Below are positions 1 through 64,000 of a stretch of DNA of 64,000 nucleotides, in pieces. Made by a program: the position numbers and the translations under genes. Below the pieces are notes generated by a model. The model saw only the letters and a list, made by a program, of their open reading frames with translations. It was not told the DNA's origin and ran no database searches. This DNA is from an uncultured Pelagibacteraceae bacterium (GTDB lineage: Bacteria; Pseudomonadota; Alphaproteobacteria; Pelagibacterales; Pelagibacteraceae). The DNA lies in assembly GCA_902557935.1 (NCBI GenBank), contig CACECJ010000001.1:186001-250000 (forward strand), in the 5' to 3' direction. The stretch's first letter is position 1, and every line of letters begins with the position of its first letter.

Positions 1-401
1 CAGGTGTAAAAGATGCAACTGGTGACTTAAATAGGGTAGATCAGCAATTAAAAGCAATGGGAAAAGATTTTATTCAGCTTACTGGAAATGACGATAATGC
101 TCTTGAGTTTAATAAAAGAGGCGGAGTAGGAGCTATTGGAGTCACAGCAAATATAGCTGCAAAAATTTCTTCTGATTTTCAGAAAGCTTGTGAGCAAAAA
201 AGTGAAGAAGCAGAAACTTTAGATAAGCTCTTACAACCTTTACATTCAGCATTATTTATTGAAAGCAATCCATCACCTGTAAAATATGCAGCATCATTAT
301 TAGGTATGTGCAATCCATCTGTTAGATTGCCATTAGTTGAAATTAGAGAAGAAACAAAAAAGAAAGTTTCAGAAGCACTTAAAGTAGCTAAATTACTTTA
401 A
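1..401 (+). CDS. dapA: 4-hydroxy-tetrahydrodipicolinate synthase, C-terminal part (5' end outside window)
   Basis: This is the last ~132 residues of DapA, which condenses pyruvate with aspartate semialdehyde in the lysine/diaminopimelate pathway. The open frame runs in from the window edge (first full codon at 3). It begins GVKDATGDL, which carries the Schiff-base lysine of the DapA/NAL class I aldolase family. The later [17 protein letters not shown] segment fits the G(x)GxISVxaN region of DapA. The stop overlaps the smpB start by one base (TAATG), so translation is probably coupled. The internal ATG at 57 is not the real start, because homology continues upstream of it. Confidence 0.93.
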
Positions 402-874
402 TGAAACACAATGTAGCGCACGGAAGAAAAATAATTTGTTTAAATAGAAAAGCCAGTTTTAATTATTTTTTTTTAGAAACTTTAGAGGCAGGTATTTCCT
501 TAAAAGGATCAGAAGTTAAATCACTTAGAGAGGGCAAAGGAAGCATTGCAGACTCATACGCTATAGATAATAACGGTGAATTGTTTTTAATTAATTCTCA
601 TATTCCACTTTACAGACAATCATCTTATAACAACCATAATCCTAAAGGGGAAAGAAAACTTCTTTTAAAGAGGCGAGAAATTAATAAGTTAATAGGAAGA
701 ATACATCAGGAAGGTTTAACTATTATTCCTATTAAGATGTATTTTGTTAAAGGTAAAGTAAAAATTGAAATTGCAGTTGCAAAAGGAAAAAAACTTTTTG
801 ATAAAAGACAAGTAAAGAAAAAAAGAGATTGGAATAGAGAAAAAGCTAGACTTCTAAGCAGAAATAACAAATGA
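401..874 (+). CDS. smpB: SsrA-binding protein SmpB
   Basis: SmpB binds tmRNA and delivers it to stalled ribosomes for trans-translation. The 157 aa length is normal. Visible family features are the N-terminal [29 protein letters not shown] core, the central Y(N)[12 protein letters not shown] stretch, and the basic C-terminal tail [19 protein letters not shown] that enters the decoding centre. It overlaps dapA by 1 bp and folK by 4 bp (ATGA). dapA-smpB is a standard alphaproteobacterial pairing. No tmRNA gene was recognised in this window. Confidence 0.96.
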
Positions 875-1389
875 TACATTTAAACCTAGGTTCAAATCTT
901 AATTCTGTTTACGGATCCAGGTCTGATAATATTTCTATTGCGCTTAATTTATTAATTGAAGCAAAAATTAAAATAAAAAAAATTTCAAACTTTTACGAAA
1001 CACCATCTTACCCAAATTTAAATTTCCCTAAATTTTTAAATATTGGAATTTTAGCTTACTATGAAAGGGATTTTTTTAAACTTTTGAACGTTATTAGACT
1101 AATAGAGAAAAAAATTGGTAGAATCAAAACCAAAAAAAATGAACCACGAGTAATAGATATTGATATCATTGATTTTAATGGTCTTGTTAAAAGATCAAAT
1201 AATTTAATATTGCCTCACCCAAGAGCACATATTAGAAATTTTGTTTTATTTCCAATATTAGAAATTGATCCTAAATGGTCACATCCAATTATTAAGAAAA
1301 ATGCCCAATTTTTAATAAATAATTTAAATCAAAAATCTCGTATTGAGATTACAAGATTGTATAAAAGTGTTAAAATAAGACATGATTAA
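871..1389 (+). CDS. folK: 2-amino-4-hydroxy-6-hydroxymethyldihydropteridine pyrophosphokinase
   Basis: FolK transfers pyrophosphate from ATP to 6-hydroxymethyl-dihydropterin in folate synthesis. The 172 aa protein starts with the family hallmark LNLGSNL. It also has FYETPSYP, the [12 protein letters not shown] motif (Mg/ATP-binding Asp pair) near residues 90-102, and the [15 protein letters not shown] motif. It overlaps smpB by 4 bp and the RSH gene by 8 bp. In many Alphaproteobacteria rpoZ lies between folK and the RSH gene. Here there is no room for it. Confidence 0.93.
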
Positions 1390-3130
1390 CAATTACGAAT
1401 TAATTAATCAAATAAAGTCATATAACAAGTTCTTAAATTCTGAATCATTAAATAAGGCTTATAAATTTGCTTTGGATGCCCACCAAAATCAAAAAAGAGA
1501 TGAGGGAGTCCCTTATATTATTCATCCCGTAGCTGTAGCTAAAATACTTACAGAATTAAAATTAGATAGCGCAACTATCACAACTGGTTTGTTGCATGAT
1601 ACAATTGAAGATACAAACGTTACTTATTCAACTGTAAAAAAAGAATTTGGAGAAGAAGTCGCTAATTTAGTTGAGGGAGTTACTAAAATATCTGCGTTAG
1701 AAAATAAAGCATCGAGCGATTCAAAGGCTGAAAATTTTAGAAAATTAATTTTGGCAACTTCCAAAGATATAAGGGTTTTACTTGTAAAACTTGCAGATAG
1801 ATTGCACAACATGAGAACTATAAAATATGTAAAAGATAAAAATAAGATAATTAGAAAAGCAAAAGAAACAATGGAAATATATGCGCCATTAGCTGATCGA
1901 ATGGGCATGAATAGAATTAGAGATGAATTAGAGGATCTTTCATTCTCAGTACTTAATAAACCTGCTAGAGATTTAATCATAGAAAGGTTAAATTTTATTA
2001 AAAATAATAAAGATGATACATTTAAATCTATTTCAACTGAATTAATAGATCTATTAAATAGCAATGGAATAACCGCAACAATTGCTGGTAGAGAGAAAAC
2101 TCCTTTTTCAATTTGGAGAAAAATTCAAAATAAGAAAGTTTCCCTTGAACAACTAACCGACATTATTGGTTTTAGAGTTATTGTAAAAACAGTAGAGGAT
2201 TGTTACAAGACTTTAGGTATATTTCACAGCAAATTTTCAACAATACCAGGAAAATTTAAAGATTATATTTCCACTCCAAAAATTAATAATTATAAATCTA
2301 TACATACTGCAGTAATTGGTCCAAAAAAAAATAGAATAGAAATACAGATTAGAACTCATGAAATGAATGAATTTGCCCAGAGAGGTATCGCTTCGCATTG
2401 GAAATATAAATCTTCAGAAAGATTTTCTGAATTATCATGGAAAGAATATGATTGGCTAAGAGACCTTGTAGAAATAATCGAAGCGGGAACCAGCCCAGAA
2501 CATTACTATGAATTTACAAAACTTCAAATGTTCCAAGAAAATGTTTTTTGTTTCACACCTAAAGGAGCAGTTATTAAACTTCCTGCTAAAGCAACGCCTA
2601 TAGATTTTGCTTATGCAGTTCATACAAAAGTTGGAAATAGTGCTATCAGCTGTACCATTAATGGCAGTCCATCAACTCTTCAAACAATTTTAAAAAATGG
2701 AGATTTAGTAAAGATTGAAACATCAAAAAATGCATCTCCTTCATTACATTGGCTCTCGTCTTCTGCTACTGGAAAAGCTAGATCTGCAATTAGAAGATAT
2801 TGGCAAGATAAATCTACTGAGGATACAAATTTATCTAATAAAAACTACTCTAGTACTATTGAAGTAGATTTACCGCATAAACCTGGAGCTTTAGGGAATA
2901 TAAGCTCCTTAATTGGTCTTAATAAAGGCAATATTATTAATATTGAATTAATCAAAAGAGAAAAAGAATTCCTTACTTTTTCATTTGAACTACAAATTAA
3001 AGATTTGAAAAATTTTACAAACTTGATAAGTCAAATAAAGCAGAGTAATTTAAAATTTAAAATAATTCGTCATAAACAGAAAAAAAATGCTTTCATTAGA
3101 AGAATCTTTGAAAATTTTAAAAGAAACTAA
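1382..3130 (+). CDS. bifunctional (p)ppGpp synthetase/hydrolase (RSH family)
   Basis: This stringent-response enzyme makes and degrades (p)ppGpp. Domain order over 582 aa: an N-terminal HD hydrolase with HDTIEDT at residues 72-78 and LADRLHNM near 138-145; the synthetase domain (about 235-345) with DIIGFRVIV, FKDYISTPK, NYKSIHT and EIQIRTHEMNEFAQRGIASHWKYK; a TGS domain starting at VFCFTPKG (~389); and a C-terminal ACT domain (~500-575). It is shorter than typical ~720 aa alphaproteobacterial Rel because the region between TGS and ACT is reduced. Both active sites look intact. The 3' end overlaps pyrE by 44 bp. No other RSH is in the window. Confidence 0.94.
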   Translation: MINNYELINQIKSYNKFLNSESLNKAYKFALDAHQNQKRDEGVPYIIHPVAVAKILTELKLDSATITTGLLHDTIEDTNVTYSTVKKEFGEEVANLVEGVTKISALENKASSDSKAENFRKLILATSKDIRVLLVKLADRLHNMRTIKYVKDKNKIIRKAKETMEIYAPLADRMGMNRIRDELEDLSFSVLNKPARDLIIERLNFIKNNKDDTFKSISTELIDLLNSNGITATIAGREKTPFSIWRKIQNKKVSLEQLTDIIGFRVIVKTVEDCYKTLGIFHSKFSTIPGKFKDYISTPKINNYKSIHTAVIGPKKNRIEIQIRTHEMNEFAQRGIASHWKYKSSERFSELSWKEYDWLRDLVEIIEAGTSPEHYYEFTKLQMFQENVFCFTPKGAVIKLPAKATPIDFAYAVHTKVGNSAISCTINGSPSTLQTILKNGDLVKIETSKNASPSLHWLSSSATGKARSAIRRYWQDKSTEDTNLSNKNYSSTIEVDLPHKPGALGNISSLIGLNKGNIINIELIKREKEFLTFSFELQIKDLKNFTNLISQIKQSNLKFKIIRHKQKKNAFIRRIFENFKRN

Positions 3131-3671
3131 TGCGCTTTTAGAAGGGCATTTTATATTATCCTCTGGACTTCATAGCGCTCAATATGTTCAATGTGCTCAG
3201 CTTCTAAGCAAACCCCATCAAGCTAGTAAAATCTGCATATCTTTATCAGAAAAAATAAAGGCCGAATTTAAAGAAATTGATTTAATATTATCGCCAGCGA
3301 TGGGTGGTATTATAATAGGTTATGAAATCGGAAGGTTATTAAACGTTGAGACAATATTTTCTGAAAGAGTTAACGGTGAATTTAATCTCAGAAGAGACTT
3401 TTTTGTTAAAAAAGATCAAAAAGTTTTAGTTGTTGAAGATGTAATTACTACAGGTAAATCAAGTTTGGAGTGCACCCAATTAATTAAAAATTTTAAAGCG
3501 ATAGTGGTTGGTTATGCTTGTATAATTGACAGGTCAAATAATAGATCATTGTTGAAAGAAAAAATAGTATCTCAAGTTAAATTAAATATACCTACTTACT
3601 CAAAAGATAATTTACCCAAAAAGCTGTTGTCAATTAATCCTATTAAACCTGGAAGTAGAAATCTTAAATGA
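3087..3671 (+). CDS. pyrE: orotate phosphoribosyltransferase
   Basis: PyrE joins orotate to PRPP to give orotidine monophosphate in pyrimidine synthesis. The 194 aa protein contains the PRPP-binding motif VLVVEDVITTGKSSLEC and the upstream LSPAMGGIIIGYEIGR loop. The chosen ATG at 3087 lies inside the RSH gene, a 44 bp overlap. It gives the expected N-terminus (ALLEGHFILSSGLHSAQYVQC), so a later start would cut into the conserved fold. pyrE is followed with a 4 bp overlap by pdxJ. Confidence 0.95.
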   Translation: MLSLEESLKILKETNALLEGHFILSSGLHSAQYVQCAQLLSKPHQASKICISLSEKIKAEFKEIDLILSPAMGGIIIGYEIGRLLNVETIFSERVNGEFNLRRDFFVKKDQKVLVVEDVITTGKSSLECTQLIKNFKAIVVGYACIIDRSNNRSLLKEKIVSQVKLNIPTYSKDNLPKKLLSINPIKPGSRNLK

Positions 3672-4390
3672 GTAAAATAAGACTTGGAGTAAATATTGAT
3701 CACGTTGCAACCGTTCGAAATGCTAGAGGTGATACTTATCCGAGTCCTTTAAGAGCAGCTTTAATTGCTCAAAAGAATAAAGCAGACTCAATTACAATAC
3801 ATCTTCGTGAAGATAGGCGTCATATTAAAGATAGTGATCTTGCAGAAATTAAAAAAAAATTAAAGATTCCACTTAATCTCGAAATAGCTGCAACACAGGA
3901 AATGTTAAAAATTGCTTCAAAAAATAAGCCACCTTATATTTGTATAGTTCCCGAAAGAAGAAAAGAAATTACAACAGAAGGTGGACTCAATCTAAATTAT
4001 AAAAAAAAATTTTTGAAAATTTTAATTATAAGATTAAAGAAAAATAAATCTCGTGTTAGTTTATTTATTGAACCAAGTTTAAAAGATATTATTAATTCCA
4101 AAAAGTTAGGAGCCGACTGCGTTGAAATACATACAGGAAAATTTTGTAATTTAATTAATGAAAATAAAAAATATAAAAAAGAATTTATTAGAATTAAAAA
4201 AGCTGTTATTCTTGGAAATAGTCTGGGTTTAGAAGTTCACGCAGGACATGGTTTAACTTATAAATCAGCAAAAATTTTATCAAAAATATCTGGAATTAAA
4301 GAATTCAATATTGGCCATTTTTTAATTGGTGAGTCAATTTTTTCAGGTTTAGGAAAAACTATAAAGAAATTTAGAAAGATTATTAATTAA
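3668..4390 (+). CDS. pdxJ: pyridoxine 5'-phosphate synthase
   Basis: PdxJ condenses 1-deoxyxylulose 5-phosphate with 3-amino-2-oxopropyl phosphate, the last ring-forming step of the DXP-dependent vitamin B6 pathway. At 240 aa it is full length. It starts IRLGVNIDHVATVRNARG and has ITIHLREDRRHI, the CIVPERRKEITTEGGL active-site loop, EIHTG and EVHAGHGLTY, all diagnostic. It overlaps pyrE by 4 bp and acpS by 1 bp. Confidence 0.97.
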   Translation: MSKIRLGVNIDHVATVRNARGDTYPSPLRAALIAQKNKADSITIHLREDRRHIKDSDLAEIKKKLKIPLNLEIAATQEMLKIASKNKPPYICIVPERRKEITTEGGLNLNYKKKFLKILIIRLKKNKSRVSLFIEPSLKDIINSKKLGADCVEIHTGKFCNLINENKKYKKEFIRIKKAVILGNSLGLEVHAGHGLTYKSAKILSKISGIKEFNIGHFLIGESIFSGLGKTIKKFRKIIN

Positions 4391-4773
4391 TGAAAATATA
4401 TGGTGTAGGCGCAGATATTATTAAGATTAGTAGAATTAAAAGCTCAATTAAAAAGAATTCATTTATTCGAAGAATATTTGATGAAAAAGAAATTTTAAGA
4501 TGTAAAAAACAAAATAAATCTGCAAGCTGTTTTGCTAAAAGATTTGCAGCAAAAGAGGCTTTTTCTAAAGCTATAGGAACTGGTGTAAGAAAAGGTATAA
4601 ATTTTAATGAAATAGTAATTTTAAACGATAAAAACGGCAAACCTTTTATTAAATTATTGGGAAAAACTAAACTAAAAATTGAAAAAAAATTTAAAAAAAA
4701 AAAATTTAAAATTTCATTATCTTTATCTGATGAAGATGATTATGCGGTTGCTTTTGTAAATATCACAATATGA
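4390..4773 (+). CDS. acpS: holo-[acyl-carrier-protein] synthase
   Basis: AcpS attaches 4'-phosphopantetheine from CoA to acyl carrier protein. The 127 aa sequence has the Mg-binding VGADIIKISRI motif near the N-terminus and RFAAKEAFSKAIGTG in the middle, both signatures of the family. The C-terminal part is very lysine-rich, in line with the base composition. It overlaps pdxJ by 1 bp and lepB by 4 bp, so the run is one transcription unit. Confidence 0.94.
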   Translation: MKIYGVGADIIKISRIKSSIKKNSFIRRIFDEKEILRCKKQNKSASCFAKRFAAKEAFSKAIGTGVRKGINFNEIVILNDKNGKPFIKLLGKTKLKIEKKFKKKKFKISLSLSDEDDYAVAFVNITI

Positions 4774-5513
4774 AAATGACAAATTTTAAGAAAAGTATTT
4801 TAGAAAATTTAAAAACTTTAATTGGTGCATTAATAATTGCTGTTTTAATAAGGTCGTTAATTGTTCAGCCTTTTTATATTCCATCTTCATCAATGGAACC
4901 AACGTTGTTAGTTGGAGATAGGATATTCGTTTTAAAATACTCTTACGGATATAGTAAACACTCTTTTCCTTTTAGTCCAAATTTTTCTAATATGAGATAT
5001 TTTTCAAAAGAGCCAACTCAAGGCGATTTGGTTGTTTTTAAAACTCCTGCTGATAATAGAACTGATTATATTAAAAGATTGATAGGTTTGCCAGGAGATG
5101 AAATTCAATTTATCGATGGAGATCTTTATATAAATAAAAAAAAAATAAAAAGAAAATCAACGCTAATATCTAATACGATAAGATGTGGAAATTTCTTTTT
5201 AGAAACCGCAAATTATGTAGAAACTCTTCCTAATGGTGTAGAATATATAGCTGTCTACAATAAAAGAGGTACACTAAAAAATAGTAAAATATTTAAAGTT
5301 CCGAAAGATCATTTTTTTTTGATGGGTGATAACCGAGACTGTTCAAAAGATAGCAGATTTTTAGATGATGTTGGATACGTAAAAAAAATAAATTTAGTTG
5401 GTAAAGCTAAATTTTTGTTTTTTTCAAATGATACCAACAAAAGTGGCTTAATTAAATTTTGGAATTTACAAAGTTCACTTAGAACCGAGAGAACCTTTAA
5501 AAAACTTAAATGA
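4770..5513 (+). CDS. lepB: signal peptidase I
   Basis: LepB is the inner-membrane leader peptidase that removes Sec signal peptides. The 247 aa protein has one N-terminal membrane segment (LKTLIGALIIAVLIRSLIV). Next comes the catalytic-serine box SSSMEPTLLVGD (residues ~35-46), the catalytic-lysine box DYIKRLIGLPGDEI, and the GDNRDCSKDSR box. All catalytic residues are present. It lies between acpS and rnc with 4 bp overlaps on each side. Confidence 0.96.
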   Translation: MKMTNFKKSILENLKTLIGALIIAVLIRSLIVQPFYIPSSSMEPTLLVGDRIFVLKYSYGYSKHSFPFSPNFSNMRYFSKEPTQGDLVVFKTPADNRTDYIKRLIGLPGDEIQFIDGDLYINKKKIKRKSTLISNTIRCGNFFLETANYVETLPNGVEYIAVYNKRGTLKNSKIFKVPKDHFFLMGDNRDCSKDSRFLDDVGYVKKINLVGKAKFLFFSNDTNKSGLIKFWNLQSSLRTERTFKKLK

Positions 5514-6175
5514 TTAATCATCAAAAAAATCTTGAAAATATTTTAAAGTATCATTTTAAAGACAAATCTTTACTTAATAGAGCATTAACCCATAAAAGTT
5601 TTGATAACCACCTAAATAACGAAAAATTGGAATTTCTTGGAGATAGGGTGTTGGGGTTAGTAATTTCTAAGAAACTTTTAGATAAATACCCAAATGAAAA
5701 GGAAGGTATAATAGATAAAAAATTTGCTAATCTTGTAAATAAAAAAACTTGCGTGAATATTGCAACTAAGTTGGGTTTAAAAAAATTTTTATATTTAGGG
5801 TCATCCCATAAAAACTTAGGAAAAACAGCTGAAAAAATAATTAGCGACTCTTTAGAGGCTTTAGTAGGTGCTATTTATATTGACGGTGGACTTAAATCCG
5901 CTGAAAAATTTATCTTTAAATTCTGGGAGTCTTATATTGATAAATCAGTTTTTACTTTAATTGATTCTAAAACAAAACTCCAAGAATATAGTCTTAAAAA
6001 ATTTAAAAAATTACCAAAATATTTTTTTTATAAAAAAACCGGACCACAACACAAACCTGTATTCAAAACCGAAGTTGACATACCAGAGTCTAAAAAAGTT
6101 ACTGGTTTTGGTTCATCAAAAAAAAAAGCGCAACAAAATGCTGCATCAAAATTAATTAAGATTTTAAAAATATGA
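5510..6175 (+). CDS. rnc: ribonuclease III
   Basis: RNase III cleaves double-stranded RNA in rRNA and mRNA processing. The 221 aa protein has the signature NEKLEFLGDRVLGLVIS with the catalytic acidic residues, a second acidic cluster in SDSLEALVGAIYIDGG, and a C-terminal double-stranded RNA-binding domain (TKLQEYSLKKF to KKAQQNAASKLI). It overlaps lepB and recO by 4 bp each. The era gene, usually next to rnc, is absent here. Confidence 0.96.
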   Translation: MINHQKNLENILKYHFKDKSLLNRALTHKSFDNHLNNEKLEFLGDRVLGLVISKKLLDKYPNEKEGIIDKKFANLVNKKTCVNIATKLGLKKFLYLGSSHKNLGKTAEKIISDSLEALVGAIYIDGGLKSAEKFIFKFWESYIDKSVFTLIDSKTKLQEYSLKKFKKLPKYFFYKKTGPQHKPVFKTEVDIPESKKVTGFGSSKKKAQQNAASKLIKILKI

Positions 6176-6849
6176 ATTGGGAAGATGAATGTTATTTATT
6201 ATCAAAAAGAAAATTTAGAGAAAATGCAAATATTATAAATGTCTTTTCTTTATCTAAGGGTCGAGTTTCCGGAGTAGTTTATGGAGGAAATTCAAGAAAA
6301 GTTAGAAATTATTTGCAACTTTCAAATAAATTATTTGTTTCACATACTTCAAAAAATGAAAATAAGCTGGGTTACTTTAAAACAGAATTAATTAAAGCTA
6401 TTTCCCCTCAATTTTTTAACGATAAGGAGAGGACTTCTGCTTTAATTTCTCTATGTTCAATTTTAAATACTTTGTTACCCGAGTCACAACCAAATAAAAA
6501 TGTATATAAATCATTCGAAAAATTATTAAATTCTATTAATCTTGATAATTGGATAATACTTTATGTTTTTTTTGAATTAAATCTTATAAAAGATTTGGGT
6601 TTTGATACCAATCTAAACAAATTCAAAGAAGAGATCTTCAATTCAAATATAATTAAAATTAAAATTGACTCAAAAGATTATGAGGTACCAATTTTTTTGA
6701 TATTACGTAAATTACCAGAAAAATTTGCAAAAGATTTAATTAAAAAAAGTCTTTATTTTACTAGAAGTATTATGCAAAATAAATTTTTTATTCCTAACAA
6801 TCTATCTTTTCCTAAATCGCGGATTCTTTTAGAAAATTATTTTAATTAG
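6172..6849 (+). CDS. recO: DNA repair protein RecO
   Basis: RecO helps load RecA in the RecFOR pathway. The 225 aa protein fits the family. The N-terminal OB-fold starts WEDECYLLSKRKFRENANIINVFSLSKGRVSGVVYGG, and the helical C-terminal region includes LYVFFELNLIKDLGF. No CxxC zinc ribbon is visible, although some RecO proteins have one. recO is the last gene of the operon. Its 3' end overlaps hemB tail to tail by 8 bp. Confidence 0.88.
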   Translation: MNWEDECYLLSKRKFRENANIINVFSLSKGRVSGVVYGGNSRKVRNYLQLSNKLFVSHTSKNENKLGYFKTELIKAISPQFFNDKERTSALISLCSILNTLLPESQPNKNVYKSFEKLLNSINLDNWIILYVFFELNLIKDLGFDTNLNKFKEEIFNSNIIKIKIDSKDYEVPIFLILRKLPEKFAKDLIKKSLYFTRSIMQNKFFIPNNLSFPKSRILLENYFN

Positions 6850-7837
6850 TTTTAATTTTTTTTGCTATTTCAATGGCAAAATAAGTTACTATTGAACATG
6901 CTCCAGCTCTTTTAAAAGCCATAATGCTCTCGATAATTGCCTCTTCTCCTAAAAGCTTTTGATCAATTCCATTTTTTATTAAACTATATTCACCAGAAAC
7001 TTGATACGCAATAACAGGTATATTAAAATTATTTTTAATTTTACTTATGATATCTAAATAAACTAAACCTGGTTTTACCATTACCATATCTGCGCCTTCT
7101 TTGATATCAAATCCAACCTCTCTAAATAAATCGAAATTATTTCTGTAATCCATTTGATAAGTTTTTTTGTCGCTCTTAAGTTTTGCTTTACTTCCTATTG
7201 CGTCTCTGAAAGGTCCATAAAAACTTGAAGCATATTTTACAGCATAAGATAAAATGCTCACATCGTAATATTTTTCTTTATCTAAAGCTTTTCTAATTAC
7301 ACCAACTCTTCCATCCATCATATCAGATGGAGCGATAACATCGCATCCCATTTTTGCGTTTAACAAGGCCTGTTTGGTCAAAATCTTTATAGTTTTATCA
7401 TTATCAATTTTTCCATTAATTATTATGCCATCATGCCCGTGTGATGTATATGGATCCAACGCAACGTCACACATTATACCAACGTTAGGAAATTTTTTTT
7501 TAATTAATTTAATACTTTTACAAATTAAATTGTTTTGATTTAATGCTTCAGATCCATAATTATCTTTTTTTCTATCTGGTGTGAAAGGAAATAAAGCAAC
7601 CATCGGGATTTTATGCTTCTTTACTTGATTTAAAATTGTTGGAAGTTTGTCAACAGAATACCTTTTTATGCCAGGCATAGATTTAATTGACTCTATTTTG
7701 TTTTTTCCTTCTCTTATAAAAATAGGCAAAATCAAATCATTCGATGAAATATTATTTTCTGACACTAAATTTCTTATCCATTGAGATTTTCTCAATCTTC
7801 TAAGCCTTGTTTTTGGATATGAACCAATGATTTTCAT
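6842..7837 (-). CDS. hemB: delta-aminolevulinic acid dehydratase (porphobilinogen synthase), Mg-type
   Basis: HemB condenses two aminolevulinate molecules to porphobilinogen in heme synthesis. At 331 aa it is full length. Both active-site lysines are visible (in the SYAVKYASSFYGPFRDA and MVMVKPGLVYLD segments), as is APSDMMDGRV. The metal-site stretch reads ALDPYTSHGHDG. Zinc-dependent enzymes have cysteines at these positions, so this one belongs to the Asp-containing, zinc-independent group. The gene is monocistronic, convergent with recO and divergent from rpiB (77 bp apart). Confidence 0.97.
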   Translation of the reverse strand: MKIIGSYPKTRLRRLRKSQWIRNLVSENNISSNDLILPIFIREGKNKIESIKSMPGIKRYSVDKLPTILNQVKKHKIPMVALFPFTPDRKKDNYGSEALNQNNLICKSIKLIKKKFPNVGIMCDVALDPYTSHGHDGIIINGKIDNDKTIKILTKQALLNAKMGCDVIAPSDMMDGRVGVIRKALDKEKYYDVSILSYAVKYASSFYGPFRDAIGSKAKLKSDKKTYQMDYRNNFDLFREVGFDIKEGADMVMVKPGLVYLDIISKIKNNFNIPVIAYQVSGEYSLIKNGIDQKLLGEEAIIESIMAFKRAGACSIVTYFAIEIAKKIKTN

Positions 7838-7914
7838 GCTAAGTCCTGATTATTTTAATGTAATGCGACAAATATATTATTATAATTCCTGTTAGTGTAA
7901 TTTAATTAATATTT

Positions 7915-8367
7915 ATGAGCAATATAAAATTAAACAAAATATTTAAAACTGCATGTATTGCCTCAGATCATGCTGGTTATAAATTAAAGGAATTAATAAA
8001 AGAGTTTCTTATAGATAAAAATGTTTCGATATTTGATATGGGACCATTTAATAATCAGTCTGTTGATTACCCTGATTATGCGAAAAAACTAGCTAGAAGA
8101 ATCAGAATGAAAAAAAGCGATGTTGGCATATTAGTGTGCGGATCAGGAACAGGAATGGCCATAAGTGCTAATAAAATCAAAACAATTAGAGCTGCAGTAT
8201 GTTATAATTTAAAGTCTACAAGATTGTCTAGACAGCATAATAATGCTAATATAATCGCATTAGGATCTAGATTAACAAAAAAAAATTTATCTTTAAAATT
8301 AGTTGAGATATTTTTTAATACTAAATTTGAAGGTGGCAGACATTTGAGAAGGGTTAAAAAAATTTAA
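7915..8367 (+). CDS. rpiB: ribose 5-phosphate isomerase B
   Basis: RpiB interconverts ribose 5-phosphate and ribulose 5-phosphate. The 150 aa protein has the RpiB/LacAB fold motifs [32 protein letters not shown] and [17 protein letters not shown], the latter carrying the catalytic cysteine. [16 protein letters not shown] is the conserved C-terminal part. The stop lies 2 bp before glyA. The rpiB-glyA pairing is common in Alphaproteobacteria and probably marks the start of the glyA-rib operon. Confidence 0.95.
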
Positions 8368-8369
8368 TT

Positions 8370-9671
8370 ATGTCAATAGCTGTAAAATTAAATAAATATT
8401 TAAATAGCTTTTTTAAATTAGATTTAAAAGAAGCTGATAAAGAATTGTATAAATCAATCGAGGAAGAATTTTTAAGACAGCAAAATCATATTGAACTAAT
8501 TGCTTCTGAAAATATTGTTTCTAAAGCTGTGTTAGAGGCTCAAGGCTCAGTATTGACTAATAAATATGCTGAAGGGTATCCTGGGAAAAGATATTACGGC
8601 GGATGTGAACATGTTGATATTTCTGAAAATTTAGCAATCGATAGAGCAAAAGAATTATTTAATTGCAAATTTGCTAATGTTCAACCTCATTCGGGCGCAC
8701 AAGCAAATGGTGCTGTTTATTTAGCATTATTAAAACCAGGTGACACTACATTGGCTATGAGCTTAAATTCAGGTGGTCACTTAACACATGGAGCTAAGCC
8801 AGCTCAGTCAGGAAAATGGTTTAACGCTCTTCATTACGAAGTGAATAAAAACACTGGACTTATAGATTACGAAAGTGTTGAAAAACTTGCTATAGAAAAT
8901 AAACCCAAACTTCTAATTGCTGGAGGAAGTGCATATTCAAGAATTATAGATTTTAAAAAATTTAGGGAAATTTGTGATAAGGTTGGCGCTTACTTACTAG
9001 TTGATATGGCTCACTTTTCAGGATTAGTTGCTGGAGGAGCCTATCCCAATCCAACACAATATGCTGATGTAGTAACTTCTACTACTCATAAAGTTTTAAG
9101 AGGACCAAGAGGAGGGATAATTTTAACGAACAGAGAAGATTTAATAAAAAAATTTAATAGTGCAATATTTCCTGGACTACAAGGAGGTCCTTTAATGCAT
9201 GTAATAGCAGCTAAAGCTGTATGTTTTAAGGAAGCTCTTTCATCAGATTTTAAAAAGTACACACAAAACGTAATTAACAATGCCAAAGCTCTCGCCGAGA
9301 AACTAAATGACAGAGGTTTTAAGATTTTTTCTGGAGGTACAGATACTCATTTAATGTTAATAGATTTAAGATCATTCGGTGTTACTGGAAAAGATGCCCA
9401 GGCTTCATTGGGAAGAGCTAATATAACTTGTAACAAAAATGGAATTCCTTTTGATAGTGAAAGTCCAATGATAACATCAGGCATCAGATTAGGGACACCG
9501 GCTTGTACGACTAGAGGTTTCGGTACTGATGAATTTAAATTAGTTGGTGATCTAATTTATAAAGTAATAGATGGTTTAAGCAAAAATAAAGAAGATAACT
9601 CAAAAATAGAAAAAGAAGTTCAAAAAGAAATAATTGAACTTTGTTCATCTTTTCCTATATATAGTAGTTAG
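8370..9671 (+). CDS. glyA: serine hydroxymethyltransferase
   Basis: GlyA is the PLP enzyme that interconverts serine and glycine and supplies C1-tetrahydrofolate. The 433 aa protein has [59 protein letters not shown] and the PLP-lysine motif [29 protein letters not shown] lies near the C-terminus. The short leader before [13 protein letters not shown] is normal for the family. It sits 2 bp after rpiB and 7 bp before nrdR. No riboswitch-like leader is visible upstream. Confidence 0.98.
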
Positions 9672-9678
9672 AATATTT

Positions 9679-10140
9679 ATGCTTTGTCCATTTTGTAGAG
9701 AAAAAGACACGTCGGTAGTTGACTCTCGTCCAACCGAAGACGGTACTGCGATTAGAAGAAGAAGATTGTGTGGATGTGAAAGAAAAGAACGATTCACAAC
9801 ATTTGAGAGAGTTCAGTTTCAAGAATTAACTGTTATCAAAGGCAATGGAAAAAGAGAGCCTTTTGATAGAGATAAAATTTCAAAATCAATAAGAATAGCA
9901 ACAAGAAAAAGGCCAATTGACTCTGAAACTATAGAAAAGTTTATTTCAAAAATTGTAAGAAATTTAGAAGGACTTGGTGAAAGTGAAATTCCAACACCGA
10001 CAATAGGAAAATTTATTATGGAAGGTCTTTCATCTTTAGATAAGGTTGCCTATGTACGTTTTGCCTCTGTTTACAAGAATTTTAAGGAAGCAAAGGATTT
10101 TGAGGAATTCGTAGGCAATATTGATGAAGCAAAATCATAA
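9679..10140 (+). CDS. nrdR: transcriptional repressor NrdR
   Basis: NrdR represses ribonucleotide reductase genes in response to ATP/dATP. The ATG at 9679 gives 153 aa starting MLCPFC. A TTG at 9634 inside glyA would add 15 non-homologous residues and is rejected. The zinc-ribbon start CPFC and [15 protein letters not shown] are canonical, and the ATP-cone begins at [16 protein letters not shown]. The second half of the ribbon is unusual: it reads [12 protein letters not shown], with Cys-x-Cys and one extra residue, instead of Cys-x2-Cys. The gene precedes ribD, which it overlaps by 17 bp. Confidence 0.94.
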
Positions 10141-11191
10141 TTTTTTTTCAAATTTAGCATTTAATATAGCAGAAAGTAATGTTGGTAAAACAAATAAAAA
10201 TCCATCTGTTGGGTGTGTAATTGTTAAAAATAATTCTGTAATCAGTACAGGCGTAACATCTATTAACGGGAGACCTCACGCAGAATATAATGCACTAAGT
10301 AAAAATCTTAATTTCAAAGACGCTTATATGTATGTTACCTTGGAGCCATGCACACATTATGGAATAACGCCTCCTTGTACAAATTTAATAAAAAAAAAGA
10401 AAATCAAAAAAGTTTATTATTGTTTTGAAGACCCAGATATTCGTACATATAAAAAGGCAAAAATTGTTTTAAATAACAGAATTAAAAAGATAAAAAAAAT
10501 TGATGATAGAAATAAAGATTTTTATAAAAGTTATTTTTTAAATAAAAAATATAAACTCCCCTTTATTGACGCAAAAATCGCAATATCAAAAGATTTTTCA
10601 ACAATTAGCAGGAAAAATAAATGGATAACAAATTCCAGGTCTAGAAAAGTTAGTCATTTAATTAGATCAAAGTACGATTGTATAATTTCAACATCGGCTT
10701 CAATTAATAAAGATAATTCTTTATTAAATTGTAGAATAAAAGGTTTAAATAATTTTAAACCTGACCTTGTGATAATCGATAGAAAATTAAGACTTAAAAA
10801 GAACTTAGCTCTTTATAGTTTAGCCAAAAAAAGAAAAACATATATACTTACAACATCAAATAATTCTAAAGAAACATCTTTTTTGAAAAAAAAAAATATT
10901 AGAATTATTAAATTAAATTCCTTGTTAACAAAGGACGATTTTTTAAAATTATTTAGAAAATTGTTTCAACTAGGAAAAAGAAGAATCTTAATTGAGTCAG
11001 GCTTAATATTTTTAAATCAACTCTTAAAAATGAACTTTATTAATAATCTCTACATTTTTAAGTCTAATACTAAGCTAAGGTCAAATGGATTTAATAATAG
11101 TAAAATAAATTTGATTAAAAATTTAAAAATTTTAAAACAGGTCAATGTTAATTTAAATAACGATAAATTACTTAAAGCAAGGATTCACTAA
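10124..11191 (+). CDS. ribD: bifunctional diaminohydroxyphosphoribosylaminopyrimidine deaminase / 5-amino-6-(5-phosphoribosylamino)uracil reductase
   Basis: RibD carries out the second and third steps of riboflavin synthesis. The N-terminal deaminase domain (about 1-125) keeps the zinc and proton-shuttle ligands in [10 protein letters not shown] and [18 protein letters not shown]. The C-terminal reductase domain starts around [13 protein letters not shown] and contains [22 protein letters not shown]. It is divergent and lysine/asparagine-rich, but of normal length (355 aa). ATG at 10124 is preferred to the TTG three bases upstream. It overlaps nrdR by 17 bp and ribE by 1 bp. Confidence 0.95.
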
Positions 11192-11778
11192 TGTTTAATG
11201 GAATAATTTTCAATAAAGGTACTGTTAAAAATATCAAAAAAAACAGCAAAAGTATTTTATTAGGAATTAAGTCAAATTTAAAAATTAAAAAAGAGGAGCT
11301 TGGATCTTCTATTAATTGTAATGGTGTTTGTCTCACTTTAGTAAAAATTGATAAAAAAATAATTTATTTTTATATTTCAATTGAAACAATAAGAAGATCA
11401 AATTTTAGTAACATTAAAATAGGTGACGAAGTAAATTTAGAAAAATCTTTAGTATATGGTCAAAAAATATCAGGTCATTTCACCCAGGGCCACGTAGACA
11501 CTACTGCTAAAGTTAAAAAAATTTTATTAATAGATAATTCATGGATTTTAAAACTTGAATTTAAAAATAGAAAATTAATAAAACATTTAGAGGAAAAAGC
11601 CTCTATTTCGATAAACGGTGTTTCTTTAACAATTTCTAAAATTTCTAACAAAAATATTATTTTAAATATAATACCGCATACACTTAAACTTACTAATTTA
11701 AAAAATTTAAGATTAAATGATACAGTAAATGTCGAATTAGATATATTTGGTAAATACATTTATAAATACACAAAATAA
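11191..11778 (+). CDS. ribE: riboflavin synthase, alpha chain
   Basis: Riboflavin synthase dismutates two 6,7-dimethyl-8-ribityllumazine molecules to riboflavin. The 195 aa sequence shows the internal duplication of the family. The first barrel has [12 protein letters not shown] and SSINCNGVCLTL; the second starts near SGHFTQGHVDTTAKV and has ASISINGVSLTIS. The N-terminal MF(T/N)GII signature fixes the start. It overlaps ribD by 1 bp and is 1 bp from the ribB start. Confidence 0.95.
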   Translation: MFNGIIFNKGTVKNIKKNSKSILLGIKSNLKIKKEELGSSINCNGVCLTLVKIDKKIIYFYISIETIRRSNFSNIKIGDEVNLEKSLVYGQKISGHFTQGHVDTTAKVKKILLIDNSWILKLEFKNRKLIKHLEEKASISINGVSLTISKISNKNIILNIIPHTLKLTNLKNLRLNDTVNVELDIFGKYIYKYTK

Positions 11779-11779
11779 G

Positions 11780-12829
11780 ATGCCAAAAAATTTTTTTTCA
11801 AATATTACATCAATTATAAAAGATGCAAAAAAAGGAAGAATGTTTATTTTAGTTGACGATAAAGATAGAGAAAATGAGGGAGATTTAATAATACCAGGTT
11901 CTAAATGTAATTCTCAAAGTATTAATTTTATGGCCAAGCATGGAAGAGGATTAATATGTTTGGCATTAACAAAGCAGCAAATTGAAAAACTTAAGCTCCC
12001 ATTAATGTCTCGGACAAACAAATCAAGAATGCAAACCGCCTTTACAATTTCTATAGAGGCAAGAGAAGGTATAACTACTGGAATTTCAGCATACGATAGA
12101 GCAAAAACTATCAATACTGCTATAAATAAAAATGCAAAAAAAAATGATATAGTTTCTCCAGGGCATGTATTCCCATTAGTTGCTAGGTCAGGAGGAGTTT
12201 TAGAAAGAGCAGGACATACTGAAGCTTCTGTAGATATATCTAAACTAGCAAAAATAAACCCTAGTGCTGTTATTTGTGAAGTAATGAATGAGGATGGAAG
12301 AATGGCTAGATTAAAAGATCTTCAAAAATTTTCTATTAAACATAAAATAAAAATTGCATCAATTGAAGATCTTATCGCTTATAGACTGAGAAATGAAAAG
12401 TTAATTATAAAATCTTATGTAAAAAAATCTAAAATTAAAAATTCTGAATTCATTATCTATGAAAATAAACTAAATAATTCAAAAAATTACGTAATAAAAA
12501 AAGGTAATTTTAATAAAAGTAAATCAATTCGTGTTAGAGTTATTTCTATAAATATCAAAAATTCAAAATTAATATTGAAGAATTTACTTGTTAAAAAATC
12601 TCTAAAATATCTTATGAAGTTTAAAAACTTTGCATTAGTTATAATAAGCAAAGAAGTAAAAGAAAAGAAAGAGAAGGAAAATCTTACTTTAAGATACTAT
12701 GGAATTGGCGCACAAATTATTAAGGATCTAAAAGTAAAAAATATGATATTAGTAACAAGAACAAGAAAAAAAATTATTGGCCTAGAAGGATTTGGTTTAA
12801 AAATAAAAAAACAAGAAATAATTAAATGA
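11780..12829 (+). CDS. ribB: 3,4-dihydroxy-2-butanone 4-phosphate synthase with degenerate GTP cyclohydrolase II-like domain (RibBX type)
   Basis: The N-terminal domain (1-205) is a complete DHBP synthase that makes the four-carbon unit of riboflavin from ribulose 5-phosphate. It has VDDKDRENEGDLI, FMAKHGRGLIC, GISAYDRAKTI, PGHVFPLVARSGGVLERAGHTEA and VICEVMNEDGRMAR. The C-terminal ~145 residues occupy the place of the GTP cyclohydrolase II domain but have no Cys-x10-Cys-x-Cys zinc site and no recognisable active site. Only the GIGAQIIKDL...MILVTR end resembles RibA. This matches the RibBX fusions known from Proteobacteria. ATG at 11780 is used; the TTG at 11747 lies within ribE. Confidence 0.92.
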   Translation: MPKNFFSNITSIIKDAKKGRMFILVDDKDRENEGDLIIPGSKCNSQSINFMAKHGRGLICLALTKQQIEKLKLPLMSRTNKSRMQTAFTISIEAREGITTGISAYDRAKTINTAINKNAKKNDIVSPGHVFPLVARSGGVLERAGHTEASVDISKLAKINPSAVICEVMNEDGRMARLKDLQKFSIKHKIKIASIEDLIAYRLRNEKLIIKSYVKKSKIKNSEFIIYENKLNNSKNYVIKKGNFNKSKSIRVRVISINIKNSKLILKNLLVKKSLKYLMKFKNFALVIISKEVKEKKEKENLTLRYYGIGAQIIKDLKVKNMILVTRTRKKIIGLEGFGLKIKKQEIIK

Positions 12830-13242
12830 AAAAGAAAAAAATTTTAATTGTTGTATCTAGATATAATAAATTGATAACTAAAGGTTTAGAAAAAACTGCT
12901 ATAGATCATCTTTCTCAACATAGTAATTTTGAGAAGTACCTTACTGAAGCTCCAGGAGCATTTGAGATTCCTTTTATTATTGAGAAATATATTAAAAAAT
13001 ATGATGGAGTTATTGCTCTTGGTTGTATTATTAAAGGAGAAACAAATAATTTTGAATTAATTTCTCAATCTGTTACAGATGCCTTAATCAATTTATCGAT
13101 TAGACATAAAAAACCCGTAGGAAATGGCATTATTACATGTTTTAACGATAAACAAGCTAGTGATAGAAAAAAAAAGGGGGCAGAAGCTGCTGCAGCTGTT
13201 GTTAATTTTTTTAATGAGCTTACTCCCTTTAAGTTGGATTAA
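12826..13242 (+). CDS. ribH: 6,7-dimethyl-8-ribityllumazine synthase
   Basis: Lumazine synthase condenses the RibB and RibD products. The 138 aa protein contains ILIVVSRYNKLITKGLEKTA, the TEAPGAFEIPFIIEKY substrate loop, VIALGCIIKGETNNFELI (phosphate binding, with Thr in place of the more frequent GxTxHF context) and KPVGNGIITC. The catalytic His of the usual GETxHxD motif is replaced: the sequence reads GETNNFE. The gene overlaps ribB by 4 bp and abuts nusB. Confidence 0.93.
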   Translation: MKKKKILIVVSRYNKLITKGLEKTAIDHLSQHSNFEKYLTEAPGAFEIPFIIEKYIKKYDGVIALGCIIKGETNNFELISQSVTDALINLSIRHKKPVGNGIITCFNDKQASDRKKKGAEAAAAVVNFFNELTPFKLD

Positions 13243-13644
13243 ATGTCTCAGAAAATAAATAAGAACTCATTACCTAGAGTAAAAGTAGTACAAAAAATTT
13301 ATAATTTATTAATGAATCCTAATACTCAAGTGGAGTATCCAAAGAGCCAGTACAAAAAATTTATTAAAGATGTTGTCGAGGGAACTTTGGAAAGATCCGA
13401 ATTGATCGAGAGTACTATTAATGAGCATTTAAATAGTGATATAGACTTAAAAAAAACTGATAAATTACTCAAAATTGTACTCTTTGCTGCAGTGTTTGAG
13501 CTTTTATTTAAACACAATAATCCTAAGAAAGTAATTATAAGTGAGTACGTTTTAGCATCAGAATATTTTTTAGAAAAAGTTCAAATTGGTTATTTAAACG
13601 CAATTTTAGATAAAATATCCAAAGTTATTAGAAAAGATGAGTAA
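13243..13644 (+). CDS. nusB: transcription antitermination factor NusB
   Basis: NusB forms the NusB-S10 complex that supports rRNA antitermination. The 133 aa helical protein ends with ELLFKHNNPKKVIISEYVLASEYF...YLNAILDKI, matching the conserved NusB C-terminal half (P-x-x-V-I-x-E-Y...NGVLD). The N-terminus is weaker than in well-conserved homologues. ribH-nusB is a very stable neighbourhood in Alphaproteobacteria. The start directly follows the ribH stop. Confidence 0.9.
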   Translation: MSQKINKNSLPRVKVVQKIYNLLMNPNTQVEYPKSQYKKFIKDVVEGTLERSELIESTINEHLNSDIDLKKTDKLLKIVLFAAVFELLFKHNNPKKVIISEYVLASEYFLEKVQIGYLNAILDKISKVIRKDE

Positions 13645-13714
13645 AAAATTACTGAATCTATTAACTTTAGCTTGCGTTTTAAACACTTTTTTGGCATTTA
13701 TCCGCTTATTATAA
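13637..13714 (+). CDS. candidate 25-codon translationally coupled ORF between nusB and hppA
   Basis: An ATG at 13637 overlaps the nusB end by 8 bp. It opens a 25-codon frame whose TAA at 13712-13714 overlaps the hppA ATG by one base (TAATG). The predicted peptide starts [16 protein letters not shown] and ends FIRLL, so it is a basic N-terminus plus one hydrophobic segment. It could be a small membrane protein, a coupling leader for hppA (no Shine-Dalgarno is visible there), or chance. Many Alphaproteobacteria have thiL at this position, so it could also be a remnant. Nothing shows that it is expressed. Confidence 0.35.
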
Positions 13715-15819
13715 TGAGTAATTATTTAGAACTTCTATATTTAATTTCATTTACTGGGATACTAGCCGTAGCCTATAGCTATCTTTTGTCTGGTCAAATT
13801 ATATCATCTAGTCCGGGTAACTCTAGAATGCAGGAAATCGCTGAAGCAATTCAAATAGGAGCCAAAGCTTATTTGAATAGACAATATAAAACTATCGCTA
13901 TTGTTGGAATAATTGTTTTAGCAATAGTAACTTACTTTTTTAATTATCTAGTTGGATTAGGTTATTTTATAGGAGCGTTTCTTTCTGGAGTAGCTGGTTA
14001 TGTTGGAATGTTAATTTCAGTAAAAGCAAATGTCAGAACAGCAGAAGCTTCAAGACAGAGTTTGCAATCAGGATTAACAATAGCTTTTAAATCCGGAGCA
14101 ATAACTGGTTTATTAGTCGCCGGTTTGGCTTTATTAGCAATTACAATTTATTATATAATTTTAATTAATCTTAATGTAGATAGTAGGGAAATAATTAATG
14201 CCTTGGTTGCCCTTGGATTTGGAGCATCTCTTATTTCAATTTTTGCTAGACTTGGTGGTGGTATTTTTACAAAAGGAGCTGATGTTGGTGCTGACTTAGT
14301 TGGAAAAGTTGAAGCAGGAATTCCAGAAGATGATCCACGAAACCCAGCAGTTATAGCTGACAACGTAGGTGATAATGTAGGTGATTGTGCTGGTATGGCC
14401 GCTGATTTGTTTGAAACATACGCAGTAACAATAGTAGCGACAATGGTCTTAGCATCGATTTTTTCTCCTCTAGATTATAATTTAATGATTTATCCACTAG
14501 CTATTGGTGGTGCTTGTATTATTACATCAATAATTGGAACTTGGTTTGTAAAACTAGGTAAAACCAAAAGTATAATGGGTGCTTTGTATAAAGGATTCAT
14601 AGTTACGGCGATTACATCTTTGATAATCATGTATCCAATAACAGAATCAATTATTGGATTAAAATCAACCTACAATAATAATGCAGGAGCAATATTTACA
14701 GGTTTAGATCTTTATATTTGTGGTGTTGTAGGATTTATAATTACGGGATTATTAATTTGGGTTACAGAATATTATACAGGAACTAATTATAGGCCAGTTA
14801 GAACCGTTGCCAAATCTTCAACAACGGGACATGGTACTAATGTTATTCAAGGGTTAGCAATATCTATGGAAGCTACAGCTGTACCAGCCTTAATAATTGT
14901 AGCAGGTATATTATATACTAATAGTTTAGCTGGTTTGTATGGTATTGCCATTGCTGTAACAGCGATGTTAGCTTTAACTGGGATGGTTGTTGCTTTAGAT
15001 GCGTATGGACCTGTAACTGATAATGCAGGTGGAATTGCAGAAATGTCTAAGTTGCCGAAAAATGTTAGAAAGACTACCGATGCATTAGATGCAGTGGGTA
15101 ACACAACTAAAGCCGTAACAAAAGGTTATGCAATAGGTTCAGCTGGTCTAGGTGCACTTGTCCTTTTTGCTGCATATACAGAAGATATAAAATATTTTTC
15201 TGGAGTATCCGGCTCTGCACTTGAAGGTGTTGATGTAACTTTTGATTTATCAAACCCATTCGTAGTTGCTGGTTTATTAATTGGTGGTATGTTGCCATAT
15301 CTATTTGGATCAATGGGTATGCAAGCAGTTGGTAGAGCTGGTGGGGCAGTTGTAATTGAAGTTAGAAGGCAATTTAAAAAAATACCTGGAATAATGAAGG
15401 GAAAAAGAAAACCTGACTATGGAAAGTTGGTTGATCTATTAACTAAAGCTGCAATTAAAGAAATGATATTACCTTCTCTTTTACCAGTCTTGTCGCCTAT
15501 GATTCTTTATTTTGTTATTTTACAAATAGGTGGATTAGAAGCAGCGTTATCCTCTTTGGGCGCAATGTTATTAGGTGTAATCATTACAGGTTTATTTGTT
15601 GCAGTATCAATGACTGCTGGAGGTGGTGCATGGGACAATGCAAAAAAATATATCGAAGATGGAAATTTTGGAGGAAAAGGTTCAGAGGCACATAAATCTG
15701 CAGTAACCGGAGATACAGTTGGTGATCCTTACAAAGATACAGCAGGGCCAGCCGTAAACCCAATGATCAAAATCACTAATATAGTTGCTTTGTTACTATT
15801 AGCTGTAATAGCTCATTAA
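13714..15819 (+). CDS. hppA: membrane-bound proton-pumping pyrophosphatase, K+-independent type
   Basis: HppA couples hydrolysis of cytoplasmic pyrophosphate to proton pumping across the inner membrane. The 701 aa, multi-spanning protein has the pyrophosphate-site motifs [20 protein letters not shown] and [25 protein letters not shown], then [16 protein letters not shown] and the C-terminal [12 protein letters not shown] and [28 protein letters not shown] has Lys where K+-dependent enzymes have Ala, which indicates the K+-independent H+ pump. ATG at 13714 is chosen; a TTG at 13672 would add 14 unrelated residues. Confidence 0.97.
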
Positions 15820-15820
15820 G

Positions 15821-16291
15821 CTACTTATTTTTATACATTTTTGACCTAACACTAGAGAGAAATTTTTCTACAAAGCTTTTTTTAGAAAGTTCATTTGCAG
15901 TTTTATCTGTAGAGAATTTAACTTTTTGTAAATCTCTTTTATAAAGAATTTTTTTATCTACTAAAACACCGTATTTATTAAAACTCAATATCAATACATT
16001 GTTAGTTTTTAATATATTTTGTCCCAGTTTATGATACTCGCCTTTTGACAAAACTCTCTCTATATAAATCCATTCATTATCATTCTTAAAAGACACTGTA
16101 TGAGGTTCACCAAAGATTTTGATTACGTCGTTTTTGTTAGAAGTGTTTAAAACAAGCTTATTAGACCTATTTTCTAAAAAAACAATTCCATGATTTTTAT
16201 ATGATTCTTGAAACTGGCAATTAATTAAAATAAGAAAGTAAAAGAATAATAGTAATTTATTTATATGTTTGGTTCTAAAATACATAATCAT
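15821..16291 (-). CDS. bamE: outer membrane assembly lipoprotein BamE (SmpA/OmlA family)
   Basis: BamE is a small lipoprotein of the beta-barrel assembly machine. The 156 aa protein has a signal peptide ending in a lipobox-like LILINC. The SmpA/OmlA core follows: SNKNDVIKIFGEPHTVSFKNDNEWIYIER, then LILSFNKYGVLVDKKI. Met3 (16285) is an alternative start. The gene is convergent with hppA (1 bp gap) and overlaps the divergent bc1 chaperone gene head to head by 27 bp. The bamE / bc1-chaperone / rpmF / plsX neighbourhood is typical of Alphaproteobacteria. Confidence 0.85.
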   Translation of the reverse strand: MIMYFRTKHINKLLLFFYFLILINCQFQESYKNHGIVFLENRSNKLVLNTSNKNDVIKIFGEPHTVSFKNDNEWIYIERVLSKGEYHKLGQNILKTNNVLILSFNKYGVLVDKKILYKRDLQKVKFSTDKTANELSKKSFVEKFLSSVRSKMYKNK

Positions 16292-16759
16292 GTTTTATAC
16301 AATACACTTCTCAATCTATCTAGAAATATTTTATTTTACAATAAAATCAGGTTGCCAGATACTTTCGAAACAAGAATATATTTGATGTTTTTTCATTTTT
16401 CAATAATTATGCTTATATTCAAAGAAAAAAAAACTAAATTTGATCAAAAATTATACGATAACTTATTTCACGATATAGAAAATAATTTGCGAGAGGCAGG
16501 TCTTGGAGATGTTTCAGTAAATAAAAAGATGAAGGATTTAAATAAACAACTATATGATATAATAATTAAACTCGAAAAAAATAAAAACAAGGGTTTTGAT
16601 ATCAGTAAAAATTTAGCATTTAAGTATTTTAAGGATTTAGATACCAAAGAAGAGATAAAATACAATGAATTCAACCATTATTTTATTAAATTTTACAATT
16701 TTTGCTTTGAATTACCTCTAGATAATATGATAAGAGAAGCAATTAAATTTAAAATTTGA
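16265..16759 (+). CDS. ubiquinol-cytochrome c chaperone family protein (CBP3-like)
   Basis: Members of this family help assemble the cytochrome bc1 complex; yeast Cbp3 is the model. The 164 aa protein shows the pattern [43 protein letters not shown]. The -LPDT-(x)-R-(x)-HL- arrangement and the later [17 protein letters not shown] are family features. The start at 16265 places its first 27 bp over the 5' end of bamE. The family match begins very close to it, so a much later start is unlikely. rpmF follows 2 bp downstream. Confidence 0.82.
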
Positions 16760-16761
16760 TT

Positions 16762-16935
16762 ATGGCTGTACCTAAAAGAAAAACTTCTGTATCAAAAAAA
16801 AAAATGAGAAGATCTCATCACAAAATTATTTCTTCCAACATTGTTGAAGACAAAAAAAGTGGTGAATATAGATTATCTCATCATGTTGATTTAAAATCTG
16901 GATTATATAACGGAAAAAAAATCTTAGATAATTAA
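16762..16935 (+). CDS. rpmF: 50S ribosomal protein L32
   Basis: L32 is a small protein of the large ribosomal subunit. The reading frame encodes 57 aa starting [20 protein letters not shown], the canonical L32 N-terminus. It has [22 protein letters not shown] at the end. It is the cysteine-free (non-zinc) form. It lies 2 bp after the bc1 chaperone gene and 9 bp before plsX, the usual rpmF-plsX pair. A DUF177 (YceD) gene often precedes rpmF but is not present here. Confidence 0.97.
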
Positions 16936-16944
16936 AATTTATTC

Positions 16945-17976
16945 ATGCCAAAAAAAATAACTATTGCTATAGATGCAATGGGAGGTGACAACGCTCCAGA
17001 TAAAACAATAGAAGGTATAAGTTTTTTTTTAAAAAAAAATAATAGAGAAGACTTTTTAATCCAGATTTTTGGAGACGAAAAATTAATAAAAGATAAAATA
17101 AAAAAATTCGACGTTTCCGAAGATAAGATTAATATAATCCATACAGAATCTGTAGTATCAGATAAAGAAACACCTCTTACAGCTATTAAAAACTCTAAAA
17201 ACACAAGTATGTGGAGATCTATTAACGCTCAAATAGAGGGAGACGCTGATATTAGTTTATCAGCTGGAAATACAGGTGTTCTTCTTGTGATTTCAAGGAT
17301 GATATTAAAAATGATGAACAATGTTCGTAAGCCAGCTTTAGCAGGTTTGTGGCCAAATAAAAATGGAATGAATGTTGTTTTAGATCTTGGAGCAAACATC
17401 GAATGTGATGAATATAATTTAATTGAATTTGCTGAAATGGGTTCTGCTTTATTTAAATCTCTATACCCTAATGAAAAATCATTAGTTTCTCTGTTAAACG
17501 TTGGTTCTGAAGAGATAAAGGGGACTGACATTTTAAAAAAGACATATAAAAAATTAAATCAGCTAAGCAATGATGATAATTTTATTTTTAAAGGTTATAT
17601 AGAAGGCAACAAGATAATGGACGGTAATTCGAACGTAATTATAACAGATGGTTTTACCGGGAATATTGCACTAAAGACAGCAGAAGGCACTGCTAAATTT
17701 ATTACGGATAATTTAAAAGAAACGCTTACTCAAAATATTTTGACTAAAATTTCACTACTGTTTTCTTTTTTTGCATTAAAAAGATTTAAAGATAAATTAG
17801 ATCCAAGAAAATATAATGGAGCGATTTTTTTAGGTCTTAATGGTCCAGTAGTAAAAAGTCATGGAGGAACAGACGCAATAGGTTTTTATTATTCAATAGA
17901 TTTGTGTTATAAAATTGCCAAAGGAGGTTTAATGACACAGATTAAAAATAATTTAAGCCACTTAAATGAAGAATAA
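16945..17976 (+). CDS. plsX: phosphate acyltransferase PlsX
   Basis: PlsX makes acyl-phosphate from acyl-ACP for glycerolipid synthesis. The 343 aa protein begins ITIAIDAMGGDNAP. It contains SAGNTGVLLVIS, RPAL-like KPALAGLWPN, VLDLGANIECDEYNL, LLNVGSEEIKG, VIITDGFTGNIALKTAEG and GAIFLGLNGPVVKSHGG, all diagnostic. It overlaps ihfA by 11 bp. In most Alphaproteobacteria fabH lies between plsX and ihfA; here it is missing. Confidence 0.97.
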   Translation: MPKKITIAIDAMGGDNAPDKTIEGISFFLKKNNREDFLIQIFGDEKLIKDKIKKFDVSEDKINIIHTESVVSDKETPLTAIKNSKNTSMWRSINAQIEGDADISLSAGNTGVLLVISRMILKMMNNVRKPALAGLWPNKNGMNVVLDLGANIECDEYNLIEFAEMGSALFKSLYPNEKSLVSLLNVGSEEIKGTDILKKTYKKLNQLSNDDNFIFKGYIEGNKIMDGNSNVIITDGFTGNIALKTAEGTAKFITDNLKETLTQNILTKISLLFSFFALKRFKDKLDPRKYNGAIFLGLNGPVVKSHGGTDAIGFYYSIDLCYKIAKGGLMTQIKNNLSHLNEE

Positions 17977-18256
17977 TTCTTTAAAAAAAGAAGATATATC
18001 CAAAGCACTACAGGGAAAACTTGGGTTTTCACTTAATTTTTCAAAAAAGATTATCGATGATCTTCTTTTAATTTTTTCAGAAATAATCAAATATGAAAAG
18101 CTAGTTATTAAAAAAATCGGTACTATAAAAACTTTAAATAAAAAAAGTAGATTAGGAAGAAACCCAAAGACTAAAGAGCCATACATCATCTCAGAGAGGA
18201 AATCTTTAAGTTATACCCCATCAAAAATTTTGAAGGATCAATTAGATAATTTATGA
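17966..18256 (+). CDS. ihfA: integration host factor subunit alpha
   Basis: IHF-alpha is half of the DNA-bending nucleoid protein IHF. The 96 aa HU/IHF-fold protein has the arm region GTIKTLNKKSRLGRNPKTKEPYIISERKSLSYTPSKILKD, where the arm consensus GRNPKTG(E) is clear. The choice of IhfA over HU or IhfB rests on the plsX-ihfA-merR context. It overlaps plsX by 11 bp and the merR-type gene by 4 bp. Confidence 0.9.
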   Translation: MKNNSLKKEDISKALQGKLGFSLNFSKKIIDDLLLIFSEIIKYEKLVIKKIGTIKTLNKKSRLGRNPKTKEPYIISERKSLSYTPSKILKDQLDNL

Positions 18257-18633
18257 CTAAATTGCTGACAATTAGTGATTTATCAAAGAAATTAAATTTG
18301 ACTAACTTAGATTCAAAAAAACCATTGAATTATGTTTTAAGATATTGGGAAAAAGAATTTAAACAAATCAAACCCAAAATAATAAGAAACAGACGATACT
18401 ATAATAATCAACAAGTCGAATTAATAGAATTAATTCATTTTTTACTTAAAATTAAGGGTTTAACTTTAAAAGGTGTAAAAAAAATATTAGACTCCAATGT
18501 AAATAAACTTGACGATTACAAATCAGATAGTTTAAAAGCTCAATATTATAAATTAAAAATTAAAAATAAGTCAAAAAAATTGTTAGAGAAAATAAATAGA
18601 ATAAAAAATTATGGCAAAAAAATCTCATATTAA
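18253..18633 (+). CDS. MerR family transcriptional regulator
   Basis: This is a DNA-binding regulator with a winged-helix MerR domain. The N-terminal ~75 residues contain TISDLSKKLNL, LRYWEKEFKQIKPKIIRNRRYYNNQQVELIELIHFLLKIKGLTLKGVKKIL, the family consensus. The remaining ~45 residues are a basic helical tail with no effector-binding domain. This class usually sits after ihfA in Alphaproteobacteria; its target is unknown. The 3' end overlaps rpmG by 23 bp. Confidence 0.88.
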   Translation: MTKLLTISDLSKKLNLTNLDSKKPLNYVLRYWEKEFKQIKPKIIRNRRYYNNQQVELIELIHFLLKIKGLTLKGVKKILDSNVNKLDDYKSDSLKAQYYKLKIKNKSKKLLEKINRIKNYGKKISY

Positions 18634-18802
18634 AGTAAGGATGGTTCCTGAAAGTAATCCTGACAGTAAATTTATTTACTATGCAAAAAAACCTACTAAA
18701 GGTGAAAAGGCCAAAGATAAATTAAAGCTTAAAAAATATAATCCTAATACAAGAAAACATGAATTTTTCGTTGAAAAAAAGCTGCCGCCTCACAGTAAAT
18801 AA
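18611..18802 (+). CDS. rpmG: 50S ribosomal protein L33
   Basis: L33 is a small protein of the large ribosomal subunit. The 63 aa sequence starts MAKKSHIKVRMVPES and ends with LKLKKYNPNTRKHEFFVEKKLP, matching the L33 core KKYDPxxRKHVxFKExK. It has no CxxC pairs, so it is the zinc-free form. It is about 8 residues longer than E. coli L33 because of extra residues around ESNPDSKF and the C-terminal PPHSK. It starts inside the merR-type gene and ends 2 bp from the convergent aroQ. Confidence 0.9.
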   Translation: MAKKSHIKVRMVPESNPDSKFIYYAKKPTKGEKAKDKLKLKKYNPNTRKHEFFVEKKLPPHSK

Positions 18803-18804
18803 TT

Positions 18805-19086
18805 TTACCTTTTTTTAAAATTTCTAATTTCAAAATTTATATAAGACCTTATCATAGCCTTCCAAATGTCCTTTGTTATTTTAGGGTCTATTTTCTTTTT
18901 ACGAGATTTACGATTAATATTTTTAAGAATGATTGAAATTCTTTTTTTATCTACTATATCTTTTTTAAACTTTTTATTTGCAAGAATTTTACTGACCAAG
19001 TTTGTTCTTTTTTTTAAAATATTTAAAAATAAATCGTCTAGTTTATCTAATTCTTTTCTAATTTTTATTATGTTTTTATTTATCAT
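18805..19086 (-). CDS. chorismate mutase (AroQ class)
   Basis: This enzyme converts chorismate to prephenate for phenylalanine and tyrosine synthesis. The 93 aa all-helical protein fits a stand-alone AroQ domain: IRKELDKLDDLFLNILKKRTNLVSKI with the R-x2-I/L-D-x-L-D-x3-L-L-x-x-R pattern, a KKFKKDIVDKKRISIIL segment (conserved Lys and D-x2-R), and ITKDIWKAMIRSYINFE at the end. It is convergent with rpmG and 51 bp from the divergent ctaA. Confidence 0.85.
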   Translation of the reverse strand: MINKNIIKIRKELDKLDDLFLNILKKRTNLVSKILANKKFKKDIVDKKRISIILKNINRKSRKKKIDPKITKDIWKAMIRSYINFEIRNFKKR

Positions 19087-19124
19087 AGCGACATTATTTA
19101 ATAATTAGTTTTTTAAAATAAGAG

Positions 19125-19130
19125 TATAAT
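19125..19130 (+). promoter_or_regulatory. possible -10 element for ctaA (short-leader mRNA)
   Basis: A perfect TATAAT lies 7 bp before the ctaA ATG at 19138. If used, transcription would begin at or within a base or two of the start codon, giving a leaderless or nearly leaderless message. The -35 region is only weakly matched. AT-rich intergenic DNA makes such matches common, so this is tentative. Confidence 0.3.
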
Positions 19131-19137
19131 ACATCGA

Positions 19138-20163
19138 ATGCAGAATTTAGATATAAAAATAAATAGATTATTTACACTTTGGTTAAGATTTTCAATGATA
19201 CTTGTGTTAAGTATAATTATCGTTGGTGGATTGACAAGGTTAACTAATTCGGGACTTTCAATAACAGAATGGGAATTATTTACAGGAATATTACCTCCAC
19301 TAAACAATATAACATGGAACAATTATTTTGATCTTTATAAAAAAATACCACAGTACCAATTACTAAATTCCTCAATGACTATAGATGAGTTTAAAGTAAT
19401 TTTTTATTGGGAGTATTTTCATAGAATTCTAGCAAGAATAATTGGTCTATTTATTTTGATACCACTAATATTTTTTTATCTAACAAAAGAAATTAACAAA
19501 GAGTATTTAAAGAAGAGTTTAATTATTTTTCTTCTAGTATTAATTCAAGGACTAGTTGGCTGGTATATGGTTAAAAGCGGTTTAGTTAACGATGTGTCCG
19601 TAAGTCACTATCGTTTATCATTACATTTGATTAACGCTTTCATAATTATATCAATGATTTACTGGTTATTATTAAATTTTAAAAAAAATACAAATAAAAT
19701 TTTTTTTAATTTTTCTAAGTTTAATTTTCCCTTTTTAATTCTTTTCTCTTTAGTTTTTTTGCAAATAATATTTGGAGCTTTTGTCTCTGGACTTGACGCT
19801 GGTAAAATTTATCAAACATGGCCATTAATGGATAAATCATATTTTCCAAATGATCTAATACTTTATAGTTTAATAAATTTATTAGATTTTGATAATCACT
19901 CATTAGTGCAATTTTATCATAGAAATTTAGCTTATATAATAACATTATATATTTTGATAATGTGTTTTTTAATTCTTAAAAAGAAAAATAAATACCTCTA
20001 TAAACCAGTTTTTATTTCATTATTTTTCTTATTATTGCAAGTATTTTTAGGTGTTGTTACATTAGTAAGCGGGCTTAATATTTATCTTGCCTCTGCACAT
20101 CAACTAACGAGCGTTGTTCTTACATTAAGCTTAATTAATCTTTATTACCGTTATATAAATTAG
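19138..20163 (+). CDS. ctaA: heme A synthase (COX15/CtaA)
   Basis: CtaA oxidises heme O to heme A for the aa3-type cytochrome oxidase. The 341 aa inner-membrane protein has about eight membrane segments. Heme-ligand histidines appear in EYFHRILARIIGL, SHYRLSLHLINAF, VQFYHRNLAYII and ASAHQLTSVVL. GGLTRLTNSGLSITEWELFTGILPPL near the N-terminus and SGLDAGKIYQTWPLMDKSYFP in the centre are alphaproteobacterial CtaA signatures. The gene is followed after 44 bp by rplM. Confidence 0.96.
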   Translation: MQNLDIKINRLFTLWLRFSMILVLSIIIVGGLTRLTNSGLSITEWELFTGILPPLNNITWNNYFDLYKKIPQYQLLNSSMTIDEFKVIFYWEYFHRILARIIGLFILIPLIFFYLTKEINKEYLKKSLIIFLLVLIQGLVGWYMVKSGLVNDVSVSHYRLSLHLINAFIIISMIYWLLLNFKKNTNKIFFNFSKFNFPFLILFSLVFLQIIFGAFVSGLDAGKIYQTWPLMDKSYFPNDLILYSLINLLDFDNHSLVQFYHRNLAYIITLYILIMCFLILKKKNKYLYKPVFISLFFLLLQVFLGVVTLVSGLNIYLASAHQLTSVVLTLSLINLYYRYIN

Positions 20164-20164
20164 T

Positions 20165-20193
20165 TTGACTTTGTTATATTTAATATGTATTTA
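20165..20193 (+). promoter_or_regulatory. probable promoter of rplM-rpsI
   Basis: TTGACT (20165-20170) and TATTTA (20188-20193) are separated by 17 bp, in the 44 bp gap between ctaA and rplM. This is a good sigma-70 type arrangement for a ribosomal protein operon. An 8 bp palindrome ATCGCGAT (20193-20200) directly follows the -10 and would fall at the transcription start. Confidence 0.5.
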
Positions 20194-20207
20194 TCGCGAT
20201 AATTAAA

Positions 20208-20666
20208 ATGACACCGTTTATAAAGAAGAAAGATGTTAAAAAAGATTGGTACTTAATCGACGCTAAAAATGCAGCGGTTGGTAGACTCGCATCTTTTATT
20301 TCTAAAGTTTTAAGAGGAAAAAACAAGCCTCAATTTAATCCACATATTGATAATGGTGATTTTGTAGTCGTCACAAACATCGATAAAATAAAATTTACTG
20401 GAAAAAAATTTAAAAATAAAAAATATTTCAAACACACTGGTCACCCTGGAGGAATTAAAGATACATCGCCTTTAATTTTAAGAGAAAAAAATAAATCAGA
20501 AGAAATTCTTAAATTAGCTGTCAAAAGAATGTTACCTGGTGGCTCTTTATCAAAAAAACAATTAACAAAATTAAAAATTTATAACGGTACAGAACATCCA
20601 CACGAAATACAAAAACCCAAAATAATAAATTTTGAAAAGCTTAATAACAAAAATATTGTCAGATAA
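20208..20666 (+). CDS. rplM: 50S ribosomal protein L13
   Basis: L13 is an early-assembly protein of the large ribosomal subunit. The 152 aa sequence contains WYLIDAKNAAVGRLASFISKVLRGK, NGDFVVVTNIDKIKFTGKK, the HTGHPGGIK motif and AVKRMLPGGSLSKKQLTKLKIYNGTEHPHE, all canonical. It overlaps rpsI by one base, the usual rplM-rpsI operon. Confidence 0.98.
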   Translation: MTPFIKKKDVKKDWYLIDAKNAAVGRLASFISKVLRGKNKPQFNPHIDNGDFVVVTNIDKIKFTGKKFKNKKYFKHTGHPGGIKDTSPLILREKNKSEEILKLAVKRMLPGGSLSKKQLTKLKIYNGTEHPHEIQKPKIINFEKLNNKNIVR

Positions 20667-21106
20667 TGCAAAATTCAACTACATCTCAGATCAAACCTAA
20701 AAAAATTAAGTTAGACTTCAAAGAAAGTAAATACGCTACGGGGAGAAGAAAGAAATCAATTGCTAAAGTATGGGTTAAAAAGGGAACTGGAAATATTCAT
20801 GTTAATGGAATTAAAATGAATGATTACTTTAAAAGACCAGTTCATCAAATAATTGTTACTAGACCATTAGAAATATCAGAAGTAGCTACAAGCTATGATG
20901 TGAAATGTTCAGTTAAAGGAGGCGGTTTATCCGGGCAAGCCGGAGCAATAATACTAGGTATTTCGAAAGCATTGATAGCCCATGATGAAAATTTAAAAAA
21001 GAATTTAAAAAAAGATAAACTTACCACCAGAGACTCAAGAGTTGTTGAGAGAAAAAAATACGGTCATCGAAAAGCAAGAAGAAGCTTTCAATTTTCAAAA
21101 CGATAA
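20666..21106 (+). CDS. rpsI: 30S ribosomal protein S9
   Basis: S9 is a head-domain protein of the small subunit whose C-terminal tail reaches the P-site tRNA. The 146 aa protein has YATGRRKKSIAKVWVKKGTGNIHVNG, GGGLSGQAGAIILGISKAL, the TRDSRVVERKKYGHRKARRSFQFSKR tail and the obligatory C-terminal Lys-Arg. The first ~18 residues form an N-terminal extension common in Alphaproteobacteria. It follows rplM with a 1 bp overlap. Confidence 0.98.
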   Translation: MQNSTTSQIKPKKIKLDFKESKYATGRRKKSIAKVWVKKGTGNIHVNGIKMNDYFKRPVHQIIVTRPLEISEVATSYDVKCSVKGGGLSGQAGAIILGISKALIAHDENLKKNLKKDKLTTRDSRVVERKKYGHRKARRSFQFSKR

Positions 21107-21149
21107 TCATTTAAATTTAATTTTAGAAAGGACGATGGTATAAATTATT

Positions 21150-22187
21150 ATGCCTGATTTGAATAAAATAAAAATTACAGTAATTGGTGCAACTGGGTAT
21201 ACAGGATTAGATTTGATTTATCTATTAACTAAGCATCCTAAAGTAAAAATAGTAAGTCTTTGTGCCAGAAAAAATCTTGGAAAAGATATATCTTTTTTTG
21301 ACAAAAGGATTAAAAAGAAACTACCGAAATTGATTTCAGAAAAACATATTGATTGGAATAATTTAGATTTAGTTTTTCTCTCATTACCTAATGGAGAAGC
21401 TCAAAAAATTATAAAAAGAAAGTATCATAAATTTAAAAAAGTAAAATTTATAGATTTATCAGCAGATTTCAGAATAACTAATCCAGACACATATTTTAGA
21501 AATTATAAAATTAAGCATAAAGCTAAAGATTTGATCAACAAAAGCATATATTCAATTAGTGAATTTAGTAAAGAAAAGATAAAAAATTTTAGAATAATTG
21601 CTAATCCAGGATGTTACCCAACTTCGATACAACTACCTTTAATACCGCTTATTCTTGATAATCTTATAAATATAAAAGATATTACTATTGATTCTAAGTC
21701 AGGTTACTCAGGTGCGGGAAAAAATTTAGAAAAAAAATTTAAACATAAAAATCTATATAGCTCAACTTTCGCCTACAATACGAAAAATCATAGACATATG
21801 TGCGAAATGCAACAAGAGATTTTTAAGATTACAAAAAAAAAAATTATATTTTCTTTTAATCCCCATCTTCTTCCCACTTATAGAGGCATCTTGTCTTCAA
21901 TATACTTAAAGCCTAAAAATAAAATTACTGCAAAAAAGATTAGAGAGTCTTTAAAAAACTATTACAAGAAATTCAAATTTATTAAAATACTTAAACTTAA
22001 TTCTCAATTGGGTTCTGGAAATGTACTTAACACTAATAATTGTGAAATTTCTGTATGCGAGACAAGTGTAAAAAATAAAATTGTAATTTTTTCTGCTATA
22101 GATAATTTGGTAAAAGGTGCTTCTGGACAAGCTATCCAAAACATGAACCTTCTTTATAATTTACCTGAAAATTTGGGTCTTAAATGA
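21150..22187 (+). CDS. argC: N-acetyl-gamma-glutamyl-phosphate reductase
   Basis: ArgC reduces N-acetylglutamyl phosphate to the semialdehyde in arginine synthesis. The 345 aa protein starts with the NADP-binding ITVIGATGYTGLDLIYLL. It has the catalytic-cysteine motif ANPGCYPTSIQLPLIPL, SGYSGAGK, FNPHLLPTYRGI and the C-terminal DNLVKGASGQAIQNMNL. The start is the first ATG in frame with the Rossmann motif. It lies 43 bp after rpsI and overlaps the following lipoprotein gene by 4 bp. Confidence 0.96.
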   Translation: MPDLNKIKITVIGATGYTGLDLIYLLTKHPKVKIVSLCARKNLGKDISFFDKRIKKKLPKLISEKHIDWNNLDLVFLSLPNGEAQKIIKRKYHKFKKVKFIDLSADFRITNPDTYFRNYKIKHKAKDLINKSIYSISEFSKEKIKNFRIIANPGCYPTSIQLPLIPLILDNLINIKDITIDSKSGYSGAGKNLEKKFKHKNLYSSTFAYNTKNHRHMCEMQQEIFKITKKKIIFSFNPHLLPTYRGILSSIYLKPKNKITAKKIRESLKNYYKKFKFIKILKLNSQLGSGNVLNTNNCEISVCETSVKNKIVIFSAIDNLVKGASGQAIQNMNLLYNLPENLGLK

Positions 22188-22717
22188 AAAATCTACTCAT
22201 AATCTTTTTTTTATTTAGTTTAATAGGGTGTACAAAACCTAAAACGGTTCTAATTTGTGGGGATCATGTTTGTGTTAACAAAGCTGAAGCTCAACAATTT
22301 TTTGAGGAAAATTTAACGCTCGAAGTCAAAATATATAATCACAAAAAAACTAAAAATTACGATTTAGTTAAATTAAATATGGATACTTCTGATAAAAAAA
22401 AAGTTAAAATAGAAATGACTGAAAAAACAACAAAAGAAATTAAGATTTTAACAAAAGATGAAATTACTAAAATAAAAAAAAAAGTAAAAAATAAAAAAAA
22501 TGTTAAAAAGAATTTTGATAAAAAAAATGATTTTAAAAAAAAGAAAATTAAAAAAAATCAAATTTCTACGACTGATATAACTACAAGTTCACAAAGAATA
22601 AACAATAATGTAGACGTTTGTACAATTATAAAAAAATGTGATATTGAAGAAATATCTAAATATTTGATAAAAATTGGAAAAAAAAAGAACTTTCCAGATA
22701 TAACTTTAAGAGAATAA
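22184..22717 (+). CDS. lysine-rich predicted lipoprotein of unknown function
   Basis: I do not recognise this 177 aa protein. It has an N-terminal lipoprotein signal (MKNLLIIFFLFSLIGC, lipobox at Cys16). A short motif with three cysteines follows (VLICGDHVCVNKAEA) and a conserved-looking EAQQFFEENLTLEVKIYN. Then comes a very lysine-rich, probably disordered stretch (about 95-130) and a C-terminal part with VCTIIKKCDIEEISKYL. The four-cysteine pattern suggests disulfides in the periplasm. It overlaps argC by 4 bp and lies 8 bp before hom, so it is probably co-transcribed. Confidence 0.7.
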   Translation: MKNLLIIFFLFSLIGCTKPKTVLICGDHVCVNKAEAQQFFEENLTLEVKIYNHKKTKNYDLVKLNMDTSDKKKVKIEMTEKTTKEIKILTKDEITKIKKKVKNKKNVKKNFDKKNDFKKKKIKKNQISTTDITTSSQRINNNVDVCTIIKKCDIEEISKYLIKIGKKKNFPDITLRE

Positions 22718-22725
22718 CATTATAA

Positions 22726-24012
22726 ATGAAAAAAATAAATATAGCGATAATTGGTTTAGGAAATATTGGGAGTTATCTATACAAATACCTAAACAAAAAT
22801 AAAAAGATACTTTCAAAGAAAAATAATTGTATACCTAATGTTATTTACATCTCAGCAAAAAATAAGAATCGTAACAGAGGTTTTAAGATAAACAAAAATA
22901 TCTGGTTAAACAATTACTTAGACTCAACAAAAAATAAGAGTGTTGACTTGATAGTCGAGCTTATAGGTGGCGCTGAAGGCCCAGCAAAAAAATTGGTTTT
23001 TGAAGCGCTTAAAAATAAAAAACACGTAGTAACAGCAAATAAGGCTTTAATTGCTAAATATGGTGATCAATTATCAAGAATTGCAGAAAAAAATAAAGTC
23101 AATTTAGAATTTGAAGCGTCAGTTTGTGGAGGGGTGCCAATTATAAGATCTTTAAAAGAGGGATTGATAGCTAACAAAATCAATAAAGTTTTTGGAATAT
23201 TTAATGGTACATCAAATTATATTCTTTCATCGATGGATAAAGAAAATAAATCTTTTAAAGAAGTTTTGCAACATGCACAAAAATTGGGATATGCAGAGTC
23301 AAATCCTACAGCTGATCTGAATGGAGACGATGTAGCAGCAAAATTAAAAATTTTGTCATCTCTGTGTTTTAATTCATTTTTGAACAAGAATATCCATGTT
23401 GAAGGAATTAAAGATATAGACAAGGATGATATAAATTACGCTAAGAGACTTGGTTATAAGATTAAATTGTTAGGCTATGCTGAACTTATAGGAAAAAATA
23501 TTTTTCAAAGGGTTCACCCTACATTAATAAGAAACAGTTCTTATGTAGGAAGCATTGATGGCGTTTTAAATGCTGTTATTATAGACGGAAATCCGGTTGG
23601 TCAAAGTATAATACAAGGCGAGGGAGCAGGTCCTGCCGCAACAACATCTGCATTAATTTCTGATATCTCATCTATTTTAAGAGGAAACATTAAATTTCCT
23701 TTTTCAATATCAAATAAAGAAAGAAAAAACTTATATTTCAAAGATATATCAAAACGGTTTTTTTCTGCTTACTTTAGATTTAATGTAACTGATAAACCTG
23801 GTGTTTTGTCAAATATTACTCAAATTTTTTCAAGAAATAAAGTTTCTATAAAAAGATTAGTTCAAGACCCGAATAAAAATAAGAGTTCATCATCAATTAT
23901 AATCATAACTCATCCTTCAAAAGACAAATCACTTAATAAAATTATTCAGACTATTAATAAAAGATCTTATGTAAAAAAAAGATCTAAATTGATAAGAATA
24001 GATGACGAATAA
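22726..24012 (+). CDS. hom: homoserine dehydrogenase
   Basis: Hom reduces aspartate semialdehyde to homoserine for threonine and methionine synthesis. The 428 aa protein has an N-terminal NAD(P) fold (IAIIGLGNIGSYLYKYL), VTANKALIAKYGDQL, the catalytic region FEASVCGGVPIIRSLKEGL and GIFNGTSNYILSSM, AQKLGYAESNPTADLNGDDVAAKL, and a C-terminal ACT domain from about residue 350 (FRFNVTDKPGVLSNITQIF). The ACT domain is usually the threonine feedback site. hom-glpX-recJ is a conserved alphaproteobacterial string; its stop abuts the glpX ATG. Confidence 0.97.
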   Translation: MKKINIAIIGLGNIGSYLYKYLNKNKKILSKKNNCIPNVIYISAKNKNRNRGFKINKNIWLNNYLDSTKNKSVDLIVELIGGAEGPAKKLVFEALKNKKHVVTANKALIAKYGDQLSRIAEKNKVNLEFEASVCGGVPIIRSLKEGLIANKINKVFGIFNGTSNYILSSMDKENKSFKEVLQHAQKLGYAESNPTADLNGDDVAAKLKILSSLCFNSFLNKNIHVEGIKDIDKDDINYAKRLGYKIKLLGYAELIGKNIFQRVHPTLIRNSSYVGSIDGVLNAVIIDGNPVGQSIIQGEGAGPAATTSALISDISSILRGNIKFPFSISNKERKNLYFKDISKRFFSAYFRFNVTDKPGVLSNITQIFSRNKVSIKRLVQDPNKNKSSSSIIIITHPSKDKSLNKIIQTINKRSYVKKRSKLIRIDDE

Positions 24013-24954
24013 ATGTCAATAGATCAAAAATTTTTAAATCTTTTTATTAAAGCCACCGAAAAGGCAGCAATTGGAGCCTCAAAGTTTATAGGTAAAAATG
24101 ATAAAATTGCTGCTGATAAAGGCGCTGTTGATCCAATGAGAAGAGAGTTAAACAAAATTAATATGGAAGGAACAATAGTTATCGGAGAAGGGGAAATGGA
24201 TGAGGCTCCCATGTTGTACATTGGCGAAAGATTAGGAACGTTGAATGGACCTAAATTTGATATAGCAGTAGATCCATTAGAGGGAACAAAATTCACAGCA
24301 AACAATCAACCAAACGCTTTCTCTGTTATAGCAGTCGCAAAAAAAGGTGATTTATTATCAGCTCCTGACACTTACATGGAAAAAATAGCAATAGGATCAA
24401 ATTTACCCAAAAATTTAATAGATATTGATAATGGAGTAGAAAAAAATATTCGAATACTAGCTGAAGCAAAAAAGAAAAAAGTTTCAGAAATAAATGCATG
24501 TGTATTGAAAAGACCAAGACATGATGAAATCGTTGATGAAATGAACAAGCTAGGGGTAACTATAAATTTTATAACAGATGGTGATATAGCTGGTGTTTTG
24601 AGTGTAGTAGGAGAGAAACCGAAAAATGATATTTACTATAGCACAGGTGGAGGCCCAGAAGGAGTTTTAGCAGCATCAGCGCTATCTTGCTTTGGAGGTC
24701 AAATCCAGGGTCGTTTAGTTTTAAATGAAGAAGAAAAAATTAGGGCAAAAAAACTTGGGATATCTGATTTTAAAAAGAAATATAATATCGAAGATATGGT
24801 AAAAGGAGATGTTATATTTTGTGCGACTGGTGTAACAGATGGAGACTTAACTAAGGGAGTAAAGGACCTTGGAAATGAATTTGAGGTTACAACTTTTGCA
24901 CTGCATAAAAGTAAAAAGATAAACAAAATAATTAGAAATATATACAATAAATGA
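24013..24954 (+). CDS. glpX: class II fructose-1,6-bisphosphatase
   Basis: GlpX hydrolyses fructose 1,6-bisphosphate to fructose 6-phosphate in gluconeogenesis. The 313 aa protein has the class II metal-site motifs GEGEMDEAPMLYIGE and VDPLEGTKFTA, then FITDGDIAGVLS and YYSTGGGPEGVLAASALSCFGGQ. CATGVTDGDLTKGV lies near the C-terminus. It follows hom without a gap and overlaps recJ by 4 bp. Confidence 0.97.
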   Translation: MSIDQKFLNLFIKATEKAAIGASKFIGKNDKIAADKGAVDPMRRELNKINMEGTIVIGEGEMDEAPMLYIGERLGTLNGPKFDIAVDPLEGTKFTANNQPNAFSVIAVAKKGDLLSAPDTYMEKIAIGSNLPKNLIDIDNGVEKNIRILAEAKKKKVSEINACVLKRPRHDEIVDEMNKLGVTINFITDGDIAGVLSVVGEKPKNDIYYSTGGGPEGVLAASALSCFGGQIQGRLVLNEEEKIRAKKLGISDFKKKYNIEDMVKGDVIFCATGVTDGDLTKGVKDLGNEFEVTTFALHKSKKINKIIRNIYNK

Positions 24955-26738
24955 TTTCAAATTCAGTAAGTAACAAAAACTGGATTTTTAAAAAATACAA
25001 TGAACAAGATGTTATATTTTTCAAAGAAAATTATTCATTAGATGAATTAACATCAAAGCTTTTATCAATCAGAAACATTAAAAAAGAAGACGTTCAAACT
25101 TTTTTAAACCCGTCTATAAAGAACTTCTTGCCTAATCCTGAAATTTTAAAGGATATGCAAAAATCAGCAAAAAGAACATTACAAGAGATTTCTCAAAAGC
25201 ATAAAATTGGCATTTTTGGTGATTATGATGTTGATGGGGCTTCAGCAACAGCATTACTTGCAAATTTTTTTAACTCAATAAATGTTCCTTACGAAATTTA
25301 TATACCAGATAGAAAAAAAGAGGGCTACGGACCCTCTGCTTTGTCATTTAAAAAATTAATAGATAACGGTTGTAAATTGATTTTCACTGTTGATTGTGGG
25401 ACACTATCATTCGATGCTATAGATTACGCATCTAATAATGACATTGACGTAATCGTTCTCGATCACCATCAATCAGAAATAAATTTGCCTAAAGCTCACT
25501 CTATAGTAAATCCGAATAGGTTAGATGATAAATCTGATTTAAAATACTTATGCGCCGCTGGAGTTACATTTATGTTTTTAATTTCCTTGAATAAAGAACT
25601 TAGATCAACTGATTGGTTTATCAAATCAAAAATTACTGAGCCGAATTTGCTTGAATACTTAGATTTAGTAGCTTTAGGAACAGTTTGTGATGTTGTTCCT
25701 TTAGTTGGTCTAAATAGAGCAATTGTCTCACAAGGATTAAAAATTTTAAAATCAAAAAAAAATCTTGGATTAAAAACATTATTTGATATTTGTGATATCC
25801 AAACTAAACCGAATGTTTATCATATTGGGTATCAACTAGGTCCAAGAATTAATGCTGGTGGCAGAGTAGGAAAGTCTTCTCATGGAGCAAATTTATTAAT
25901 TAGTAATAATCCTAAAGATGTTTTCAAAATTGCAACTGAGTTAGATCATTTTAATAAAGAAAGGCAAATTTTAGAAAAAGACCTAATGGATAAAATCTTA
26001 AAGAATTTAGAAAATAAAACACATGAATCAGTAATGATAATTTTTGGAAAAAATTGGCATGAGGGTGTGATTGGAATAGTTGCATCTAGAATTAAAGATA
26101 AATTCAATAAACCGGTCATAATTATATCAATTGACGATAATGGTATAGGAAAAGCATCAGCTAGATCTATTGTAGGTTTTGATATTGGATCAGTAATTAT
26201 TGCCGCTGTTCAAGAAAAAATCTTAATTAAAGGTGGGGGACATAAAATGGCTGGAGGATTTACAATAAAAACTGAAAATGTTGAAAAATTTAAAAAATTT
26301 ATCTTAAAAAAATTTGAAAGATTAAGTAATGGCAAAATGAATATAAAACCTTTATATTTAGATAGTATAATAGCCCCGACTGCATTAAATCTTCAATTTT
26401 ATAATAAGGTAAATTCACTTGCTCCTTTCGGTTCAGGAAACCCAGAGCCAAAGTTTGTTTTAGAAAATATGAAATCTATAAATTATAAGATTATAAAGGA
26501 AAAACACATAAAATCAGTTTTAGTCGGATTGGATGGATCTAGTGTCAAATCTATAGCATTTAACTGCGTCGAAAATGAAATTGGAGCTTATTTGCTTAAA
26601 AAAGATAAAAAATTATTTAATATTGCTGGTAAATTATCCTTAAATGAGTGGCAAGGGCAATCAAATGTGGAGTTTATTATCGATGATATTTCTGTTAATA
26701 AGACAATCAAAAAAACGGTCCCATCGTCTATCGGTTAG
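24951..26738 (+). CDS. recJ: single-stranded-DNA-specific exonuclease RecJ
   Basis: RecJ is the 5'-3' single-strand exonuclease of recombination and mismatch repair. The 595 aa protein has the DHH phosphoesterase motifs IGIFGDYDVDGASATALLANF, IFTVDCGTLSFDAI and VIVLDHHQSE, then LVALGTVCDVVPL, GPRINAGGRVG, and the DHHA1 motif GGGHKMAGGF. The OB-fold lies at the C-terminus. Its last seven codons (VPSSIG plus stop) lie inside the tRNA-Glu gene: the stop codon at 26736-26738 is in the tRNA D-loop region, a 22 bp overlap. Confidence 0.97.
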   Translation: MISNSVSNKNWIFKKYNEQDVIFFKENYSLDELTSKLLSIRNIKKEDVQTFLNPSIKNFLPNPEILKDMQKSAKRTLQEISQKHKIGIFGDYDVDGASATALLANFFNSINVPYEIYIPDRKKEGYGPSALSFKKLIDNGCKLIFTVDCGTLSFDAIDYASNNDIDVIVLDHHQSEINLPKAHSIVNPNRLDDKSDLKYLCAAGVTFMFLISLNKELRSTDWFIKSKITEPNLLEYLDLVALGTVCDVVPLVGLNRAIVSQGLKILKSKKNLGLKTLFDICDIQTKPNVYHIGYQLGPRINAGGRVGKSSHGANLLISNNPKDVFKIATELDHFNKERQILEKDLMDKILKNLENKTHESVMIIFGKNWHEGVIGIVASRIKDKFNKPVIIISIDDNGIGKASARSIVGFDIGSVIIAAVQEKILIKGGGHKMAGGFTIKTENVEKFKKFILKKFERLSNGKMNIKPLYLDSIIAPTALNLQFYNKVNSLAPFGSGNPEPKFVLENMKSINYKIIKEKHIKSVLVGLDGSSVKSIAFNCVENEIGAYLLKKDKKLFNIAGKLSLNEWQGQSNVEFIIDDISVNKTIKKTVPSSIG

Positions 26739-26791
26739 GACAGTTGGTTTTCATCCAACAAAGAGGGGTTCGATTCCCCTTGGGACCGCCA
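26717..26791 (+). tRNA. tRNA-Glu (anticodon TTC)
   Basis: The acceptor stem GGTCCCA pairs with TGGGACC. The anticodon arm GTTGG-TTTTCAT-CCAAC carries TTC, the T-arm is AGGGGTTCGATTCCCCT, and CCA is encoded at the end (26789-26791). The 5' 22 bases double as the end of recJ. The next gene begins 6 bp downstream. Confidence 0.97.
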
Positions 26792-26797
26792 AAAAAA

Positions 26798-27754
26798 ATG
26801 CATAAAGTAGCAATTATAGAAAAAATTCACCAAGATGGAATAAATTTATTAAAAGTTAATCCAGCGTTTGAATTTGAAATAATCGAAGATGCTTCTGAAG
26901 AAAATTTAATAAAAGTACTACCTAGTTTTGATGCTTGCACACTTAGAGTTTCTAAATTAAATGAAAAAATTCTATCAAAATGTAAAAATTTAAAGGTTAT
27001 ATCTAGACATGGTGTTGGATATGATAATGTTGATTTAAATTATATAAAAAAAAACAAAATAACTTTATTAATAACTGCTACTGCAAATGCAGTAGCTGTA
27101 GCAGAACATGTAGTTTACATGATGCTGTCTATATCCAAAAGTATTAATCAATACGACCAGGAAGTTAGAATTGGAAATTTTAAAAAAAATGCATCTAATA
27201 TAACTACTTTAGAACTTTTTAAAAAAGAGATTCTAATTGTTGGATTTGGAAGGATAGGACAAAGCTTAATTAAAAGATGTAAAGGTTTCGAGATGAAAGT
27301 AAAAGTATTTGATCCTTTTGTTGATAAAGAGACTATTGAAAAGTTTGGAGGGCAAAAAATTGAAAATCTTGATGATGGATTAAAAATTTGTGACTATGTT
27401 TCTTTACATGTTCCGTTAAATGAAAAAACTAAAAATTTAATTAATTATTCTAAACTTAAGAATATGAAAAGAGAAGCTATTGTAATTAATACTGCAAGAG
27501 GTGGAATTATCAACGAAAACGATTTAGACAAGGCATTGAGAGAGAATATAATTTTTGGTGCAGGATTAGATGTTTTTGAAAATGAGCCCATAGATGAAAT
27601 TAATCCTCTGCTATCAAATAAAAAAGTTTTATTGAGTCCACATTCAGCAACATTTACGAATGAATGTAAATCTAGAATGTCTTTAGAAACAACTAAAAAT
27701 ATTATTGATTTTTTTGAAAATAAGATTGATAAGTCTATGATTGTAAAATTATGA
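26798..27754 (+). CDS. D-isomer-specific 2-hydroxyacid dehydrogenase (phosphoglycerate dehydrogenase-like)
   Basis: This is an NAD-dependent dehydrogenase of the D-2-hydroxyacid family. The 318 aa protein has VISRHGVGYDNVDL, the NAD-binding GFGRIGQSLIKRC, VSLHVPLNEKTKNLI and the catalytic Arg segment VINTARGGIINENDL. GAGLDVFENEPI and the catalytic His in LSPHSATFTNEC follow. It lacks the C-terminal regulatory domain of long SerA. The substrate could be phosphoglycerate, glycerate or another 2-hydroxyacid linked to the sugar genes downstream. ATG at 26798 is used; an upstream start at 26744 would only translate the tRNA. Confidence 0.88.
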   Translation: MHKVAIIEKIHQDGINLLKVNPAFEFEIIEDASEENLIKVLPSFDACTLRVSKLNEKILSKCKNLKVISRHGVGYDNVDLNYIKKNKITLLITATANAVAVAEHVVYMMLSISKSINQYDQEVRIGNFKKNASNITTLELFKKEILIVGFGRIGQSLIKRCKGFEMKVKVFDPFVDKETIEKFGGQKIENLDDGLKICDYVSLHVPLNEKTKNLINYSKLKNMKREAIVINTARGGIINENDLDKALRENIIFGAGLDVFENEPIDEINPLLSNKKVLLSPHSATFTNECKSRMSLETTKNIIDFFENKIDKSMIVKL

Positions 27755-28260
27755 TAGATATAAATAGGAAATTAAAAAATTTTGGTCCATTAGAAGTTTT
27801 AGTATTAAGTTCTATTACATATGTGATTGTAATGTTATTATGGACAGCTTCGACAAGGTCAGAAGTTTTACAAAAAGCAAACGATATAAAATCAAATCAT
27901 AAGTCTGTGGTTGATTTTCTTAATGACGAGATAAATAGTTGCAGCTCAAATGAAGAGGGTTCAACATCTTGGGGTGAGAAATGCAATTCTGTTTGGAGTT
28001 CAGATAACATCGTTAATTATGTGTTAAATAATATTGATCTAAAAAACCCATATTCAATTAATAAACCGTTAATACAAACCTCTCAAGATCCCAGAATTCA
28101 GGCCGAAGGTAAAGCAGGTCAGTCTACAGATAAAGGTATAATTTTTGTTTCTTCAAATAACTTTGAGTCAGAAGCAGGCTCAGAATGGGTAGTCGGCACT
28201 TGTATAAAGTCACCTTGCGTAGCTGCGGGTAATAATGAATTAGTCTCAGTATACCGTTAA
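27751..28260 (+). CDS. membrane-anchored protein of unknown function, pilin-like N-terminus
   Basis: I do not recognise this 169 aa protein. It has a short basic N-terminus (INRKLKNFG), one hydrophobic helix (PLEVLVLSSITYVIVMLLW) and an extracytoplasmic part with five cysteines. That part includes SCSSNEEG, EKCNSVW and a final GTCIKSPCVAAGNNELVSVYR. The start of the helix, FGPLEVLVLSS, resembles the G-F-x-L-x-E entry of type IV pilins, but the spacing is not canonical. It overlaps the preceding dehydrogenase gene by 4 bp and ends 4 bp into the convergent iolE. Confidence 0.65.
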   Translation: MIDINRKLKNFGPLEVLVLSSITYVIVMLLWTASTRSEVLQKANDIKSNHKSVVDFLNDEINSCSSNEEGSTSWGEKCNSVWSSDNIVNYVLNNIDLKNPYSINKPLIQTSQDPRIQAEGKAGQSTDKGIIFVSSNNFESEAGSEWVVGTCIKSPCVAAGNNELVSVYR

Positions 28261-29156
28261 TTAATAATTTCAAAACCACATTGTTTTGCAGTTTTACTTA
28301 AATAATTGAAACCAATCTTTGCATATTCAAATGGATTTGCTTTAGCAGGATCTTGTTCAGCCTCTACTACAAGCCATCCAGAATAATTTTTTTTCTTTAA
28401 TACATTTAAGAAAGGAATATAGTCAATACACCCATCACCTGGCACAGTAAATGCCCCATCTAAAAATGCTTGTCTAAATGTTGCATCATTTTTCAGTGAT
28501 TTTTGTAAAATATCTTTTCTTATGTCTTTACAATGAACGTGAATTATACGTTCGTAAAAATTTTCAACTAATTTAATAGAGTCACCTTGAGCAAACAACA
28601 TGTGACCTGTATCTACTAATAATTTAACTGTATCCTTTGTATTTTCTATAAGTCTAGAAGTATCTTCCTCAGTTTCTATTATAGTTCCCATGTGATGATG
28701 ATAAGCTAATGGCATATTTTCATCTATCATCATTTTACTAATTTCATTTATTGAATAAATAAATCTATTCCAATCGTCTTTATCTAATTTAGGTCTTTTT
28801 GATAACGGTGTTATAGGATCTCCTTGAACGGAGTCTGTTACCTCAGCAAAAACCATGCAAGGTGCTTCACAATCTTTGAATAATTTAAGTTGTTTTTGCA
28901 TAAGTTTAAATTCTTCTTTGGGTGATCTTTTTAATAGTTGAGCCCCATACCAACCTGAACATAATTTAAGGTTCTCTTTTTGAAGTTTAGGAATAAGTTC
29001 TTTCGAATTCATTGGAAATTTTCCGCCAGATTCAATTCCAGTAAAACCTGCCATACTTGCTTCTTTTAAACATTGTTCTAATGGAGTTTTTCCACCTAAT
29101 TCAGGCATATCATCGTTGCTCCATGCAATGGGCGCTATTCCTAATCTTATCGACAT
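28257..29156 (-). CDS. iolE: myo-inosose-2 dehydratase
   Basis: IolE dehydrates 2-keto-myo-inositol (inosose), the second step of inositol breakdown. The 299 aa protein is a xylose-isomerase-like TIM barrel. It starts IRLGIAPIAWSNDDMPELGG, typical of IolE, and has FTGIESGGKFP, LCSGWYGA, AYHHHMGTIIET, LLVDTGHMLFAQGD, HVHCKDIR, VPGDGCIDY and GWLVVEAEQDP. The ATG at 29156 is used; an upstream frame to 29261 adds 35 residues without homology. It is divergent from iolG with 57 bp between them. Confidence 0.95.
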   Translation of the reverse strand: MSIRLGIAPIAWSNDDMPELGGKTPLEQCLKEASMAGFTGIESGGKFPMNSKELIPKLQKENLKLCSGWYGAQLLKRSPKEEFKLMQKQLKLFKDCEAPCMVFAEVTDSVQGDPITPLSKRPKLDKDDWNRFIYSINEISKMMIDENMPLAYHHHMGTIIETEEDTSRLIENTKDTVKLLVDTGHMLFAQGDSIKLVENFYERIIHVHCKDIRKDILQKSLKNDATFRQAFLDGAFTVPGDGCIDYIPFLNVLKKKNYSGWLVVEAEQDPAKANPFEYAKIGFNYLSKTAKQCGFEIIN

Positions 29157-29190
29157 AGTTTTAAGAAAGTAATAATATTTTATAATATAA

Positions 29191-29202
29191 ATAATTAACT
29201 TA
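29191..29202 (+). promoter_or_regulatory. 12-bp motif shared by the two divergent iol promoter regions (copy 1)
   Basis: ATAATTAACTTA lies between the iolE and iolG start codons and occurs again, identical, between iolD and the aldehyde dehydrogenase gene. A TATAAT (29181-29186) is just upstream. It could be a regulator site common to the inositol genes. The motif is AT-rich, so coincidence cannot be excluded. Confidence 0.3.
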
Positions 29203-29213
29203 CAAAAGAATTT

Positions 29214-30209
29214 ATGATCAATGTAGCACTTTTGGGTTTTGGTAGAATTGGGCAAATGCATGCTCAGAATATATATCTAAATAAAACGCTTAATTTGTTA
29301 TATGTATACGAAAAGATTGATAAACTCAGAAAAAAAGCTAAGAGTCTTTACAATTGTAAAATTGAAAAAGATTATAAAAAAATATTTTCAGACGAAAAAG
29401 TAGATATTATTTTTATTTCTAGCCCTACAAATACTCATATCAGATTTATAGAAGAGGGTATCAAATACAATAAAACTATTTTTTGTGAAAAACCTTTAGA
29501 CTTAAATATAAATAAAATTGTTAAAACTTTCAAAAAAGTTAAGAAAAATAATTCGAAGATACAGATGGGGTTTAATCGAAGATTTGATCCTAGCCACCAC
29601 TCAATTAAAAAAGATTTAGAAAAAGGTAAAATAGGAAGATTGGAAAAAATAATAATTACAAGCAGGGATCCAGCACCTCCTTCGAAAGCTTATCTCAAAT
29701 CTTCTGGGGGTATTTTCAGAGACATGATGATTCACGATTTTGATTTATGTAGGTATTATTTAAATAATGATGAAATTTTAGAAATTAGTTCATCTGTAAG
29801 CTCATTTGAGAATTTTTACAAAAAAATCAAAGATCATGAATTAGCTACTGTTACCATGAAATCAAAGAAAGGTGTTATATGTGTAATCACAAATTCTAGA
29901 CATTGTTCATTTGGATACGATCAAAGGGTTGAATTATTTGGAAAAAAAGGAATGCTTTTATCAGGCAATCAAAAGAGGACGGCCACAGAGATATTTAATT
30001 CAAATCAATCCCATTCACAAAAACCTTTTTTAAATTTTTTTATTGAACGATACAAAGAAGCTTATAATTTGCAATTGAATGAACTAATTTCTCTTCATAA
30101 GAATAGAATAAAACCTAGATCATCTTTCAAAGATGGTTATTTAGCTTTAAAAATTGCTAATGCTGCATATCAATCTCTAAAGCAAAAAAAGATAATAAAA
30201 TTAAAGTAA
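29214..30209 (+). CDS. iolG: inositol 2-dehydrogenase (Gfo/Idh/MocA family)
   Basis: IolG oxidises myo-inositol to 2-keto-myo-inositol with NAD. The 331 aa protein has the Rossmann motif VALLGFGRIGQMHAQNI, SSPTNTHIRFIEEGI, the family EKPLDL motif with the catalytic Lys, QMGFNRRFDPSH, and the RDMMIHDFDLCRYYL motif carrying the active-site Asp and His. The R-F-D-P and DMxIHDxD pattern is the one seen in IolG. It is divergent from iolE and followed by the binding-protein gene after 102 bp. Confidence 0.92.
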   Translation: MINVALLGFGRIGQMHAQNIYLNKTLNLLYVYEKIDKLRKKAKSLYNCKIEKDYKKIFSDEKVDIIFISSPTNTHIRFIEEGIKYNKTIFCEKPLDLNINKIVKTFKKVKKNNSKIQMGFNRRFDPSHHSIKKDLEKGKIGRLEKIIITSRDPAPPSKAYLKSSGGIFRDMMIHDFDLCRYYLNNDEILEISSSVSSFENFYKKIKDHELATVTMKSKKGVICVITNSRHCSFGYDQRVELFGKKGMLLSGNQKRTATEIFNSNQSHSQKPFLNFFIERYKEAYNLQLNELISLHKNRIKPRSSFKDGYLALKIANAAYQSLKQKKIIKLK

Positions 30210-30275
30210 TTTTTGACTACCTCTAGTTGTATGTATTTTTTTTCCTTTTGTAATTTAACCAATTTTTTGTTTTAA

Positions 30276-30283
30276 TTGCGCAA
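30276..30283. promoter_or_regulatory. possible LacI-family operator half-sites upstream of the sugar-binding protein gene
   Basis: TTGCGCAA is a perfect 8 bp palindrome with the central CpG typical of LacI/GalR-family operators. It lies 28 bp before the binding-protein start codon, in otherwise AT-rich DNA where G/C-rich palindromes are rare. A TTGACT hexamer at 30213-30218 could be the -35. No LacI-type regulator gene is in the window, so the assignment is tentative. Confidence 0.35.
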
Positions 30284-30311
30284 AATTAACAAACAAATGA
30301 GGGAAATAATC

Positions 30312-31235
30312 ATGAAAAAAGTATACTTAACTGTTGCTGCTCTAATGAGCTGGGCAATGATGTCAGTAGCTGCTCTAGCAGTAGATATTATTGTTGTGTC
30401 TCATGGACAAGCAAATGACCCTTTCTGGTCTGTTGCAAAAAATGGAGTTGATAAAGCTTGTAAAGATATGAAAGTATCTTGCAAATACACTGCTCCGGCA
30501 ACATTTGACATGGTAGAGATGGCAAAACTTATTGACAACGCTGTTTCTCAAAAGCCAAAAGGTATTGTAATAACTCTTCCAGATGCTGCCGCTTTAGGTA
30601 AATCTGTTAAAGCTGCAATATCTGCAGGTATCCCAGTAATCTCTATGAATTCAGGTTCAGACGACTACATGAAATTAGGTATTAGTGCTCACGTAGGTCA
30701 AACAGAGTTTGAAGCTGGCGTAGGTGGCGGACAAAAAATGAAAGCTGCTGGTGGTAAAAAAGCACTATGTGTTAACCACGAAGTAGGTAACGTCGCTTTA
30801 GATAGAAGATGTGCTGGTTTCAAAAAAGGCTTTGGTGGATCTGTAGACATATTAGGTACATCAAATGACCCGACTGAAATTCAAAAAGCTGTAGCTGCTA
30901 AATTAGGTGGTGGATATGACACTATTCTTACTTTAGGAGCTGGTCTAGCGGGAGAAGCTGCTCTAAAAGCTTTAGAGTCTGCTGGTAAGGTTGGAAGCGT
31001 AAAACTTGGTACATTCGATATGTCGCCAGGAATGCTAAAAGCTGCTGCTGCTGGAAAAGTTGAGTTCTTGATTGACCAACAACAATACCTACAAGGTTAT
31101 TTACCTATAGCTATCTTTTCTCAATATATGAGATATGGAACAATGCCAGCTGGTGTTGTTATGACAGGACCTGGTTTTGTTACTCCTAACAATGCGAAGG
31201 ATGTAATAAAATGGGCTGCTCAAGGTTATAGATAA
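30312..31235 (+). CDS. ABC transporter periplasmic sugar/polyol-binding protein
   Basis: This solute receptor belongs to the ribose/galactose-type (Peripla_BP_4) family. The 307 aa precursor has a Sec signal peptide (MKKVYLTVAALMSWAMMSVAALA) and mature start VDIIVVSHGQANDPFWSVAK. It also has GIVITLPDAAALGKSVKAAISAGIPVISMNSG, LGAGLAGEAAL and FLIDQQQYLQGYLPI. A strong Shine-Dalgarno GAGGGA (30299-30304) lies 7 bp before the ATG. Codon use is visibly richer in GCT, GGT and GTT than its neighbours, as expected for a very abundant protein. myo-Inositol is a likely ligand from context; a hexose is the alternative. Confidence 0.92.
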   Translation: MKKVYLTVAALMSWAMMSVAALAVDIIVVSHGQANDPFWSVAKNGVDKACKDMKVSCKYTAPATFDMVEMAKLIDNAVSQKPKGIVITLPDAAALGKSVKAAISAGIPVISMNSGSDDYMKLGISAHVGQTEFEAGVGGGQKMKAAGGKKALCVNHEVGNVALDRRCAGFKKGFGGSVDILGTSNDPTEIQKAVAAKLGGGYDTILTLGAGLAGEAALKALESAGKVGSVKLGTFDMSPGMLKAAAAGKVEFLIDQQQYLQGYLPIAIFSQYMRYGTMPAGVVMTGPGFVTPNNAKDVIKWAAQGYR

Positions 31236-31245
31236 GAAAAATATT

Positions 31246-31284
31246 AAAAAGGCCTAGTGATTATTCACTAGGCCTTTTTTTTTT
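31246..31284 (+). terminator. rho-independent terminator between binding-protein and permease genes
   Basis: GGCCTAGTGA (31251-31260), a 4-base loop TTAT, and the perfect complement TCACTAGGCC (31265-31274) are followed by ten T and preceded by five A. It lies between the receptor gene and the permease. It probably lets most transcripts end after the receptor gene, so that the receptor is made in excess over the membrane components. The A/T flanks also make it potentially bidirectional. Confidence 0.9.
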
Positions 31285-31296
31285 AAGTTTTTTTAT

Positions 31297-32424
31297 ATGT
31301 CTACAAAGTCTAAAAGTATTGAAACAAAAACTGACATCAATCAGGATGAAAGACTCAAAAAAGTTTCTAAATTACGGTTATTATTAAATAGACCTGAACT
31401 TGGCGCTCTTGGTGGAGCTATACTTGTATTTATATTTTTTGGTATTGTTGCTGGTGATACGGGAATGTTTAGTGCATATGGAGTACTAAACTTCTTAGAT
31501 GTCTCAGCTAATTTAGGTATAATAGCTATTGCCGCTGCTATGTTAATGATAGGTGGAGAATTCGATTTGTCTATTGGATCAATGATTGGATTTGCAGGTA
31601 TATGTATAGCTATTCCAGCAATTTATTGGGGATGGCCACTATGGATGAGTATTATTTTTGCATTCTCAATGGCAGTACTAGTAGGATATTTCAATGGAAT
31701 ATTAGTTGTAAGAACAGGCTTGCCATCATTCATCGTTACTCTTGCAATGCTTTTTATTTTAAGAGGAGCAACTTTAGCTATAACAAGATTGATCACTGGT
31801 CGTACGCAAGTTCCAGGTCTAAGAGTTTTAATCGAAGATGATCCTTTAGCATGGATATTTGCAACTGATACTTTTAAATGGGTCTTTACTTGGTTAGGTT
31901 CGATGAATCTGATTGCACTGAGAACAGATGGAACCCCTCTAGCCACGGGTATACCTCCATCTGTAATTTGGTTTATAGCTTTGGCAATAATTACAACATG
32001 GATACTAATGAAAACAAGATACGGAAATTGGATATTTGCATCTGGGGGAGATAAAAATGGTGCTAACAATGTTGGAGTACCAGTTGGTAGGGTAAAAATA
32101 AGTTTATTTATAGGAACTGCAGTAGCCGCAACTATTTTTGCTACTATTCAAGTTTTAGATGCAGGCTCAGCTGATACAATGCGAGGAACTTTAAAAGAAT
32201 TGGAAGCAATTGCAGCTGCAGTTGTTGGAGGCTGTCTATTGACTGGTGGATATGGTTCAGCTATTGGCGCAGCATTTGGGGCCTTAATATTTGGAACAGT
32301 ATCAATGGGAATATTTTATACAGATGTAGATACAGACTGGTTTAAAGTTTTTTTAGGAGCAATGATGTTAATTGCGGTGATCTTTAATAATTATATTAGA
32401 AGAAAGGTAACGGAAAGCAAATAA
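31297..32424 (+). CDS. ABC transporter permease (ribose/fructose/inositol type)
   Basis: This is the membrane component of the importer. The 375 aa protein belongs to the BPD_transp_2 (RbsC/FrcC/XylH) family. A ~30 residue charged cytoplasmic N-terminus precedes about ten membrane helices. Family motifs include [37 protein letters not shown] and [37 protein letters not shown] lies near the end. It overlaps the ATPase gene by 1 bp. Confidence 0.93.
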
Positions 32425-33218
32425 TGTCTGACTATTTAGTTCAATTTAACAACATAAGTAAATTTTTTGGAAAAGTAATAGCTCTTAAAGATGTAACTAT
32501 GAAATTAAAAAAAGGTGAAATTATGTGTCTTCTTGGTGACAATGGTGCAGGTAAATCAACTTTAATTAAAACATTAGCCGGAGTACACAAACCTGATGAA
32601 GGTGAAATTATTGTCGAAGGAAAAAAAACAATATTTGATAGCCCCAAAGATGCATTGGACATGGGAATAGCTACTGTATATCAGGATCTAGCTTTAGTCT
32701 CTTTAATGAGTGTTACTAGAAACTTTTTTATGGGTAGAGAACCCATGAAAGGTCCACCATTTTTCAAAACGTTCGATATTGAAAAGGCAAATAAAATAGC
32801 TGCTGATAGAATGGCGCAGATAGGTATTGATGTTAGAGATCCGTCTCAGGCCGTCGGAACGATGTCGGGTGGTGAGAGACAATGTTTAGCAATTAGTAGA
32901 GCTATATATTTTGGAGCAAAAGTTCTCGTTTTAGATGAGCCTACTTCTGCTCTTGGGGTTCACCAAGCTTCGGTTGTTTTAAAATATATAGTTAAAGCTG
33001 CTTCTCAGGGTTTAGCTGTTATTTTAATAACACATAATGTTCATCATGCTTATCCAGTCGGAAATAATTTTACAGTATTAAATAGAGGAAAAAGTTTAGG
33101 TACATATGAAAAAAAAGATATTTCTAGAGAAAAACTTTTAAGTATGATGGCAGGTGGTGAAGAGTTAAACAAATTAGAGGTAGAGCTTCAGGAAATGAAC
33201 AGGTCTACAGCTAATTAA
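32424..33218 (+). CDS. ABC transporter ATP-binding protein (single-domain, FrcA type)
   Basis: This is the ATPase of the importer. The 264 aa protein has one nucleotide-binding domain with Walker [19 protein letters not shown], the Q-loop VYQDLALV, signature [16 protein letters not shown], Walker [13 protein letters not shown] and H-loop ITHNV. Ribose-type systems usually use a two-domain RbsA of ~500 aa; the half-size form is known from FrcA-like fructose systems. It overlaps the permease gene and the ROK kinase gene by one base each, an order like the frcBCAK operon of rhizobia. Confidence 0.93.
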
Positions 33219-34117
33219 TGCAAATAGGAATAGATTTAGGGGCAACTAAAATAGAGTACGTTCTTTTAGATAATAATAATATAGAATTAAAAAGAGAAAG
33301 AGTTCAAACACCTAAAGATTATGAAAACACAATAATTTCAATCACTGAAATTATAAAAAAATTAGAAAATAAATCTGGAAATTTTAATGTAGGTATATGT
33401 CATCCTGGAGCTGTAGATAAAACTACAGGATTAATTAAAAATGCACATAACTCTCAATGGCTTAATAATAAGAACTTAATAAAAGATTTAAAATTAAAAA
33501 TGAATAATAATTTTTTCTCAGAAAATGACGCTAATTGTTTTTGTTTATCTGAGGCATTTGATGGATCAGCTAGTCATTATGAAACTGTATTTGGTATTAT
33601 ATTAGGATCGGGTTGTGGCGGTGGATTAGTAATTAATAAAAAAATAATATCTGGATCAAATGGTTTGGGAGGAGAATGGAGTTTAAATCAAATACCACTT
33701 ACAAATACACCAAACTTAAAATCCGATAAAATCTTAGATTTTTCAAATAGACTAGAGGGTTATCTATCCGGTAAATCAATAGAAAAAAGATTTAATGAAC
33801 AATTTAATGAAAAAATTTCAGCAAAAGAAATTTTTAGCAGATATAGAAAAAAGGATACTAACTGCACTTTATTTATAAATGAGTATAAAGATATTTTAGC
33901 AAGATGTTTGGTTATTATAGTAACAACTCTTGATCCAGATGCTATTGTTTTCGGTGGTGGAATTTCTAATGAGATAGATTTTTTAGATCAAATTAAAAAA
34001 AAAACATCATCATTTATAAATGAACCTAATCTTAAAACAGTTTTTTTAAAACCAAAATATGGAGACGCAAGCGGGGTAAGAGGTGCTGCTATTTTGAGTA
34101 GGCAAAGTTCTATTTAA
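33218..34117 (+). CDS. ROK family sugar kinase lacking the usual zinc-binding motif
   Basis: The 299 aa protein is a ROK-fold kinase. It has ATP phosphate motif 1 QIGIDLGATKIEYVLLD, the GICHPGAVDKTTGLIKNAHNSQWLN substrate region and the catalytic-Asp segment SENDANCFCLSEA. GIILGSGCGGGLVINKKIISGSNGLGGEWSLNQIPL and VFGGGISNE follow. The ROK zinc motif (CxCGxxGCxE) expected after GEW is absent; the region reads TNTPNLKSDKILDFSNRLEGYLSGKS. Substrate is unknown; fructose or an inositol-pathway intermediate fit the context. It overlaps the ATPase gene by 1 bp and the convergent oxidoreductase gene by 8 bp. Confidence 0.88.
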   Translation: MQIGIDLGATKIEYVLLDNNNIELKRERVQTPKDYENTIISITEIIKKLENKSGNFNVGICHPGAVDKTTGLIKNAHNSQWLNNKNLIKDLKLKMNNNFFSENDANCFCLSEAFDGSASHYETVFGIILGSGCGGGLVINKKIISGSNGLGGEWSLNQIPLTNTPNLKSDKILDFSNRLEGYLSGKSIEKRFNEQFNEKISAKEIFSRYRKKDTNCTLFINEYKDILARCLVIIVTTLDPDAIVFGGGISNEIDFLDQIKKKTSSFINEPNLKTVFLKPKYGDASGVRGAAILSRQSSI

Positions 34118-35267
34118 GTATTGATTTAATCTCTTTATTTGAAAATGGTTTCGGCTTTTCACATTTAATAGAAATTCTTTGTTTTTTATTATTTCTTGCA
34201 GATAAATGAATTGCCTCTATGATATTTAAAACATGAAGAGATAAATTTCCGTTACATCTATGTTTTTTCTTGTTTTTAATTGAATTTATCATCTCCGATA
34301 ATCCAACACCTCTATAATTTGCATTAGTAGGAGACTCGTTTGCTCTAGAGCTTTGGGTTCTTATATTAATTTTTCCCAAGGACATTTTGTTTGTTTGATG
34401 ACTCTTCCATGTACTACCTAATTTTTTACTGATTAAGACTGATCCTCCAAACATATTTGGATCTGGAACTATCATAGATCCTTTATCTCCGTAAAGTTCA
34501 ATATGGTTTCTTAAATGAGAAATTACATCAAAAGATAAAGTCAATCTAATTATCGTGCCATTATGAAATTTTATAGTAGAAAAATAAGTTGTTGGACACT
34601 CTACTTTAAATTTTTTTCCTTTTTTTGGTCCTATACCAATAGTTCGCTTACTAACTCCTTTTGAACTTATACTTGTCACTTCTTTAGCTGGACCTAGTAA
34701 GTTTACTAAAGCAGTAAGATAATATGGACCCATATCTATCACTGGTCCACCTCCATTTTTAGCAAACCAAGGCTCTGGGTTAGGATGATAAGATTGTATT
34801 CCTGGATAAGCAAATATCCCAGTTCCAAATTTTACTTTACCTATAACATTTGTATCCAAAAGTTCTCTTGCTTTTTGATTTCCTCCACCTAAAAAGGTAT
34901 CAGGAGCATTTCCTATAAAAAGTTTTTTCCTTTTTGCTATTCTTATAATTTCTTTTCCATCTTCAAATGAAACCGCTAATGGTTTTTCAGAATAAACGTG
35001 TTTACCATTAAGTAATGATTTTTTGGCTATTAAATAATGTGCATTAGGTATTGTTAAGTTTAGAATAACTTGAATTTCTTTATCTTTAAGCAATTCATTA
35101 ACTGAAGTTGAACTTATCTTATAAGTTTTAGCACACTTTTGAGCTGCGAGTTTGTTAATATCAGCACATTTGATTATCTTAAAGTTATTGAAATATTTAT
35201 GTGCCCTAAAATAAGTTTCAGCTATATGACCGCAGCCAATTAGACCGACTTTGTAAACTTTTCCCAT
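34110..35267 (-). CDS. Gfo/Idh/MocA family oxidoreductase
   Basis: This is an NAD(P)-dependent sugar or cyclitol dehydrogenase. The 385 aa protein has the N-terminal fold VGLIGCGHIAETYFRAH, NLTIPNAHYLIAKKSLLNGKHVYSEKPLAVSF with the family EKP motif, and the C-terminal domain motif GGGPVIDMGPYYLTALVNLLGP. It is clearly different from the iolG product and resembles dehydrogenases acting on inositol isomers or hexose derivatives. It lies 8 bp downstream of iolD, so the two probably form an operon. Confidence 0.88.
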   Translation of the reverse strand: MGKVYKVGLIGCGHIAETYFRAHKYFNNFKIIKCADINKLAAQKCAKTYKISSTSVNELLKDKEIQVILNLTIPNAHYLIAKKSLLNGKHVYSEKPLAVSFEDGKEIIRIAKRKKLFIGNAPDTFLGGGNQKARELLDTNVIGKVKFGTGIFAYPGIQSYHPNPEPWFAKNGGGPVIDMGPYYLTALVNLLGPAKEVTSISSKGVSKRTIGIGPKKGKKFKVECPTTYFSTIKFHNGTIIRLTLSFDVISHLRNHIELYGDKGSMIVPDPNMFGGSVLISKKLGSTWKSHQTNKMSLGKINIRTQSSRANESPTNANYRGVGLSEMINSIKNKKKHRCNGNLSLHVLNIIEAIHLSARNNKKQRISIKCEKPKPFSNKEIKSILK

Positions 35268-35275
35268 TAAAAAGT

Positions 35276-37120
35276 TTATACACCTTTTCTCTGTTTTTTC
35301 TTCCCTTCTAGGTGTTCTTTTAGGGCTCTTTCATTTTCCTTAGTCGTTGGTATTGAAAGAGTAGGGCTTTCCCAGTAAGCAGAACCCTCTAGCCATTGAT
35401 ATCCATCGGTATGAATACTTATAACATACGTTTTCTTGGATTTTTTTGCTCTTTTAAAAGCCTCTTCAAGTTCAGATATTGAGTTCACTTGTTCTCCCTC
35501 TGCGCCCATACTTTTTGCATGCGACGCGAAGTCAACTGGAACAAGATTAGGAGTTTTAGAACTTTTTAACAAACAATTAAATTCTTTACCTCCCTTATAC
35601 AATTGCAGTCTATTAATAACAGCGTGACCGCCGTTATCGCAAACTATTATAATTAATTTATTATTAGTAATTACCGAACTGTAAATATCTGAATTATAAA
35701 GCAAATATGATCCGTCTCCAACAAATGCTATAACTTCTTTATTGGGGTTTGCCATTTTAATCCCAAGAGCCCCTGAAATTTCATAACTCATACAACTAAA
35801 ACCCCATTCAGTTTCATGAGTATTTAGTTCTCTAGGTCGCCAAACTTGTACAACTTCTCCTACCAAACCGCCTGCCGCAGTAACAGCTATATCTGATGGA
35901 TCAGAATTTCTATAAATTGCACCAACTGCATGCGCATAACTAGGTAATTTTTGATTAGTAGGACCACTCTCTTTGTCTACATATTCATTCCAACTTTTTA
36001 ACTCTGATTGTGCTTTTTTATTCCAGCTATCCTCTGCTTTCCAACTTCCTAGAACTAAAGATAATTCAGATAATGAAACCTTAGCATCACCAACTACAGC
36101 TTGTGCCATATGTTTGTTTGCATCAAATCTAGCTGCATTAATAGATACAAGTTTGAAATTTGGATTTTCGAAGTTTGCCCAAGATCCAGTAGTAAAATCT
36201 GCTAGCTTAGTACCTATTGCTATAGCTAAATCTGTTTTCTTTGCCATATTATTTGCAGCTTTACCACCAAGGCCACCTATCGGTCCTAAAAAGTGAGAAT
36301 GATCTCTTTTCATAGTAGAATAACCCATGACGGTTTGTGTTACTGGTATATTATGTTTTTTTGCAAAATCAGATAATTCATCCATTGCATCAGAGTAAAA
36401 TACTCCTCCTCCTGAAATTATTATTGGATTTTTTGAGGATTTAATTGCCTCAGCTGCTTTTTTTATTTGATAATCATCTGGACGTGGTCGTCTAATTGAA
36501 TGAACTCTTTCTTTAAAAAAATCTTCAGGATAATCAAATACCTCTCCTTGAACATCTTGGCTTAAAGAAATACACGCAGGACCACAATCTGCGGGATCAA
36601 GCATAACTTCTATTGCTTGAGGCAAAGTCGATATAATTTGCTCAGGTCGAGTAATTCTATCAAAATATCTAACAACTGGTTTAAAACCATCATTTTGTGT
36701 AACTCCTGGATTATTAAAATGTTCAACTTGTTGTAAAACTGGATCTGGCATTCTATTTGCAAAAGTATCTCCAGGAAGAAATAATATTGGTAAACGATTG
36801 CTCATAGCAACAGCAGCTGCAGTAATCATATTTGTGGAACCAGGTCCTACAGAACTTGTTGCAATAAAAATTTGTTTTCTTCTTTTAGCTCTCGAGTATG
36901 CAATGCCTGTCAATGCCATATTCTGTTCGTGATGTCCTCGCCAAGTTGGTAGTTCCTTTTGATTTTCTTGCAGTGCTTGTCCAAGGCAAGCTACATTGCC
37001 ATGGCCAAAGATTCCAAATGCACCTGGAAACAATGGTTCTTTCTTTCCATCAATCAGTATTTTTTGTTTTGTAAGGAATTTAACAAGAGCGTGAGCACAA
37101 GTAAGTTGAATGTTTTTCAT
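35276..37120 (-). CDS. iolD: 3D-(3,5/4)-trihydroxycyclohexane-1,2-dione hydrolase
   Basis: IolD is the thiamine-diphosphate enzyme that opens the ring of the IolE product to give 5-deoxyglucuronate. At 614 aa it has the three-domain acetolactate-synthase layout. The N-terminal PYR domain includes GIFGHGNVACLGQAL, WRGHHEQNMALTGIAYSRAKRRKQIF and TSSVGPGSTNMITAAAVAMSNRLPILFLPGD. Next is a central Rossmann domain from about 210. The C-terminal PP domain has FSCMSYEISGALGIKMANPNKEVIAFVGDGSYLLYNSDIYS (TPP motif GDG...N). The HGN and WRGHHEQ pattern separates IolD from acetolactate synthase. Confidence 0.95.
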   Translation of the reverse strand: MKNIQLTCAHALVKFLTKQKILIDGKKEPLFPGAFGIFGHGNVACLGQALQENQKELPTWRGHHEQNMALTGIAYSRAKRRKQIFIATSSVGPGSTNMITAAAVAMSNRLPILFLPGDTFANRMPDPVLQQVEHFNNPGVTQNDGFKPVVRYFDRITRPEQIISTLPQAIEVMLDPADCGPACISLSQDVQGEVFDYPEDFFKERVHSIRRPRPDDYQIKKAAEAIKSSKNPIIISGGGVFYSDAMDELSDFAKKHNIPVTQTVMGYSTMKRDHSHFLGPIGGLGGKAANNMAKKTDLAIAIGTKLADFTTGSWANFENPNFKLVSINAARFDANKHMAQAVVGDAKVSLSELSLVLGSWKAEDSWNKKAQSELKSWNEYVDKESGPTNQKLPSYAHAVGAIYRNSDPSDIAVTAAGGLVGEVVQVWRPRELNTHETEWGFSCMSYEISGALGIKMANPNKEVIAFVGDGSYLLYNSDIYSSVITNNKLIIIVCDNGGHAVINRLQLYKGGKEFNCLLKSSKTPNLVPVDFASHAKSMGAEGEQVNSISELEEAFKRAKKSKKTYVISIHTDGYQWLEGSAYWESPTLSIPTTKENERALKEHLEGKKKQRKGV

Positions 37121-37138
37121 AAATTCTTTATAAGATAG

Positions 37139-37150
37139 ATAATTAACTTA
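37139..37150 (+). promoter_or_regulatory. 12-bp motif shared by the two divergent iol promoter regions (copy 2)
   Basis: ATAATTAACTTA here, in the 56 bp between the divergent iolD and aldehyde dehydrogenase genes, is identical to the copy at 29191-29202 between iolE and iolG. Both copies are in the same orientation and precede a TATAAT-like or AT-only segment. It is a candidate site for a shared regulator. Confidence 0.3.
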
Positions 37151-37176
37151 ATATATTCAATAATTATATATAATTT

Positions 37177-38622
37177 ATGTACGAGAAATTTGGTCAGTTT
37201 ATTGACGGTAAATGGCAGCAATCATCGAGTGGTGAGACTTATGAAGTAATTAATCCCGCCACAGAAGAAATTATTGGTAGAGCATCTAAAGCAAATAGTA
37301 AAGACGTTCAAAGAGCTCTTAAGTCAGCTCAAAAAGGATTAGAAATTTGGAAGAATACTTCACCTTGGGAAAGGTCAAAAGTTATTAGAAAAATTTCTGA
37401 GCTTATGAGAAATAAAGTTGATACGTTATCAAAATGGCTTACTTTGGAAGTTGGTAAACCTTTATCTGAAGGAGCTGGAGAGGTTGGTGGTGCAGCCGAC
37501 ATATTTGAGTGGAATTCTGAAGAAACAAAGAGAATTTTTGGTGAAATAAACCAAAGTCGTTTTCCTAATACGAAAATACACGTAATATATCAGCCTGTAG
37601 GTGTAGTAGCAGCATTAGTGCCTTGGAATTTTCCAGTCATTTTAGCTGCGAGAAAAATATCAACAGCTCTTGCTGCGGGATGTTCTGTAATAGTAAAACC
37701 TGATGTAATAACGCCCGGTAGTGTTATGGAGATTGTAAATATTTGTAAGGAAGCAGGTGTTCCTGATGGAGTTGTTAATCTATTATCTGGAGATCCAGCA
37801 GCTATTTCATCTGAATTAATTCAGTCAGATATAATAAAAAAAATTTCTATCACAGGATCTACAAGAGTTGGTAAATTAATACTTAAGCAGGCCGCTGATA
37901 AAGTTCAAAGAGTAACAATGGAATTAAGTGGTCATTCACCATTTATAGTCTTTGATGATGTAGATTTAAATAAAGTTACTGACATGGCTATTACAGCGAA
38001 ATTTAGAAATAATGGTCAGGTTTGTATTTCTCCTAACAGATTTTATATACATGAAAAAAAGAAAGATGAATTTGCTAATTTAATGGTGGAAAAAACAAAA
38101 AAATTAAAAATTGGAAATGGTATGGAAAAAGATACTTTATTAGGGCCGCTATGTACAAAAGAAAGACTTGAAGGAGTGGAAAAATTAGTTGAAACAACAA
38201 AAAAAGAAGGTGGAAAATTATTATTAGGTGGAAAAAGAGCTGCAAATTTTAATAAAGGTTATTATTATGAACCAACTATTTTTGATGACATAAAAGATAA
38301 TTTTACTGTAATGAGAGAAGAGCCTTTTGGTCCAATTGTTCCTATTTTAAGCTTTAAGGATTTTGATGAAGTTATGACTAGAGCTAATAACAATGATTTA
38401 GGTTTAGCAAGTTATGTATATACAACAGATCTTAAAAAAGCTAATCAAGCCTCTGAGAAATTAGAAACTGGTTGTGTAGCGGTTAACACACCAGTAGTAG
38501 CAGTGGCAGAAGCTCCTTTTGGAGGAATAAAACAAACTGGTTATGGTCGAGAAGGCGGATCAATGGCCATAAAAGATTATTTAAATATTAAATATACTCA
38601 TTTTGGAATTTCTTACGAATGA
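37177..38622 (+). CDS. NAD(P)-dependent aldehyde dehydrogenase
   Basis: The 481 aa protein belongs to the ALDH superfamily. It has QFIDGKWQQSSSGETYEVINPATEE, PVGVVAALVPWNFPVILAARKI, ITGSTRVGKLI, the catalytic-Glu segment VTMELSGHSPFIVFDDVD and the catalytic-Cys segment NNGQVCISPNRFY. EEPFGPIVPI and PFGGIKQTGYGREGG follow. It resembles succinate-semialdehyde or aldose-type dehydrogenases rather than CoA-acylating MmsA/IolA. It is divergent from iolD and overlaps the aldolase gene by 4 bp, so it probably acts in the same catabolic route on a sugar acid semialdehyde. Confidence 0.93.
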   Translation: MYEKFGQFIDGKWQQSSSGETYEVINPATEEIIGRASKANSKDVQRALKSAQKGLEIWKNTSPWERSKVIRKISELMRNKVDTLSKWLTLEVGKPLSEGAGEVGGAADIFEWNSEETKRIFGEINQSRFPNTKIHVIYQPVGVVAALVPWNFPVILAARKISTALAAGCSVIVKPDVITPGSVMEIVNICKEAGVPDGVVNLLSGDPAAISSELIQSDIIKKISITGSTRVGKLILKQAADKVQRVTMELSGHSPFIVFDDVDLNKVTDMAITAKFRNNGQVCISPNRFYIHEKKKDEFANLMVEKTKKLKIGNGMEKDTLLGPLCTKERLEGVEKLVETTKKEGGKLLLGGKRAANFNKGYYYEPTIFDDIKDNFTVMREEPFGPIVPILSFKDFDEVMTRANNNDLGLASYVYTTDLKKANQASEKLETGCVAVNTPVVAVAEAPFGGIKQTGYGREGGSMAIKDYLNIKYTHFGISYE

Positions 38623-39410
38623 GAAAAAATAAGTTGAAAGAAATTTTTAAATCAGGAAAAGCAGCTGTAAATGGTTGGCTTCAGATCCCAAATTCTTTTA
38701 CTGCTGAATTAATGGCTAATCAAGATTGGGACTCTTTAACATTAGATATGCAACATGGTGTAATAGATTATCCTAATGCCGTTGGTATGTTACAAGCTAT
38801 ATCAACTACAAAGGTTGTTCCAATGGCTAGAGTAAATTGGAATGAACCGGGACAAATAATGAAAATTCTAGATGCGGGTGCATATGGAATTATTTGTCCG
38901 ATGGTTAGCAATAAACTTGAGGCAGAAAAATTCGTAAAAGCCTGCATGTATCCACCTAAAGGTTACAGAAGTTACGGACCTATCAGAGGACTAGTTTACG
39001 GTGGTCCAGAATATGCCGATGAAGCAAATAATGAAATATTAAAATTTGCAATGATAGAAACTAAAGAGTCTTTAGAAAATTTAGATAACATAATGAAAAC
39101 TCCTGGGTTAGATGGTATTTACATAGGTCCTGCTGATTTAAGCTTAGCTATCGGTGAAAAACCAAGTTTTGATAAACCAGAAGGAGACCCGGTGTATGAA
39201 GTAATAATGAAAATTTTAGAGCATGCAAAGAAAAACAAGATTATAGCTGGTATTCAAAACGGGCAGCCTGAATATGCGGAAAAAATGATTAAAAAAGGTT
39301 TCCAACTAGTAACTATAGGATCAGATCAAAGATACATGACCGCGGCTTCAAAATCAGCATTAGGAAAATTAAAAAAAAATCAAAAAGAAGACACAGGAAA
39401 AGGTTACTAA
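38619..39410 (+). CDS. HpcH/HpaI family class II aldolase
   Basis: These metal-dependent aldolases cleave 2-keto-3-deoxy sugar acids or related compounds to pyruvate and an aldehyde. The 263 aa protein has NGWLQIPNSFTAELMANQDWDSLTLDMQHG with the catalytic His, VPMARVNWNEPGQIMKILDAGAYGIICPMV with the active-site Arg, the metal ligand Glu in FAMIETKESLENLD, and Asp in GIYIGPADLSLAIG. It follows the aldehyde dehydrogenase gene with a 4 bp overlap. The exact substrate is not deducible from sequence alone. Confidence 0.91.
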   Translation: MRKNKLKEIFKSGKAAVNGWLQIPNSFTAELMANQDWDSLTLDMQHGVIDYPNAVGMLQAISTTKVVPMARVNWNEPGQIMKILDAGAYGIICPMVSNKLEAEKFVKACMYPPKGYRSYGPIRGLVYGGPEYADEANNEILKFAMIETKESLENLDNIMKTPGLDGIYIGPADLSLAIGEKPSFDKPEGDPVYEVIMKILEHAKKNKIIAGIQNGQPEYAEKMIKKGFQLVTIGSDQRYMTAASKSALGKLKKNQKEDTGKGY

Positions 39411-39416
39411 ACTTGA

Positions 39417-39665
39417 ATGAAATTCCATGTTTATATGCTCAAATCTTTGGGCAAAAAGCCAATAACTTATGTAGGTTATACAAATAATCTTAAAAAAAGA
39501 ATCTCTCTTCACAATAATGGAAAAGGTGCAAAATTTACAAGAGGAAGAAAATGGAAGCTTATCTATAAAGAAAAGTTTACCTCAAAAAATAAGGCAATTT
39601 CTAGAGAATATTATATAAAGAAAAATAGGATTTTAAGAAATAAAATTAAACTAAAGTATTTATGA
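39417..39665 (+). CDS. GIY-YIG domain protein (UPF0213/YhbQ-like)
   Basis: The 82 aa protein is a stand-alone GIY-YIG nuclease-type domain. It has VYMLKS as the degenerate first strand, TYVGYTNNLKKRISLHNNGKGAKFTRGRKWKLIYKEKF, with the YVG(Y) strand and conserved Arg, and the Glu-containing ISREYYIKK. Related small proteins are widespread and poorly characterised; some have nuclease activity. It sits 6 bp after the aldolase and overlaps the glycosyltransferase gene by 4 bp. Confidence 0.88.
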   Translation: MKFHVYMLKSLGKKPITYVGYTNNLKKRISLHNNGKGAKFTRGRKWKLIYKEKFTSKNKAISREYYIKKNRILRNKIKLKYL

Positions 39666-41776
39666 AAATTTCAATTTTACTACCTTATAAAGAAAATTTT
39701 TCTCCAGTCTATCCAGGTGCGGTGTCAATTTTTTTAAGCTCAGTAATTAAAAAAAGTAAATATAAGAAAAATATAACAGTATTTGGAAATACAAGTTTTA
39801 AAGAAAAATATAATATAAAATATAAAAATATTAATATTTCTAAAAAGATTATGGGTCTGGGAAGCCAAACCTCAAAATATATTAATAATTTTATTAAATT
39901 AGAAAACGTTAGGCCTTCAAATATAATTGAAATACACAACAGGCCAACATATGTTCAGCTTTTACCAATAAATAAAACCAAGAAAATTCTTTATTTTCAC
40001 AATGATCCACTTAGTATGGCAGGATCTAAAACACTGAGCGAAAGACTTACACTTTTAGATTTATGTTCGAAAATTATTTTTAATAGTGAGTGGTCAAAAA
40101 ATAGATTTTTAACAGGCTTAGATGAAATTTATACAAAATCACCCAAATTAATAGTAATCCGCCAAAGTGCTGATAAACAAACTGTTAATATTTTAAAAAA
40201 AGAAAAAGTAATTACATTTGTTGGAAAGTTAAACAGGGCAAAAGGATATGACGTTTTTGGATCAGCGATTATTGATGTTCTTAAAGATTATAAAGACTGG
40301 AGGGCAGTAGTTATTGGTGATGAAGAAAGAGAAAAAATAGATTTTAAACATGATAGATTAAAAATATTAGGTTTTAAGAAACATAACGAAGTTATAAAAA
40401 TTTTTAAAAAATCGAGTATTTCTGTTGTTTGTTCAAGATGGGAGGAGCCTTTTGGTAGAACAAGTCTTGAGTCAGGGAGTTGTGGTTGTGCAGTAATAAT
40501 TACTAATAGAGGTGGTTTACCTGAAACAATTACTAATGGGGTTATTTTAAATAATTTATCAAAAAGATCAGTTTATGACTCCATAGTAAAATTAATTAAA
40601 AATAAAAAATTCAGACGTGAAATTCAAAACCTATCTTTAAAAAATTTTAATCTTACTCATAAAAATGCTTCTATACAAATTGACGCCTATAGAAATGAAA
40701 TATTGAATAAAGATAAAATATTAAAAAAATCACAAAAGTTAAAAATTTTACATGTAACAAATTTCAATGAAAGGCATAATGGACGATTATTCTATAATAC
40801 AGGAAAGAGAATAAATAATGGGTTTGTACGATTAAATCATAGTGTACTAGAGTTTAGTGATAGAGATATCGTCAGTTATTATAGAAAAATAAATGATTTT
40901 GATGGCTCAAAAAAACTTAATAAAAAATTTATTGAGGTTATAAGCAATTACTTACCAGATGTGATTGTTTTCGGTCATGCTGATTTAATTAAAAGAAATA
41001 CAATACAATTTATAAAAAAAACTTATCCAAATATAAAATTTTGTCAGTGGTTTTTAGATAGAATGGACTCTAAATGGATAAAAAATTTGAATAGATTTGA
41101 ACATAAATTTGATTTAATGGATGCAAACTTTTGCACAAGTGATCCAAAAAGTTTCTCCAAAAAACAAAACAAACCTATTTTTTATATTCCAAATCCAGTA
41201 GACGAGTCTTTTGAAAAACTTAAAAATGATCAAAATAGTTATCTTAATAATGATGTGTTCTTTGCGATGAGCCATGGTGTGCACAGAGGTGTTCTTAAAA
41301 AAGGAAAATTTGATGAAAGAGAGGTATTCATTGAAAATTTGAAAAAACTTACGCCAGATATAAAATACGATCTATACGGCATGGATAATAATCAACCTGT
41401 ATGGGCTGATAATTTTATTAATAAAATTTCCAAATCGAAAATGGGGCTTAATTTAAGCCAAGGAAGAGCCGCTAAATATTATAGTAGTGATAGATTCGCA
41501 CAATTGATAGGAAATGGTCTTTTGGTTCTAGTAGATGAAAAAACCAAATTTAGTAACTTTTTATCTAAGAATGAAATTGTTACTTATAAAAATTTAAAGG
41601 ATTTAGCCAATAAAATTATTAAATTTAATAAAAATGACAGATTAAGAAAAAAAATAGCCAAAAAAGGTAGAATTAAGTATCACCGATATTTTAATTCTAA
41701 GATTATTGCCGAATATATATTGAATAAGACGTTAAAAATTAAAACACGAAAATATTATTGGGAAAATAAAATTTAA
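39662..41776 (+). CDS. two-domain glycosyltransferase (GT4-like plus CgeB-like)
   Basis: The 704 aa protein appears to be a fusion. Residues ~1-350 are a GT-B fold of the GT4 type, with ITFVGKLNRAKGYDVFGSAI, SVVCSRWEEPFGRTSLESGSCGCAVIITNRGGLPET and a conserved E-x7-E arrangement. Residues ~360-700 are a second GT-B-like unit related to CgeB/Glyco_trans_1_2: KILHVTNFNERHNGRLFYNTGKRINNGF, then MGLNLSQGRAAKYYSSDRFAQLIGNGLLVLVDE. It probably acts in surface polysaccharide synthesis; sugar specificity is unknown. A GT2 gene follows after 3 bp. Confidence 0.85.
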   Translation: MKISILLPYKENFSPVYPGAVSIFLSSVIKKSKYKKNITVFGNTSFKEKYNIKYKNINISKKIMGLGSQTSKYINNFIKLENVRPSNIIEIHNRPTYVQLLPINKTKKILYFHNDPLSMAGSKTLSERLTLLDLCSKIIFNSEWSKNRFLTGLDEIYTKSPKLIVIRQSADKQTVNILKKEKVITFVGKLNRAKGYDVFGSAIIDVLKDYKDWRAVVIGDEEREKIDFKHDRLKILGFKKHNEVIKIFKKSSISVVCSRWEEPFGRTSLESGSCGCAVIITNRGGLPETITNGVILNNLSKRSVYDSIVKLIKNKKFRREIQNLSLKNFNLTHKNASIQIDAYRNEILNKDKILKKSQKLKILHVTNFNERHNGRLFYNTGKRINNGFVRLNHSVLEFSDRDIVSYYRKINDFDGSKKLNKKFIEVISNYLPDVIVFGHADLIKRNTIQFIKKTYPNIKFCQWFLDRMDSKWIKNLNRFEHKFDLMDANFCTSDPKSFSKKQNKPIFYIPNPVDESFEKLKNDQNSYLNNDVFFAMSHGVHRGVLKKGKFDEREVFIENLKKLTPDIKYDLYGMDNNQPVWADNFINKISKSKMGLNLSQGRAAKYYSSDRFAQLIGNGLLVLVDEKTKFSNFLSKNEIVTYKNLKDLANKIIKFNKNDRLRKKIAKKGRIKYHRYFNSKIIAEYILNKTLKIKTRKYYWENKI

Positions 41777-41779
41777 TTA

Positions 41780-42619
41780 ATGTTTTCAATTCTTATTCCA
41801 ACTTTAAATAACTTTAAATATCTTAAATTAAGCATTGAAAGTATTAAAAAAACTTCCTCATTAAATAATGAATTATTAGTTCATGTAAATGAAGATCAAG
41901 AAAATGTTTCTAGAAATTACCTTAAATCAATGAATATATCATTTACGTATTCTGAAAAAAATATTGGTCTTTGTTCATCAATAAATCTAATTGCTAAAAA
42001 AGCAACAAAAGATTATTTGATATATTCTCACGATGATATGTATTTTTGTCCTGACTGGGATAAATTTTTAATGGATGAAATTAAAGCCTTAAATCATAAA
42101 AATTTTTATTTATCCGGATCAATGATAGAACCTTACTCAGGTCATATTGTTTATAATTGTGGAGAAACTATAGAAACCTTTAACGAAAAAAAACTCTTAG
42201 ATAACATAAAAAATTTAAATATATCAGATCATCAAGGATCACACTTTGCTCCTCATTGTGTTCACAAAGATATTTGGAATAAGGTAGGTGGTTTTAGCGA
42301 AGAATTTAATCCTGGAATAGGTTCTGACCCAGATTTTAATATGAAGCTATGGAGTGAAGGTATACGTATTTTTAAAGGGTTAAGTAATTTCAAAGTTTAT
42401 CATTTTGGCTCTATAACCACTAGAAAAAAAAAGAGTCTTAAAATGAATAGAGGGGACAAAACTTTTCTCAAAAAATGGGGTATATCAGTAAAATTTTTTA
42501 AAAAATATTATTTAATGTCAAAAACAAAATACGAAGGTCCTTTAAAAGGGCCTAAGATTAGTTTCAAATACTTTTTTGAACTACTACTTTGTAAATTAAA
42601 ATCAAAAATTACATTTTAA
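41780..42619 (+). CDS. GT2 family glycosyltransferase
   Basis: The 279 aa protein has the GT-A fold start FSILIPTLNNFKYLKLSIESI, NIGLCSSINLIAKKATKDYLIYSHDDMYF with the metal-binding DxD (HDDM), and a later FNPGIGSDPDFNMKLWSEG (ED-like acidic motif). KVYHFGS lies near the end. It has no membrane segment. Together with the upstream two-domain enzyme it forms a small glycan-synthesis cassette. The 3' end overlaps the convergent recombinase gene by 11 bp. Confidence 0.88.
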   Translation: MFSILIPTLNNFKYLKLSIESIKKTSSLNNELLVHVNEDQENVSRNYLKSMNISFTYSEKNIGLCSSINLIAKKATKDYLIYSHDDMYFCPDWDKFLMDEIKALNHKNFYLSGSMIEPYSGHIVYNCGETIETFNEKKLLDNIKNLNISDHQGSHFAPHCVHKDIWNKVGGFSEEFNPGIGSDPDFNMKLWSEGIRIFKGLSNFKVYHFGSITTRKKKSLKMNRGDKTFLKKWGISVKFFKKYYLMSKTKYEGPLKGPKISFKYFFELLLCKLKSKITF

Positions 42620-43562
42620 TTTTACTTAATGCATTATTTTTAAATATATTTGCTTCTTTGATATATCTTCTTACCATTTGAGTTGTTTTGTGTCCTGTCA
42701 TAGCCATTATACTTCTTTCGTCAGCACCAGACTCAGCTGCTGCCGTAGCAAAACCAGATCTTAAACTATGGCCAGAAAAATTTGTATTTTCTATTCCAGC
42801 TAATCTTAAGCATTCCTTGATTATTAAAACAACTGATTGATCTGTTAATCTATGTTTAGTAAGTATTGCACCTTTTGCAAACCTTCTAAATATCGGTCCA
42901 TTTTTTATTTTTGATAAATTTAACCAATTTTTCAAACTTGTAACCGGGCAATATTTTTCATTTGAAAAGTAGGGCAGACCTTTGGTCATACCTTCTCCGA
43001 ATTGATCTGTTTTAGACCTTCTAAGAGTTATTTTTACTCCTTCTTTAACAAAATCTATATCTTCATAATCAGTCGAAATTAATTCTGTTCTTCTAAAACC
43101 TCCGCCAAAACCTATAAGTATTACAGTTCTATTCCTTAATTTTTTAATTTTTTCTACTTTTTGATCATCTATAACATCAATTATTTGTTTTAAGTGATTG
43201 ATTAATATCGGTTTTTTACCTGATTGAATGGTTCCTTTTTTTCTTTTAATCCCCATTAAGTTCTCGATAATAATTGGATGTTTTGTATCTAAGTAATGAC
43301 CTTTAAGCTTATGAACCATGCCTATAGAAACTAATCTACGTCTTATCGTGCTAATTTTAGAACTAGCTGATAGATGTGTTAGGTATAAAGATACAACTTT
43401 AGGTTCTGTTGGAATTGAGTTAAACCCATGTTTAGCACAAAATACTCCAAAGTCTTTAAAATCAGATTTATAAGCTCTCAGCGTATTATTTGCTTTTGAT
43501 AACTTGAGGTTGCTTAAAGTATCTTCATGAAGCTTTTTAAGATCTGTTACTAAATCATTCAT
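42609..43562 (-). CDS. Cre-like tyrosine site-specific recombinase
   Basis: The 317 aa protein is a tyrosine recombinase. The N-terminal SAM-like DNA-binding domain has KANNTLRAYKSDFKDFGVFCAKHG...EPKVVSLYLTHLS...STIRRRLVSIG. The catalytic domain supplies Arg I in GFGGGFRRTELI, the Lys in LRRSKTDQFGE, the HxxR box in FSGHSLRSGFATAAAESG, a second His in MAMTGHKTTQMVRR and the nucleophile Tyr in RRYIKEA. The full catalytic set is present. The overall plan resembles P1 Cre more than XerC/D. A 16-7-16 inverted repeat starts at its initiation codon. Confidence 0.93.
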   Translation of the reverse strand: MNDLVTDLKKLHEDTLSNLKLSKANNTLRAYKSDFKDFGVFCAKHGFNSIPTEPKVVSLYLTHLSASSKISTIRRRLVSIGMVHKLKGHYLDTKHPIIIENLMGIKRKKGTIQSGKKPILINHLKQIIDVIDDQKVEKIKKLRNRTVILIGFGGGFRRTELISTDYEDIDFVKEGVKITLRRSKTDQFGEGMTKGLPYFSNEKYCPVTSLKNWLNLSKIKNGPIFRRFAKGAILTKHRLTDQSVVLIIKECLRLAGIENTNFSGHSLRSGFATAAAESGADERSIMAMTGHKTTQMVRRYIKEANIFKNNALSKIKM

Positions 43563-43599
43563 ATTACTATTGATAACTTTTAATTATCATTAGTAATAT
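43561..43599. repeat. 16-7-16 bp inverted repeat at the recombinase start (lox/dif-like candidate)
   Basis: Left arm 43561-43576 (ATATTACTATTGATAA) and right arm 43584-43599 (TTATCATTAGTAATAT) are complementary at 15 of 16 positions. They flank a 7 bp spacer (CTTTTAA). The inner arm ends ..GATAA / TTATC.. resemble the inner ends of Xer dif sites. The repeat begins at the second base of the recombinase start codon and covers its 5' leader. It could be the recombination site, an operator, or both. Confidence 0.6.
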
Positions 43600-43614
43600 A
43601 TTATGTGATTTTAG

Positions 43615-43806
43615 ATGTCAATACATATAATTTTAAAGTTAATGATTAAATTTATTCTTCCCCTAGTAGTATTTATAGCTGCTGTTTACGGAATTTCGTA
43701 TTTCTGGACTAACTCAAGCTCGAAGGGCAAAAAAATGATAGCTCTAGGCTTAATAATAGGCCTTATAGTGGGCATATCTTTAACAACTTACCTGATTTTT
43801 GACTGA
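43615..43806 (+). CDS. small two-helix membrane protein
   Basis: I do not recognise this 63 aa protein with confidence. It has two hydrophobic helices (FILPLVVFIAAVYGISYFW and MIALGLIIGLIVGISLTTYLIF) joined by a polar SSSKGKK loop, an arrangement like small alphaproteobacterial DUF-type inner-membrane proteins. A second ATG at 43642 would give 54 aa and is an equally plausible start. The stop overlaps the ogt start by one base, so the two genes are coupled. Confidence 0.6.
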   Translation: MSIHIILKLMIKFILPLVVFIAAVYGISYFWTNSSSKGKKMIALGLIIGLIVGISLTTYLIFD

Positions 43807-44081
43807 TGAAGTTAATAGGAACTAAATTTCAGCTTAAAGTATGGGCTTATTTAAGGAAAATACCTCGTGGAAGCGTTAAAACCTACTCTCAAGTGGCAAA
43901 AGATATAGGGAAACCGCTTGCTATACGCGCTGTGGCCAACGCCATAGGAAAAAACCCATATGCTCCTAAAATACCTTGCCATAGAGTTATAAGATCTGAC
44001 GGATCGTTGGGAGGCTATTCAGGCAAAGGAGGCGTAAAAACAAAGAGATTTTTACTAAAAAAAGAGGGTATTAAGCTCTAG
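43806..44081 (+). CDS. methylated-DNA--protein-cysteine methyltransferase (short form)
   Basis: The 91 aa protein is the DNA-binding and catalytic domain of the Ogt/MGMT family, which removes alkyl groups from O6-alkylguanine. It has GTKFQLKVWAYLRKIPRGSVKTYSQVAKDIGKPLAIRAVANAIGKNP, the arginine-finger and helix-turn-helix region, and the acceptor motif IPCHRVIRSDGSLGGYSGG-like with Cys present. The N-terminal ribonuclease-H-like domain of longer Ogt is absent, as in many stand-alone short forms. It overlaps the small membrane protein gene by 1 bp. Confidence 0.93.
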   Translation: MKLIGTKFQLKVWAYLRKIPRGSVKTYSQVAKDIGKPLAIRAVANAIGKNPYAPKIPCHRVIRSDGSLGGYSGKGGVKTKRFLLKKEGIKL

Positions 44082-44493
44082 AATTGTTATTTGACGGGCG
44101 ATCGGGTCTATTGGCCCCTATTTCACTGTTTTTTTTATCCACACACCAGCTGGTTGTACTCTGAAATGAATGATTTCAAAAAAAACACCATCTACGGCCG
44201 TTTAAACGGTATATTCAGTAAACGCAAAGCTCTTAGAATACTTAATTATAAACGCTTTTAGAGTGGTCTAAAACACAGAATTTTGCTTAATTTTAGCTTA
44301 TAGTAATTTATCATTTCTTCGAATTTTATAATCTATCCTTAATTTTTAATACTTTTTTGCACAGATTTGTTATTTTTTAATCAAAAATAAGTGTTATTTT
44401 CCAATGTTTATTTGTTTTTTTTTCATAATATATAAGTATTACTTACCTATTAGCTAATCTATTACATTAATTACTAAATCTAAGTTACTGTAT
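44082..44493. other. 412-bp non-coding region between convergent genes, with clustered dyads
   Basis: This is the only gene-free stretch above 300 bp. The left ~140 bp is richer in G+C than its surroundings. It carries a GGGT/GCCC hairpin (44104-44117), palindrome ACCAGCTGGT (44145-44154), hairpin TGAAAT-gaatg-ATTTCA (44162-44178) and palindrome CCGTTTAAACGG (44198-44209). The right ~250 bp is AT-rich and featureless apart from a TTTTGCACA (44355-44363). No ORF with family features is seen on either strand. A structured RNA or a replication-related element are the main options. I do not match it to tmRNA, RNase P, SRP or 6S RNA. Confidence 0.6.
44135..44143 (+). promoter_or_regulatory. consensus DnaA-box sequence
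   Basis: TTATCCACA is identical to the strongest E. coli DnaA box. A second site fitting TTWTNCACA (TTTTGCACA) lies at 44355-44363. About half a copy of a given 9-mer is expected by chance in 64 kb on two strands, and two boxes are too few for a normal origin, so functional meaning is uncertain. Confidence 0.3.
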
Positions 44494-45393
44494 TTATTGA
44501 AAATATTTGAGACTTAGATATACAACAATTGGGATAGTGATAAATGACATAAGTGTTGAAGTAACTATGACGCTAGCAATACTATCGACTACCCTTTTCT
44601 CTGAATACATCGAGCCTACTAAGTAAGTTAGTATAGCGCTAGGCATTGCAGATTGAATCAACAACACTCCAGCAGCCAATCCAGTAAGGTTTAAGTATTT
44701 AATTAAACCAAATCCAATTAAGGGTCCAATTATAATTCTAATACTACTTAAAAGAGATGCATTTAACCAAGAAACTACTTTTAACTTTGTCAACGCTATC
44801 CCTAAAGACATAAGAACTAGAAAAATTGTTGCATAAGTTAACAAAAACGTAGTATTAACTACAAAACCAGGAACTTCCCAATCTTTGTATAAAACAATAA
44901 CTGCCGCAATTATTCCGTAAATAGGCATATTAGTAATTAATATTTTAAGTGAAAAACTCTTTTTTGCTAGAAGAACCCCTAAAGTGAAGTGAAGTAAGAT
45001 AATTACTGATGCAATAGCTGAGGCTACACCTAAACCCTCTGTACCATAAGCAAATAAGCAAATTGGTATACCCATATTACCAGTATTAGGGAGTATTAAT
45101 GGAGGAAGTTCACTTATAAAATCCTTTTTCATTAAAGCAAGAGCAATAAGCCCTACCACAGCAAACCCGCCTATAATAATTAAAGCATAAATAAAATATT
45201 CTATAAACGTTTGCAAAGTTACACCTGTAGAAGTAATAGTGTAGAAGATCATAGCAGGTGTACCAACATTGCCAGCCAATGTTGTTATAAAATCAGTATT
45301 AAAATTCGGATCTTTTTTTCCTAAATAGTAACCAATTCCAATAACAAAAAATACCGGAAGTATGACGTCTATAAGTTTAATGTAAAGTTCCAT
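44494..45393 (-). CDS. AEC family permease (auxin efflux carrier-like)
   Basis: The 299 aa integral membrane protein has about ten helices and the AEC arrangement. It starts VILPVFFVIGIGYYLGKK, and has LAGNVGTPAMIFYTI, LPNTGNMGIPICLFAYG (the conserved N-x-G-N-x-G-x-P motif) and LLIQSAMPSAILTYLVGSMY. Family members export or import small organic acids or amino-acid derivatives; the substrate here is unknown. It overlaps the SbmA-like gene by one base. Confidence 0.9.
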   Translation of the reverse strand: MELYIKLIDVILPVFFVIGIGYYLGKKDPNFNTDFITTLAGNVGTPAMIFYTITSTGVTLQTFIEYFIYALIIIGGFAVVGLIALALMKKDFISELPPLILPNTGNMGIPICLFAYGTEGLGVASAIASVIILLHFTLGVLLAKKSFSLKILITNMPIYGIIAAVIVLYKDWEVPGFVVNTTFLLTYATIFLVLMSLGIALTKLKVVSWLNASLLSSIRIIIGPLIGFGLIKYLNLTGLAAGVLLIQSAMPSAILTYLVGSMYSEKRVVDSIASVIVTSTLMSFITIPIVVYLSLKYFQ

Positions 45394-46400
45394 TAAACTC
45401 TTACATCAGATTTTCGAGGTTTTCTCAACTTATTAGTATTATAATTAATTGCAGTTTCGAACTCCATCAATCGCTTATGTATAGATCTTAATTCTGTAAT
45501 TCTTGTCCAATTGTACAAAAATACAGAAAAGGCATCTTTTACTTCACCAAAAGCATTAACAACTTGCATCATCACACCCAATGTGAACGCAGCAGTAAAT
45601 AATCCTGGTGCCATAATTAAAAATGGAACAATAACAAATAATTGTCTGTACCAAATAGCCCATAAGTCAAAATAACCATAATGTAAGAAAAGCTTGTGGT
45701 AATTAAATTTTATACCAGTAAATAGTTGTAAGATAGTTGGGGCTTGAACATAATTTTTTCTGTCATCCTCACCATAAACTAACTCTTTTCTAAATGCTGC
45801 TTCAACTTTTTGATTATTATATTCTAAACCGGGAAGTTTTATACCAACCAACCAACTGATAAGGATACCTCCTAAACTTAGTGTAAGCGCAACCCAAACT
45901 AAAGACCCGGATACATTATTCAAAAAAGGAACGGAAACATTAGATGAAAGAACCCAAAGAATTGGAATAAATGCAATTAAAGTCATAATAGCTTTTACAA
46001 CTTGGAGGCCAATTGACTCAACTATTTTTGCAAAATTCATACAGTCTTCTTGAATTCTTTGAGATGATCCTTCTACTTTAGCTTCAGTAGCTCTCCAATA
46101 AGGCATATATGAAAATGTCATTGCCTCTCTCCATCTAAAAGCCCATAACCGTGTAAACCAGTTTGTAAATGCAAAAAGTGTAACGTAAGGGAGTGCAATA
46201 TATAAAAATCTTTCTATGGATAACCAAAACTCTGAAATATCACGTTTTTCTGCAGTTTGAAGAATATCGTAAAAATCTTTATACCAACTGTTAAATAAGA
46301 CATCCAAATATGTTTGTAATACTAGAAGAGAGATTATGAAGAAACCTCCTCCATATGACCAGTAAAACCATTTTTTATCTTTAAAAAAACTTCTCCACAT
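45393..46400 (-). CDS. SbmA/BacA-like peptide transporter
   Basis: The 335 aa membrane protein matches the SbmA/BacA family. These proteins import peptide antibiotics and cobalamin-like compounds and have no ATPase domain. Visible features are the N-terminal WFYWSYGGGFFIISLLVLQTYLDVLFNSWYKDFYD, FRWREAMTFSYMPYW, EGSSQRIQEDC (a BacA hallmark) and NAFGEVKDAFSVFLYNWTRITELRSIHKRLMEFE. Length is slightly below the usual ~400 aa. It lies between the AEC permease and NDUFS4-like genes with almost no spacing. Confidence 0.92.
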   Translation of the reverse strand: MWRSFFKDKKWFYWSYGGGFFIISLLVLQTYLDVLFNSWYKDFYDILQTAEKRDISEFWLSIERFLYIALPYVTLFAFTNWFTRLWAFRWREAMTFSYMPYWRATEAKVEGSSQRIQEDCMNFAKIVESIGLQVVKAIMTLIAFIPILWVLSSNVSVPFLNNVSGSLVWVALTLSLGGILISWLVGIKLPGLEYNNQKVEAAFRKELVYGEDDRKNYVQAPTILQLFTGIKFNYHKLFLHYGYFDLWAIWYRQLFVIVPFLIMAPGLFTAAFTLGVMMQVVNAFGEVKDAFSVFLYNWTRITELRSIHKRLMEFETAINYNTNKLRKPRKSDVRV

Positions 46401-46402
46401 AA

Positions 46403-46687
46403 CTAATCTTTTAGAAAATTATCTGCATAAGATTTTATTATAAATTTCTTTTTTTTTGGTTCTATAACTTTGAAATCAATATTATTTTTCTTAGCATATT
46501 CAATGGCAGCATCTTTATTGGGAAATTTTAAGATGACTTCTTCAAGAGTATCAGTTGAAGTTTCCCATCCCATAAAAGGGTTGATAAATGGATCTTTGGT
46601 TTCAAATTCAAGCACCCAATATTTTAGTTTTGCCCTGCCCGATTGCATTGCTGTTTTTGTAGGAATGTATATTTTTGCTTTTTTCAT
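46403..46687 (-). CDS. NADH dehydrogenase-associated NDUFS4-like subunit (ETC complex I family)
   Basis: The 94 aa protein belongs to the alphaproteobacterial and mitochondrial NDUFS4 accessory-subunit family of complex I. It contains [64 protein letters not shown] and KSYADNFL, which align along the family (W-x-L-E-F and MGWTSS-like motifs). It is probably the first gene of the short minus-strand group with the SbmA-like and AEC genes. tRNA-Pro lies 8 bp upstream. Confidence 0.92.
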
Positions 46688-46695
46688 ACTATTTT

Positions 46696-46772
<77 letters not shown>

Positions 46773-46845
46773 AATGTCTGTTTTATAGGTTAATTAAGCA
46801 ATTTTGGCAATTGAAAGATAGTCTCTATAGAAGTAAATAATACCA

Positions 46846-48018
46846 ATGATCCAGCATATAACAAAACCATTTAAATATTTTTTTAAACTTGAGGCTGCTT
46901 CTGGGTTAGTTTTGTTATTTGCTGCCATCCTAGCACTTATAATCAGTAATAGTGGTTTAAATGAAATCTATTTTTCTACCTTAGAAAAATATATCACACT
47001 TGGTACTAAAGATTTTGGTTTAAAACTAAGTGTTCTACATTGGATAAATGACGTTCTGATGGCAATATTTTTCTTTTTTGTTTCATTGGAGATTAAAAGA
47101 GAATTTATTCAGGGAGAATTATCTAATCCAAAACAAGCTATGCTGCCTATTATTGGTGCAGTTGGAGGTATGGCGGTGCCCGCATTGTTCTATATCGTTG
47201 TAAATTATTCTGACAGCACAACATTAAATGGTTGGGCTATACCTTCAGCTACAGATATTGCTTTCTCTTTAGGAGTTTTATCGTTATTAGGTAAAAGGGT
47301 TCCAATATCGCTAAAAGTTTTTTTGACTGCTCTAGCAATTATAGATGACTTAGGGGCAATTGTTATTATTGCCTTTTTTTATTCTGGAAATATTGAAGCA
47401 AAATATTTAGTTCTGATGTTATTATCTTTGATTATTTTAGTAGCTTTTAATAAATATAAAATAAAAAATTTTATACCTTTCTTTATTGTAGGAATTTTTC
47501 TGTGGGATTTTACTCATCAATCAGGAATTCATGCTACAATAGCTGGTGTTCTATTAGCCCTAACAATTCCACATAACAAAAATAAGAGTAAAGAGTCAAT
47601 GTTACTCAAACTAGAACATGGATTGTCACCTTATGTAGCTTTTGGAATAATGCCGCTTTTTGCTTTTGCAAATGCAGGAGTTTCTCTTGAAGGACTTACT
47701 TTTGCTACTTTGTTAAATCCTGTGCCTCTTGGAATTGTTTTAGGTTTATTTTTTGGAAAACAAATTGGTGTTTTTGCCCTCTCCTATTTATCAGTTAAAT
47801 TTAAATTTGCCGATAAACCATCCGGTTCCACTTGGTTAGCTCTTTATGGAGTTTCAATATTAACAGGTATTGGATTTACTATGAGTTTATTTGTTGGAAA
47901 TCTAGCATTTGTAAATAATCTAGAATATATTGATGGAGTTAAAATTGGAGTTTTAGCGGGCTCACTACTTTCTACACTCTTTGGCTATTTTTTATTATTA
48001 TATTCGTCAAAAAAATGA
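46846..48018 (+). CDS. nhaA: Na+/H+ antiporter NhaA
   Basis: NhaA exchanges two protons for one sodium ion and controls pH and sodium. The 390 aa protein has the expected ~12 membrane helices. Key motifs are GLVLLFAAILALIISNSGL near the start, LHWINDVLMAIFFFFVSLEIKREFIQGELSN, the PSATDIAFSLGVLSLLG region, the double Asp transport site LAIIDDLGAIVIIAFFY, and FALANAGV-like FAFANAGVSLEG. It overlaps the SufU-like gene by 4 bp. Confidence 0.97.
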   Translation: MIQHITKPFKYFFKLEAASGLVLLFAAILALIISNSGLNEIYFSTLEKYITLGTKDFGLKLSVLHWINDVLMAIFFFFVSLEIKREFIQGELSNPKQAMLPIIGAVGGMAVPALFYIVVNYSDSTTLNGWAIPSATDIAFSLGVLSLLGKRVPISLKVFLTALAIIDDLGAIVIIAFFYSGNIEAKYLVLMLLSLIILVAFNKYKIKNFIPFFIVGIFLWDFTHQSGIHATIAGVLLALTIPHNKNKSKESMLLKLEHGLSPYVAFGIMPLFAFANAGVSLEGLTFATLLNPVPLGIVLGLFFGKQIGVFALSYLSVKFKFADKPSGSTWLALYGVSILTGIGFTMSLFVGNLAFVNNLEYIDGVKIGVLAGSLLSTLFGYFLLLYSSKK

Positions 48019-48416
48019 TTAATAAGGAAATAATTAAAATAGCTTCTAATACTTCGAACGTAGGTTTGAAAAATAAATATTCACATAAAGTTTCTTTAAA
48101 AAATACAACTTGCGGAGATAAAATTACTCTTGAACTAATAGCTGATAAAAAAAAGATAAATTCAATGAAATATGAAACAGTATCTTGCATATATTGTGAA
48201 GCATCTGCTAGCCTTCTTTCTAGAAAAATAAAAGATATAGATCTAAAAGATATTAAAAATGACTTAATGGCTTTGAAAAATATATCCACTAAAGAAAATT
48301 CAAAGATACCAAAGAGATTATCTGACTTTAAAAAATTGTTGAATAGTGACAATTATAGTAGATTTAAGTGTATATTTTTGCCAATTGATGCAGTAGTAAA
48401 AGCATTAAAATTATGA
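48015..48416 (+). CDS. SufU/IscU-like iron-sulfur cluster scaffold protein
   Basis: The 133 aa protein carries the three scaffold cysteines in the expected order: NTTCGDKITLEL, VSCIYCEASASLLSRKI (with an extra Cys and the SAS-like stretch) and SRFKCIFLPIDAVVKAL. That is the SufU pattern (TCGD ... GC.IS.ASASMM ... R.KC..L). The IscU glycine-cysteine context is relaxed (S-C-I-Y-C). It could assemble or transfer clusters, or be a zinc-bound sulfur acceptor of a SufS desulfurase. It overlaps nhaA and the peroxidase gene by 4 bp each. Confidence 0.82.
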   Translation: MINKEIIKIASNTSNVGLKNKYSHKVSLKNTTCGDKITLELIADKKKINSMKYETVSCIYCEASASLLSRKIKDIDLKDIKNDLMALKNISTKENSKIPKRLSDFKKLLNSDNYSRFKCIFLPIDAVVKALKL

Positions 48417-48949
48417 AAAGTATATATATTATTTTATTTATGTTTGGTTTTTTTACTAAAGTAGTGGCAGGAAACTTTGGAACTGCTTATGACTACGAGT
48501 TCAATAGTATTGATGGTGGTTTAATCAAGCTAAATAAATACAAAGGCAAAGTAATTGTTATAGTAAATGTTGCAAGCCGATGTGGTTACACTCCTCAATA
48601 TGAAAGTCTTCAAACGCTCTGGTCCGAATATAAAGGTAAAAATTTAGTTGTTTTAGGTATTCCTACAAACAATTTTAGGCAGGAGCCTGGAAATAACAAA
48701 GAAATCAAAGATTTCTGCGAGACAAATTTTGGAATTACTTTCCCAATGACTGAAAAAATTAATGTAATAGGTAACAATTCGCATCCATTTTATAAATGGG
48801 CAAGAAAAGATTATGGTATAGGCGCTATTCCTAAATGGAATTTTCATAAAATTATTATTGGAAAAAATGGAAAAGTTGCTGAAACATTTTCTTCAATAAC
48901 AAAACCAACATCTAAAAAATTCTTGAAAGCCATTGAAGATTTAATTTAG
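48413..48949 (+). CDS. glutathione/thiol peroxidase with signal peptide
   Basis: The 178 aa protein is a Cys-type glutathione peroxidase that reduces peroxides. An N-terminal signal peptide (MKSIYIILFMFGFFTKVVAG) points to the periplasm. The core has VIVNVASRCGYTPQYESLQTLW with the peroxidatic Cys, GIPTNNFRQEPGNNKEIKDFC with the catalytic Gln and a possible resolving Cys, and KWNFHKIIIGKNG with the Trp-Asn. Most family members are cytoplasmic, so the signal peptide is notable. The end overlaps the convergent hydrolase gene by 4 bp. Confidence 0.93.
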   Translation: MKSIYIILFMFGFFTKVVAGNFGTAYDYEFNSIDGGLIKLNKYKGKVIVIVNVASRCGYTPQYESLQTLWSEYKGKNLVVLGIPTNNFRQEPGNNKEIKDFCETNFGITFPMTEKINVIGNNSHPFYKWARKDYGIGAIPKWNFHKIIIGKNGKVAETFSSITKPTSKKFLKAIEDLI

Positions 48950-49713
48950 AATCTAAAACTTAGTCCATCGTAAGCAGGCACTATATTTTTGGGTAACTTT
49001 TTCTTTAATTTAAAATAATCTAAATCCGTGTGTAGATTTGTTAGTATGGCTTTTTTTGGCTCAGTTAAATATATTAAATCTAAAGCTTCATTTAAATTGA
49101 AATGAGACGGATGTTTATTAATTTTTAAGCAATCTAATATTAAATAATTAAGGTTTTTAAGATATTTTAAGTTTTTTGAAGGAACTTTGTTACAATCGCT
49201 AATGTATGCAATTTTATCCATTAAATAACCGGTTGATTTTATCAAACCGTGATTTACATCGAATGCCTTGATGGATAACTTTATGTTATTCTTTTTTATA
49301 AAAAAATCGTTATTAATTATTTTAGCTTGCATTATTGGTCTGTATCCTTGCTTTTCTTCAAAACAAAAACTGTAAGATTTTTTTAAAGCTTTAATAGTTC
49401 TATAACTACCGTAAACAGGAATTTTTACTCCATTTTTCCAATAAAATGGTCTCATTTCAAATATACCGGCTGTCTGATCAGCGTGCTCATGCGTGTAAAT
49501 AATAGAGTCTAGATTTTTGATTTTGTTTTTGAGAAATTGATTTTTTATATCAGGCGAAGTGTCTATTAAAACTGATAGGTTTCCCTTTTGAATGTGTGCA
49601 CAACATCTAGTTCTTAAATTTTTCGAGTTTTTTTTTAAATTTCCTTTATAATTAGTTATCCACGGAGAACCAAGAGAACTTCCACAGCCTAAAATTGTAA
49701 ATTTATTTTTCAA
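48946..49713 (-). CDS. metallo-beta-lactamase fold hydrolase (PhnP-like)
   Basis: The 255 aa protein has the metal motif YTHEHADQTAGIFEMRPF (HxHxDH region with Gln in place of the final His), SLRTRCCAHIQ-type NLRTRCCAHI, VLIDTSPDI, AYISDCN and the C-terminal HTDLDY. It belongs to the PhnP/RNase Z-like MBL branch that follows tatD in many Alphaproteobacteria. The natural substrate is unknown, probably a phosphodiester. It overlaps tatD by 4 bp. Confidence 0.9.
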   Translation of the reverse strand: MKNKFTILGCGSSLGSPWITNYKGNLKKNSKNLRTRCCAHIQKGNLSVLIDTSPDIKNQFLKNKIKNLDSIIYTHEHADQTAGIFEMRPFYWKNGVKIPVYGSYRTIKALKKSYSFCFEEKQGYRPIMQAKIINNDFFIKKNNIKLSIKAFDVNHGLIKSTGYLMDKIAYISDCNKVPSKNLKYLKNLNYLILDCLKINKHPSHFNLNEALDLIYLTEPKKAILTNLHTDLDYFKLKKKLPKNIVPAYDGLSFRF

Positions 49714-50492
49714 CTTAATTTACCAAATAAATTAAAAAAATTTTTCGTTGTAATACTTGCAAATTCATCAAACGATAATTTTTTTAGATTGGACAAAAAC
49801 TTCACTGTATGTATTATGTAGCTTGGTTCATTCGACTTACCTCTTAGAGGTACTGGAGCAAGATATGGCGCGTCTGTTTCAACCAATATTTTCTCGTTCG
49901 GTATATCTTTAAAAGTATTAGCTAAATCTTTAGATTTTTTAAAAGTAACTACACCACTAGCAGAAATATATGCACCCAAATCTAATAATTTAAATGCAAA
50001 TTCTCTTGATCCGGTAAAACAGTGAATAAGTATTTTAATTTCTTTTTTTTTTAAATTTTTTTCTAGAATTTCTAGGGTTTCCTTTTCAGCAGATCTTGTA
50101 TGGACAATTAACGGTAAATTTTTTTGCTGAGCAGCTAATATGTGTTGATTAAAAGAATATATTTGATCTTTTTTTTCAGAGTGGTTGTAATAAAAGTCTA
50201 ATCCTGTTTCTCCAATTCCGATAATCTTTTCATTTTGATTGACCTTATTAATTATATCATCTTTATCAAGATTTTGATGTAATTTAGCTTCATGTGGATG
50301 AATGCCATATGTCCCATAAACGCTTTTATGTTCCTCAACAATTTTTAATATTTTGCCAAAACTTTTGTCCTCGGTTGAAATTGTTAGTATGTATTTGACA
50401 CCATCCTTATTCGCTCTGTCTATTGTTTCACGTAGATTGTTTGACATTGGCTCGTAGGTTAAATGGCAATGAGAATCAATTATCATTTTCAA
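49710..50492 (-). CDS. tatD: TatD family metal-dependent hydrolase (DNase)
   Basis: The 260 aa TIM-barrel protein starts IDSHCHLTYEPM, with the HxH metal site. It has YGIHPHEAKL, IIGIGETGLDFYYNHSEKKDQIYSFNQHILAAQ, PLIVHTRSAEKET, ILIHCFTGSREFA and ILVETDAPYLAPVPLRGKSNEPSYI. All family metal ligands are present. TatD-type enzymes have 3'-5' exonuclease activity. It overlaps metG by 17 bp in the metG-tatD-MBL order standard in Alphaproteobacteria. Confidence 0.95.
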   Translation of the reverse strand: MKMIIDSHCHLTYEPMSNNLRETIDRANKDGVKYILTISTEDKSFGKILKIVEEHKSVYGTYGIHPHEAKLHQNLDKDDIINKVNQNEKIIGIGETGLDFYYNHSEKKDQIYSFNQHILAAQQKNLPLIVHTRSAEKETLEILEKNLKKKEIKILIHCFTGSREFAFKLLDLGAYISASGVVTFKKSKDLANTFKDIPNEKILVETDAPYLAPVPLRGKSNEPSYIIHTVKFLSNLKKLSFDEFASITTKNFFNLFGKLS

Positions 50493-52017
50493 TCTTTTTA
50501 AATAAAATATCTAATCTTTTTAATTCAATGTCACAGTTTAGATTATTATTTTTCCTTATATTATCTATTAAAATATCTTTATCAGATATATTAATTGTAT
50601 TTAAAACTTTTTTTGTTGAAATTGGTAAAACTGGGTTTAATAAAATCGAGATATTTTTAATCTGTTCTACGATTGTATTTAAAATTCCACACATTCTATC
50701 TGGATCTTTTTCTTTTAAAGCCCAAGGTTCTGAATCATTAAAATATTTATTAGCTTCAAAAGAAAAATTTATCACTGTTTTAATATACTCGTTTAAATTT
50801 TGTTTGTTTATGTATTCAATTAGTTGAGGAATTTCATCTTTAAGATTCTTAATTAGTTTTATGTCTCTATCGTTCAAGTCAATTTTTTTTGGAATTTTAT
50901 TATTACAATTTTTTTTTATAAATGCAAAAACTCTTTGGCATAGATTACCATAATTATTAGCTAGGTCATTGTTAATACAGTTTTTAAGATTTTGCATAGA
51001 AATACTTCCATCGTTTCCTAATGAAACTTCTTTAATCAAATAATATCTCAATTGATCTATTCCATAGTCTTTAATCACCTCAATTGGATCCAAAATATTA
51101 CCAAGTGATTTAGACATCTTTTTATCATCTGAAAGTATCCAGCCATGTCCAAAAATTCTTTTTGGCAGTGGTAGCTTTGCTGCTAATAAAAAGGCCGGCC
51201 AGTAAACAGCATGAAATCTCAAAATATCTTTGCCAATTACATGAACATCAGCTGGCCAAAAAGATTTATATTTTTCATCCTTAGTATTAGGAAAATTAAG
51301 TGCACTTAAGTAATTTGTTAACGCATCCAACCAAACATAAATTACATGTTTTTTATTTTCAGGAACTGGAATTCCCCAAGAAAAAGATGTCCTGCTTATT
51401 GATAAATCCTTTAAACCTTTTTCTACAAACTTAATAACTTCATTTTTTCTAGATTTTGGTAAAATAAAGTCCTCATTTTTTTTATAATGATCTAATAATC
51501 TTTTTTGAAACTCAGATAGCCTAAAAAAATAAGATTCTTCCTCTACCCATTCGACAGTTGAACCGGAAGTTTTAGATACTTTGATTCCATTATTCTCTTC
51601 TATTTCCTCCACATCGTAATAGGCTTCATCAGATACTGAGTACCATCCACTGTATTTATCTAAATAAATATCTCCTGAATTGATTAATCTATTCCATATT
51701 TCATTTACTGATTTTAAATGTCTGCTCTCAGTTGTTCTAATGAAATCGTTATTAGATAAAGTAAGCGTTTTTGTTAAATTTCGAAAAGTTTCAGATATGT
51801 CATCACAAAAAATTTTAGGATCTTTGTTATTTTTTTCTGCCTCTTTTTGAATCTTTTGACCATGTTCGTCGGTACCTGTTAAAAATAAAACATTATAACC
51901 CTCTAGTCGTTTAAAACGAGCAAAAATATCTGCTACAATACTTGAATAGGCATGACCCATATGAGGTCGGCCAGAGGGGTAATAAATTGGAGTGGTTATA
52001 TAAAAATTTTTACTCAT
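50476..52017 (-). CDS. metG: methionyl-tRNA synthetase (short form)
   Basis: MetG charges tRNA-Met. The 513 aa protein has the class I signature PSGRPHMGHAYSSIVADIFARF (HIGH box as HMGH), LTGTDEHGQKIQ, WLDALTNYLSAL and the KMSKS loop KKMSKSLGNILDP. The helical anticodon-binding domain contains the conserved Trp in NDSEPWALK. It has no C-terminal EMAP-like tRNA-binding domain and no four-cysteine zinc knuckle after DEAYYDVEE, so it is the compact form. It overlaps holB by 8 bp. Confidence 0.96.
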   Translation of the reverse strand: MSKNFYITTPIYYPSGRPHMGHAYSSIVADIFARFKRLEGYNVLFLTGTDEHGQKIQKEAEKNNKDPKIFCDDISETFRNLTKTLTLSNNDFIRTTESRHLKSVNEIWNRLINSGDIYLDKYSGWYSVSDEAYYDVEEIEENNGIKVSKTSGSTVEWVEEESYFFRLSEFQKRLLDHYKKNEDFILPKSRKNEVIKFVEKGLKDLSISRTSFSWGIPVPENKKHVIYVWLDALTNYLSALNFPNTKDEKYKSFWPADVHVIGKDILRFHAVYWPAFLLAAKLPLPKRIFGHGWILSDDKKMSKSLGNILDPIEVIKDYGIDQLRYYLIKEVSLGNDGSISMQNLKNCINNDLANNYGNLCQRVFAFIKKNCNNKIPKKIDLNDRDIKLIKNLKDEIPQLIEYINKQNLNEYIKTVINFSFEANKYFNDSEPWALKEKDPDRMCGILNTIVEQIKNISILLNPVLPISTKKVLNTINISDKDILIDNIRKNNNLNCDIELKRLDILFKKIENDN

Positions 52018-52942
52018 TAAACAATTTTCCCTCTAAAGAATTTAATAAAGTATTCTGATTCAAATTATAAATAAAGAATTCATTAATTTTTTTAAAGATT
52101 ACAGATCTATAATAAATTAGATTTATATTATCTTTAATTTTTGGTGTATAAATCTTATATAAATAATAATCTGTATAAAATAAAATCAAATCTTTATAAA
52201 AAATATCTTTTTCTTTTTTAAAATATTCTAAAATTAATTTTAGATTTAACAAATACTTATCATTAATATTTATCTTACTTTCTAAAAAAAAATAGTTAAA
52301 TCTGATATAGTTTCCAGGTGAAATATTCATTAATTTAAAATCTAAATAATTTTTTTGTTTGAAATAATTTGTCAAATGATCACTAATTTTACGTTTTTCC
52401 TCAGGTGTTAAAATTATTTTCATTTCTAAACTTCTGGATTTTATTGTGTCTAATAATTTTTTAGATTCATTGTTGATCAAAATAAAATAATTATTTTTTG
52501 TAGGTTCTTCTATTATTTTTAAGAGTGCGTTGAGGCTATTAGTATTAAAAATTTCAATTTCATCAAAAATTATAAATCTTTTTTCGTCATTAATTGGGGT
52601 TTTTAATAATTCTTTTTTTAAATTACGAATATCGTCTACTTTTATATTTTTGAAGTTCGTACCATTTAAATATATTATATTTTGGAATGTCCCATTTAAA
52701 TACTGATTATAGAATTCATTATTAAAGTCAAAAAAGTTATTATTTTCATCATACTCTTTATTAAAACAAAAATTCATAAAATGGTTTACTAGAGTTGATT
52801 TACCTATACCCTTTGATCCGGTTAAAAGTAAAACTCTTGGAAGTTTATTTATTAATTGAAGTTCTTTTAACTGATTAAAATAATTTTTTAATCCGAACAA
52901 ACGAGTTGTTTTTCTAGAGTCAAATAGATTTATTAAATTCAT
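52010..52942 (-). CDS. holB: DNA polymerase III subunit delta'
   Basis: Delta' is part of the clamp loader. The 310 aa protein has the N-terminal AAA+ module, with Walker A LLTGSKGIGKSTLVNHF, Walker B-like FIIFDEIEIFNTNSLNALLKIIEEPTKNNYFILI and a sensor SRSLEMK. The conserved EEPT and the intact Walker A are clear, but the zinc-ribbon cysteines of E. coli delta' are absent. The C-terminal collar domain is highly divergent. It lies between tmk and metG with overlaps of 4 and 8 bp. Confidence 0.9.
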   Translation of the reverse strand: MNLINLFDSRKTTRLFGLKNYFNQLKELQLINKLPRVLLLTGSKGIGKSTLVNHFMNFCFNKEYDENNNFFDFNNEFYNQYLNGTFQNIIYLNGTNFKNIKVDDIRNLKKELLKTPINDEKRFIIFDEIEIFNTNSLNALLKIIEEPTKNNYFILINNESKKLLDTIKSRSLEMKIILTPEEKRKISDHLTNYFKQKNYLDFKLMNISPGNYIRFNYFFLESKININDKYLLNLKLILEYFKKEKDIFYKDLILFYTDYYLYKIYTPKIKDNINLIYYRSVIFKKINEFFIYNLNQNTLLNSLEGKLFNE

Positions 52943-53589
52943 TTAATTTTAAGGTACCTTTTAACTTGATGAAAAATTTTCTTTTCTAAAATATTATCAT
53001 CTTTAGAAGAGTCAAAAATAAAGTAATTCCTTTTATTTTTTGCTATTTTTAAAAAGGCATTTTGAGCTCTATTATAGAATGATTGACCAAGATTATCATA
53101 TCTATTAAATGTTTTTCTTTTTAATAATCTTCTTCTAGATGATTTAGCGCTTACCTTCAAAAGAAATGTAATGTTTGGTCTTAATTTACCTAATATGTAA
53201 CGGTGAATATTTTTTATAAAATTGAGATTTACTTTTTTTCCATAAACTTGATATGCAATGGTTGAGTCGTAAAATCTATCACAGATCACAATTTTTTTTT
53301 TTTGTAAAGCTGGTTTAATTTTATTTATAACATGTTCATTTCTTGCAGCTAGATAAAGTAATGTGTCTGTATATTTATCAAATTTATCTTTACTTTTTTT
53401 ATTAAAGTAATCCTTTAAGATAAGTTTTCTAATTAATTCAGCGCTATTTGTTCCGCCTGGCTCTCTTGTATGAATTACATCTATTTTTAGTCTTTTAAGT
53501 TTTTGAAATAATTTATAGCTTTGGTAAGACTTGCCGCAGCCTTCGATTCCTTCGAAAACAATAAAGAGAGGTTTTTTTTTATACATCAC
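52939..53589 (-). CDS. tmk: thymidylate kinase
   Basis: Tmk phosphorylates dTMP to dTDP. The 216 aa protein has the P-loop FIVFEGIEGCGKSYQSYKLFQKLK, THTREPGGT-like VIHTREPGGTNSAELIRKL, AARNEHVINKIKPAL and the DR(Y/F) motif VICDRFYDSTIAYQVYGK. The P-loop has Tyr where most have Ser/Thr plus Thr (GKSYQ rather than GKSTQ). It overlaps holB by 4 bp and the carboxypeptidase gene by 11 bp. Confidence 0.95.
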   Translation of the reverse strand: MMYKKKPLFIVFEGIEGCGKSYQSYKLFQKLKRLKIDVIHTREPGGTNSAELIRKLILKDYFNKKSKDKFDKYTDTLLYLAARNEHVINKIKPALQKKKIVICDRFYDSTIAYQVYGKKVNLNFIKNIHRYILGKLRPNITFLLKVSAKSSRRRLLKRKTFNRYDNLGQSFYNRAQNAFLKIAKNKRNYFIFDSSKDDNILEKKIFHQVKRYLKIK

Positions 53590-54727
53590 CCCAAATTAAA
53601 TAATTAATTGAAGTGACCAAGCTTTTAAAAAAATTAACTTTTTTTAAATCTTCTGCTGCATATAGTGGTATTTTTTTTACAACATTTTTTTTGTTAGATA
53701 TAAGAAGACTAGCAACTTCCTCACCTTTAGAAACAGGGGCAACTATTGGTCCTTTATATTCTAATGAAATTTTTAAATGTCTTATATTTTTTTTATTTAT
53801 TGTGATAAAAAAATCTTCATTAGTAATTGCCTTTATTTTATCTTGTTTGCCTAACCATGTTTCAAGCTCAAAAATACTTTCGTTTGCTTTTGTGACTTCA
53901 AAAGTATTTGTATTTCTAAAACCCCAATTTAGTAGCTTTAAAGACTCTGAGCTTCTTAACGATTTATTGGGAAAACCCGATACCACTGCAATTAATCTTC
54001 GATCATTTTTTTTCATCGAACTTGCTAAAGAATATTTTTCAACCGCTAAATATCCAGTTTTCACTCCATCAACACCTACATTCTTATAGAGTAATGGATT
54101 TCTATTACCTTGTTTAATAGGTTCACCTCCAGTTCTGTCCCATGTAAATGTTTTTTCTTTAAATATTTCATAAAATTCTGGATAGTTCTTTATTAAATAT
54201 TTAGACATTAACGCAATGTCCTTAACTGTTGATACATTATCTGGATCGTTAATGCCTGACGAGTTAGTAAAATTTGTTGATGTCATCCCTATTTCGTCAG
54301 CTTTTTCATTCATCATCTCTGCAAAATTCTCTTCAGAGCCTGCTATTCCTTCAGCCAAAGCAACACATGCATCATTTCCGGAAGCAACAATTATTCCTCT
54401 TAAAAGATCTTCAACAGATACCTGGTCATTGATCATTATGAACATTGATGAGTATCCACTTTGAGATAGTCTCCAGGCATTTTCAGAAATTACAAATTCG
54501 TCTTCAAGAGATAATTTATTTTTATTTATTAAGTCAAATGCTATTATTGAGGTCATTATTTTGGTCATTGATGCCGGGTAAATCTGGGTTTCCGAATCAA
54601 ATTCGTATAAAATTTCGTCTGAATGATAATCTACTAAAATACCTGTCCTAGCATTGATGTTAGGATTTGAGAACACTTTAGTAGATAGCATTAAATATAT
54701 GAAAATTATAATTATTATATTATTCAT
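53579..54727 (-). CDS. D-alanyl-D-alanine carboxypeptidase (PBP5/6 family)
   Basis: This periplasmic enzyme trims the terminal D-Ala of peptidoglycan stem peptides. The 382 aa precursor has a signal peptide (IIIIIFIYLMLSTKVFS). The penicillin-binding motifs are SxxK in YPASMTKIMTSIIAF, SxN as ASGNDACVALAEGIAGS and KTG in VDGVKTGYLAVEKYSLASS. The C-terminal domain typical of PBP5 follows from ~280. It lies in the mltB-rlpA-like-dac-tmk string, so the operon couples wall maturation with replication and translation genes. Confidence 0.94.
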   Translation of the reverse strand: MNNIIIIIFIYLMLSTKVFSNPNINARTGILVDYHSDEILYEFDSETQIYPASMTKIMTSIIAFDLINKNKLSLEDEFVISENAWRLSQSGYSSMFIMINDQVSVEDLLRGIIVASGNDACVALAEGIAGSEENFAEMMNEKADEIGMTSTNFTNSSGINDPDNVSTVKDIALMSKYLIKNYPEFYEIFKEKTFTWDRTGGEPIKQGNRNPLLYKNVGVDGVKTGYLAVEKYSLASSMKKNDRRLIAVVSGFPNKSLRSSESLKLLNWGFRNTNTFEVTKANESIFELETWLGKQDKIKAITNEDFFITINKKNIRHLKISLEYKGPIVAPVSKGEEVASLLISNKKNVVKKIPLYAAEDLKKVNFFKSLVTSINYLIWGDV

Positions 54728-55457
54728 TTGTAAAAATATCTAACTCTTCGAATCCAAATTCTTTTAATAGAATGTAATCATTTTTCATTAAATTAATAGT
54801 TAAATATGGGCCTGAAAATAAATCAATTTCATTATTTTTATTTTTCTTACTTCTTAATTTTTTTATATCATAATCTGGAAGTTTTTTAGCGATTCTTTCT
54901 TTTAAAAATTCTGTGGTATTTTTTGAGTAAAAACTACCAATCAATATATACAATTTTGTTTTTGACCTATCTTTTTTAATATCTTTATCTTTGGATATAT
55001 TGGAAATTTTAACTGAGGTTACAGGGGCATTAGAAGATATTTTTTTTTCTTCATTAAAAATTTTTGCTTTTTTTGCTACAAAAGATTTATTTTTTTTTAT
55101 TTCTATTACCTCGACTAGAGGAAGGTTCACGTCTAAATCAAGTTGCCTTGCAACTTCATCAGTAATTAGAATCTTATAGAAATCAGAAAAATTTGTTTTT
55201 TTAAAGTTTTCCACAACAATAGAAGATTTTGTTTTAGGGTTTATAATCTTTATTAGAGTGTTAGTTCTTAGTTTATTATGTGCAACCTGAACAGCTGAAT
55301 TATCAAGTTTTATTTTTATCGTTTTGTTTAAATAATCTTTTTCATTATAAATAAATGCAAAACCTTTTGAATTATAGGTAGAATTATTAATTGAAATTGA
55401 GTTATAATTTGTACACGACGCTAAAAATAAAAATGTTAACAAAAATCTAAATTTCAT
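54720..55457 (-). CDS. degenerate RlpA-like lipoprotein with SPOR domain
   Basis: The 245 aa protein has a lipoprotein signal (FLLTFLFLASC). A divergent double-psi beta-barrel region (about 30-130) resembles RlpA: AVQVAHNKLRTNTLIKIINPKTKSSIVV aligns with its AAHKTLP...VRVTN part. A basic linker and a C-terminal SPOR peptidoglycan-binding domain (YILIGSFYSKNTTEFLKERI...FSGPYLTINLMKNDYILLKEFGF) complete it. RlpA is a septal lytic transglycosylase; here the ASWYG and TANGE motifs are not recognisable, so activity is doubtful. Position between mltB and dac supports the family call. Confidence 0.78.
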   Translation of the reverse strand: MKFRFLLTFLFLASCTNYNSISINNSTYNSKGFAFIYNEKDYLNKTIKIKLDNSAVQVAHNKLRTNTLIKIINPKTKSSIVVENFKKTNFSDFYKILITDEVARQLDLDVNLPLVEVIEIKKNKSFVAKKAKIFNEEKKISSNAPVTSVKISNISKDKDIKKDRSKTKLYILIGSFYSKNTTEFLKERIAKKLPDYDIKKLRSKKNKNNEIDLFSGPYLTINLMKNDYILLKEFGFEELDIFTNE

Positions 55458-56463
55458 TTTTAAAGCTTTCTTTTAACGTACATACAGCAAGCGCAAATCT
55501 TAAAGATCTATTCCAACTTAAAATTTTTTCGTAGTTTTCAAAAATAATATATGCTGGGGTCAGGGTACTAGCTCCAGGAATTATATCTTTGTCCGGAATA
55601 ATAATTGCAGCAATTAAATTTTTACTATTTAAATTAAGATTTTCAAAATTTTTTATATATTTTTTAAAAAAAATAACTTTTTTTTTATTATTTATATTTC
55701 TAGCTGAAGAATTAAGATATTTTTTAGGGATATTTTTATTCAGCTCCACTTTAAAAAAACAAGGGCTATTTTTTTTCCATCCAATTTTTTTTAGATAATT
55801 TGCTGCTGATGCAAAAGAATCTTCGGTTTTTTTTAATTCAATTGTTTTGTTATCGTTGTAATCAATAGCGTAATTTTTAATAGTTCTCGGCATAAATTGA
55901 AAATTACCAAAAGCTCCAGCCCATGAACCATATAAAATATCTTTATTAATAATTTTTTTATCAACTAAATTTAATAGAATTAATAATTCACTTGTAAAAA
56001 ATTCACTTCTCCTTTTATCGTAACTCAGTGTTGCTAAAGAAGATACTATATCCATCTTTCCTAAGTATTTTCCGAAATTAGTTTCTATACCCATTAAAGC
56101 TAATAACAACTCTTTCTCTACGTCAAATTCCTTTTCAACTTTGTCAATTGTTGGTTTTTCTTTTTTGTACAGTTTGAGACCGTCATTAATTTTCCTCTTT
56201 GAGGTTCGCTTTTTAATATATGTAAATGTATCTTCATAAAACTCAGGCTGATATCTGTCGTATTCAATTACTTTTGGTAAATATTTTGCTTCAGACATCA
56301 CATCTTCAACTACTTTTTTTGATATCCCAGATTTAATTGCTTCTTTTTTAAAGTCGTTAAGCCAATCAACGAAGCTGCGATCTGCGCTGTGTGCGTTAAA
56401 AGATAAAAATATATTAAAAAAAAGGAATAAACTTAAAATTTTAAACATCTTTTTAGTTATCAT
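55447..56463 (-). CDS. mltB: lytic murein transglycosylase B
   Basis: MltB cleaves glycan strands of peptidoglycan, forming 1,6-anhydro ends. The 338 aa precursor starts with a signal peptide (ILSLFLFFNIFLSFNAHSA). The core has YDRYQPEFYEDTFTYIKKR, the catalytic Glu in LLALMGIETNFGKYLG, SLATLSYDKRRSEFF, GSWAGAFGNFQFMPRTIKNYAIDYN, and SFASAANYLKKIGWK. These are diagnostic of the SLT-2/MltB family. It is the first gene of the minus-strand operon reaching down to 48.9 kb. Confidence 0.95.
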   Translation of the reverse strand: MITKKMFKILSLFLFFNIFLSFNAHSADRSFVDWLNDFKKEAIKSGISKKVVEDVMSEAKYLPKVIEYDRYQPEFYEDTFTYIKKRTSKRKINDGLKLYKKEKPTIDKVEKEFDVEKELLLALMGIETNFGKYLGKMDIVSSLATLSYDKRRSEFFTSELLILLNLVDKKIINKDILYGSWAGAFGNFQFMPRTIKNYAIDYNDNKTIELKKTEDSFASAANYLKKIGWKKNSPCFFKVELNKNIPKKYLNSSARNINNKKKVIFFKKYIKNFENLNLNSKNLIAAIIIPDKDIIPGASTLTPAYIIFENYEKILSWNRSLRFALAVCTLKESFKNEI

Positions 56464-56554
56464 ATTTACTATTTATTAACTAGCATTTGCAATGAAATTA
56501 CTTAAATATTGTTATTTGTTAGCATTGATAGTAATAAGTAATGCGAATTTTTCT

Positions 56555-56644
56555 GGAGAGGTGGCTGAGCGGTTGAAAGCACTGGTCTTGAAAACCAGCA
56601 ACGGGGCAACTCGTTCGTGGGTTCGAATCCCACCCTCTCCGCCA
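56555..56644 (+). tRNA. tRNA-Ser (anticodon TGA)
   Basis: Acceptor GGAGAGG pairs with CCTCTCC. The anticodon arm CTGGT-CTTGAAA-ACCAG carries TGA. A long variable arm (AACGGGGCAACTCGTT) is typical of tRNA-Ser, the T-arm is GTGGGTTCGAATCCCAC, and CCA is encoded. The 3' end directly abuts the stop codon of the convergent sdhE. Confidence 0.97.
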
Positions 56645-56902
56645 TTATATTTTAAATTTTTTAAAAATCTTTGAAATTGGATTTTTTTCAATATTATCCT
56701 CGTTAATATCAAAATTATAATAATTTCTTATAACTTCATCCTCTAGTTTCAAAAAAAACTCAAGCTCTTCTAATTCTTTTTTTTTAAAAGTGTTAATATA
56801 TTTCTTCACAAAACTACTCAATAAAATATCCATTTCTTTAGTCCCTCTATATGAAGCTCTGTATAAAAGTTTTTTTTTGAATATTTCTAATTCATCAGAC
56901 AT
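56645..56902 (-). CDS. sdhE: succinate dehydrogenase assembly factor (SdhE/SDHAF2 family)
   Basis: SdhE promotes covalent flavinylation of succinate dehydrogenase. The 85 aa protein has the family motif KKLLYRASYRGTKEMDILLSSFV (RGxxE), and ELEELEFFLKLEDEVIRNYY in the second half (L-x-x-L-E-x-D-x2-L-x2-W/Y). It is divergent from recG by 24 bp, the usual alphaproteobacterial recG-sdhE neighbourhood, and ends exactly at the tRNA-Ser 3' end. Confidence 0.92.
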   Translation of the reverse strand: MSDELEIFKKKLLYRASYRGTKEMDILLSSFVKKYINTFKKKELEELEFFLKLEDEVIRNYYNFDINEDNIEKNPISKIFKKFKI

Positions 56903-56926
56903 CTAAATATAATATATATATTATAA

Positions 56927-58984
56927 ATGAGTTCACTAAAAAAAGATTATTTTTTTCAAAATGTAAGAAAATTGAATGGTGTTGGGACTCAACTATCTAA
57001 ATATTTAAAAAAGAAAAAAATAGAGAAAATAAAAGATATTTTATTGAACCTGCCATATTCAGAAACAGATAGATCCAAAATAAGTGATTTGAATTCCCTC
57101 GAAATAGGTAAAATACAAACAATTAAGGTAAAGGTAAAAAAAATTAATTTTCCACGTATTAGAAATTTACCTAATAAGATTTTATGTGAAAATGAATCAG
57201 GAAAAATTGAAATAGTTTATTTTAATAGTAGAGAAGGATACTTAAGAAAAATATTTCCAATAAATGAATGGGTTGTCATTAGCGGAAAAGTTAATTTTTT
57301 TAACAAAAATTATCAGATTACAAATCCAGATTATGTAACTTCTTTAGATAAGGAGGAATATGTAGCCAAAAATATACCTAAATACAACTTAACAAAAGGT
57401 ATTAACGAAAAAAAATATAGATCGATAAGTGAACAGGTGGTTAAGAATATACCAATAATAGATGATTGGTTAGATAGTAAATTTCTAAAAATGAATAATT
57501 TTTTAAATTGGAATGATACTTTTAAATCATTACATTTTTCAGGAGAAGCTAGAGATATTAATTCTAATAGTTATAGAAGATTAGTTTTTGATGAAATTTG
57601 TGCAAACTTTATAACATTATCAAAAAACAGAGCTCGAGTGAAAAGTAATAAATTGGAAAAACTGTTTAATGGGCTGTTATCAAAAAAAGTTGAAAACTTT
57701 TTACCTTTTAAATTAACAGGCGGCCAAATTAATGCTCTTAAAGAAATTAATGAGGATTTGAGAAGTAATAAAAGAATGTTTAGAATTTTGCAGGGAGATG
57801 TAGGGTCTGGTAAAACTATAATTTCTCTACTTTCAATAGCAAATGTTATAGAAAGTGGCTATCAATGTGCCTTAATGGGTCCAACTGAAATTTTAACAAG
57901 TCAACATTTTAATTTTGCACAAAAAATATTTGACAAGAAAAAAATTAAAATAGAATTTTTATCAAGTAAAACAGAGACAACAAAAAGAAATAAAATCTTA
58001 AAAGAACTTAAAGATGGCAAAATTGATTTACTAATTGGTACTCATTCTTTATTTCAAAAAAAAATAAAATTTAAAAAACTTGGCTATGTTGTCATCGATG
58101 AACAACATAAATTTGGAGTTAAGCAAAGATTAGAGCTAGCAAAAAAGGGAGGAAAAAATTGTGATTTATTATTAATGTCAGCCACTCCTATTCCAAGAAC
58201 TATGATGATGTCACTCTACGGTGATATGGATGTTTCAAAAATTATGGAAAAACCATTTGGTAGAAAAAAAATAATTACACTAAGTAAACCTGAAAAAAAA
58301 ATAGATGAATTATGGAATTTTATAAGAAAATATATAAGTAATAAAAATCAAATTTTTTGGGTTTGCCCTTTAATTGAAGATTCTAAAATTCTTGATTACA
58401 CGTCTGCTAAAAAAAAATATGAGATAATAAATAATAAATTCCCGAATAAAGTAGGATTAATACATGGGGCTCTTGAAAAAAATGATAAAGAAAAAGTCTT
58501 AAAAAAATTTTTAAGTAAAGAAATATCAATATTGGTTTCAACAACTGTGATAGAAGTAGGTATAGATTTTCCTAACGCTAATTTAATTGTAATTGAAAAT
58601 GCTAATAAATTTGGTTTAGCTCAGCTTCATCAATTAAGAGGTAGAGTGGGAAGAGGTAATCAGCAAGGTACTTGTATTCTATTATTTAAAGATGGTTTAA
58701 GTAAAAACGCAATCAAAAGAATTAGAATATTAAAAGAATCTGATGATGGATTTTTTATAGCTGAAGAAGATTTGAAACTAAGAGGATTCGGAGATTTAAT
58801 TGGATACCAACAGAGTGGTATAAAAATTTTTAAGTTTGCAGATCCTGTGATTCATGATGATATTTTTAAACTTGCTGAAGACTTTGTTTCAGAAATTGAA
58901 AATGAAATAAATAACGAAAAATATAGTTTTTTACTTAAATTATTTGATAAGTCTGAAATAATAAAGTTTTCTGATTTTGAATGA
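56927..58984 (+). CDS. recG: ATP-dependent DNA helicase RecG
   Basis: RecG remodels stalled forks and Holliday junctions. The 685 aa protein has the N-terminal wedge/OB region (KDILLNLPYSETDRSKI to ITNPDYV), then the superfamily 2 motifs: LTGGQINALKEI, motif I QGDVGSGKTIISLL, ALMGPTEILTSQHF, motif II VIDEQHKFGVKQR, motif III LMSATPIPRTMMMSLYGD, VSTTVIEVGIDFPNANLIVIENA and LHQLRGRVGRG. The C-terminal TRG motif region is also present. Length matches the family. Confidence 0.97.
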   Translation: MSSLKKDYFFQNVRKLNGVGTQLSKYLKKKKIEKIKDILLNLPYSETDRSKISDLNSLEIGKIQTIKVKVKKINFPRIRNLPNKILCENESGKIEIVYFNSREGYLRKIFPINEWVVISGKVNFFNKNYQITNPDYVTSLDKEEYVAKNIPKYNLTKGINEKKYRSISEQVVKNIPIIDDWLDSKFLKMNNFLNWNDTFKSLHFSGEARDINSNSYRRLVFDEICANFITLSKNRARVKSNKLEKLFNGLLSKKVENFLPFKLTGGQINALKEINEDLRSNKRMFRILQGDVGSGKTIISLLSIANVIESGYQCALMGPTEILTSQHFNFAQKIFDKKKIKIEFLSSKTETTKRNKILKELKDGKIDLLIGTHSLFQKKIKFKKLGYVVIDEQHKFGVKQRLELAKKGGKNCDLLLMSATPIPRTMMMSLYGDMDVSKIMEKPFGRKKIITLSKPEKKIDELWNFIRKYISNKNQIFWVCPLIEDSKILDYTSAKKKYEIINNKFPNKVGLIHGALEKNDKEKVLKKFLSKEISILVSTTVIEVGIDFPNANLIVIENANKFGLAQLHQLRGRVGRGNQQGTCILLFKDGLSKNAIKRIRILKESDDGFFIAEEDLKLRGFGDLIGYQQSGIKIFKFADPVIHDDIFKLAEDFVSEIENEINNEKYSFLLKLFDKSEIIKFSDFE

Positions 58985-58987
58985 CTA

Positions 58988-59599
58988 TTAATTAATATTT
59001 GTAGTTCCTGCTGATACTATAAATTTAGAGGCTTGTTCAAAAGTCACGTCTAAATATATAAGATCTTTTTTAGGTACCATTAACAAAAAGCCACTAGTTG
59101 GATTAGGAGTAGTCGGTACAAAAACATTAATTAATTCATCTTTAATTTTATCCTTTATAATACCTTGATTTTCTTTGGTGGCAAAACCTACGGCCCAAAC
59201 TCCTTTTCTTGGATATTCTAAAAGAACAACACTTTTTTGATTGTTATCAGTTTTTGTAAAACTTTCTGTCATCTGACCAATAGCAGAATAAATAGTTCTT
59301 AAGATAGGAATTTTTTTTAGTATATTATTAAATATCTCAAAAAATTTTTTTCCTAAGAAAGATAAAGAAAGCCAGCCGATTAGTGTTATAAATACTAGCG
59401 CAACTAATATTTCTAAACCTGGAATATTAAACGGGAGATAGTTGTTTGGATTAATTTCTTTCGGAATAATTTTGCCAGATACACGAATAAAAAAAAGAGT
59501 TAAATATAAAGTAATACCTATTGGTATTAGGACAACAACCCCAGCAATGAAATTATTCCTAATTTTAGCAAATATCGATTTTTTAATACTTTTTTCCAT
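58988..59599 (-). CDS. DUF502 family membrane protein
   Basis: The 203 aa protein has two membrane helices (NFIAGVVVLIPIGITLYLTLFFI and LEILVALVFITLIGWLSLSFLGKKFF). It also has the DUF502 hallmarks PILRTIYSAIGQMTESF, VVLLEYPRKGVWAVGFATKE, INVFVPTTPNPTSGFLLMVPKKDL and LDVTFEQASKFIVSAG. Function is unknown; plant and bacterial homologues are inner-membrane proteins. ATG at 59599 is preferred to the TTG at 59626. The end lies 3 bp from the recG stop, convergent, as commonly seen in Alphaproteobacteria. Confidence 0.92.
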   Translation of the reverse strand: MEKSIKKSIFAKIRNNFIAGVVVLIPIGITLYLTLFFIRVSGKIIPKEINPNNYLPFNIPGLEILVALVFITLIGWLSLSFLGKKFFEIFNNILKKIPILRTIYSAIGQMTESFTKTDNNQKSVVLLEYPRKGVWAVGFATKENQGIIKDKIKDELINVFVPTTPNPTSGFLLMVPKKDLIYLDVTFEQASKFIVSAGTTNIN

Positions 59600-59692
59600 T
59601 TTTTTATGAATAGCTAGAATAAACAATAAAAATTATTATTAATATAAAAATTGCAATTAGTAATTTATTATTTAAAATCATGAATCCATAAT

Positions 59693-60526
59693 ATGTATAA
59701 CATAAACAGAAGAAAATTTCTTGGTTTAATTGGTTGTGGTTGTTGCTCTATCGTTTTGCCATCATGTACAAGCGTACCTATAACCGAGAGAAAGCAACTT
59801 AGTATAATCCCTGAGTCTAGAATTAACCGTCAGGCTGCAGTAGCTTATGAAAATTTCAGAAGTAAATCTAAAATTATAAACACTGGTTCTCAGTTAAAAC
59901 AAATTATAAATATAGGTAAAAAAATGGAGAATGCTGTAAGTGCATTTTTTCTAAATCAAGGAAAGAACGATCCTACAAAAAATTTTGAGTGGGATTATAT
60001 ACTTGTCGATAACGATAAAGTTGTGAATGCTTGGTGTATGCCTGGAGGTAAAATTGCCGTATATACTGGATTGTTAAAAATAACTAAAAATATTGATGCT
60101 CTATCAATAGTAATGGGACATGAAATAGCCCATGCAGTAGCAAGACATTCAGTAGAACGAATGAGTCAGGCTATGACAATAAATCTTGGCACAGCGGTAG
60201 CTGATATTTTTTTAGGGGGAGCGATTAATAGAACAAGAAATACTGTTGGTCAAAATACCGGTTTAGATATATTTCAGTTAGGTATAATGAACCCTTTCGG
60301 AAGAAAACAAGAGACAGAGGCAGATTATCTAGGATTAATTTTTTCATCTTTGTCCGGTTATGACATAAGAGAGTCAGTTAATTTATGGAAAAGAATGGCT
60401 GAAAAAAATAAAGGTAAAGAACCGCCTGTTTTCCTTAGTACGCATCCAAGCAGTTCAAAGAGAATAGAAAATTTACAGGGTTGGATAAATGAGGTTATGA
60501 TTGATTATCCACCAATTAAAATTTAG
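59693..60526 (+). CDS. M48 family metalloprotease with Tat/lipoprotein-type signal
   Basis: The 277 aa protein is a periplasmic zinc protease. The N-terminus (NRRKFLGLIGCGCCSIVLPSC) has a twin-arginine motif followed by a hydrophobic stretch and candidate lipobox cysteines. The catalytic site is VMGHEIAHAVARHSVERM (HExxH), with the third ligand Glu in QETEADYLGLIFSSLSGYD. THPSSSKRIENL is the C-terminal family motif. Relatives such as BepA/LoiP assist outer-membrane protein quality control; that role is inferred from family only. Confidence 0.92.
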   Translation: MYNINRRKFLGLIGCGCCSIVLPSCTSVPITERKQLSIIPESRINRQAAVAYENFRSKSKIINTGSQLKQIINIGKKMENAVSAFFLNQGKNDPTKNFEWDYILVDNDKVVNAWCMPGGKIAVYTGLLKITKNIDALSIVMGHEIAHAVARHSVERMSQAMTINLGTAVADIFLGGAINRTRNTVGQNTGLDIFQLGIMNPFGRKQETEADYLGLIFSSLSGYDIRESVNLWKRMAEKNKGKEPPVFLSTHPSSSKRIENLQGWINEVMIDYPPIKI

Positions 60527-60530
60527 TAAT

Positions 60531-60606
60531 TGGTGAGCCCTGATGGACTCGAACCATCGACACCCTCCTTAAAAGGGAGGTGCTCTACCAACTGAGCTAA
60601 GGGCCC
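60531..60606 (-). tRNA. tRNA-Lys (anticodon TTT)
   Basis: On the minus strand the acceptor GGGCCCT pairs with AGGGCTC (one G-T). The anticodon arm CTCCC-TTTTAAG-GAGGG region carries TTT in the loop CTTTTAA, the T-arm is GATGGTTCGAGTCCATC, and CCA is encoded. It lies 4 bp after the convergent M48 gene. Confidence 0.95.
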
Positions 60607-60650
60607 TTAGAAACGATCTTTTATATATTAATTAAAGAAAATTCAAATAC

Positions 60651-61766
60651 TTAATCAAAAAAATTTATATATTTTTTATAAAAATTCTTAAAACTACCAT
60701 TTTTTATACTAGTTCTAATTTCCCGCATAAATTGTTGATAAAAATATATATTGTGTAAAGAAATTAACATAGAGGACAACATTTCATCAGATTTAATTAA
60801 GTGGTGAAGGTAGCTTTTAGAGTATTGATTTAAATCTTTAATGTCGCATTTAGGATCAAGAGGTGATTTATCATTTTTAAATTTCGAATTTTTAAGGTTC
60901 AATTTTCCATCCCAAGTAAATGCCAAACCAGTCCTGCCTGAGCGTGTTGGCATCACACAATCAAACATGTCAATACCCTCATATACTGCTCCAAGTATAT
61001 CAGAGGGAGTGCCTACTCCCATTAAATATCTTGGTTTATCATTTGGAAGATACTTTGTAGTATCATTTAAAATCTTAAACATCTTATCTTGTTTTTCACC
61101 CACAGCTAAACCGCCCATTGCATATCCATCAAAACCAATTTCAATTAATTTTTCTATGCTCTCAACTCTTAAATCTTTATATAAACCACCTTGAGCAATA
61201 CCAAATAAAGCTTTCGATTTATTTAAACCAAATTCAACTTTACATCTTTTAGCCCAATTGGTTGAAACATCAATTGCGCTTGATAAAATCTTTTTATCAT
61301 TAGTTAACTTTGGACATTCATCTAAAACCATAATAATATCAGAATTAATTGCTTTCTGCACTTGGATACTTTTTTCTGGACTTAAAATAATTTTTTTTCC
61401 ATCTATATGAGATTTAAAGATAGCTCCAAGTTTTAAATCTATATTATTTAAATTTGATAAAGACATAATTTGATAACCTCCAGAGTCAGTCAAGATTGGT
61501 TTCTTCCAATTCATAAAGTTATGTAAGCCACCAAATTTTGTCAAAATTTCTATGCCTGGTCTTAATAATAGATGGTATGTGTTACCTAAAATTATTTGAG
61601 TATTTGTTTGGTGAATATCATCTGTAAACACTCCTTTTATTGTGCCTTGAGTTCCCACTGGCATAAATGCGGGAGTATCAATTGATCCTCTAGGAGTATC
61701 TATTTTGCCAAGTCTAGCTTTATCATCTTGAGCTATTAACTCAAATGAAAAATCTTTATCTAACAT
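60651..61766 (-). CDS. tgt: queuine tRNA-ribosyltransferase with altered zinc site
   Basis: Tgt exchanges guanine for preQ1 at the wobble position of tRNAs with GUN anticodons. The 371 aa protein has LGNTYHLLLRPG, PILTDSGGYQIMSLS, LDECPKL, GIAQGGLYKDLR, GYAMGGLAVGE, RYLMGVGTPSDIL and the nucleophile region MFDCVMPTRSGRTGLAFT. The zinc site is abnormal: after PLDPKCD the usual CxC-x2-C pattern reads CDIKDL, so two of three cysteines are gone, while the C-terminal HN remains. The gene heads tgt-ppi-coaD or is the last in the gyrA-coaD-ppi-tgt direction, 5 bp after the cyclophilin gene. Confidence 0.95.
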   Translation of the reverse strand: MLDKDFSFELIAQDDKARLGKIDTPRGSIDTPAFMPVGTQGTIKGVFTDDIHQTNTQIILGNTYHLLLRPGIEILTKFGGLHNFMNWKKPILTDSGGYQIMSLSNLNNIDLKLGAIFKSHIDGKKIILSPEKSIQVQKAINSDIIMVLDECPKLTNDKKILSSAIDVSTNWAKRCKVEFGLNKSKALFGIAQGGLYKDLRVESIEKLIEIGFDGYAMGGLAVGEKQDKMFKILNDTTKYLPNDKPRYLMGVGTPSDILGAVYEGIDMFDCVMPTRSGRTGLAFTWDGKLNLKNSKFKNDKSPLDPKCDIKDLNQYSKSYLHHLIKSDEMLSSMLISLHNIYFYQQFMREIRTSIKNGSFKNFYKKYINFFD

Positions 61767-61771
61767 GAAAT

Positions 61772-62326
61772 TTATTTAGATCTTAAAGAAATAATTTTGT
61801 CAGGCGCAGAAACCGCTCCAGAATTAGGGTCACCTTTTTTGATCTTGTCTATAAATTCCATTCCTTTAACAACTTTTCCAAAAGCTGAGTATTGTCTGTC
61901 AAGGTGGGGTGCTGAGTCAAAACATATAAAAAATTGACTGTTAGCGCTATCTGGATCTTGCGATCTAGCTGCAGAAATTATACCTCTGGTGTGAGCTATA
62001 TCTGTAAACTCTGCTTTTAAATTCGGAAGTTCAGAACCACCAGTACCAGCTAAAGATAAATTAAAATCTGGACTGTTTGAGTTTCCAAATTTGACATCTC
62101 CCGTTTGAGCCATAAAACCATCTATGACTCTATGAAAAACCACTCCATCATATTTTCCGCTATCAGCGAGTTCTTTAAACCTTTTTACATGATTAGGAGC
62201 TTTTTCAGGGTATAATTCAATTTCGACTTCACCGTAAGTTAATTTTAAAATCATAGTATTATTCGCAATTAGATTATTAGTTAATAAACTAAAATAAATT
62301 ATAAATAAATAGATAATTTTTTTCAT
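61772..62326 (-). CDS. periplasmic peptidyl-prolyl cis-trans isomerase (cyclophilin type)
   Basis: The 184 aa precursor has a signal peptide (IIYLFIIYFSLLTNNLIAN), so it acts in the periplasm on folding proteins. The cyclophilin core has VEIELYPEKAPNHVKRFKELADSGKYDGVVFHRVIDGFMAQTGD, the catalytic FHR and Q(T)GD. GIISAARSQDPDSANSQFFICFDSAPHLDRQYSAFGKVVKGMEFID follows. It overlaps coaD by 4 bp and lies 5 bp upstream of tgt. Confidence 0.94.
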   Translation of the reverse strand: MKKIIYLFIIYFSLLTNNLIANNTMILKLTYGEVEIELYPEKAPNHVKRFKELADSGKYDGVVFHRVIDGFMAQTGDVKFGNSNSPDFNLSLAGTGGSELPNLKAEFTDIAHTRGIISAARSQDPDSANSQFFICFDSAPHLDRQYSAFGKVVKGMEFIDKIKKGDPNSGAVSAPDKIISLRSK

Positions 62327-62814
62327 AGACTTTTGTTTTTTAACATTTTAACAGTATATTTTGTTACAAATCGATCGATATTTCCACCAAGACCAGCGAT
62401 CTCTTTAACAAATTTAGATGAAATAATTTGATTTTCAACATCTGACATTAAAAACATAGTTTCAATTTTAGAATTAAGTTTTTTGTTCATCCCGGCTAAT
62501 TGAAATTCATACTCAAAGTCTGAAACCGCACGTAACCCTCTTATAATTGCTGAGGCATTATATTTTTTACAGAGCTGTATAGTTAAATTATTAAATGGTA
62601 TTACTTTAATTTTACTTTTATTAAATTTTAAATCTTTGAAAAGTGAATTATTTATAATATCAATTCTTTCTTCTATTGAAAAAAAATAGTTTTTGTCTGA
62701 ATTATCTGTGGTAGCAACTACGAGTTTATCAAATATTTTTAGAGCTTTCTTAATTACATCAATATGACCATAAGTAATTGGATCAAATGTACCTGGATAA
62801 ACTGCAACTTTCAT
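62323..62814 (-). CDS. coaD: pantetheine-phosphate adenylyltransferase
   Basis: CoaD adenylylates 4'-phosphopantetheine in the penultimate step of CoA synthesis. The 163 aa protein has the nucleotidyltransferase motif AVYPGTFDPITYGHIDVIKKAL. Also present are VVATTDNSDKNYFFSIEERIDII, IIRGLRAVSDFEYEFQLAGMN and the ISSKFVKEIAGLGGNI motif. All key residues (TxGH, ISS) are present. It lies 2 bp downstream of gyrA and overlaps the cyclophilin gene by 4 bp. Confidence 0.97.
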   Translation of the reverse strand: MKVAVYPGTFDPITYGHIDVIKKALKIFDKLVVATTDNSDKNYFFSIEERIDIINNSLFKDLKFNKSKIKVIPFNNLTIQLCKKYNASAIIRGLRAVSDFEYEFQLAGMNKKLNSKIETMFLMSDVENQIISSKFVKEIAGLGGNIDRFVTKYTVKMLKNKSL

Positions 62815-62816
62815 TA

Positions 62817-64000
62817 TTATTGTATGTTATCCTCTATCTTAATTACAGAAACAACTTTTTCTGATCCTGATAATTTCTTTATTCTGACACCTTGTGTATT
62901 TCTGCCTGCGATTCTTATTTCTTTGACTGCGCATCTCATCATACTTCCTTTATCAGTAGAAAGAAGTATTTCATCTGTCTCGCTCACAATAAGAGATGAC
63001 GCGATATTCCCATTTCTAGGTGAATTTATAATTCCAATTATCCCCTTACCACCCCTATTAGTAACTCTATAGTCAAGATATGAAGATCTTTTACCATAAC
63101 CATTTTCAGAGACTGAGAGCACAAATCTGTCAACCGCTCCTTTAATTTTTTTATCTTTATTTAAGGTTTTTATATCAATTTGAGTATTATCTAAAATAGA
63201 TAAAGAAATAACTTTATCCTTATCATTTAATTGAATTCCTTTTATACCTTTTGACGATCTTCCTTTAAATAATCTTAATTTTTTTGATTTAAATCTTATA
63301 CATTTGCCAAATTGAGTACTTAGAAGAATATCTTGATCACTTTTACAAATTTTAACACCAATAATTTTATCATCTTGATCGAGTTTCATAGCAATCTTAC
63401 CGCTTGTATTAATATTTACAAAGTCCTCTAAAGAGTTTTTTCTCACATTGCCTTTAGCAGTCGCAAATATAACCATGAGATTTTTCCATTCTGACTCGTC
63501 CTCTGGCAAAGGCATGATTGAACTAATAGAGTGATGACTTTTTAAAGGTAGGATATTGAATATTGATTTGCCCTTTGATGCAGCTGTACCCTCGGGTATT
63601 TTATGAGCTTTAATCTTATAAACAAGGCCTTGTGTAGAAAAAAATAAGACTGGAGTATGTGTATTGGCAGTAAAAATTTGGACAACGAAATCATCTTCTC
63701 TTGTTGAAATTCCAGTTTTACCTTTCCCGCCTCTTTTTTGAGCTTTTAAAGAGCTAAGGGCACCTCTCTTAATATAACCCTGGTTTGTAATATTGATAAC
63801 AACTGACTCTTTCTGAATTGTTTCTTCAATATTATAATTCAATACTGCATCAATAATCTTAGTTTTTCTAGGCGATGAAAATTTATCTTTAATTTTTTCA
63901 AGTTCGTCTATTATTAGATTGTAAAGAGCCTTTTTAGAATTGATAATTTTTATATATTCTACAATCAATTTGGAAAGTTTGGAAATTTCAGTTTCAATTT
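62817..64000 (-). CDS. gyrA: DNA gyrase subunit A, C-terminal part (5' end outside window)
   Basis: This is the last ~394 residues of GyrA. The frame is open to the window edge; the leucine codon at 63968 is not a start. The visible part begins in the tail of the coiled-coil domain (IVEYIKIINSKKALYNLIIDELEKIKDKF). It then covers the C-terminal beta-pinwheel that wraps DNA: the GyrA box is KAQKRGGKGKTG, followed by blades such as FFSTQGLVYKIKAHKIPEG, ATAKGNVRKNSLEDF, LSTQFGKCIRF and LSTDKGSMMRCAVKEIRIAGRNTQGVRI. The GyrA box identifies gyrase rather than ParC. Confidence 0.96.
   Translation of the reverse strand, partial: IETEISKLSKLIVEYIKIINSKKALYNLIIDELEKIKDKFSSPRKTKIIDAVLNYNIEETIQKESVVINITNQGYIKRGALSSLKAQKRGGKGKTGISTREDDFVVQIFTANTHTPVLFFSTQGLVYKIKAHKIPEGTAASKGKSIFNILPLKSHHSISSIMPLPEDESEWKNLMVIFATAKGNVRKNSLEDFVNINTSGKIAMKLDQDDKIIGVKICKSDQDILLSTQFGKCIRFKSKKLRLFKGRSSKGIKGIQLNDKDKVISLSILDNTQIDIKTLNKDKKIKGAVDRFVLSVSENGYGKRSSYLDYRVTNRGGKGIIGIINSPRNGNIASSLIVSETDEILLSTDKGSMMRCAVKEIRIAGRNTQGVRIKKLSGSEKVVSVIKIEDNIQ

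Follow-up and report, generated by a model that had tools for sequence, protein, structure and literature searches.

Carnoy and Roten, 2009 (PMC2731167) describe Pelagibacter ubique as being without a dif/Xer system, ask how such cells handle chromosome dimers and remark that evidence for Cre/lox-like replacements is lacking. Could a single tyrosine recombinase gene with an inverted repeat at its start codon be what these cells use instead? We addressed this question at a locus within a stretch of 64,000 nucleotides (hereafter the window) from a Pelagibacteraceae (SAR11) genome of 0.93 Mb, which is assembled in 36 contigs and 83% complete. The features concerned are:

42609..43562, minus strand: Cre-like tyrosine recombinase gene, 317 aa (open reading frame; Pfam Phage_integrase, 6.8e-21), the proposed chromosome-dimer resolvase.
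43561..43599, no strand: dif/lox-like inverted repeat of 16-7-16 (arms 43561-43576 and 43584-43599), predicted to be a recombination site and probably also an operator.
43572..43588, plus-strand reading: core GATAA-N7-TTATC (GATAA 43572-43576, spacer 43577-43583, TTATC 43584-43588).

An earlier note on this DNA had read the gene as a complete Arg-Lys-HxxR-His-Tyr recombinase of the Cre-like kind, and both parts of this reading held. The catalytic set is intact, with Arg157, Lys184, His265-x-x-Arg268, His291 and Tyr300 invariant in all 30 aligned sequences, the window's included. When the AlphaFold model of the SAR11 enzyme (mean pLDDT 87.4) was compared with PDB chains by Foldseek, the best 32 were Cre or engineered Cre variants (TMq 0.70-0.83); integron integrase and XerH ranked below Cre (TMq 0.55-0.68), and XerH is thus not the closest fold match. 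Nine SAR11 enzymes form one group in the tree (support 82/78), beside plasmid, viral and Cre sequences and apart from the XerC/XerD sequences of the sister family (branch 2.81, support 100/99). The tree contains no XerH sequence, support is low at many of its inner forks and the branch of P1 Cre is long; at the Xer split, the program flags a meeting of long branches. With these reservations, fold and sequence grouping both place the enzyme among the Cre-like plasmid recombinases.

The window enzyme reaches the cut-off of none of the four models of other recombinases: it scores 71.4 bits against the XerD NCBIfam equivalog model (cut-off 329.6), 58.6 bits against the XerC equivalog (335.15), 34.6 bits against NCBIfam XerS (267) and 38.4 bits against the integron integrase model (265). 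On the NCBIfam cut-offs and the position in the tree, an orthologue of XerC or XerD was rejected. As for a defence gene, PADLOC returned only a weak match to Csm5 (17.1 bits), which was discarded.

The inverted repeat is present at the start codon as the earlier note had described it, with 15 of 16 arm positions pairing across a 7-nt spacer, and its first two bases belong to the start codon itself. A cognate site close to the gene is one mark of a Cre-like plasmid recombinase, and here the repeat abuts the start codon. In 60 second-order Markov simulations of the window, 16-7-16 repeats of such quality arose at a mean of 0.03 per 64 kb, and at 0.28 per 64 kb when any spacer of 0-15 was admitted. 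The scan of the window for comparable repeats, which had been left undone, returned only one other, a terminator-like palindrome at 31245-31280. This palindrome is near-perfect, has a T-rich end and is probably a terminator. An RNA element was considered and rejected, as nothing in the window but tRNAs reaches the Rfam gathering score. Allowing up to 3 mismatches, the window's genome (83% complete) contains a single copy of the repeat.

We then asked whether the two arms change together among relatives. GATAA-N7-TTATC was found in 176 of 178 upstream contexts, with 49 unique 35-mers; some genomes contribute several contexts, and these duplicates fall away in the set of 49. The two contexts without the core belong to one genome (G017) in which the start was set wrongly; they were excluded from the covariation analysis, and the site is present there. 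One locus (L183) was too short for the count. Arm positions 1-5 and 9 are invariant among the unique sites. Four further positions pair beyond all 500 shuffles: position 6 in 43/49 sites (12 changed on both sides; highest shuffle 37), position 7 in 33/49 (3 changed on both sides; highest 26), position 8 in 49/49 (19 changed on both sides; highest 37) and position 10 in 29/49 (14 changed on both sides; highest 28). Pairing at positions 11-14 does not exceed the shuffles in these 49 sites. Therefore, as judged from the aligned sites, the element under pairing constraint is closer to 10-7-10 than to 16-7-16, and its paired arms of about 10 bp are close to the 11-bp arms of dif.

Kinship alone can lift pairing above shuffles, so the strongest point is the wholesale change of arms between two site types. 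In the type-2 sites (G005, G009 and G040), TTCCGATAA-N7-TTATCGGAA replaces TTACTAATGATAA-N7-TTATCAATAGTAA, with both arms changed. Enzyme and site type do not match everywhere: the G022 enzyme falls in the type-2 clade and the G022 site is type-1-like. The spacer is TTAATTG or TTAATGG in 44 of the 49 unique sites. The window's own spacer, TTAAAAG (43577-43583), occurs in 1 of the 49, which is expected if it is mainly the identity of the spacer with itself that matters.

Gene and site are both widespread in the family. The recombinase was matched in 230 of 297 family genomes (E <= 1e-20) and in 111 of the 127 that are at least 90% complete, with one match per genome in all of the 230 except G034 (two). 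No match was obtained in 67 of the 297, 16 of them at least 90% complete; these absences are ascribed to fragmented assemblies, which has not been shown. The earlier note had named two outcomes to look for, retention of the repeat in relatives that keep the recombinase and second copies elsewhere in the genome, and both checks were run. Among 16 genomes chosen for having the gene, 13 contain the site (up to 3 mismatches) exactly once and beside the gene, and the remaining three (G005, G009 and G040) have the compensated version; the reversed-pattern control of this search was positive in 1/16 genomes (G004). Relatives retain the repeat. In a wider search of 397 genomes, a 19-base core was found in 282 (117 of the 140 at least 90% complete), and among the matches listed its copy number was 0 or 1 and the reversed-pattern control 0, with no second core. 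The window's genome counts as zero there because of its TTAAAAG spacer. Among the matches listed, the element thus has the form of a short palindromic site with arms of about 11 bp and a spacer of 6-8 bp, one per chromosome.

We compared the surroundings of the gene at 80 loci, 60 with full and 20 with cut flanks. The 5' ogt-like gene (window 43806) lies beside the recombinase in 80/80. On the 3' side, the glycosyltransferase (window 41780) was matched in 42/80 and a gene further on (39662) in 64/80. The 3' flank (window 38619-42619) is variable among relatives.

A dif-like function makes a prediction about position. From the recombinase match list we took 11 single-contig genomes, and for this reason the presence of the gene in them is no test; seven were used for skew, with the maximum sought within 100-125 kb either side of the site. 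The cumulative GC-skew maximum lies 0.6 kb from the site in G003 (over a contiguous 240 kb), 1.1 kb in G005, 1.5 kb in G035, 1.8 kb in G078, 2.1 kb in both G009 and G022 and 2.4 kb in G040, that is, within 0.6-2.4 kb in 7/7 genomes, as a terminus site requires. In the 64-kb window the distance is 1.0 kb. A coarse whole-genome skew of G003 (20 pieces of 6 kb each) peaks at the 723-kb piece, which is consistent. The distance from dnaA to the site is 0.418-0.486 of the genome in 7/7 genomes and, computed by hand, 0.430 in G017, 0.458 in G026, 0.487 in G043 and 0.436 in G063. The position of the site is that expected of dif. No clear KOPS-like octamer was found in G003, where the polar octamers are A-rich and GGGNAGGG occurs twice in 240 kb.

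The canonical partners of dif were sought order-wide in 248 genomes with a minimum completeness of 85. No Pelagibacteraceae genome in this set has a match to the XerD model over 87 bits. In the sister family, an XerD-like match of 307-326 bits is found in 18/18 genomes and a second match of 244-258 bits in 16/18. The curated XerD cut-off of 329.6 is passed by 0/248 genomes, the sister-family matches falling narrowly short, so the names XerC and XerD rest, for that family, only on how strong and how many the matches are. In 16/16 Pelagibacteraceae genomes chosen for having the gene, the best match of the XerD model is the SAR11 recombinase itself, with none reaching the cut-off, and two of them (G009 and G017) have a second, weaker tyrosine recombinase. 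FtsK-gamma is found in 12/12 genomes (scored for presence only); in the window's genome, the stop codon within the match marks the normal end of the gene.

On this evidence we propose that the single Cre-like recombinase and its dif-like site constitute the chromosome-dimer resolution system of the Pelagibacteraceae, in place of XerC, XerD and dif, with a probability of roughly 0.84. There are no activity, binding or genetic data, and binding, strand exchange, activation by FtsK, autorepression and the direction of capture are inferred. Two monomers would bind the arms of about 10 bp that flank the 7-bp spacer. On a dimeric chromosome with two copies of the site, FtsK at the septum would gather the copies at the terminus, where a tetramer would exchange strands at the arm/spacer junctions and release two monomeric chromosomes. 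Since the site extends over the -10 region, the start of transcription and the leader to the ATG, free enzyme would also repress its own gene. As to ancestry, a recombinase and site of the plasmid multimer-resolution type are proposed to have been captured by the chromosome.

The predicted autorepression rests on a promoter that overlaps the site:

43616..43621, minus strand: -35 box of the recombinase promoter, TTGACA (111/112 rows have TTGAC 31-34 nt upstream of GATAA).
43593..43598, minus strand: likely -10 box TATTAC, at 17-nt spacing and inside the outer arm (from the sequence and the 112-row consensus).

A consensus promoter scan did not call this conserved promoter, which came from comparing relatives. 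The remaining part of the site makes up the leader, as far as the ATG. Because the site spans the conserved promoter from its -10 region to the start codon, a role as operator is plausible in the absence of binding data; with the -10 box in the outer arm and the leader inside the site, autorepression by bound enzyme is likely, and we infer that the SAR11 recombinase probably represses its own gene.

The same overlap raises the possibility that the repeat is only an operator, bound by the recombinase or by another dimeric regulator, with recombination taking place elsewhere or not at all. The conserved TTGAC in 111 of 112 rows and a repeat that ends at the start codon would both suit this reading, which we nevertheless consider unlikely. 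The inner ends, ATAA-N7-TTAT, have the anatomy of a recombination site, the site sits at the skew switch, and no other copy exists among the matches listed. In plasmid relatives the distance of a similar upstream site ranges from 51 to 1241 nt, a variation for which an operator has no need. Pelagiphages have the site too, as described below, even though a tblastn search at 1e-5 gave no match to the SAR11 enzyme in any Pelagibacter phage record. We retain the reading of a recombination site that is probably also an operator.

Where the enzyme came from was examined through its relatives. Of 386 genomes of the class, 27 gave a match to the family profile at 1e-25, and five of these 27 belong to the family itself. 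Plasmid records matching the enzyme at 1e-5 number 3283, the best among those listed being 44% identical (Alicyclobacillus acidocaldarius), and the ten that we examined, drawn from the best 15 of the 3283, are 36-44% identical to the SAR11 enzyme. Within a search that covered 386 class genomes, viral contigs, phages and plasmids and left the chromosomes of other phyla outside, the nearest relatives beyond the family are plasmid integrases. Nine of the ten plasmid relatives carry, no more than about 1.5 kb upstream, a site whose inner ends are ATAA/TTAT and in which at least 9 of 11 arm positions pair. Over all 115 relatives such an upstream site occurs in 22, against 0.15 expected from mononucleotide shuffles: 7 of 25 alphaproteobacterial, 6 of 80 viral-contig and 9 of 10 plasmid relatives. 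Frequent arms in these relatives are ACTTCCGATAA and ATGTCCGATAA, and the SAR11 type-2 arm is TTCCGATAA. The alphaproteobacterial relatives with an upstream site are L236, L238, L239, L240, L245, L246 and L253; L238 and L240, on contigs of 4.2 and 3.7 Mb, could represent additional captures by chromosomes. That the repeat is the enzyme's target, one of the inferences in the earlier note, is supported by conservation, covariation, the skew-switch position and the matching sites beside plasmid relatives, in the absence of binding or recombination data.

The abundance of relatives on plasmids and viral contigs also admits a recently acquired mobile-element integrase that sits at the terminus by chance. 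We regard this as very unlikely, since all nine SAR11 enzymes group together in the tree (82/78), the gene is single in all but one of 230 genomes, its 5' neighbour is fixed at 80/80 loci, the site lies at the skew switch in 7/7 genomes, and the family is without a match of XerCD strength. Single copy, fixed 5' neighbour, terminus position and the failure to find XerCD likewise bear out the suggestion, made before any relatives had been compared, of a domesticated chromosomal system. It is no more tenable that the gene is an integron- or island-type integrase inserting cassettes beside itself and so creating the variable 3' flank; we give this reading still less credence. The glycosyltransferase is indeed matched at 42/80 loci against 80/80 for the ogt-like gene, but the site is on the conserved 5' side, the further 3' gene recurs at 64/80 loci, and the 38.4 bits of the integron integrase model are far from its cut-off of 265. 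The lack of a second core, among the matches listed, further means that there is no insertion bounded by sites. A chance palindrome, which the 29% GC of the window might favor, is refuted by the expectation of 0.03 per window and by retention with covariation in 49 unique sites. A captured pair serving dimer resolution thus remains the preferred reading.

The core also occurs in phages. Scanning 2.9 million viral contigs for it returned 29, of which 17 encode an HTVC035P-like terminase (L257-L259, L261-L263, L266, L267, L269, L270, L272, L273, L276-L278, L282 and L283). The core is upstream of terL in 17/17, at a distance of 464-613 nt in 14 contigs and 1217-1302 nt in 3; together they represent 10 distinct site contexts, and L277 is without the right outer arm. 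The other 12 contigs have no terL match, and some may be chance. A profile search that finds both P1 Cre and the SAR11 enzyme found no tyrosine recombinase on the available parts of the 29 contigs or on complete HTVC035P. For the viral contigs this is weak evidence because most of them are short.

Among 12 cultured pelagiphages, 6 have GATAA-N6/7-TTATC in the 400 nt upstream of the small gene that precedes terL (0.03 expected), and 9 have it when one change is allowed (0.66 expected). HTVC035P, included in these counts, had been identified through the site itself; leaving it out gives 6/11 and 8/11, respectively. HTVC010P, Skadi-5 and HTVC028P have neither a strict nor a one-change site. HTVC100P (L461) carries two tandem sites before the small gene preceding terL, and Greip (L464) has type-1-like arms with a 6-nt spacer. 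In HTVC035P (L453) a dif-like site stands before the small gene preceding terL, with a spacer unlike the host's. Six phages account for the seven strict sites, and none of these sites has the host spacer TTAATTG or TTAATGG.

The location of these sites upstream of terL suggests use of the host enzyme by the phages. A related terL is present in 5 of 297 SAR11 genomes, and GATAA-N6/7-TTATC precedes terL in 0/5 over the stretch examined, two loci ending at contig ends; in G123 the string occurs inside terL and is taken as coding chance. Prophage integration at the terminus was not seen in these five genomes, with the same two loci cut. Since the phage spacers are unlike the host's and no site was seen before terL in those five SAR11 genomes, we favor multimer resolution by the host enzyme over integration of the phage, both being inference. 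The wider proposal, in which a plasmid-type Cre-like pair replaced XerCD/dif for dimer resolution in SAR11 and the site upstream of terL in HTVC010P-type pelagiphages serves to let the host enzyme resolve (or integrate) the phage genomes, has in our estimate somewhat better than even odds.

A single recombinase with a linked dif-like site is a known kind of system. P1 Cre serves in multimer resolution. The SAR11 pair resembles Cre/lox of phage P1 and the Cre-like plasmid recombinases in fold, family placement and site layout; unlike Cre/lox, it is chromosomal, at the replication terminus and family-wide, with FtsK-gamma in the same cells. According to the 2016 eLife paper on XerH (PMC5241119), the Cre system is without an analogue of FtsK activation. 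With XerC/XerD-dif it shares the inferred task, the skew-switch position and the inner ATAA/TTAT arm ends, and it differs in having one enzyme instead of two, far under the XerC/XerD cut-offs and separate in the tree. One recombinase acting with one site, often beside the gene and at the terminus, is likewise described for XerH/difH of Helicobacter and Campylobacter (PMC5241119) and for XerS/difSL of streptococci and lactococci (Carnoy and Roten, 2009). The SAR11 enzyme is of another recombinase lineage than XerH and XerS, given the Foldseek preference for Cre and the 34.6 of 267 bits for XerS, and its spacer is 7 where PMC5241119 gives 6 for difH. What appears to be new is the recombinase lineage, the overlap with the promoter and the host group. 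We found no earlier report of the SAR11 system in the literature searched; that the phage site has been described before cannot be ruled out.

The abstract of PMC12753301 describes SAR11 as the group of marine microorganisms with the highest abundance. With an enzyme and a site of 35-39 bp now named, the question of how its cells deal with chromosome dimers becomes directly testable. The site offers a landmark for the terminus of SAR11 genomes, and the short core motif may link uncultured phages to SAR11 hosts. If the proposal is true, a plasmid stability module would have become the chromosome-segregation module of a whole family.
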